28,133 bases of DNA from a virus: positions 1-28,133 of IMG/VR virus record IMGVR_UViG_3300018041_000048. One strand, written 5' to 3'. Numbering within the stretch: the first letter of the stretch is position 1; each line of letters opens with the position of its first letter. The notes below the pieces were generated by a model. That model worked only from the letters and a program-made list of their open reading frames with translations. It ran no database searches and was not told where the DNA came from. The translations under genes and the position numbers were made by a program. Shown piece by piece: positions 1 to 28,133 of this stretch.

Positions 1-180
1 CCTAATATTTGGTACCCTAACACACAAACAGTTTATTATGTTCCTGTTGAAAATTGGACGGCTCCTCCCGTAAATAACGGTCCTACATTGTCTAATACCC
101 CACGTCCCGAGCAGTTAGGCCAATACCGCGAAAGATCTCCAAAGCCGCAAAATAACAATACTAAAAGTACTAGAGATTGA
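1..180 (+). CDS. C-terminal end of an unidentified protein (5' truncated by window edge)
   Basis: Frame 1 is open from the first base to a TGA at 178-180, giving 59 residues of a protein whose start lies outside the window. The visible part is rich in Pro, Asn, Thr and Gln and ends in a polar, basic tail (KSTRD). No domain can be recognised, and nothing suggests a membrane segment. The stop overlaps the TTG start of the next gene as TTGA, the same kind of junction seen at many other gene pairs here, which supports the frame being real. Function unknown. Confidence 0.6.
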   Translation, partial: PNIWYPNTQTVYYVPVENWTAPPVNNGPTLSNTPRPEQLGQYRERSPKPQNNNTKSTRD

Positions 181-845
181 AGCTATACGAGGTATATACG
201 GAGATACTAAGTGAGGTTGGTGAGGGAACTGCCAAACCGTTCCCCATAAGTTCAAAACCTACCGTTGCTATCGAGCTTAGCCGTTTAGCCAACATTGGTA
301 AAAAACACCCTGGTGATGATAATAAACCGTGGACAGCCGATTTATCGTTTTTTTATAATTTTGAAAATGATAAGGGCTATAAATATAAAGTAAACTTTAT
401 GGGGTGGGTTAAAGTTAGTGATGAGTACTACAGTCGAGGTCTAAGAAGGGCACTTGGAGGAGAAAAAAATGCTGGTCCAAAAGAAGTAACATTTGATAGT
501 TCTTATAATGTATCATTTGATGTAGAGTTTGGACAAGAAGAAGAAACCAATTTCCAAGAACAATATAGAGTATTAGCTACTGTAGTACAATGTGTTCGTG
601 ATTTTATTGAACAAGCAGATAAAACCCCTATTCCTGTTAAGCAACTTGATATAGTACCAAAAGCTGGTGAAGGTGAAGAAAAGGGAATGGATAACCGACG
701 TGGTAGATTTTACTTAGCTTACATACAAAAACAAGTAAAAACTTTACCTGGTGATTGGTCTGTAACTAAAATGTATGGTGAGGGGGGTGTATCCATTAAA
801 CGAGGAAAATGGAGAGGAGGGGGAGTAATAGATGTAGATAATTAA
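177..845 (+). CDS. Phage protein of unknown function with a capsid-targeting-like N-terminus
   Basis: A 222-residue protein starting at TTG, chosen because it overlaps the previous stop (TTGA) and because the first residues, MKLYEVYTEILSE, match the start of the kinase at 23323 (MKLYDILKEI). The N-terminal peptide is amphipathic and contains an L-x-E site (residues 11-13), resembling T4 capsid-targeting peptides and the prohead-protease consensus. The body has beta-rich stretches around residues 65-118, then a helix (VLATVVQCVRDFIEQ) and a segment with paired Arg and Tyr (NRRGRFYLAYIQKQV). This pattern recalls a family common in marine T4-like phages, but I cannot name it. The last third is Gly- and Lys-rich. 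An internal head protein is possible; this is inference. Confidence 0.75.
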   Translation: MKLYEVYTEILSEVGEGTAKPFPISSKPTVAIELSRLANIGKKHPGDDNKPWTADLSFFYNFENDKGYKYKVNFMGWVKVSDEYYSRGLRRALGGEKNAGPKEVTFDSSYNVSFDVEFGQEEETNFQEQYRVLATVVQCVRDFIEQADKTPIPVKQLDIVPKAGEGEEKGMDNRRGRFYLAYIQKQVKTLPGDWSVTKMYGEGGVSIKRGKWRGGGVIDVDN

Positions 846-852
846 TATTTAT
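845..852 (+). promoter_or_regulatory. ATATTTAT motif, putative late promoter for the 857 gene
   Basis: The octamer lies within AATATTTATTA, starts on the last base of the upstream TAA stop, and ends 4 bases before the ATG at 857. It is one of seven copies placed just upstream of a start in the gene's own orientation. With so short a gap the transcript would be nearly leaderless if this is a -10 element. Confidence 0.55.
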
Positions 853-856
853 TAGT

Positions 857-1231
857 ATGCCTACAAGAGAAGAACTACGAAGCTATACTACTCACTCTAG
901 TGATTTTTCATCTGCTGCTACTTTTACTTTAGTAAATAATGCTACTACAACAGCTTATTTTGCTATGGAAGGGGCTAGATATTTTAATGGTGAAACTTAC
1001 GTTCATAAAGATATTTTTAATTCTGCTTCACTAGGTAGTTTATCTAATTGTACTGTGGTAAGGGGAGTTTCAAATGCAGGTTTTATAGTTAACCCAAATT
1101 CCACAGCTACATTTACTTTTACCCCAACATCTACAATAAATAAAGATTTAGTTTTATTTTCTGCTCCTAATGTAAAGGTTATAAGTGGATCTATAGAAAC
1201 TTTTTATGGGGTAGATCTTACGATTTCGTAA
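857..1231 (+). CDS. Small beta-rich phage protein of unknown function
   Basis: A 124-residue protein rich in Thr, Ser, Asn, Phe and Val in alternating patterns that suggest beta strands (residues 20-36 and 78-124). It has no signal peptide, Cys cluster or catalytic motif that I can see. Composition resembles small virion or fibre-associated proteins, but there is no specific match. It has its own promoter-like motif immediately upstream, and its 3' end overlaps the convergent minus-strand gene by 14 bases. A structural role is a guess from composition and context. Confidence 0.65.
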   Translation: MPTREELRSYTTHSSDFSSAATFTLVNNATTTAYFAMEGARYFNGETYVHKDIFNSASLGSLSNCTVVRGVSNAGFIVNPNSTATFTFTPTSTINKDLVLFSAPNVKVISGSIETFYGVDLTIS

Positions 1232-1886
1232 TCAACTTATCTAACCCTTTTAAAATCGCAGCTTCCATCTCAGGGGTGATAAGATCTTGGTTCTCATTAA
1301 TTTCACCTTCTTCAACATCTTTCTTAGAAAAGTATGCATCTTTACCTGCGTAGAGTACCATTATAACTCTAATAGCTATTAAATACCAAACAGCTTCCCC
1401 CGCTATGTTTAACCATTCAGGATCAGGTAAATTAATCCCTCCCCCAGTATTTACATTCCCAACAAAAGGTATATCTTTGCTAACATCCGTAGCCCTTCTA
1501 ACTTCTCTTCTAACTATATCCCATAGCTCAGCGGCTAAACCTAACCCAATAAAAGTATTGCTAACTAAATATTTTCTAAGGAAGTCTCTCTTTTTTTCAG
1601 TATCCATAGTTGAATTTAGAACTTTGAGTACTGTTCCTATAGCTTTTTTTCCTTTAGTAGCGACTGCTTTTCTATTTTTAGGATCGGATAATTCTTCTTT
1701 AGCTTTTTTAAGTGCTTCACTATCTTTTAATTTTTGTAAAGCAGCGGCACCTGCATCATTAGCAACATTTATAAGTTCCTTTGCCCCATCCTTAATGTCT
1801 TTTCCTGTGTTTTTAAGAGCAGCTTTATAACTTTGAGAGTCTTCAGCTTCTAGTAATGCCTCTAACAATAATTGTTCTAAATTCAT
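1218..1886 (-). CDS. Lys/Ala-rich helical protein with a hydrophobic segment; candidate internal head protein
   Basis: A 222-residue protein and the only gene on the minus strand. Residues 1-16 form an amphipathic leader, MNLEQLLLEALLEAED, carrying an LLE-A site that fits the T4 prohead protease pattern (Leu/Ile-x-Glu before a small residue). Residues 20-105 are rich in Lys and Ala and predicted helical. Residues 161-181 (IAGEAVWYLIAIRVIMVLYAG) are hydrophobic enough for a membrane helix. The reverse ORF on the plus strand over 1405-1830 is only its shadow. Start chosen because the ATATTTAT motif lies directly upstream in the same orientation. An internal or ejected protein is plausible but unproven. 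Confidence 0.75.
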   Translation of the reverse strand: MNLEQLLLEALLEAEDSQSYKAALKNTGKDIKDGAKELINVANDAGAAALQKLKDSEALKKAKEELSDPKNRKAVATKGKKAIGTVLKVLNSTMDTEKKRDFLRKYLVSNTFIGLGLAAELWDIVRREVRRATDVSKDIPFVGNVNTGGGINLPDPEWLNIAGEAVWYLIAIRVIMVLYAGKDAYFSKKDVEEGEINENQDLITPEMEAAILKGLDKLITKS

Positions 1887-1890
1887 ACCA

Positions 1891-1898
1891 ATAAATAT
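1891..1898 (-). promoter_or_regulatory. ATATTTAT motif, putative promoter for the minus-strand gene
   Basis: Read on the minus strand, ATATTTATTGGT runs directly into the ATG at 1886. The copy before 857 reads ATATTTATTAGT then ATG. The motif has therefore turned round with its gene, which argues that it is functional rather than a result of AT-rich composition. Confidence 0.6.
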
Positions 1899-2012
1899 CG
1901 TACGTCATATAAAAGTCATCTTTCCTTTGCAATAAAATTTGGCGGCGCCGGATCCCTTTCGTATCTTCCGGGCATCGAGAAAAACGCGAAAAAACAAATT
2001 AATTTTTTAAAC
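1899..2012. other. Divergent intergenic region with a GC-rich island
   Basis: This gap separates the minus-strand gene from the DUF932 gene. It contains a GC-rich island at 1941-1980 (including the palindrome GGCGCC at 1944-1949) in an otherwise AT-rich genome. A weak stem is possible between CCGGA (1948-1952) and TCCGG (1967-1971) with a 14-base loop. After it come A-rich and T-rich runs up to the ATG. I see no Shine-Dalgarno sequence and no ATATTTAT motif pointing to the DUF932 gene, so that gene is probably transcribed from a different promoter class. Confidence 0.4.
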
Positions 2013-2846
2013 ATGGAAGATTTGATGACCACCTACGAAGAGAACATGGAGTTCTTGAGCCAAGAGCAAATTCGCAAAAATTGCCCTACAGCATTTACCG
2101 AGAAACCCAGCAAGGAGGTTTCAGCACATTACACTCACATCCCCACTTTCCGAGTGATTGAAGATATGGAAAAACTTGGATGGGGTGTTGTTAGTGCCCA
2201 ACAAGTTAATGCTCGTAAGTCCCATACCAAGGGTACTCAAAAGCATATGATTACTTTCCGCAACACAGATATTGTTGTTGAAGGTAATGATGGTGATACG
2301 GTTTATCCCCAAATCATCCTTACGAATTCTCACGATGGTAAAAATTCGTTTACCTTCCAAGCAGGTATGTATCGCTTGGTTTGCTCTAATGGTTTGGTTA
2401 TTGCCGACCAAGAGTTTGGTCGAATGAAAATTCGCCACATGGGTTATGATTTTGAAACCCTCCGTGAAACCATGACCGAAATGGTTGAGCAGTTGCCCTT
2501 GACTGTTGAGAGCATGAATAAGTTCAAGCAAACCAAACTTACTAATGAGCAAAAGTACGATCTTGCTCGTAAGGCGCTTGCGACTCGATTTAAAGTCCAA
2601 GAAGGACAAAAAATCGAAGATGTTTACAAGATTGATCTTGATGCGATCTTGGCCCCAGTCCGTAAAGAGGATGCGGGTGATGACCTTTGGAACGTGTTTA
2701 ATGTCGTTCAAGAAAAGGTTATTGAAGGTGACTTTGAGTATGTGAGTGGTGTTAAGCTCCGCAAAGCTCGCCGAATCAAGAACTTCAAGCAGGACTTGAA
2801 GGTTAACCAAGAACTTTACGACGTTGCAAAGGAGTTTGCAGCGTAA
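2013..2846 (+). CDS. DUF932-family phage/plasmid-like protein
   Basis: A 277-residue protein matching the DUF932 (TIGR03299-like) pattern. The hallmark is the core around residues 101-130, where a strand (IILTNSHDG) is followed by RLVCSNGLV at 121-129, the conserved 'R-x-x-C-x-N-G' region. Members are frequent on phages and plasmids; their biochemical role is unresolved. All 14 Arg codons are CGN, with no AGA or AGG, whereas the structural genes mainly use AGA, and GC content is visibly higher than its neighbours. This suggests strong expression tuned to host tRNAs or recent acquisition. A second ATG four codons in is an alternative start. A strong hairpin follows the stop. Confidence 0.8.
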   Translation: MEDLMTTYEENMEFLSQEQIRKNCPTAFTEKPSKEVSAHYTHIPTFRVIEDMEKLGWGVVSAQQVNARKSHTKGTQKHMITFRNTDIVVEGNDGDTVYPQIILTNSHDGKNSFTFQAGMYRLVCSNGLVIADQEFGRMKIRHMGYDFETLRETMTEMVEQLPLTVESMNKFKQTKLTNEQKYDLARKALATRFKVQEGQKIEDVYKIDLDAILAPVRKEDAGDDLWNVFNVVQEKVIEGDFEYVSGVKLRKARRIKNFKQDLKVNQELYDVAKEFAA

Positions 2847-2859
2847 GCCATGTTGTTTG

Positions 2860-2894
2860 TGTGAAGGGGGAGGAATTGCCTCCCCCGGATCACA
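2860..2894 (+). terminator. Strong hairpin after the DUF932 gene, likely transcription terminator
   Basis: An 8-bp perfect stem pairs GGGGGAGG (2866-2873) with CCTCCCCC (2879-2886) across an AATTG loop. It can be extended by TGTGA (2860-2864) with TCACA (2890-2894) past a small bulge. A short A/T-rich stretch with T runs follows (AAAATTTT at 2894-2901, then TTTTT at 2915-2919). It is the only strong terminator-like structure I found in the window, and it isolates the DUF932 gene as a single transcription unit. Confidence 0.65.
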
Positions 2895-2897
2895 AAA

Positions 2898-2928
2898 TTT
2901 TGAATTTAAAAAAATTTTTGTATATTTA
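2898..2928 (+). promoter_or_regulatory. Possible Bacteroidota-type promoter upstream of the 54-residue ORF
   Basis: TTTTG at 2898-2902 and TATATTTA at 2921-2928 are separated by 18 bases, which is close to the Bacteroidota -33 TTTG / -7 TAnnTTTG pattern, except that the last G is shifted. The second element also resembles the phage ATATTTAT motif and ends 4 bases before the ATG. AT-rich DNA gives such matches by chance, so confidence is low. Confidence 0.3.
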
Positions 2929-2932
2929 GAAA

Positions 2933-3097
2933 ATGATAGAAAGAAGCATGACTGTTGAAATGATTCTTGAGCAAGCCGAAATTTACGGTTTGAGGTCCGA
3001 AGTTAGGTCTACCGCAATGGCCTTTATTAAAGACAATCCCCATCTTGGTATGGGATCCGCTTACACACAAGCGGCTTATGAATGGGATATCCTTTAA
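2933..3097 (+). CDS. Small protein of unknown function (54 aa)
   Basis: A short open frame from ATG to TAA encodes 54 residues, beginning MIERSMTVEMILEQAEIYG and ending AAYEWDIL. It fills the gap between the hairpin at 2860-2894 and the next gene. Composition is that of a normal globular helical protein, with a helix over residues 7-32 and a Gly-containing turn around 'HLGMGSAY'. Ile6-region Met residues at positions 6 and 10 are alternative starts. It uses AGA and AGG for its three Arg codons, unlike the DUF932 gene just upstream. No family is recognised. Confidence 0.55.
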   Translation: MIERSMTVEMILEQAEIYGLRSEVRSTAMAFIKDNPHLGMGSAYTQAAYEWDIL

Positions 3098-3123
3098 TTT
3101 TTTAACCTTTTAATTTTTTTATT

Positions 3124-3342
3124 ATGGAATTTATTCCTTATTTTATTGCAGCTGCTTTTGCTGCTACGTTCGCTGTTATGTTTAACCTCTACAATCGTGT
3201 TCGCGATCTTGAAGAAGCGATTGATGATGTCGATGACTCATTTGACGAAGTAGATAGGGATCTTGAACGTGACTTTGGGAGTCTCTATAGTGATCTCGCT
3301 CGAGATTTGGAGCAAATTAAATCCGAAATTGCTGCCCGTTAA
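3124..3342 (+). CDS. Small membrane-anchored coiled-coil protein (72 aa)
   Basis: Residues 4-23 form a hydrophobic helix ([20 protein letters not shown]), and residues 24-72 are a highly charged, Asp/Glu-rich heptad-like segment ([19 protein letters not shown]). This predicts a single-pass inner-membrane protein with a short N-terminus and a cytoplasmic coiled coil. T4-like phages carry many such small membrane proteins acting on host functions, but no specific family can be named. It ends 12 bases before the tRNA gene. The protein encoded at 5364 has the same design (TM plus coiled coil). Confidence 0.7.
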
Positions 3343-3354
3343 GGGTAGCAATTC

Positions 3355-3439
3355 GGTGAGATGGCAGAGTGGTCGATTGCGCTTGTCTTGAAAACAAGTT
3401 TACGGAAACGTAACGGGGGTTCGAATCCCTCTCTCACCG
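3355..3439 (+). tRNA. tRNA-Ser (anticodon TGA)
   Basis: A complete class II cloverleaf. The 7-bp acceptor stem pairs GGTGAGA (3355-3361) with TCTCACC (3432-3438), and the discriminator is G3439. The anticodon stem CTTGT/ACAAG encloses loop CTTGAAA, with anticodon TGA at 3389-3391. The long variable arm TTACG-GAAA-CGTAA is typical of serine tRNAs, and the T-loop is TTCGAAT. No CCA is encoded: the next bases are C and then the ATG of the following gene, so the host must add it. It would read UCA codons, which are common in these AT-rich genes. Confidence 0.95.
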
Positions 3440-3440
3440 C

Positions 3441-3890
3441 ATGAATTTTAGAACAGTAAATGGGAAAAAAGTTAGTCCCATTATCCATACAAGGAATATA
3501 GTAAAAAACGAACCTCACGTTGAAATTCATATTGGAAGTGATTCCCAAAGAGTAGGATCAGAAATTATATACGTTACAGCAATAGCTTATCGTTACCCAT
3601 TTAGAGGAGTTCATTACATTTATTGGAAAGAAGTATTTCCTCCTATTAAAGATGATTGGTCCCGTTTGTGGTTAGAAACAGAACGTACTATGCAAGTAGT
3701 ACAACCATTATCTAAAGAATTCCCAGGCCTTAGATTTGAAATTGATATGGATTACAATGAGGATGAATATTACATGAGTAACAGATTAGTTTCAGCTGCT
3801 AGGGGATGGGCATCATCACATGGTTATAAAGTTAATATTAAACCTAACAAACAAATCGCCACGAGAGCGGCAGATTATCATTGTAAATAA
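3441..3890 (+). CDS. RNase H-like fold protein, DUF458/YkuK type
   Basis: A 149-residue protein with the DUF458 pattern. [11 protein letters not shown] (residues 29-39) gives the first strand with Asp34. A strand pair follows ([20 protein letters not shown]), then Glu80, IDMDYNED (101-108) and a C-terminal KP...ATRAADYH (133-147) with Asp145. These acidic residues would form the RNase H-like metal site. The family (Bacillus YkuK) is a predicted nuclease-fold protein without settled function. The ATG lies one base after the tRNA discriminator, so tRNA 3' processing would leave an essentially leaderless mRNA. Family assignment is fairly sure; activity is not. Confidence 0.75.
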
Positions 3891-3898
3891 ACTATAAC

Positions 3899-3906
3899 AT
3901 ATTTAT
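3899..3906 (+). promoter_or_regulatory. ATATTTAT motif, putative promoter for the 3919 gene
   Basis: The motif reads ATATTTATAAAC and lies in the 28-base gap after the RNase H-like gene, ending 12 bases before the TTG start at 3919. It is in the same orientation as the gene. The spacing would allow a few bases of leader, unlike the copies at 845 and 6364. Confidence 0.5.
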
Positions 3907-3918
3907 AAACAAAATATT

Positions 3919-4368
3919 TTGGATATAGATAAGATATTTGGTTCATTTGATTCATCTTCTAACAGTTGGGGTTGGAATGAGAGGAGTTACAATTATTATA
4001 ATCCTCGTGCACTTCCTAAAATAGATGAAAATCATCCTAAATACTTTATTAGGATGTTTTGGAAAATTATTAATAATTATCTTTTCTATAACAAACAATT
4101 AATTGATTTTTTTGGTGCCGCCGATCCTTCCATTTCAATACAAGAAATTGAATATGCTGGGGAAAGGATGTTATATGCTAGGGCATATGGGTTTGTTGAA
4201 AGAATTGATGTAGAGGATGATTATCATCAAAAGATATTAAGAGAAGAGGATTATAAAAAATTAACTAAAGCATACAAAATGTCAATTAAGTTTTATGAAA
4301 ATGAAGAAGAATATGAAAAGTGTGCTTTCCTTAAAAAGCAACTTGATTTCGTAAAATCCTCATCGTAA
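3919..4368 (+). CDS. Unknown phage protein with a UVR-like C-terminal helix pair
   Basis: A 149-residue protein starting at TTG; the next in-frame Met is over 40 codons in, and the promoter-like motif lies just upstream, so TTG is preferred. The N-terminal third is Asn, Ser and Tyr rich. The middle has aromatic helices around 'FIRMFWKIINNYLFYN'. The C-terminus (about residues 114-147), with FYENEEEYEKCAFLKKQLD, fits the UVR motif used by UvrB/UvrC and by McsA/Clp-type proteins for protein-protein contact (E-Y-E-x-C/A-A-x-L-K/R). The UVR match is short and therefore tentative. It could bind a host repair or protease factor. Confidence 0.7.
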   Translation: MDIDKIFGSFDSSSNSWGWNERSYNYYNPRALPKIDENHPKYFIRMFWKIINNYLFYNKQLIDFFGAADPSISIQEIEYAGERMLYARAYGFVERIDVEDDYHQKILREEDYKKLTKAYKMSIKFYENEEEYEKCAFLKKQLDFVKSSS

Positions 4369-4393
4369 CTTCCAGTTTTAAATCAAAAAAAAA

Positions 4394-4594
4394 ATGTATT
4401 TTAGAGATCACATTCAAAATAAATTAGAAGCGGGACAATCACGCTTAAAACAATTAAAATTTTGGGTTAATAGAGGGCAAGGAGATATAGCTGAGATGCT
4501 TAAGTCTATAGAAGAATGCCATGATTTACTTGAAGATATCAAGTCCATAGTAGATCGTGAACCTCGTACCCCTAACGAATATAACAAAGTTTAA
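4394..4594 (+). CDS. Small helical protein of unknown function (66 aa)
   Basis: A 66-residue, mainly helical protein. Residues 5-54 have heptad-like spacing of Leu and Ile (KLEAGQSRLKQLKFWV, then AEMLKSIEECHDLLEDIKSIV), so a short coiled coil or helical hairpin is likely. The start is preceded by nine consecutive A bases (4385-4393), an A-rich leader of the kind used instead of Shine-Dalgarno sequences in Bacteroidota. It ends two bases before the HD hydrolase, so the two are probably co-translated. No family recognised. Confidence 0.65.
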   Translation: MYFRDHIQNKLEAGQSRLKQLKFWVNRGQGDIAEMLKSIEECHDLLEDIKSIVDREPRTPNEYNKV

Positions 4595-4596
4595 TT

Positions 4597-5367
4597 ATGC
4601 TTACAGCTGAACAGATCCAATCCAATTGGGATGAATTCTGCGAGAATATTGAAACTTATATTTCATCACCTCGCAGAGAAAAACTTCTTGAGTTTTACGA
4701 GAAATATGAGGACCGCATTATGATGATGCCTGCTGCTCATAAAAAAGAATACCACAATGCCTTCCCAGGTGGTTATGTTGAACACGTAAATCGAGTTGTT
4801 CGTTGTGCTATTAAACAACAGGGATTATGGGCTGATGAAGGGGCAGACATGTCTACTTTTACCGAGGAAGAACTTGTATTTTCCGCTATTAATCATGATT
4901 TGGGGAAAATGGGAGATGAAGAGAACGAATCATACATCCCCCAGACTGATAAGTGGAGACGAGAAAAATTAGGGGAAGATTATATGTTTAATAAAGCCGT
5001 CCCATTTGCTTCAGTCCCAGATCGTGGTTTGTTTTTACTCCAATCCCATGGGATTCGATATAGCTTTAATGAAATGGTTGCTATTCAAACACATGATGGT
5101 TTGTATGATGAGGGCAACAAAAAATACCTATTCTCATTCCAACCAGAACAAAAGCCACGTACTTCTCTCCCATTTATTCTACACCAAGCAGATCTGATGG
5201 CTGCCCGTATTGAATTTGAACGTGAGTGGTTACCTAAGTTTAAAAATCCCGTGCCTACCCAGGAAAGTAATTTTACATTACAGAAAGAAGTCAAAAAATC
5301 AACAAAAGATAAAGCACTTTCTCAGCTTAAAAATGAGAATTTAAAAAATATCTTTGATAAATTATGA
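4597..5367 (+). CDS. HD-domain phosphohydrolase
   Basis: A 256-residue protein with a clear HD metal site: His63 in PGGYVEHV (57-64), the HD pair His100-Asp101 in INHDLGKMG, His166 in QTHDG and Asp199 in HQADLMA. The 'PGG-x-x-EH' opening is the form found in YhaM-like exoribonuclease and nucleotide hydrolase HD domains. Substrate could be nucleotides, cyclic or alarmone nucleotides, or RNA ends; the sequence does not decide. Residues 1-50 are helical, and the C-terminus (about 220-256) is Lys-rich and polar. It is followed by an ATGA overlap with the TM/coiled-coil gene, placing it in one unit with the late sigma factor. Confidence 0.85.
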   Translation: MLTAEQIQSNWDEFCENIETYISSPRREKLLEFYEKYEDRIMMMPAAHKKEYHNAFPGGYVEHVNRVVRCAIKQQGLWADEGADMSTFTEEELVFSAINHDLGKMGDEENESYIPQTDKWRREKLGEDYMFNKAVPFASVPDRGLFLLQSHGIRYSFNEMVAIQTHDGLYDEGNKKYLFSFQPEQKPRTSLPFILHQADLMAARIEFEREWLPKFKNPVPTQESNFTLQKEVKKSTKDKALSQLKNENLKNIFDKL

Positions 5368-5645
5368 TAGAAACTATCGTCATCAGTATATTAGGGGTTT
5401 TGGTTGTGATCTTAGGATTCACAACCTTTAACCTCTTACGTAAAAATGAAAAACAAGAAGATATACTAGCAGGGTATATAACTTACTTGGATCAATTAAG
5501 TCGAATAATAGAAATCTCTGATGAAAAGCTCAAAAAAATAGATGAACGTGGCATCTTTAAAAGCGATGACGAGATTGGCTTCATGTATGAACAAATTAAA
5601 GAACTTCAGAGAATTCTATCCCAATTTAGGATGGATAAATTATGA
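5364..5645 (+). CDS. Small membrane-anchored coiled-coil protein (93 aa)
   Basis: Residues 3-25 are a strong transmembrane helix (ETIVISILGVLVVILGFTTF), followed by a charged segment (NLLRKNEKQEDI). Heptad-like helices then run to the end, with Leu and Ile at regular spacing (for example IKELQRILSQFRMDKL). Predicted topology is a membrane anchor with a cytoplasmic coiled coil. It overlaps the HD gene at its start (ATGATAG) and the sigma gene at its end (ATGA), so these three genes are translationally coupled. Function unknown; it resembles the design of the protein at 3124-3342. Confidence 0.75.
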   Translation: MIETIVISILGVLVVILGFTTFNLLRKNEKQEDILAGYITYLDQLSRIIEISDEKLKKIDERGIFKSDDEIGFMYEQIKELQRILSQFRMDKL

Positions 5646-6358
5646 GTGAAGTAAGAAAAAGAAAAAAGAAAACAAAAAATCAATATTTTACCCAAGCAAC
5701 CGAAGATGCTATAGTAAAGTATAACAATACAATTGACCCGGAAGAGCGTAGTAGGATCTATCGAGATGAGATCCACTACGCTTTTTTTAAGCTAACCGAG
5801 AATATAATTCATACCTTTAAATTTTACTACACAGAAGTAAATGAGATAGAACATTTACAACATGAAGTAATTACATTTCTCCTTAGTAAAATTCATCTAT
5901 TCAACCCAGAACGTGGGGCTAAAGCATTCTCATACTTTGGGACTATTGCTAAGCGATATTTAATTATAGAAAATACTAAAAACTATAAAAAACGAGTAGA
6001 TAAAGCTCCTGTTGAAGAACTCTATCATAATGATAAATATTCATATGATTTAGATTATAACCCAACAGAAAAAGATGATCTTTCTGATTTTTTAGATATC
6101 TATATTGAATATTGTACTAAAAATATTTATAAATTATTTCCTAAAGAAAAAGACGCTAAAGTAGCAGATGCTATATTAGAAGTTTTTAGAAAAAGAGAAG
6201 GGTTAAATATTTTTAATAAAAAAGCTATTTACCTTTATGTTAGGGAAATAGTAGAGGTTAAAACCCCTCACATTACTCGTATTGCAGACCAACTAAGTAA
6301 TATATTTAAAGACAACTATATTTTCTATTTAGAAAATGGGTATGTGGACTTTGATTAA
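5642..6358 (+). CDS. gp55: gp55-like sigma factor for late transcription
   Basis: A 238-residue protein that follows the T4 gp55 family layout. A basic N-terminus leads into KNQYFTQATEDAIVKY (12-27), then ENIIHTFKFYY (53-63), a helix with LQHEVITFLLSK, and RGAKAFSYFGTIAKRYLI (91-108), which is the sigma region 2-like part that contacts RNA polymerase and the promoter -10 element. It is longer than T4 gp55 (about 185 residues) because of an acidic C-terminal extension. In T4, gp55 directs RNA polymerase to late promoters together with the sliding clamp and gp33. Here it sits immediately before the tail block, whose first gene carries a doubled ATATTTAT motif starting on this gene's stop codon. 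Confidence 0.85.
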   Translation: MSEVRKRKKKTKNQYFTQATEDAIVKYNNTIDPEERSRIYRDEIHYAFFKLTENIIHTFKFYYTEVNEIEHLQHEVITFLLSKIHLFNPERGAKAFSYFGTIAKRYLIIENTKNYKKRVDKAPVEELYHNDKYSYDLDYNPTEKDDLSDFLDIYIEYCTKNIYKLFPKEKDAKVADAILEVFRKREGLNIFNKKAIYLYVREIVEVKTPHITRIADQLSNIFKDNYIFYLENGYVDFD

Positions 6359-6371
6359 TATTTATATTTAT
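6358..6371 (+). promoter_or_regulatory. Tandem overlapping ATATTTAT motifs, putative late promoter of the tail block
   Basis: Two copies overlap by two bases (6358-6365 and 6364-6371). The first starts on the last base of the sigma-factor stop, the second ends 4 bases before the ATG at 6376. ATATTTATT-GTC-ATG has the same geometry as the copies at 845 and 1891. It heads the run of overlapping genes 6376-8815. Confidence 0.6.
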
Positions 6372-6375
6372 TGTC

Positions 6376-6714
6376 ATGGGACAATTAGATAAAGATATAT
6401 TTGGAGGTAAAAAATTTTCTGATCTTCTTGAAGAAATTTACAATAATCAAAAGAAAAAAGAAGAACAAATTTCTACTCTTATTTCTGAGCTAAAACCTCT
6501 TATTCAGGATATTGGGGATGCTACCTTGGTAGTTCCTTTACTTAAGGAATATCTCGAAATATCTGTTAAAAATGATGAGCAGCTTATAAAAATGGCAAAT
6601 ATTGTCCAAAAAGCAGTTCAAAATGATGTTGATGATGACAATTTTGGCATGACAGACGCTGAAAAAGAGCAGTTATTAGGTGAAATAAAGAAATTTGGCA
6701 AGGATAAAAAATAA
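6376..6714 (+). CDS. Conserved-type helical phage protein at the head of the tail block (112 aa)
   Basis: A 112-residue, almost entirely helical protein. Residues 1-16 (MGQLDKDIFGGKKFSD) lead into a charged helix (LLEEIYNNQKKKEEQISTL), then LKPLIQDIGDATLVVPLLKE and an acidic C-terminus with a Lys tail. I have the impression of similar small proteins beside baseplate genes in marine T4-like phages, but no function is known to me. The stop and next start overlap as TAATG. A chaperone or assembly role for the baseplate would fit its size and context; this is inference. Confidence 0.75.
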   Translation: MGQLDKDIFGGKKFSDLLEEIYNNQKKKEEQISTLISELKPLIQDIGDATLVVPLLKEYLEISVKNDEQLIKMANIVQKAVQNDVDDDNFGMTDAEKEQLLGEIKKFGKDKK

Positions 6715-7937
6715 TGCCCCAACAACAATATGGCATATCAGCACTTGTTAGGGGTAACGAAAATTCCTCATTAACTCCTCCTAAAACAGGGACTAATATA
6801 GTTTCTGTGAGGGTGAAGGATATTATACTAGATAGTAACCATCCTGAGTTTAAAACTTATGGGGAGTGGAATGGTGTAGGTACTATTTTTTTTGATAGTG
6901 TTAAATTTCCATTTGCTACTGAGGTGGTAAATGTAGCTTCTCCTCTTTTTCCTAATCAAAAATTTTTCCCATTAATTAATGAATTAGTGTCCATAGTATT
7001 TTTAGCATCCCCCAATAGTCAAGAGGATACTAATTTAACCGAAGCCTATTATTTTCCCCCTATAAATTTATGGAATAGTCAACATCATAATGCTCTCCCA
7101 GACCCTACTCAATCTCCTAATAGTAATTCCCAACAAGATTATGAAAAATCTTCGGAAGGTATACCACAAGATATAAGAAGGGTTAATGATAATTCTACGG
7201 AAATTGACTTAGGAGAAGGATTTAATGAAAAAATTAATACTTACCCTTTACAGTTTTATATCGGGGATCATATTCTAGAAGGAAGGTGGGGTAATTCTAT
7301 TAGATTAGGAAGTACATTAAAAAACTCCTCAAATAAATGGTCATCAGTAGGTGAAAATGGAGATCCTATTATTATAATTAGAAATGGTCAACCTCAAGAT
7401 TTAACTCAAGATAGTTGGATTCCAATATCTGAAGATGTTAACAAAGATCAATCCTCAGCTTATTTTACGCAAGGACAAAAAATTCCTTTAGAAACTTCAA
7501 GTGAAACTTATAATAGTTACAGACAGGCTCCTACTAAAGTTAGCGAATATACAGCAAACCAAATCCTTTTCAATTCAGGGAGAATTGTTTTAAATTCTAA
7601 AACAGATAGTATATTATTATCTTCTAATAACTCTATTAGTTTAAATTCTCCTTCTTCTATTAATATTGATTCTAAAGAATTTATAATAGCTACTAATAAA
7701 ATTTATTTAGGAAATAAAGATGCTACTGAGCCCCTTTTAAAGGGGGATATTACTATAACTCAGTTAGTATCTATGATAGATGCTTTAGTTCAATTTTTTA
7801 CAGCTTATGGAGGAGAACCCCCTAATGCTAAACTAGCATCAACCCCCTTAGCTTCAGCTAATGTAGTACCTACTTTGAATTCTGTAAAAGCGAGTTTGCA
7901 GAGCAGAGCTAAATCTAAAAATAATTTTACAACATAA
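6714..7937 (+). CDS. Baseplate hub spike-like protein (gp5-type OB fold plus beta-helix, no lysozyme)
   Basis: A 407-residue protein. Residues about 25-115 look like the N-terminal OB-fold of gp5/VgrG-type spikes: a strand-rich segment starting with IVSVRVKDIILD, then TIFFDSVKFP and a late strand VSIVFLASP. The C-terminal third (about 285-345) has repeated short strands with S/N/I periodicity, such as RIVLNSKTDSILLSSN and SINIDSKEFIIAT, typical of a triple-stranded beta-helix tip. No lysozyme active-site region lies between them, unlike T4 gp5. Its place directly before the gp25 and gp6 genes supports a hub or spike role. The gene starts at a TAATG overlap and ends in another. Confidence 0.65.
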   Translation: MPQQQYGISALVRGNENSSLTPPKTGTNIVSVRVKDIILDSNHPEFKTYGEWNGVGTIFFDSVKFPFATEVVNVASPLFPNQKFFPLINELVSIVFLASPNSQEDTNLTEAYYFPPINLWNSQHHNALPDPTQSPNSNSQQDYEKSSEGIPQDIRRVNDNSTEIDLGEGFNEKINTYPLQFYIGDHILEGRWGNSIRLGSTLKNSSNKWSSVGENGDPIIIIRNGQPQDLTQDSWIPISEDVNKDQSSAYFTQGQKIPLETSSETYNSYRQAPTKVSEYTANQILFNSGRIVLNSKTDSILLSSNNSISLNSPSSINIDSKEFIIATNKIYLGNKDATEPLLKGDITITQLVSMIDALVQFFTAYGGEPPNAKLASTPLASANVVPTLNSVKASLQSRAKSKNNFTT

Positions 7938-8815
7938 TGGCTAGTATTTGTACTCCTACAAATGATAATCAGCAGATATTGTCCTTGCTGCCTCCTCTCC
8001 CTAGTATACAGAGATTGGTAACTCTTATTATGCAAAAAATAGCAGAAATTAAAAACAAGTATACTAGTAAAATTACTAACCTTACAAGTGATTTAGAAGT
8101 ATGTCCTCCTCCCCAACAATTAGAAAAAATTATAAACACTAGAAACAATATTGTAACCTTATTATCAAGGGTATATGCAACTGTGGATAGAATAGGGAGT
8201 TCTATATCGGGGGCAAGTACTCTAGTTAATGTAGTATTAGCAGTTATTAAAGCAACATCTACAGTGGCAACAAGTGTTGCTATCGGTAGTATGTTTGTTC
8301 CCCTCCCCATACCAGGTGTAGTATCCTCAGGGATATCAGCAGGCCAAAATGCAGTGGAAAAAGGTAAATTTAAGGGAAATGGTGCCCCAAAATTAATTCC
8401 TATACAAGATGGTTTAATATCTGCCAATATAGCCATACAATTATTTGCTAATGCTTTAAAAGATTTTATATGTCAATTAGAAAAATTAGACTTCTCTTTA
8501 TTAGAGTGTATTGAGGGGAGTGATGAGCCTTCTTTAAAAAATAAAATTGAACCTTTAGACCCTAAAGTTGTAGAATTTGTAGAAGAGGTTATACAAGCAA
8601 ATGAATCTAGCTTATTAGAAACTACTTATAGAGGATTTACATTTGAAATTGAGGAAATCCCCTTTAATTCAAGAATAAACAGAAAAAGAGCTAATGCTTT
8701 AAACAAAAGTGGAATTGCTCTTTTAAGCTCAGAATTATCCTTCACTCAAGAACCTTCAGTATTAATAGAAGAATTAAAATTTGTAATAGATAGAGATAAT
8801 TTAAGGGCAGATTAA
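7937..8815 (+). CDS. Tail/baseplate-associated protein with a long hydrophobic centre
   Basis: A 292-residue protein of unknown family. Residues 22-85 are helical with Cys56 in a Pro-rich turn (EVCPPPQQ). Residues 91-135 are uncharged apart from Lys105, rich in Val, Ala, Ser, Thr and Gly (LVNVVLAVIKAT, then VATSVAIGSMF), and could be buried in an assembly or insert in a membrane. The C-terminal part (about 235-292) is strand-rich, with YRGFTFEIEEIPF and a final helix (EPSVLIEELKFVIDRD). The gene lies between the spike and gp25 genes, so a hub or tail-tube-tip role is likely. Membrane insertion during DNA delivery would be an attractive reading but is only inference. Confidence 0.7.
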   Translation: MASICTPTNDNQQILSLLPPLPSIQRLVTLIMQKIAEIKNKYTSKITNLTSDLEVCPPPQQLEKIINTRNNIVTLLSRVYATVDRIGSSISGASTLVNVVLAVIKATSTVATSVAIGSMFVPLPIPGVVSSGISAGQNAVEKGKFKGNGAPKLIPIQDGLISANIAIQLFANALKDFICQLEKLDFSLLECIEGSDEPSLKNKIEPLDPKVVEFVEEVIQANESSLLETTYRGFTFEIEEIPFNSRINRKRANALNKSGIALLSSELSFTQEPSVLIEELKFVIDRDNLRAD

Positions 8816-8819
8816 TTAA

Positions 8820-8827
8820 ATATTTAT
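8820..8827 (+). promoter_or_regulatory. ATATTTAT motif, putative late promoter of the baseplate wedge block
   Basis: The motif is part of the palindrome-like ATATTTATAAATA, which also contains TATAAATA (8825-8832), the T4 late promoter consensus, directly before the ATG at 8833. It heads a run of overlapping or nearly touching genes that extends to 18578. Confidence 0.6.
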
Positions 8828-8832
8828 AAATA

Positions 8833-9162
8833 ATGAAACAAAACGCGTTAAAATCATTAATAAAACAAGCAGTTAAGGAAGCAATACAAGAAGAATTAAA
8901 AGATATTTTACTTGAGGCAGTCAAATCCCCTAAACAAACAGTTGTAGAAAATATTCAACCCCAAAAGGTTGTTGATGGTCCTTCAATGAGCTCAAAGGAA
9001 AAAAGAGCAGCATACCAAAATATATTAGGAGATATGCGAACTCAATTTACTTCTCAAAATGTACCCAAACCTTTTAATCCCCAAGGAGGGGTACCTGGGG
9101 GGGACTTACCTGCAGGAGAAGTTAACATGGATCAAATAATGGGGTTAATGAATAGTAAATAA
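8833..9162 (+). CDS. Small tail-block protein with a helical N-terminus (109 aa)
   Basis: A 109-residue protein. Residues 1-32 are a long amphipathic helix, Lys-rich then Glu-rich (LKSLIKQAVKEAIQEE, then DILLEAV). Residues 33-60 are polar, and residues 75-105 are Pro/Gly-rich and probably unstructured (NPQGGVPGGDLPAGEV), ending in a short helix (MDQIMGLMNSK). The ATG is right after a promoter-like motif; the stop overlaps the gp25-like start as TAATG. Such a layout suggests an assembly partner of the wedge, but no family is recognised. Confidence 0.7.
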   Translation: MKQNALKSLIKQAVKEAIQEELKDILLEAVKSPKQTVVENIQPQKVVDGPSMSSKEKRAAYQNILGDMRTQFTSQNVPKPFNPQGGVPGGDLPAGEVNMDQIMGLMNSK

Positions 9163-9584
9163 TGGCTATAAAGCAAACCAACATATTCCCTTTAGATAAA
9201 CAACCTAGGAAGGCTGTTGGGGTTGCTTACCCTTTCTCAGCATTTGCTGTATCAGGTTCATCTACTCCTTTTAAAGTTAATTATACTACAAAAGACCAAA
9301 TAAATTCTAACTTAGCAGTATTTTTTTATACTAGCCCTGGAGAAAGACCTTTAAACCCAGACTATGGTGGGGGTTTAAAAAATATTTTATTTGATCAATT
9401 AACAGACAACACCTACGAAACTGTTAAGCAGATTGTAAAAGCTTCTTTATTTACACACTTTCCTGAGGTTGATTTGAAGAAACTAGAAGTATTTGGAGAC
9501 CCCGATGGGTTAACATTAAAAGTTATTATGTCTTACGCGGTTTTTAATGAAAATGATACTCTTGAACTAAATTTTAGTGCTTAA
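9162..9584 (+). CDS. gp25: gp25-like baseplate wedge protein
   Basis: A 140-residue protein of the GPW/gp25 family (T4 gp25 is about 132). The family signature is present: a strand ending in FFYTSPGERPLNPDYGGG (54-71), where the 'ERP-x-x-P-x-x-G' loop is diagnostic, followed by a helix (NTYETVKQIVKASLFTHFPEV) and strands LKKLEVFG and LTLKVIMSYAV. In contractile tails gp25 sits in the wedge core, binds gp6 and gp53 and helps start sheath polymerisation. The next gene encodes gp6, the same order as in many contractile systems, and the two overlap by one base (TAATG). Confidence 0.92.
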   Translation: MAIKQTNIFPLDKQPRKAVGVAYPFSAFAVSGSSTPFKVNYTTKDQINSNLAVFFYTSPGERPLNPDYGGGLKNILFDQLTDNTYETVKQIVKASLFTHFPEVDLKKLEVFGDPDGLTLKVIMSYAVFNENDTLELNFSA

Positions 9585-11464
9585 TGGCTAACACAAATAA
9601 AGATATAAAATATATAAACAGAGATTTTGATACTCTTAGAAGGGGGTTAATAGAATTTTCTAAAACCTATTTTCCCAACACTTATAATGATTTTAGTGCT
9701 AATTCTCCAGGATCAATGTTTATTGAAATGGCTTCTTATGTAGGAGATGTACTGTCCTTTTATATTGATAACCAAGTTCAAGAAACATTTTTACAATACG
9801 CCCGTCAAGAACCTAACTTGTATGATTTAGCATATATGATGGGTTATAAACCTAAAGCAACAGGTGTAGCCACAGTAGATGTTGATTTTTATCAACAAAT
9901 CCCTGCTAGACTAACAAATGGTACCTACCAACCAGATTGGAGGTATGCTCTTAAAATAAAAGAAAATGCTGTAGTTTCTTCTACTTTAGGGAATAGTACT
10001 AAATTTTTAGTACAAGATTCTATTGATTTTACGGTGTCATCTTCAATGGATCCCACAGAAATTACTGTGTATACGGTTGATGGTGCAAACGCTGAAAGGT
10101 TTTTGTTAAAAAAATCTAGAAAAGCTATATCCGCTACTATTAATACTACAACTTTCTCTTTCACAGGAGATGCTCAAAGATTTTCCACAGTAACTATTAA
10201 CGGAGCCAATATCGTAGGAGTATTAGACATTACAGATAGTGATGGTAATAAGTGGACTGAAGTACCCTATTTAGCTCAAGAAACAGTATTTGAAACGTTA
10301 AAAAATGTTCAAAATGAAGGAGATAAATTTGGACCTAATCCAAATCTATCAAATGATAACAGTGAAGTACCATATTTACTCAAATTGAAAAAAGTACCTA
10401 GAAGGTATGTTACTCGCTTTAAATCTAAAACCCAACTAGATATACAATTTGGAGCAGGAACCCAAAATGATTCGGATGCTGTGTTTGTGCCTAATCCTAC
10501 AAATGTAGGTATAGGATTGCCCTATGGTAAAGACAAGTTACAAACAGCTTTTAATCCTACTAATTTTTTATATACTAAAACTTACGGTATAGCCCCAAAA
10601 AATACTACACTAACTGTTAGATATTTAGTAGGAGGGGGAGTATCTTCTAATGTAGAATCTAATGTATTAAACAGTGTAACGGGAGATATACAATTTCAAC
10701 AAGCAGATTTAGATAATACTAATAACCTAGCACAAGACATATTTAACTCATTCTTTGCAACCAACCCTGGAGGGGCAAGTGGGGGTGATGATGGAGATAA
10801 CATTGAAGAACTAAGAAATAATTCATTAGGTACTTTTGGGGGGCAACTACGAACAGTAACTCAAGAAGATTATTTAATAAGAGCACTAAGCTTACCCCCA
10901 GAATATGGTACTATTGCTAAAGCTTATATAGAACCTACAAAGCTTAGTTCTTTATCTCCTGGGGAAAGTATAAAAACTTTAAATTTGTATATAGCAGCTT
11001 ATAATGGGGAAGGCCAGTTAACAACTGCTACTGATGCTTTAAAACAAAATCTTACTACTTATTTGTCTCAGTATAGAAGTGCTAACGATTCTATAAAATT
11101 ATCAGATGCTTATATTGTTAATATAGGGGTTGATTTTGATATTATTACATACCCTAATTATAATAGTAATGAGGTAATTTCAAAATGTATAACACAACTA
11201 AAATCCTATTTTAATATAAAAAATATACAAATAAACCAACCTATCCTTCTTAAAGAATTATTTATTTTATTAGATCAGGTAGAAGGAGTACAAACAGTTG
11301 GTAATATTAATATATCAAACAAAACAGGGGGCAATTATTCCCAATATGGATATGACATACCAGGAGCTACATTAAATAATGTTATTTATCCCTCAGTAGA
11401 TCCTTCTATTTTCGAAGTTAAATTTCCTAATTCTGATATAAGAGGCAGAGTAACAACATTCTAA
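9584..11464 (+). CDS. gp6: gp6-like baseplate wedge protein (BaseplateJ family)
   Basis: A 626-residue protein, close to T4 gp6 (660). The N-terminal region has the typical sequence: DFDTLRRGLIEFSKTYFP (about 15-32), NSPGSMFIEMASYVGDVLSF (44-63) and an aromatic stretch up to MGYKPKATGVA (about 86-96). The middle is beta-rich. The 'TFGGQLRTVTQEDYLIRAL' segment followed by EYGTIAKAYIEP marks the BaseplateJ-type core. The C-terminus has the repeated helix-strand units expected for the fork domain that closes the wedge ring (IVNIGVDFDIITYPNYNS, LDQVEGVQTVGNI). It acts as the wedge component that dimerises around the hub and rearranges during sheath contraction. Confidence 0.92.
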   Translation: MANTNKDIKYINRDFDTLRRGLIEFSKTYFPNTYNDFSANSPGSMFIEMASYVGDVLSFYIDNQVQETFLQYARQEPNLYDLAYMMGYKPKATGVATVDVDFYQQIPARLTNGTYQPDWRYALKIKENAVVSSTLGNSTKFLVQDSIDFTVSSSMDPTEITVYTVDGANAERFLLKKSRKAISATINTTTFSFTGDAQRFSTVTINGANIVGVLDITDSDGNKWTEVPYLAQETVFETLKNVQNEGDKFGPNPNLSNDNSEVPYLLKLKKVPRRYVTRFKSKTQLDIQFGAGTQNDSDAVFVPNPTNVGIGLPYGKDKLQTAFNPTNFLYTKTYGIAPKNTTLTVRYLVGGGVSSNVESNVLNSVTGDIQFQQADLDNTNNLAQDIFNSFFATNPGGASGGDDGDNIEELRNNSLGTFGGQLRTVTQEDYLIRALSLPPEYGTIAKAYIEPTKLSSLSPGESIKTLNLYIAAYNGEGQLTTATDALKQNLTTYLSQYRSANDSIKLSDAYIVNIGVDFDIITYPNYNSNEVISKCITQLKSYFNIKNIQINQPILLKELFILLDQVEGVQTVGNINISNKTGGNYSQYGYDIPGATLNNVIYPSVDPSIFEVKFPNSDIRGRVTTF

Positions 11465-11465
11465 T

Positions 11466-12614
11466 ATGGCTGTATATAAATTATTCCCTACTAAAGACAC
11501 TACTATATATTCTAAATATCCTGTTAAAAACACAGGATTAGATTCTATTATAGAAACTAGTACAGATGTAAATGGCGAATTAAGTAGATACCTTGTGCAA
11601 TTTTCCCAGGATGAAATTAACTCCTTAGTAGATACTACTATTAGTTCTTCTTATGGTACAGGTAGTTCTTTTGAAAATATACAAGTCAATCTAAAGTGTT
11701 ATATAGCTGTTGTTGAAAATTTAAACACAAGTACCACAGTAGAAGTATTTCCCGTATCTAAAGAGTGGAATATGGGGACAGGCCATTATAATGATACACC
11801 TGAAGTAAGCAATGGGTGTGGGTGGGTTTATAGGTCTTATTCAGGATCAGACGCTTGGGAAACCTCAGGATGGGGTCCTAATGTAACAGGATCATATGGT
11901 AATGTAGCAGGAGGAGGCACTTGGTATACAGGATCGGCCTTAGGGTTAAATATAACTCCTACCCAAACTTATAATTATACTAGTAATAAAGACTTAAATG
12001 TTAATGTTACTGATATTTTTAAGACTTGGTATAGCCAATCTAAAGGTTTAACTAGTAATGGTTTTGATAATAATGGATTTATTGTAAAACAAAGTAAAAC
12101 TGATGAAGCAGGGGGACTTTATAAACAGGCTACTATAAAGTATTATTCTATTGATACTAATACTATATACCCCCCAGAATTAGAATTTAAATGGAAAGAT
12201 CATTTATTTGCTACTGCTTCTTCCTCTATACCTATAATTAATACTCACGATTTAGTAGCAACACTAGACAATAATCCTGGGGAATTTAGAAGGGAAAGTA
12301 TACACAGATTTAAAATAAATTGTAGACCTAAATTCCCCCCAAGAACTTACCAAACTTCTTCTATTTATACTACTCAACATTACTTACCAATATCTTCATC
12401 ATATGCTATAAAAGATTTAGATACTAATGAATTTGTAGTAGGTTTCGATGATATTTATACTAGAGTAAGTGCTGATGCCACTAGTAGTTATTTTGATGTG
12501 TATATGAATGGATTAGAACCTGAGAGGTACTATCAAATAATGTTAAAAGTTCCTATAGATAATCAAGTTTTAATTTTAGATGATAATTATTATTTTAAAG
12601 TTATAAATGGATGA
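11466..12614 (+). CDS. Tail/baseplate protein with a DNRLRE-like beta-sandwich domain
   Basis: A 382-residue protein. Residues 1-50 (YKLFPTKDTTIYSKYP, then a Gly/Ser turn and LSRYLVQFSQ) resemble the opening of DNRLRE-type domains, beta-sandwich modules with a 'D-T/A-x-I' start and an 'R-x-L-x-F' strand. Residues about 90-165 are Gly, Ser and Trp rich (WNMGTGHYND, then SGWGPNVTGSYGNVAGG). The C-terminal third carries strands and a final domain (about 285-382) ending DDNYYFKVING. Its place between gp6 and the giant wedge/fibre protein suggests a structural element linking baseplate and fibres. The next gene starts inside its stop region (GGATGAG). Confidence 0.7.
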   Translation: MAVYKLFPTKDTTIYSKYPVKNTGLDSIIETSTDVNGELSRYLVQFSQDEINSLVDTTISSSYGTGSSFENIQVNLKCYIAVVENLNTSTTVEVFPVSKEWNMGTGHYNDTPEVSNGCGWVYRSYSGSDAWETSGWGPNVTGSYGNVAGGGTWYTGSALGLNITPTQTYNYTSNKDLNVNVTDIFKTWYSQSKGLTSNGFDNNGFIVKQSKTDEAGGLYKQATIKYYSIDTNTIYPPELEFKWKDHLFATASSSIPIINTHDLVATLDNNPGEFRRESIHRFKINCRPKFPPRTYQTSSIYTTQHYLPISSSYAIKDLDTNEFVVGFDDIYTRVSADATSSYFDVYMNGLEPERYYQIMLKVPIDNQVLILDDNYYFKVING

Positions 12615-12979
12615 GTACAAGGGTAGAATTAAATAAAACAGTATTTGATAAAACTAAGTATACTAAAACTATAGATACTTCTTTTAAAGAATTACTCCCA
12701 CCCCAACCCGTAGAAGAAGATAATACTTTAACTATTGAGGAATTTTTTGTAGCATATGATAATTTATTTTTTGAAATACCCAAAACAGGTGTAAATTCTC
12801 ATAATGTTTTAATTCAAAAAAGTACTGAGTATGTAGGAGACGAGCAAACTAATGAGGAATTAGATGCTTTATATGCTGAAATATCTTCTTTAAGAACTGA
12901 TTTGTTAGCAACTCAAAAAGAATTAGCAGATCTTCAAATAGCACAATTAGAGGCAACACAAAATAATACTAATGGCTGA
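12611..12979 (+). CDS. Small structural protein with C-terminal coiled coil (122 aa)
   Basis: A 122-residue protein. Residues 1-75 are mixed, with Lys/Thr-rich N-terminal strands and an acidic region (EEDNTLTIEEFFVAYDNLFF). Residues about 80-118 are a strong coiled coil, with Leu, Ile and Ala at heptad positions (EELDALYAEISSLRTDL, then LATQKELADLQIAQLEA). A trimeric or dimeric structural adaptor would fit. It overlaps the upstream stop by four bases and the giant protein's start by eight, so all three are translationally coupled. No family assigned. Confidence 0.75.
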   Translation: MSTRVELNKTVFDKTKYTKTIDTSFKELLPPQPVEEDNTLTIEEFFVAYDNLFFEIPKTGVNSHNVLIQKSTEYVGDEQTNEELDALYAEISSLRTDLLATQKELADLQIAQLEATQNNTNG

Positions 12980-15900
12980 GGTAACTTTAAATAAAATAAC
13001 AGGAGATGTAGTAGAAAGTTACACCAGCAAAGACCTTTCCTTAATCCCTGCCTTTGATTCAGTTTCACAATTTAACCCAAAAACTGATAGGGTGGAATTG
13101 TCCATATATGATGAGCAAGGTTTATTAAGACACTTTAATCCACAATACACCAATTATAGGGTAATTCTAAACTATAATAATGTAACCAATTCAGTATCCA
13201 CGGTAACTGTAGATCCTGAAGAAGATTTAAAAAGAGAAGGATATGATCAGGGTAATTATACAGTATATTATAACTTCTTACGAGATGAAATATCTTCTTC
13301 TTTAGAATCCCCATTTTTTATAACTCAAATATCTTCAGATAGGACAGAAGTTAGAATAGTTAGCAATAATTTAACTAATGAAGAACTACAAGAAGGGGTT
13401 TTAGTTTTTTTAAATGATTTAAATGATTCTCCTTACTTTGAAGATTTTAGATTAGATTTAGGAAATAATATTATTTCAATAGCTAATAATATATTATTAG
13501 ACACTACTAATACTCAACAATATTCAATTTTAGTAAAACTATATGAAGCACTTCCAGAGCAAATAGAAATAAAAGATTCTTTAACAGTATCTTTACAAAC
13601 TGCAGATGAAGTTTCATATAGTATTAGGTTTGAGCCTAAAGTTTTTCCAAAACCCCAACCCAAAAAAATAGGAGCTCCTAATTTTAATATTAATGTAGCA
13701 GATAAATCTAATAATGACACGATTTATAAATCTTCTAATGATATCTTAAATATTAGTTTATCATCATCATATGATGAAATACAAGCCTTATTAAATAACA
13801 AAGGTATAAAGGTAAATATAGACTACAGTGACTTTAACAATTTTGTATATTTTAGCTCAGCAGAAGAAAGGGTTAGGAATTTTTATTACAAAGTGGGATT
13901 AATTGAGGGGTATGAAAATGAAATATCTATTTTAGATTCATTATCAAACACTAGTATATCCTCTAGTACAGTCGTATTAGAACAACAAATACGCCAAATA
14001 AAAGAAAATTTTGATGGATACGAAAGATACCAATATTACTCATCAGGTTCTTCAAATATCTATCCTAAAACTAATTCAACTCCAACCTATACTTTAGCAG
14101 GAACAGGAAGTGCAGATGCCCTTTCATGGCTAAACACTCAAATCCTTTCAGCCTCTAATTATGATAATGAAAGTGTTGATAGATTAGTTAGTAGTTTACC
14201 TGAATATGTTCAATCTGATGAGAGAAATGCTTCATATCTATTGTTCATGGATATGGTGGGTCAACATTTTGATAACATTTGGGTTTATATAAAAGATATT
14301 TCTAATAGATATGATGGTGATAATAGATTAGATAGGGGTATATCTAAAGATGCTGTAAGAGATGCCCTTACCTCTATGGGTATAAATGTTTATCAAAATA
14401 ATATATCAGACTTAGATTTAACATCTGCTTTAACAACTGTTAACTCAGAAGGAGGTACAGGTATCATTTCAGGAAGTGGAGAAATAAATACTACTACTAT
14501 AGATATAGCAGATCCTGAACCAAAAGAAGATGCTGTAAAAGGGGTTTATAAACGTATATTCCATAATCTTCCTTTTTTACTTAAAAAGAAAGGATCTGTT
14601 GAAGGTTTAAGAGCTTTAATTAATACTTTTGGTATACCTGAGGCAATTTTAAGAGTATCCGAATTTGGAGGTTATAAAAGTGATAGTACTAGATGGAAAA
14701 CATTTGAAGAAGTTTCTAATTTTGGGATGACTAAGGGTCGATTCCAAACAAAGCTTACATTACATCCTAAATGGGGAGGTGGGGTACCTAATGGAGTATT
14801 TTTTAGAACAAAATGGATCTCAGGTTCACTGCCCCCCAATAATACAGACCACATACTTGCAAATTTTGGTAATGATATCACATTAAGATATACAGGTAAT
14901 GCTGAGAACAGTGGGAGTTATGATGGATCTATACCTTCAGGAAGTTGGACTACATATAGGGGAACACTTGATATAGGTAATGGGCAAGCAGGAATAAAGG
15001 CTCCATTTTTTAATGGGGAGTGGTGGACTATAGGAATTTTAAATAAAAATATAGCTGTGGTGGGAAGCAGCACAAATCATGGTAATGATGGATTTAAACG
15101 CGTATATAAAATTAATAGTAATGCGGGTTCTAATGTAATTTCAGGAGATACTACAGAAATATATGGAAATGCCTCTACTAATAATGGAAAATTTATATTC
15201 CAAGAATTAAGATTTTATAAAGATGTCTTAAGTGGGGAAGAGGTAGATAATCTTATAATGAATCCCTTTTCCTTAGATACAGGATTAGATAATTTAGCTT
15301 TTAGGGCCCCCTTAGGATCAGATTTAAATACCACAGCTAATTCTACAGATCCTTCATATGTATCTATTCATCCCCGATCTACAACGGGATCAGGAGACCC
15401 CGAAGGAGTGATTGCTGGAGGAGCGGGTTCTTTTAAATACCTTTCATTTGCCAGTGCTGGTGATCAGGTTTATAATTACCCCCCTCAAAACCTACCCACT
15501 TTTATTGAAAATAATGAATTTGTTTATTATAAAGAACCTGTTGTAGGTATTAAAAATAGAGTTTCCTATAAAATTGAAGAAAATAACCCCATTATTACAG
15601 GTACTACCCTAAGTAACATAAGTAGTATACAACAAAAAGCACTAAATACTACAAAAGAAGTTCCTGATGTTCATTATATGGAAGTAGGATTTTCTCCTCA
15701 AAATGAAATTAATGATGATATAGCTGCTACTTATAATAATAACTTTGATTTAGGTTCGTATATAGGAGATCCTAGCAAATTTGAAGTAGCAGGTGAAACT
15801 TCATATCTAGCACTAAATAAAGAAGCAGAAAGTTATTTCCAAAAATACTCTGCTCCTTATGATTGGAAAGATTTTGTAAGATTAATAAAATATTTTGATA

Positions 15901-17024
15901 GTTCTCTATTTAAAATGATTAAAGATTTTACTCCTGCCAGATCCAGCTTAGCATCAGGGATTATTATTAAACAACACTTACTAGAAAGAAACAAACACAA
16001 CCCAGCTTTAGTTAGTATAACTTCTCACAGTTATGAAGCAACTGTACCTACAATAGGACAAATTGAAGGTGGTGGTGGTGGGGTATTTAATGCTGTAAAT
16101 GGTTTAAATTATTATTGGAGTGGTAGTCAATTTGATTCTTTAGGTAATTTAATTACAGGAAGTAAACCTTACCCCCCAGGTCCTATGGTACCTACTTCAT
16201 TTGTTTCCCAAAGTTGGCAAGAAACTCTTATAACCAAAGTAGGTAATTTAAAAGAAACACGTGATACACAAGAAGAATTTTATAATGGTGAATTAGGGGG
16301 TAGTAAGGTTACTGTAACTGATGGTAATTTAAATACTATAGATATAAGGGAAAAGGGAACTAATGGTAGTTTTGTAGCTCCTTACGATAATACTAAGGCA
16401 AATGTATATGGACAAATAACCTCTAATGGACAGATAAGATATTATACAGACGGTAATTCTACTTTAGATAGTTTTAAAATTGGAAAATATGATAGTAATA
16501 CTGAAGATAGATCAAATTATTATAACAATATTACCAACGGTACCCCTATTACAATACAAACTTTAGGAGATTATCCAGGAACAGCCACATTTATATCTAC
16601 AGGTCCTGCTGTCTATAACTTTGGGTCTGGGGGGAATTTTTATTCAATAACCGTTGAGCCCTACCCACTACAAGATCTCCCAAGTGATTTTATAAATGGA
16701 GTTCTTAATGATGTTACCTTTAATTCTAAAGTAATATACAATGAAGATTTAGTAACTAATACTACTTTACTAAGTGATTCACCAATTTTAAATAACGTAT
16801 CGCGTAATAGAGAATCTAGTGTATTTATGGATATAGATTATTCATCAAGTCCCCAAGGGAATGGAATATTAACCCCTGTTAACTTGGATCAAATAATAGA
16901 AGGAAACGCAGTGAAAGCCCCAGTACAAGACTCAAATTATAGTTCTACTTCATGGACTAATGGTAGGTATAAGGGAACTAAAGTAAGTTCTGTTGGATTT
17001 AACATTCAAGGTTTTAAAGAATAA
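12972..17024 (+). CDS. Giant baseplate/tail protein with a tail-protein-I-like region and a lectin-like domain
   Basis: A 1350-residue protein. Residues about 1-230 hold beta-rich modules (FNPQYTNYRVILNYNN, then FLRDEISSSLESPFFITQI). Residues 405-445 (LPEYVQSDERNASYLLFMDM) and 525-560 (VYKRIFHNLPFLLKKKGSVE, then GLRALINTFGIP) resemble the P2 gpI family, where a 'lP-x-x-x-x-K-G-T' helix links the baseplate to fibres. Residues about 588-765 look like a concanavalin/LamG-type jelly roll (TKLTLHPKWGGGVPNGVFFR, NGEWWTIGILNKNIAVVGSS, GKFIFQELRFYKDVLSGEEV). The rest is Gly/Ser/Asn-rich and beta-dominated. I infer a wedge-to-fibre connector that also carries a sugar- or surface-binding domain. Confidence 0.75.
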   Translation: MAEVTLNKITGDVVESYTSKDLSLIPAFDSVSQFNPKTDRVELSIYDEQGLLRHFNPQYTNYRVILNYNNVTNSVSTVTVDPEEDLKREGYDQGNYTVYYNFLRDEISSSLESPFFITQISSDRTEVRIVSNNLTNEELQEGVLVFLNDLNDSPYFEDFRLDLGNNIISIANNILLDTTNTQQYSILVKLYEALPEQIEIKDSLTVSLQTADEVSYSIRFEPKVFPKPQPKKIGAPNFNINVADKSNNDTIYKSSNDILNISLSSSYDEIQALLNNKGIKVNIDYSDFNNFVYFSSAEERVRNFYYKVGLIEGYENEISILDSLSNTSISSSTVVLEQQIRQIKENFDGYERYQYYSSGSSNIYPKTNSTPTYTLAGTGSADALSWLNTQILSASNYDNESVDRLVSSLPEYVQSDERNASYLLFMDMVGQHFDNIWVYIKDISNRYDGDNRLDRGISKDAVRDALTSMGINVYQNNISDLDLTSALTTVNSEGGTGIISGSGEINTTTIDIADPEPKEDAVKGVYKRIFHNLPFLLKKKGSVEGLRALINTFGIPEAILRVSEFGGYKSDSTRWKTFEEVSNFGMTKGRFQTKLTLHPKWGGGVPNGVFFRTKWISGSLPPNNTDHILANFGNDITLRYTGNAENSGSYDGSIPSGSWTTYRGTLDIGNGQAGIKAPFFNGEWWTIGILNKNIAVVGSSTNHGNDGFKRVYKINSNAGSNVISGDTTEIYGNASTNNGKFIFQELRFYKDVLSGEEVDNLIMNPFSLDTGLDNLAFRAPLGSDLNTTANSTDPSYVSIHPRSTTGSGDPEGVIAGGAGSFKYLSFASAGDQVYNYPPQNLPTFIENNEFVYYKEPVVGIKNRVSYKIEENNPIITGTTLSNISSIQQKALNTTKEVPDVHYMEVGFSPQNEINDDIAATYNNNFDLGSYIGDPSKFEVAGETSYLALNKEAESYFQKYSAPYDWKDFVRLIKYFDSSLFKMIKDFTPARSSLASGIIIKQHLLERNKHNPALVSITSHSYEATVPTIGQIEGGGGGVFNAVNGLNYYWSGSQFDSLGNLITGSKPYPPGPMVPTSFVSQSWQETLITKVGNLKETRDTQEEFYNGELGGSKVTVTDGNLNTIDIREKGTNGSFVAPYDNTKANVYGQITSNGQIRYYTDGNSTLDSFKIGKYDSNTEDRSNYYNNITNGTPITIQTLGDYPGTATFISTGPAVYNFGSGGNFYSITVEPYPLQDLPSDFINGVLNDVTFNSKVIYNEDLVTNTTLLSDSPILNNVSRNRESSVFMDIDYSSSPQGNGILTPVNLDQIIEGNAVKAPVQDSNYSSTSWTNGRYKGTKVSSVGFNIQGFKE

Positions 17025-17027
17025 AAG

Positions 17028-18578
17028 ATGGCTAAAAAGTTAACAGGAGCAGATTCAGGTCAATTTCCTTATTTCCCCCCTCCCCCTAACCCAGGTAATA
17101 TCCAATCTCAATTAGAAGCTGAGACAGGGTTAGATTTAGGAGGAGTATTAGGGGGATTACCTGTTATTGAGCAAACCCAAGAATATTTTGCAGTATTTGA
17201 CGAAGCAGGGGATGCAGGCCCTGAGCTTATAGACAAAACTCAATTTAGAATAACATATTTAGTAGATTCTGAGTTAGGGACCTCAAAACCATCTGTTGAT
17301 TCAGTATCAGCTTTAAACGTTACTCAAAATTTTGGTAAAGGAAAAACAGCTGTCATTAGAGCAGATAATGCCACAGTATTAAATCAAAACCTATCAGGAG
17401 AACAAACCATATATGATGTAGGGACTTTAACTTTAATTTCTACTACTGAAACAGGTTCTTCGCCTTCAGCTTATGCTAGTACTGCTAGTTTTTCAAATAC
17501 TCAAGGACAAGATATTATTACTGATGCCCAAAATCTTACTAGTAGATTTACCGCATCTCTTAGTGATAATACGAGTCAATTTAATTCTACATTCCAAGAT
17601 ATAACCTTCTCATACCCTTCTATCCCAATTTCTCAGTCTGATGGTGGGGGATATGATTGGATTGAATATGATAATATAGCCTATACCTTAGTAAGTGATA
17701 CATATACTGCAGGAACTAGATTAAAATTTCGTAGTAATGTTTATATACAAATAGATCCTACCTCTGTCAATATAGTTACACCCGTTACATTTAGAATAAG
17801 AATTGTAGTAAATGATGAGGTGTACAAAGAGGTTACTACATCCACCACTTCAGATAATACTACTTGGATAGCTATTCCTATAGAAACTCCTTTTAATAAT
17901 TTTTTAAGTGGGGATGAGGTAAAAGTACAAATAGCCTCAGATTCACCATCTGAAGGTTATTCTGTAGGATTTTTTGTGAAATATGGAGATTTTAGATCAA
18001 TACAAGAATATGCTCCAGGAGATGTACTTATTGAAGGAATAAATGCTACTTTTTCACCATATTTTGAACCTTATTACTCTTCAAACACAGGAAGTGTATT
18101 AAACAACCAAGGTGGATTCTCTATTTTAACAGCATCAGCCCAACTTTCAACTTTTGCACAGGGTGGATTTACTTTTAGATTACATCCTGATGCTGCTTCT
18201 TGGGATCCTACAGAGACTGATTCTACTTTTAATCCTATTACCACTCCTTTTACTTTTGAGGTAGGGGATGAAATGAGATTTGAATATAATAAAAATAAAG
18301 TCCATAAAATTATAGAAACAGCTATTGGAGATGATGGACGTTATTACCTTACCTTATCCCCTTATATAACAAGTCAAAGTGTAGTGGATCATTTTACTCA
18401 CTATAGAATAGTAAAAAATGGAGGATATTTAATAGCTAATGTAGAAAAAAACAACGAGGTAAATGAATTCCAACCATTCTCAGGAATTATTTTACCCCAA
18501 TACCCCTCAGAAGCCTTAAAAGAACGAGGAGATAGATTAATTTACGAATTAAAACAAGCAAATATTATAGAAAAATAA
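17028..18578 (+). CDS. Tail fibre / baseplate-associated structural protein (516 aa)
   Basis: A 516-residue, beta-rich protein. It opens with a Pro/Gly-rich segment (FPYFPPPPNPGNIQSQLEAE). A Ser/Thr-rich middle contains possible fibre-type strands (about 140-200), and a domain at about 205-330 resembles a jelly roll (YTAGTRLKFRSNVYIQIDP, VTFRIRIVVNDEVYKEVTT). The C-terminus (about 400-516) has further strands and ends in a short charged helix (ERGDRLIYELKQANIIEK). It starts three bases after the giant protein, and an intergenic gap with a promoter-like motif follows. Its place fits a fibre or a wedge-peripheral protein; the exact role cannot be read from sequence. Confidence 0.7.
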   Translation: MAKKLTGADSGQFPYFPPPPNPGNIQSQLEAETGLDLGGVLGGLPVIEQTQEYFAVFDEAGDAGPELIDKTQFRITYLVDSELGTSKPSVDSVSALNVTQNFGKGKTAVIRADNATVLNQNLSGEQTIYDVGTLTLISTTETGSSPSAYASTASFSNTQGQDIITDAQNLTSRFTASLSDNTSQFNSTFQDITFSYPSIPISQSDGGGYDWIEYDNIAYTLVSDTYTAGTRLKFRSNVYIQIDPTSVNIVTPVTFRIRIVVNDEVYKEVTTSTTSDNTTWIAIPIETPFNNFLSGDEVKVQIASDSPSEGYSVGFFVKYGDFRSIQEYAPGDVLIEGINATFSPYFEPYYSSNTGSVLNNQGGFSILTASAQLSTFAQGGFTFRLHPDAASWDPTETDSTFNPITTPFTFEVGDEMRFEYNKNKVHKIIETAIGDDGRYYLTLSPYITSQSVVDHFTHYRIVKNGGYLIANVEKNNEVNEFQPFSGIILPQYPSEALKERGDRLIYELKQANIIEK

Positions 18579-18586
18579 ATTTATCA

Positions 18587-18594
18587 ATATTTAT
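18587..18594 (+). promoter_or_regulatory. ATATTTAT motif, putative late promoter of the distal tail block
   Basis: The motif lies within CAATATTTATTAA in the 35-base gap between the genes ending at 18578 and starting at 18614, leaving 19 bases to the ATG. This is the longest spacing of the set and would give a short untranslated leader. The genes that follow run with little or no gap to 21145. Confidence 0.55.
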
Positions 18595-18613
18595 TAATAT
18601 ATTTTAAAACACT

Positions 18614-19270
18614 ATGGGATACTTAAATAATGCAGTAGTAACAGTAGATGCTATACTTACAACTAAAGGTAGAGAACTTTTAGCAAGGGGAGACGGTTCC
18701 TTTAAAATTACTCAATTTGCTTTAGCAGATGATGAAGTAGATTATACCTTATATAACCCATCTCACCCCTCAGGAAGTGCTTTTTTTGGGCAAGCTATTG
18801 AAAATATGCCTTTATTAGAAGCCTTCCCAGACTCTACTCAAAATTTAAGATATAAATTAGTTACCCTTCCTAGAGGTACAGCTAAAATGCCTGTATTAGA
18901 TGCAGGATTTTCTACCATTGTATTAAAACAAGGATCTTCATTAGCAATTACTCCCCAAACCTTAAATTACTTAGGAAATAATCAAGTATTTGAAAGTAGC
19001 GGATACTCAGCTACCATCGCGGATATTAGAACTTTAAGTACATACAATGGGGTAGGTGTAGAAGGTAATAGTGAAGGAACCAATTCAACTCAAACTTATG
19101 GTACAAGTGTATCTAAAACAGTAATAGGATCTACTATTAACTTAACAGCCACTACTGTTAACACATTATTTGGTTCTAATAGTTCACTACAAACTAGTAT
19201 ATTAATAGTTGGAAGAGATAGTGGTGCTAGGGTAACAATACCTGTAACAATCACAAAAACAAGCGCATAA
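18614..19270 (+). CDS. Tail/fibre structural protein (218 aa)
   Basis: A 218-residue protein. Residues 1-60 form a compact start (GYLNNAVVTVDAILTTKGRE, LLARGDGSFKITQFALADDE) that I associate with structural proteins encoded near the fibre genes of T4-like marine phages. The following segment (YTLYNPSHPSGSAFFGQAIE) and the central strands are beta-rich. The C-terminal half is rich in Ser, Thr, Asn and Val with repeated strands, ending TIPVTITKTSA, which looks like an immunoglobulin-like or fibre module. It is followed three bases later by the first of two genes with related C-termini. Virion location is inferred from context. Confidence 0.7.
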   Translation: MGYLNNAVVTVDAILTTKGRELLARGDGSFKITQFALADDEVDYTLYNPSHPSGSAFFGQAIENMPLLEAFPDSTQNLRYKLVTLPRGTAKMPVLDAGFSTIVLKQGSSLAITPQTLNYLGNNQVFESSGYSATIADIRTLSTYNGVGVEGNSEGTNSTQTYGTSVSKTVIGSTINLTATTVNTLFGSNSSLQTSILIVGRDSGARVTIPVTITKTSA

Positions 19271-19273
19271 TAG

Positions 19274-20251
19274 ATGTCATTTAATAGATTACAACCTGAA
19301 GATTTTTTAATTAGTGCCGATTCTGTAACAGCAGGAGCATGGACTGGGAATGTTCCTACATTAACAGAATTTTATACCTCTTCAGTACAGGAAGCTGCTA
19401 CTAGTGGGCAATATTTTTTAAATGTTTACCAAACAGAATCTGCAAATACAGATGCAGAAGTACAATTTGCAATAGCTTATGGAAACGCAGCAGGGTCAGG
19501 TTCTTTGTTATTTGATTCTAATATTGACGGAAGATCACCTTCCTCAGTAGTGTATGGACAATTCCAAAATATTATTTTAGGTGATGAATCCACCGCTTTT
19601 ACATATGGGAGTACTACCCCAGCGACTCAACATTTTTATGCTATATCAGTTAATAGAGCTCGATATAAAGGTGGTATCCTCCCAGGATCTTTAACCTTAA
19701 AATTAGCTAGTGGCTTTGCTATCACAGATGATAGTGCTACTACTAACACAGTTAGTTTTAATGAAGCAGGAAGAGTATTTAATTTAAGATCGGGTTCCGC
19801 AGGAACAGTAGATGACACAGATCCAGTTTATTATGGTTTATTCCTACCCGATATTGGTACTTTACTATTAGATGCGGAGGCTTTAGATACTAAAATTAGT
19901 TTAAGCACTAATAAAAATACAAATGTTAATGGAGAAAATCCTCAAAAATTATTTGATAAAATTGTAGCTCAAGCTCAATTTACATTAAATAGTGAAGAAA
20001 AAGTAACTTCTGATTACGTTTTTATAAGAGCTAGAAATTCTGAATTTAATTATTCTGAAAACCCTTCATTTATAACCGGCTCTACAGGTGAAGTATATTA
20101 TAGTGATTTTATAAATGCCCCTCAAACTTTTATAACTACAGTAGGTCTTTATAATGATACTAATGATTTACTAGCAGTAGCTAAATTAAGTAAACCTCTT
20201 AAAAAAGACTTTACTAAAGAAGCTCTTGTTAGAGTTAAGTTAGATTTCTAA
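19274..20251 (+). CDS. Tail/fibre structural protein, paralogue A (325 aa)
   Basis: A 325-residue, beta-rich protein. Its last 70 residues (256-325) contain SEFNYSENPSF and TTVGLYNDTNDLLAVAKLSK, which are matched by SELNYSLNPSL and TAVGLYNDDKELLAVGKLSQ in the next protein. This shared end is probably an assembly or attachment domain. The N-terminal and middle parts (for example FFLNVYQTESANTDAEVQFA-like strands around residues 46-70, and LPGSLTLKLASGFA around 138-151) differ between the two proteins. It begins three bases after the preceding gene. I read it as part of the tail-fibre or virion-decoration set. Confidence 0.7.
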   Translation: MSFNRLQPEDFLISADSVTAGAWTGNVPTLTEFYTSSVQEAATSGQYFLNVYQTESANTDAEVQFAIAYGNAAGSGSLLFDSNIDGRSPSSVVYGQFQNIILGDESTAFTYGSTTPATQHFYAISVNRARYKGGILPGSLTLKLASGFAITDDSATTNTVSFNEAGRVFNLRSGSAGTVDDTDPVYYGLFLPDIGTLLLDAEALDTKISLSTNKNTNVNGENPQKLFDKIVAQAQFTLNSEEKVTSDYVFIRARNSEFNYSENPSFITGSTGEVYYSDFINAPQTFITTVGLYNDTNDLLAVAKLSKPLKKDFTKEALVRVKLDF

Positions 20252-20254
20252 TGA

Positions 20255-21145
20255 ATGGGGTACTTAAAAGGATTAACCGGTAAAGACATAATTGTAAGTC
20301 CTCTTACAGTTCATAAAACTTTTTCATACTCAGGAACTGTACCTACTACCATTACAAAGGGGCAACCAGTCATATTCGTAGCAGATGAAGATTCGGGTGT
20401 AGATACCGAACAATATAGATTTTTTAAGTCTATACGTCAATTATACTACGGAAATTATGTTAATACCACAGATGGAAAAATCCGTAATGTTAATCTTCCT
20501 CAATATAATTCTGATGGGACTGTAACGGGAGCAGTTAGAAATAATATATATGAAAATAATATTTCCTCTATAGAGGAATTGAGATATTATGATACATCTA
20601 CCGCATCAACTAGAGAATATTACATATTTTCTATTCCCCGCTCCCAAATAGGGGATTATATAAAACCCGGGAGTTTTTTATCTGGGGTGGTTAGTAGTGA
20701 GGTTATTACTCCTATAGCGGATGATGGAGAAGGTAATATATATGATTCTAGTAATCAATGGATAGGGAATATAATATATTCTGCGGGTCTTGTTATTTTT
20801 ACTAATGAAAATGGAAGGGGATTTCTTAATTTTACTTTATCTGATCCTTCTTGGAAATCTTCTTACACAATATACGAAACCCAATATAAATGTACTGTAG
20901 GTGCTAGTGAATTAAATTATTCATTAAACCCTAGCCTTTTAAAAGAAAATGGCCTTAACCATATCCTAGAATCAGGTAGTATAGAATACCAAGATTTTGT
21001 AACAGGATCTTACTTTAACCCCTATGCCACAGCAGTAGGACTTTATAACGATGATAAAGAACTTTTAGCGGTTGGTAAATTATCCCAACCCCTCCCCTTA
21101 TCTAAAGAAGTAGATACAACAATATTAGTAAATATAGATAGATGA
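20255..21145 (+). CDS. Tail/fibre structural protein, paralogue B (296 aa)
   Basis: A 296-residue protein sharing the C-terminal domain (218-296) of the preceding protein: SELNYSLNPSL, then a 10-residue longer linker, then TAVGLYNDDKELLAVGKLSQ. The N-terminal part is different and aromatic (residues 60-80, FFKSIRQLYYGNYV; 120-145, EELRYYDTSTASTREYYIFS). This suggests a duplication of the attachment domain with replacement of the distal part, as is common in fibre evolution. The ATG overlaps nothing; its TGA stop overlaps the next start as ATGA, joining the structural and replication blocks in one unit. Confidence 0.7.
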   Translation: MGYLKGLTGKDIIVSPLTVHKTFSYSGTVPTTITKGQPVIFVADEDSGVDTEQYRFFKSIRQLYYGNYVNTTDGKIRNVNLPQYNSDGTVTGAVRNNIYENNISSIEELRYYDTSTASTREYYIFSIPRSQIGDYIKPGSFLSGVVSSEVITPIADDGEGNIYDSSNQWIGNIIYSAGLVIFTNENGRGFLNFTLSDPSWKSSYTIYETQYKCTVGASELNYSLNPSLLKENGLNHILESGSIEYQDFVTGSYFNPYATAVGLYNDDKELLAVGKLSQPLPLSKEVDTTILVNIDR

Positions 21146-21591
21146 ATTGGTTATATAATGAACAAGAAATTACAGACATATCACAATTTCCCCCAAACAC
21201 ATTTGGGTTTGTATATGAGGTAATCGATCCCGAAGGGAAAAAATATATAGGAAAAAAAGTCCTATTTCATAACCAAAAACGTAAGAAAACTCGAGCAGAG
21301 TTAGCCGAACAAGTTGGAAGGGGACGTAAATCAATCCATAAAATAATAACTAAAGAAAGTGATTGGAAAACATATTATGGATCAAATACTCATCTTAAAA
21401 AACGTCTTGCAGAAGGAGAAGTTACGCTGAAAGATTTACACAGACAAGTTCTTGAGCTCGCTTTCAATAAAAAACACCTTACATACCTCGAAACTAAATA
21501 TCTATTCCAGCTTGAAGTATTAGAACAACCTGAAAAGTATTATAACGATAATATACTTGGTAAATTCTTTACCTCAGACTTTGATATTTAA
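21142..21591 (+). CDS. SegE-like GIY-YIG endonuclease-family protein
   Basis: A 149-residue protein with the GIY-YIG layout: GFVYEVIDPEGKKYIGKK covers residues 22-39, with GFVY in place of 'GIY' and KYIG as 'YIG'. The conserved Glu (117, in LETKYLF) and the ending YYNDNILGKF (133-142) match SegE-like phage proteins. The middle (KKTRAELAEQVGRGRKS) is basic and could contact DNA. Seg proteins are free-standing homing-type endonucleases in T4, but the conserved position of this family near the primase in related phages would also fit a housekeeping role in DNA metabolism. Function therefore uncertain; fold assignment good. Confidence 0.8.
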   Translation: MNWLYNEQEITDISQFPPNTFGFVYEVIDPEGKKYIGKKVLFHNQKRKKTRAELAEQVGRGRKSIHKIITKESDWKTYYGSNTHLKKRLAEGEVTLKDLHRQVLELAFNKKHLTYLETKYLFQLEVLEQPEKYYNDNILGKFFTSDFDI

Positions 21592-21615
21592 ATTACCTAC
21601 CGTACATTCCCTACT

Positions 21616-22539
21616 ATGGTAAATCATTTACTAGTTACTCTAGTTGACAGAGTTTTAGGAAAAGGTAAACAAACAGCAAGGGGTAATTATGCCTACCATT
21701 GCCCTTTTTGTCAGCACCACAAACCTAAATTAGAAATTAATTTTACCGAAAATAAAAAGGGACACAATCCTTGGCATTGTTGGGTATGTAACACCAGGGG
21801 TAAAACTATTGTCTCTTTACTTAAACGATCTAAATCGTATGAGTATATTGAAGAAGCTATTAAATTAGTTCCTAAAGGACAATTTGTTGAAGAGGTAGAA
21901 ATAGTAAATACAATTACACTACCCTCCGAATTTACTTCCCTTATAGATCATCCCTCAGATATTATGGGAAAACATGCTTTAGCTTATCTTAAGCGAAGGG
22001 GTATTTTTATGGATGATATTATAAAATACAATATTGGTTATTGTGAAAGTGGAGAATATCAAAATATGATTATTATCCCTTCATATGATGTTAATGGAAA
22101 TCTTAACTACTTTACAGCTCGCAGTTTTGAAAAAGAACCATTCCGCAAATATAAAAACCCATCAGTATCTCGCGATATTGTGCCGTTTGAAATGTTTATA
22201 AACTGGAATAGCCCGTTGGTATTGTGCGAAGGACCATTTGACGCCATAACCATCAAAAGGAATGCTATCCCGCTTTTAGGAAAAAATATACAAAGTAACT
22301 TAATGAAGAAAATTGTTTCTTCTAAAGTTGAAAAAATATACATAGCACTTGATAGTGATGCTATTAAGTCATCTCTTAAATTTTGTGAAACATTTATGAA
22401 TGAAGGTAAAGAGGTTCATTTATTAGAAATGAACGATAAGGACCCGAGTGAGTTAGGATTTAAATGTTTTACTGAACTTATTCAAAAGTCTGTTCCGTTA
22501 ACCTTATCTGGGCTTTTGGCTAAAAAATTAGCCCTATGA
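21616..22539 (+). CDS. DnaG-type DNA primase
   Basis: A 307-residue primase with the expected modules. The N-terminal zinc ribbon has Cys29 and Cys32 (HCPFCQHH) and Cys55 and Cys58 (HCWVCNT). A primase core follows, and then a TOPRIM catalytic domain: EGPFDA (205-210), IALDSDA (243-249, with Asp246 and Asp248) and DKDPSE (274-279, with Asp276). It synthesises RNA primers for lagging-strand replication with a replicative helicase, which is not in this window. It is close in size to T4 gp61 (342), and I would call it complete. The 24-base upstream gap contains no recognisable RBS. The end overlaps the nuclease gene as ATGA. Confidence 0.9.
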   Translation: MVNHLLVTLVDRVLGKGKQTARGNYAYHCPFCQHHKPKLEINFTENKKGHNPWHCWVCNTRGKTIVSLLKRSKSYEYIEEAIKLVPKGQFVEEVEIVNTITLPSEFTSLIDHPSDIMGKHALAYLKRRGIFMDDIIKYNIGYCESGEYQNMIIIPSYDVNGNLNYFTARSFEKEPFRKYKNPSVSRDIVPFEMFINWNSPLVLCEGPFDAITIKRNAIPLLGKNIQSNLMKKIVSSKVEKIYIALDSDAIKSSLKFCETFMNEGKEVHLLEMNDKDPSELGFKCFTELIQKSVPLTLSGLLAKKLAL

Positions 22540-23300
22540 CAAAAATTAAAAAAGCTTACGACAGAATATTAGAAATATCTGATGATGCAAAACAAATAAC
22601 TTTACCTGATGGTAGATATTATCAACGAAATGGTGAATTTTACCCATCAGTAACTTACGTTTTATCTTATTACCCTAAAGGTAAATTCTTTGAGGATTGG
22701 CTTAAAAAAGTAGGTTATTCTGCAGATTATATTGTTAAAAAAGCAAGTGAGGAAGGTACTCAAGTACATGAAATGATTGAGGCTTACCTTAATGGAGAAG
22801 AATTAAATTATCTTCAACATGGTATCCCTATGTACCATCCTAACATTTGGCAAATGTTTATGAAATTTGTTGAGTGGTGGGAAGAATATAAACCAACATT
22901 AATTGAAGCAGAAGTCCACTTATTTTCAGATGAATTAAAAGTAGCAGGTACTTGTGACCTAGTTTGTGAAATTAATGGTGAATTATGGATTATAGACTTT
23001 AAAACATCCAATCACTTACAAACTACTTATGATTTACAAGCAGCTATGTATGCCAAATGTTTTGAAGAATGTTATGGTAAAAAAGTAGATCGTACTGGTA
23101 TTTTATGGTTAAAGTCCTCTAAAAGAAAAGCCGCAAAAGGTAAAATGCAAGGTAAAGGATGGGAAATGTATGAATCATCTAGAACCATTGAAGAAAATTT
23201 AGAAATCTACAAATCAGTCCGTGCCCTATTCGATTTAGAAAACCCAAACCACAAACCAGCATTCACACAATTTAGAACATCAGCTAAGAGAGATTTGTAA
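22536..23300 (+). CDS. RecB-like PD-(D/E)XK nuclease
   Basis: A 254-residue protein with the RecB/Cas4-type nuclease motifs. GTQVHEMIEAY starts at residue 74 (the 'G-T-x-x-H' helix with His78). Glu124/Glu126 lie in LIEAEVHLF, followed by VAGTCDLVCEI (136-146, with Asp141), IIDFKT (152-157, with Asp154 and Lys156) and LQAAMYA (167-173, with Gln168 and Tyr172). It would cut or resect DNA in phage recombination, repair or host-DNA breakdown. Directly downstream of the primase, with which it overlaps by four bases, it fits a replication/recombination unit. A Lys-rich loop (SSKRKAAKGKMQGKG) at 194-208 may bind DNA. Confidence 0.88.
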   Translation: MTKIKKAYDRILEISDDAKQITLPDGRYYQRNGEFYPSVTYVLSYYPKGKFFEDWLKKVGYSADYIVKKASEEGTQVHEMIEAYLNGEELNYLQHGIPMYHPNIWQMFMKFVEWWEEYKPTLIEAEVHLFSDELKVAGTCDLVCEINGELWIIDFKTSNHLQTTYDLQAAMYAKCFEECYGKKVDRTGILWLKSSKRKAAKGKMQGKGWEMYESSRTIEENLEIYKSVRALFDLENPNHKPAFTQFRTSAKRDL

Positions 23301-23307
23301 TATTTAT
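23300..23307 (+). promoter_or_regulatory. ATATTTAT motif, putative late promoter of the kinase / giant-protein block
   Basis: The motif begins on the last base of the nuclease gene's TAA stop (TAATATTTAT, as also at 845 and 6358) and ends 15 bases before the GTG at 23323. It would place the kinase and the giant protein in the same late class as the structural genes, which is unexpected for enzymes of nucleotide metabolism. Confidence 0.55.
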
Positions 23308-23322
23308 AACAAATACTTCGCT

Positions 23323-24117
23323 GTGAAATTGTATGATATCTTAAAAGAAATACAAGGTAAACCTAAAGCTATTATATTAGCGGGTGCCCCTGGTGCTGGT
23401 AAGGGGTATATTTTAAAAGGCTTAGATTTAGGAGGTTTAAAAGTGTTAAATGTGGATAACATCTACATTGATTTGCTTAAAAAAGCTAATGTATCTTTAG
23501 ACCTAAAAAATGCCACCCCAGAAGAAAGAAGTGAACAGGCTAAACAAATGGCTGCTGCTAATAAAGAATTTAAAGGCAATATAGCTGCTACTATTGAAGG
23601 TAAAGAATCATTTGTTTTAGATGGTACTGCGGCTTCACTTAAAAAAACCTCTGAACTAAAATCAGAATTAGAAGAAGCAGGATATGAAGTATTTATGCTT
23701 TATGTTTATACTGATTTAGAGCGTTCATTAAAACAAAACCAAGATAGGTTTGAAAAATCGGGAGGTGAAGATAGAAGTTTAGCACCTGCTATTGTAATGA
23801 GAACATGGAAAAGTGTAACTCAAAATTATGCTCCCTATAAAAGTTTATTTGGTGATAATTTTGTTTCTGTAGCTAATACTTTAGATGATGAAAAATTAAG
23901 TGACTTAGAATCTATAGTAACTAAATATCTTAAACCTTTTACTCCTAAAGGTACTAAGCCTAAAACCCCTGCCCAACAAGCTAAATCTGATGCTAAAAAA
24001 GCTAAAGAAGCAGGGCAAATAAAAACGCTACTGAGCGACAAAGGAGTAAAAGATATAATTGACAACTCAGTATCTAAAGAAGAAGCCCAATCTAAATTGA
24101 AATCTTTTTTGGCATGA
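23323..24117 (+). CDS. P-loop kinase, zeta-toxin-like, with a capsid-targeting-like N-terminus
   Basis: A 264-residue protein starting at GTG, chosen because the N-terminus MKLYDILKEIQGK then matches the first gene's MKLYEVYTEILSE. Residues 16-34 hold the strand and Walker A motif (IILAGAPGAGKG, P-loop 21-28). Asp45 in NVDN and VLDGT (98-102) fit the catalytic or Walker B positions, and the basic region with Arg142 and Arg151 fits a lid. This matches AAA_33/zeta-toxin-type kinases, which phosphorylate small molecules such as UDP-sugars or nucleotides. Residues 205-232 are Lys/Pro/Ala-rich linker, then a short helical tail. It overlaps the giant protein by four bases (ATGA). Substrate unknown; injection into the host is inference. 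Confidence 0.8.
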   Translation: MKLYDILKEIQGKPKAIILAGAPGAGKGYILKGLDLGGLKVLNVDNIYIDLLKKANVSLDLKNATPEERSEQAKQMAAANKEFKGNIAATIEGKESFVLDGTAASLKKTSELKSELEEAGYEVFMLYVYTDLERSLKQNQDRFEKSGGEDRSLAPAIVMRTWKSVTQNYAPYKSLFGDNFVSVANTLDDEKLSDLESIVTKYLKPFTPKGTKPKTPAQQAKSDAKKAKEAGQIKTLLSDKGVKDIIDNSVSKEEAQSKLKSFLA

Positions 24118-27100
24118 ATAGTTTAACTAAAGCATTAATAGAAGGTCTTATAGATGAGAATGAATCTTTTAATGGGAAAATAGTAGGAATGTTTGGAGGA
24201 GGATTTAAACCTCCTACTATTGGTCACTTAGAAGTAGTTCAAAAAGCTCTTAGTGATTATCCTGAAATGGATGAATTAATTGTTTTAGTTGGAAGTGGAG
24301 TTAGAAATTCTATAAGTCAAGAAGAGTCACTTGCTATTTGGGATATCTATAAAAAATCTCTCCCAAGTAAAGTAAAAATAATGGCTTCCCCTAAAAATAA
24401 ACCTCCTATTGGTGCTATCTATTCATATGCTAAAAAAAATCCTAATGAAAGAATATACTGGTTTTTAGGTGAACGTGAAGGAAATGAAGGTGATGCTGAG
24501 GATATTGTAAATCGTACTAAATCTCTTCGTAAACTTGTATATCAAAATGTAAAAGTTAAAAAAATAGTAACGGGGGGAGCAGTTAGTGGTACTAAAGCAA
24601 GACAAGCAGTTTTAAATAAAGATAAAGAAGCATTCCTTCAATATATTCCTGATATTCCCGAAACGGATGAAATTTGGGATATGTTAACTAATGTAGTTAA
24701 AGAACAATATTTACAAGAACGTATAGCATATGATGCTGAAACGAGAATGCAAACCCGTTTTTTAATGAAACAATTCCTTAAAACTATAGGTACAAAAGTT
24801 GAAGATAGCACTGAAGGTACTTTAGTAGGAAAAAAATATGAATTAGAATATGGGTTTTACCCCATGAAAAAAGGATTAGGATTTATGCCCTTTAAGGTAG
24901 AAGGTTCAGCTGGTCCTAAAGATATAGCAATTGAAATAAAGTACAACCCCGAATTACTTGATAAAAAATTATATAGCGAATTAAGCGCTGAATTAAGAAA
25001 TTCTGTAAGACACGAATTAGAACACTTTGCCCAATACCACGCTGAAAAAGGAGTTAGACCTGGAGAGGATGGAGTAAACCAAGATGATTTACCTGATGTA
25101 GAGTACCTCACACTTGACTATGAAATCCCAGGTCACATTCAAGGATTAAGAACTAAAGCAAAAGCTAAAAAAATTAGTTTACAACAAGCTATAGATGACT
25201 TATTTGATAGTGCTGAGTATGACTTAGACCTTGATGAAGAAGATTTTGTAAGGGAAACATGGATGAATTGGTTAAAAACCAATATGCCTGGCGTTTCTTT
25301 AACTAAAATAAAAGAAGGTAGTGCTATACCTAAAAATGTAAATCCTGATGAATTACGTAAAGGTATTGAAGTAGAAAAAGAACATACTGATAACCCTAAA
25401 ATAGCATTAAAAATTGCTTTAGATCATTTAAAAGAAGACCCTAAATATTATACTAAACTAGCTACATTAGGGCTAGAAGAAGGACCTAATATTAAAGAAG
25501 AACAATTAGATGAAGGTGTAGATTTAATTAATGATCTTATAAATAGTGGGGCATTAGATTGGCTTATAGAATGGATTTATAGTGATCGCTTTAAATATAT
25601 GGATATTGAATCTCAAAGATTTATAGCTCAATTAGAAAATGAAACATGGAGAAAAGAATTCTCTGATAGTGATGCATTTAAAGAATTTAGAAAAATGTTA
25701 GGTGGTTCTATTCTATATAGCAGATTACAACTCCTTTTTCAAAAAGGTTTTCCACTTGGTAATAAAGAAAAAACACTACAAACTTTTGAAAAATTAAAAA
25801 ATCATCCTGTTATAGGTAGAATAGGAAAAGCTATTATAAATACTATAGCAGGTACTCCTTTAGCAGCTGAAGTAGCTGCTGATTCTTTTAAAAAAGGTTA
25901 TTCTGAATTCTTTAATATGATGGAAAAGGCCCAATTTATAAAAATATTGGATAATATGCCTAATAAAATTAAAGAAAAACTTAGACAACAATCTGATGAA
26001 ATTTTAAAAAGTACCCAATTATCTGAAGTTGTTGCTAATGAATATCTTGACCAACAAGATGTGCAAGATTTAGATAGACTAGCAGACACAGAGTTAAACC
26101 CAATAGATATAGACCTTTCAGGAAATCACTTTTTTGATAGATTAAATGATCCTAGAAATGCTCCTGAAATTGATTATCTTGAATTAGAAGATTTTTTTAC
26201 TAAATTAGGAGATAATAGAGAAGAATTTATTGATTTTCTTAACAAGTATAAAAGTGTAGTTGCTACTGATATTGAAACTAATATTAATATCCCTTTTATG
26301 AAAATGGCTAATAAAGCTATTGCTAAAACCATTATGCGTAAAAGGAATTTTCAAACACCTGATGTAAAAGTTGAGCTAGAAGAAGAAGTACCTCAAGATG
26401 TAATTAATAGTTTTGATATCCAAGATACATTAGTTCCCGAAGTATGGGATAATGAACAGCTAAAACCAGAGGTTAGGGAAAAATTACTCCAAATAGCACA
26501 AGACTTTTTTGACTCTTTAGAATTACCAAAAGGTACAAAACTAAAAGACATTAAACTTACAGGCAGTCTAGCCAACTATAATTGGTCTAAATTCTCAGAT
26601 TTTGACTTACATTTAGTATTAGACTTTTCAGAAATAGACGATGATGAAGAGTTTGTAAGAAATTATTTTATGGCTAAAAAAGGCATTTGGAATGATGCTC
26701 ACGATATTACTATTTATGGTTTCCCTGTAGAAATTTACGTAGAAAATGAAGGAGAAAGCCACACAGCATCAGGCCTTTACTCAATTCTAAATGATGAGTG
26801 GATTGTTATTCCTAAAAAACAGGAAGTAATGATCGATAAAGATGATATTTCTACTAAAGCAGAAGATTATATTTCTCAAACAGAAGAAGTACAAAAACTT
26901 TATGATGAGGGAAAATATGAAGAAGTAATCATTAAAGTAGATAAAATTAAAGAACGCCTCCGTAACATGCGCTCATCAGGCTTAGAAAAAGGAGGGGAGT
27001 ATAGTGTAGAAAATTTAGCATTTAAGGTATTAAGAAGATCAGACATTATAGGACAATTAAATGATTTAAAATCTCAATCATACGATACTATAATGACTTT

Positions 27101-27497
27101 AAGTGAAAATATCTCCCCTGAAGATCTAAATCTTAATATTATCTCATTAACTCAATATATGGGCAATAATGGTTTAGATCTAAAACCTTACCCTAAGGTT
27201 AAACTTATTAAAAACGATATTAAGAATGCTGAGGATTTATTAGGTAAAACTGCTTATTATGATCCTAATGCTCAATTAGTTGTATTATATACAATGGGGA
27301 GACACCCCAAAGATATTTTACGTTCATATGCTCACGAATTAATTCATCACCATCAAAATTTAAGTGGTACTTTACAACCATTCCAAACTACTAATACAAA
27401 TGAAGATAGTAATTTAGATGGAATTGAACGTCAAGCTTATGAAGAAGGGAATATCTTATTTAGAAACTGGGAAGATCAAATAAAAAATGAAAAGTAA
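24114..27497 (+). CDS. Giant multi-enzyme protein: HIGH nucleotidyltransferase, zincin, DUF5661, pol-beta nucleotidyltransferase, zincin
   Basis: An 1127-residue protein with several unrelated domains. Residues 1-20 are a helical leader (MNSLTKALIEGLIDEN). Residues 22-190 are a nucleotidylyltransferase: GMFGGGFKPPTIGHLE (25-40, T/HxGH motif) and VSGTKARQA (157-165, 'ISSTxxR'-like). Residues about 200-390 contain HELEH at 300-304, a zincin-type site. Residues about 408-450 match DUF5661 (LRKGIEVEKEHTDNPKIAL, then DHLKEDPKYYTKL). Residues 460-660 are helical. Residues 670-700 (NHFFDRLNDPRNAPEIDY) begin a small unnamed module. Residues 780-900 are a pol-beta-type nucleotidyltransferase (LTGSLANYNWSKFSDFDLHL, with Gly817, Ser818, Asp829, Asp831). 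Residues 1020-1127 carry HELIHHHQ (1074-1081), probably with Glu105-type third ligand near 1105 or 1110. It could be processed into separate enzymes. Confidence 0.85.
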   Translation: MNSLTKALIEGLIDENESFNGKIVGMFGGGFKPPTIGHLEVVQKALSDYPEMDELIVLVGSGVRNSISQEESLAIWDIYKKSLPSKVKIMASPKNKPPIGAIYSYAKKNPNERIYWFLGEREGNEGDAEDIVNRTKSLRKLVYQNVKVKKIVTGGAVSGTKARQAVLNKDKEAFLQYIPDIPETDEIWDMLTNVVKEQYLQERIAYDAETRMQTRFLMKQFLKTIGTKVEDSTEGTLVGKKYELEYGFYPMKKGLGFMPFKVEGSAGPKDIAIEIKYNPELLDKKLYSELSAELRNSVRHELEHFAQYHAEKGVRPGEDGVNQDDLPDVEYLTLDYEIPGHIQGLRTKAKAKKISLQQAIDDLFDSAEYDLDLDEEDFVRETWMNWLKTNMPGVSLTKIKEGSAIPKNVNPDELRKGIEVEKEHTDNPKIALKIALDHLKEDPKYYTKLATLGLEEGPNIKEEQLDEGVDLINDLINSGALDWLIEWIYSDRFKYMDIESQRFIAQLENETWRKEFSDSDAFKEFRKMLGGSILYSRLQLLFQKGFPLGNKEKTLQTFEKLKNHPVIGRIGKAIINTIAGTPLAAEVAADSFKKGYSEFFNMMEKAQFIKILDNMPNKIKEKLRQQSDEILKSTQLSEVVANEYLDQQDVQDLDRLADTELNPIDIDLSGNHFFDRLNDPRNAPEIDYLELEDFFTKLGDNREEFIDFLNKYKSVVATDIETNINIPFMKMANKAIAKTIMRKRNFQTPDVKVELEEEVPQDVINSFDIQDTLVPEVWDNEQLKPEVREKLLQIAQDFFDSLELPKGTKLKDIKLTGSLANYNWSKFSDFDLHLVLDFSEIDDDEEFVRNYFMAKKGIWNDAHDITIYGFPVEIYVENEGESHTASGLYSILNDEWIVIPKKQEVMIDKDDISTKAEDYISQTEEVQKLYDEGKYEEVIIKVDKIKERLRNMRSSGLEKGGEYSVENLAFKVLRRSDIIGQLNDLKSQSYDTIMTLSENISPEDLNLNIISLTQYMGNNGLDLKPYPKVKLIKNDIKNAEDLLGKTAYYDPNAQLVVLYTMGRHPKDILRSYAHELIHHHQNLSGTLQPFQTTNTNEDSNLDGIERQAYEEGNILFRNWEDQIKNEK

Positions 27498-27633
27498 AGG
27501 ATTAGGAGACTCAATCGAAAAAATCACAGAAGCTACTAGAATTAAACAATTAGTAGAAAAAGTCACTAAAGGTGATTGTGGATGCAATAAAAGAAAGGAT
27601 AAACTTAATAAAATGTTTCCTTATGACAAGTAA
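27487..27633 (+). CDS. Small Cys-containing phage protein (48 aa)
   Basis: A 48-residue frame from ATG to TAA that overlaps the giant gene by 11 bases. It reads as a helix (SIEKITEATRIKQLVEKV) followed by GDCGCNKRKDKLNKMFPYDK, where a C-G-C pair precedes a basic helix. I have the impression that this 'GDCGC-x-K-R' tail is widespread in marine T4-like phages, but no function is known to me. Conservation of the frame and its coupling to the next gene (10-base overlap) support it as a real gene. Confidence 0.7.
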   Translation: MKSKGLGDSIEKITEATRIKQLVEKVTKGDCGCNKRKDKLNKMFPYDK

Positions 27634-27775
27634 AGAATTTGTAAAAGCAGTAAATGATGAATTCGATATAGAAACTCTTGAGTTAATGCAGGAACTTATT
27701 GGTGAAAGGTTAACTTTATTAAAAACTATGCAAGATACTGCTAAAAGAACACAAGTAAAAGGATTTCGTAGATGA
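27623..27775 (+). CDS. Small helical protein of unknown function (50 aa)
   Basis: The frame is open from 27572, but the ATG at 27623 is preferred. It gives the tidy protein MTSKEFVKAVNDEFDIETLE and overlaps the previous stop by only 11 bases. The longer version would run through most of the 48-residue gene in another frame. The protein is one or two helices with an acidic first half and a basic end (KRTQVKGFRR), and its TGA stop overlaps the next ATG as ATGA. No family is recognised. Confidence 0.6.
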   Translation: MTSKEFVKAVNDEFDIETLELMQELIGERLTLLKTMQDTAKRTQVKGFRR

Positions 27776-28133
27776 AAGATAATGTTTTAAAAAAAGAATT
27801 CTCTAAAAAAGATGTACAACGCGCTCGTAACCTAGTTACAGGTAACACTAGTGCTCGTACAACTGAAGGAATAGGTTATACTAAAAAATATGAACATCAT
27901 GTGGAAGGTGATGTGTGGGAAGAAGATGGTAGAAAATGGACTATTAAAAATGGTTTAAAACAAAATATTACTAAAATGGACAAATTTAAAAAAATGGGTA
28001 CTATTCCACTTTTTTGTCCTGAATGCAATACTTTAATGAAAAAACACCTTGACAAAAAAGTATTCCCAGCATACCAAAAGTGTTTTGATTGTATTGTAGA
28101 TTATGAGGCAAAATTAGCTAAACAAGGTAAATC
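27772..28133 (+). CDS. Zinc-ribbon phage protein (3' truncated by window edge)
   Basis: An open frame begins at ATG 27772 and runs past the end of the window, giving at least 120 residues. The N-terminus is basic (KKEFSKKDVQRARNLVTGNT). A conserved-looking middle follows (KYEHHVEGDVWEEDGRKWTI). A zinc ribbon is formed by CPECNTLM (about 82-89) and a second pair, CFDCIVDYEA (about 105-114). Phage proteins with this 'WEEDGR-W-T-I-KNG' block and two Cys pairs occur in marine T4-like genomes, with no assigned role that I know; nucleic-acid binding is likely from the zinc ribbon. It is coupled to the preceding gene by an ATGA overlap. Confidence 0.75.
   Translation, partial: MKDNVLKKEFSKKDVQRARNLVTGNTSARTTEGIGYTKKYEHHVEGDVWEEDGRKWTIKNGLKQNITKMDKFKKMGTIPLFCPECNTLMKKHLDKKVFPAYQKCFDCIVDYEAKLAKQGK

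Follow-up and report, generated by a model that had tools for sequence, protein, structure and literature searches.

Polyvalent proteins are large chains of unrelated enzyme domains that contain one to several zincins in shuffled architectures, and both their injection and the release of their domains by cutting have been proposed (PMC5512222), with the embedded zincins already put forward as the cutting enzymes (Iyer et al., 2017; PMC5512222). Within this class, pol-beta nucleotidyltransferases (NTases) have been reported in the proteins of conjugative elements only (PMC5512222). A second group of known systems comprises the internal head proteins and Alt of phage T4, which are single, end-trimmed proteins with a short hydrophobic N-terminal leader ending in [L/I]xE. 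In T4, the prohead protease gp21 cleaves after L/I-X-E, gp23 loses 65 residues, and the 10-residue capsid-targeting sequence (CTS) of IPIII is enough for packaging (PMC9026906). Phage NAD salvage enzymes of the NadR/NMNAT type (PMC9503650) form a third point of comparison.

We analysed a stretch of 28,133 nucleotides (the window), which encodes a protein of 1127 residues. Like polyvalent proteins, it joins several unrelated activities in one polypeptide and contains a zincin-like metallopeptidase domain, the commonest domain of the class; a Pfam search returned no match to polyvalent-specific domains. It differs in being a phage protein with a pol-beta NTase, in its family's constant N-terminal HIGH domain and leader, and in the prohead-protease-type motif at the family's joints, so that release need not depend on embedded zincins. 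Like the T4 internal head proteins and Alt, it has a hydrophobic leader ending in [L/I]xE, may carry enzyme cargo for injection and has relatives with T4-related head genes that include a gp21-type protease, yet it is a many-domain chain with the motif at every joint. With the NadR/NMNAT-type enzymes it shares a HIGH nucleotidylyltransferase, an adjacent P-loop kinase gene and a homolog in Flavobacterium phage immuto annotated as NadR; unlike in those enzymes, the nearest fold of its HIGH domain is predicted to be PPAT, and the kinase is zeta-toxin-like and encoded by a separate gene. The open-access literature yielded nothing tying polyvalent proteins to prohead-protease or capsid-targeting sites. 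An earlier note had put forward that no described protein was known with this combination of domains. This holds for the exact architecture, which is new and whose module order occurs in no other protein found here, whereas the class is known.

Domain architecture of the window protein

The reading frame at 24114-27497 (+) starts with ATG and was confirmed as real, and every motif reported by the earlier note was found in place: GGFKPPTIGH at residue 29, HELEH at 300, the Pfam match to DUF5661 at 412-451, HFFDR at 672, GSLANYNWSKFSDFDLH at 817 and HELIHHHQ at 1074. Two HExxH motifs arose in none of 5000 shuffles of the protein's composition, and the motifs are kept in relatives, so they exceed chance through homology. 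The chain runs from leader through HIGH nucleotidylyltransferase, HExEH zincin-like domain (zinB), DUF5661, helical part, HFFDR domain and pol-beta NTase to an HExxH..E zincin (zinA), as follows (slashes follow the E of each joint motif):

23323..24117, +, zeta-toxin-like P-loop kinase (Pfam PF06414, 5e-18)
24114..24158, +, N-terminal leader MNSLTKALIEGLIDE, candidate capsid-targeting sequence (conserved leader; predicted helix)
24174..24704, +, HIGH-superfamily nucleotidylyltransferase, PPAT/NMNAT-like, residues 21-197 (fold, profiles, motifs)
24696..24719, +, junction of HIGH and zinB: VKE197/Q, LQE202/R
24720..25310, +, zinB, HExEH zincin-like domain, residues 203-399, HELEH 300-304 (conserved motif)
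25308..25316, +, junction of zinB and DUF5661: IKE401/G
25335..25466, +, DUF5661, residues 408-451 (Pfam PF18905, 3e-11, above cut-off)
25473..25514, +, junction of DUF5661 and helical segment: LEE456/G, IKE462/E, LDE467/G
25515..26027, +, helical segment, residues 468-638 (weak phrog_3311)
26019..26027, +, junction of helical segment and HFFDR: LSE638/V
26028..26384, +, HFFDR domain, residues 639-757, possible RegB/DUF4258-like (BECR) RNase (invariant residues; weak Pfam)
26376..26384, +, junction of HFFDR and pol-beta: LEE757/E
26388..27101, +, pol-beta NTase, residues 759-996, catalytic D829, D831, E873 (phrog_36119, 4e-47)
27099..27107, +, junction of pol-beta and zinA: LSE998/N
27126..27494, +, zinA, C-terminal zincin, residues 1005-1127, H1074, H1078, E1105 (motif, fold)

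Profile searches on the segments, as the earlier note had proposed, identified DUF5661 and the pol-beta NTase and matched the HIGH domain to NMNAT, PPAT and NadD in the PDB. AlphaFold bore out the folds implied by the motifs confidently for HIGH, fairly confidently for pol-beta and zinA and plausibly for zinB; the HFFDR model was of low confidence (about 30-73). The HIGH model reached a VIA-align Z of 18.3 to E. coli PPAT (154 aligned), and the domain contains both the HxGH-type motif, GGFKPPTIGH, and an [S/T]xxR motif, SGTKAR. Matches to PDB were not convincing for the zinA and pol-beta profiles.

Catalytic residues of the modules are conserved among relatives. Alignments were restricted to relatives sharing module order, leaving out fragment alignments that misplaced modules of different families. 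GxFxPxxxGH of the HIGH domain is kept in 137 of 151 relatives. In zinB, RHExEH and E337 are invariant across eight aligned sequences, with a predicted helix at 284-310, and HExEH is present in 110/111 relatives; the model has a plausible zincin-like topology, with pLDDT mostly ~70-85 and below 50 in a loop near 311-323. Structure matches for the N-terminal half were filled by the HIGH domain, so that zinB was barely probed by them. HExxH of zinA is found in all 147 relatives and HExxH..E..A in 146; its model is similar in fold to Wss1/Spartan (Z 8) and IrrE (Z 6.9), with weak M91/M78 matches. The zinA structure matches also include a toxin protease domain, which is a generic gluzincin fold match.

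The pol-beta module has the GS..DxD and third carboxylate of its class (G817, D829, D831 and E873); its SDxDLH and VE are invariant in five aligned sequences, and SDxDLH is present in 76/78 relatives; its model is similar to minimal NTases and AadA, at a Z of only 6-7. This module occurs solo in Maribacter, Cr30 and cyanophages, and DUF5661 is likewise a solo gene in phage Cr30. Among the loci compared, the helical segment matched only itself. Invariant residues of the HFFDR domain are H33, R37, R42-N43, T100 and M102 (numbering of the aligned piece); together with weak Pfam matches in single members (RegB, 0.002; DUF4258, 0.0035), they make a RegB/DUF4258-like (BECR) RNase possible. Phage phiM12 has an HFFDR homolog, and we found no virion proteomics for phiM12 in the literature.

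Relatives and head genes

The window phage is related to marine Bacteroidetes phages. About 30 syntenic relatives have the same locus, in which GIY-YIG, primase, exonuclease and zeta-like kinase genes precede the homolog of the 1127-residue frame. An 'NAD synthetase' as pathway partner was rejected, the gene in question being the GIY-YIG one. At this one locus modules are heavily shuffled: 45 different orders were counted among 112 non-redundant full-length relatives, with HIGH first in 110. The leader, stereotyped as MNxLxKxLIxxLLxE, precedes HIGH in most of 144 relatives (some have none) and is retained internally where another domain is fused ahead of it. It looks like the T4 capsid-targeting sequence, and AlphaFold predicts a helix at residues 3-12 followed by disorder (pLDDT<50 at 12-17). 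The kinase gene, which shares 4 nt with the start of the frame, also encodes a leader, KLYDILKE/I, ahead of its P-loop; an LxE leader is present in 20 of 21 distinct ortholog N-termini.

Both a gp21 homolog and a major capsid protein (MCP) were found in six of eight long relatives, the same six carrying the two, and immuto has gp21 (gene 200) and gp23 annotated. The relatives' MCP has a conserved VxE immediately ahead of a variable stretch, at residue ~60, where a cut would be expected. There are no head genes in the window, a 28 kb fragment, so the phage's own protease is unseen. Phage-borne polyvalent proteins lie near late (virion) genes. In two long relatives the gene lies on the tail-gene strand, downstream of the tail genes and ~18-20 kb from gp21/MCP, yet adjoins primase and exonuclease. 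The immuto homolog, gene 182, belongs to a block running from tail to terminase genes; CTS-like N-termini were counted in 10/23 proteins of this block (0.7 expected) and in 0/14 tail genes, by a strict pattern defined after inspection of those N-termini. Across the whole immuto genome, the N-terminal 24 residues showed no enrichment of [LIVF]xE (69 vs 62), which makes the leader weak evidence by itself; leader and gene position are no more than suggestive of carriage in the virion.

The [LIV]xE motif at module joints

In the window protein, a prohead-protease-type motif stands at 6/6 joints as well as in the leader. Among relatives, [LIV]xE was found at 228 of 243 module junctions, compared with a shuffle mean of 128 (sd 6.5, max 144, 300 shuffles), and ranked first of 160 [LIV]-gap-residue patterns (z 14.5; runner-up 7.3). 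In a hold-out of 105 proteins unlike those where the motif was first noticed, the published [LI]xE occurred at 148/184 joints (80.3 expected, sd 6.1). The hold-out joints were not enriched in [LI]xD, [LI]E or [LI]xxE, and the reversed control Ex[LI] was mildly enriched (101 vs 81).

The chain may instead act uncut in the infected cell or the virion, the joint motifs being structural caps or a folding or linker preference. This is unlikely, although its neighbours (primase, exonuclease and kinase) are in keeping with it and N4 vRNAP enters the virion uncut. Solo pol-beta homologs among replication genes, adjoining DNA polymerase and UvsX, also count against head packaging, as does the gene's place after primase and exonuclease, which would fit an intracellular enzyme. 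Against an uncut chain stand the specificity of the motif at joints, its variable distance to the next domain in the hold-out, and its distribution, [LI]xE[AGSC] occurring 90 times in linkers (17.4 expected) and, within most domains, as often as expected or less. The motif is short, and [LIV]xE also falls within domains of the window protein (for example, starts 118, 181, 373, 439, 787 and 945), so accessibility must decide cutting; a helix predicted by AlphaFold at 184-222 spans the HIGH/zinB sites and counts against cutting there.

The earlier note had suggested that the two zincins could cut the chain, making it a self-processing polyprotein. A genuine multi-enzyme chain is present and a polyprotein is likely, but cutting by its own zincins, before packaging or after injection, appears quite improbable. 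Such cutting accords with the published polyvalent-protein proposal, with the fully conserved zincin ligands and with zincin content (zinA in 99 of 112 relatives, at least two zincins in 69), and the identical joint pattern would result from a zincin specific for [LIV]xE. We found no sequence evidence for it, however: the joint motif is that of gp21, near its L/I-X-E, and relatives encode both a gp21-type protease and, in their capsid protein, a site that matches it. The zincins themselves belong to the shuffled cargo, and in the 10/112 relatives with none recognised the motif is kept at 4/5 scorable junctions, a small sample in which zincins could be missed. That a conserved DNA linker drives the heavy shuffling at this single locus, with no protein role, is very improbable and already disfavoured, since 346 motif instances comprise 136 distinct DNA 9-mers with differing L/I/V codons, which argues for protein-level selection.

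Proposed loading and processing in the head

Given these patterns, we propose, with a probability of roughly 0.6, that a T4-related marine myovirus packs this chain into its head as a modular polyprotein for injection and that the prohead protease cuts it at the joints. Packaging, cleavage and injection are inferred, as is the target of each module. Like the capsid-targeting sequence of T4, the leader would steer the chain to the core of the prohead. During head maturation, a gp21-type protease would cleave both the leader and every joint, each time behind the E of [L/I/V]-x-E. This would free in the head a PPAT/NMNAT-type adenylyltransferase, two metallopeptidases, a pol-beta NTase, DUF5661 and perhaps an RNase (HFFDR). 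Injected together with the DNA, these would have nucleotides, RNA or proteins of the host as early targets. Modules could shuffle among phages because any module with a flanking site could be added. We see about even odds for a plug-in polyprotein, in which site-flanked effector modules behind a capsid-targeting leader let one gene fill the head with a varying assortment of separate injected enzymes. It would be a bacterial-virus counterpart of animal-virus polyproteins, with the capsid protease as processing enzyme.

That polyvalent proteins are cut by their own metallopeptidases has so far been assumed on scant direct proof. Joints carrying a cut-site code that matches the capsid protease offer a testable alternative, which links the loading of effectors with the maturation of the head. 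Searching for modules set apart by prohead-protease sites may also reveal injected proteins in unannotated phage genomes. If the proposal is right, the chain would double as a natural cargo-loading system.

Genomic setting and domains of the long ORF

The 28 kb IMG/VR fragment carries T4-type baseplate genes, downstream of which lie genes for a GIY-YIG endonuclease, a DnaG-type primase, a PD-(D/E)XK exonuclease and a zeta-toxin-like kinase, and then the ORF investigated here. The last two overlap:

23323-24117, zeta-toxin-like P-loop kinase, its stop overlapping the start of the next ORF by 4 nt
24114-27497, + strand, ORF of the window protein

About 30 relatives, including Flavobacterium phage immuto, share this gene order around their homologue; in immuto the homologous gene sits between the tail spike and terminase genes. 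The label of "NAD synthetase" (phrog_447) attached to window positions 21142-21591 is misleading, as Pfam identifies a SegE-type GIY-YIG endonuclease there (1e-24).

The ORF runs without a stop across 1127 codons, and the motifs that an earlier note had read from it were found where that note had placed them. Its product comprises a leader, an N-terminal nucleotidylyltransferase domain (HIGH), a HExEH zincin-like domain (zinB), DUF5661, a helical part, an HFFDR part, a pol-beta nucleotidyltransferase (NTase) and a C-terminal HExxH zincin (zinA), with conserved catalytic residues. Pfam gave a clear match to DUF5661 and weak matches to a cytidylyltransferase-like HIGH motif and an NTase palm, while PHROGs searches assigned the pol-beta part to phrog_36119 (4e-47) and the HFFDR part to phrog_23027. 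A profile of the N-terminal half, comprising 23 sequences, matched NMNAT, PPAT and NadD in the PDB; the AlphaFold model of the HIGH domain is of high confidence and superposes on PPAT in VIA-align (Z 18.3 over 154 residues), the domain ending at residue 197. For the C-terminal half, AlphaFold modeled the pol-beta NTase and zinA fairly confidently, and structure comparison gave modest scores for their resemblance to minimal NTases (Z about 6-7) and to Wss1/Spartan/IrrE-type metallopeptidases (Z about 7-8), respectively. The HFFDR part yielded a poor AlphaFold model.

Module shuffling among relatives

Eleven module HMMs were searched against a set of 362 sequences, which combined the output of five IMG/VR scans with public phage sequences. 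The modules are extensively shuffled, with 45 distinct orders in 112 non-redundant full-length HIGH-containing proteins. HIGH was the first module in 110 of these, and zinA was present in 99; two or more zincins were found in 69 proteins and none in 10. Most relatives have zinA ahead of zinB and the window protein has zinB ahead of zinA, its exact order occurring once among the sequences searched. Cargo differs even between near relatives whose neighboring genes are 85-95% identical. In Caulobacter phage Cr30 (locus L039, 2151-4212), DUF5661, a TagD-type HIGH enzyme and a pol-beta NTase are encoded by separate adjacent genes within 2 kb, which supports the view of the chain as an assembly of free-standing enzymes.

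Several further arrangements were observed. The chain of one relative (L123, 2305-4378) is divided over two adjacent ORFs, HIGH-DUF5661 and zinB-HFFDR-zinA, and in a Vibrio phage (L041, 2407-3675) DUF5661 lies within a DUF2213 protein directly downstream of the terminase gene. In immuto and at least a dozen relatives (for example, L001, 10270-11100), HIGH is preceded by a fused second minimal NTase-like domain of a different kind (GSVKAGSKADFGDLD). Many shuffled proteins also contain short recurrent modules, as in loci L014, L019, L003 and L018:

Module 1, a zinc-ribbon, CDNCxWSWKIKDGGDDLYxCHKCGHDN
Module 2, GTGKKPKGSGRRLY, also found as small separate ORFs

A motif at the module joints

Reading relatives by eye, we noticed sites such as LNEG, LTEG and IKEG where modules meet and where the stereotyped leader ends. 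Across 129 non-redundant proteins, [LIV]xE occurred in 228 of 243 joints (junctions between modules), as compared to 128 in shuffled joints, and ranked strongest among 160 comparable patterns. P2 of the motif is mostly K, N, E, T or Q, and most domains are internally depleted of [LIV]xE. In a hold-out set of 105 proteins dissimilar to those first read, [LI]xE, the published motif of the T4 prohead protease gp21, was present at 148 of 184 joints, with 80 expected. The joint sites are encoded by 136 different DNA 9-mers.

T4 gp21 cleaves after L/I-X-E, removing leaders of 7-65 residues, and the IPIII leader, a capsid-targeting sequence (CTS), suffices for loading foreign proteins (PMC9026906); related proteases of giant phages likewise cleave after glutamate (PMC5694885). 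Genes for a gp21-type protease and for a T4-type capsid are present in the immuto genome and in those of six of eight long relatives. The relatives' capsid protein has a conserved V[S/T/V]E at about residue 60, immediately followed by a variable stretch, and their protease a conserved LxE[G/S] close to its own N-terminus. In the immuto block containing the homologous gene (genes 169-194, from tail to terminase; L001, L362), 10 of 23 proteins have CTS-like N-termini, among them a 5'-nucleotidase. Nearly all orthologs of the zeta-toxin-like kinase have a CTS-like N-terminus as well, and their LLKE-type leader immediately N-terminal to the P-loop suggests that the kinase may be a second head-packaged protein.

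Proposed processing of the chain and possible functions of its modules

On the simplest account, the polyprotein would be taken into the prohead, and the prohead protease would cleave the chain at its joints. The data establish the domain architecture, the conservation of catalytic residues, the module shuffling and the motif at the joints; the steps of packaging, cleavage and injection are inferred by analogy with T4. It is also possible that the enzyme stays uncut, because several free-standing homologs sit among replication genes. Self-processing by the embedded zincins, raised in the earlier note and proposed by Iyer (2017), is possible, but the present data hold no positive sign of it.

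Family membership allows some guesses at the functions of the modules. Regeneration of NAD or a related dinucleotide is a possible role of the HIGH enzyme (on phage NAD salvage, see PMC9503650), and the pol-beta enzyme might transfer nucleotides to a host protein or to RNA. Weak likeness of the HFFDR domain to RegB and DUF4258 suggests an RNase, and the zincins may cleave host proteins.
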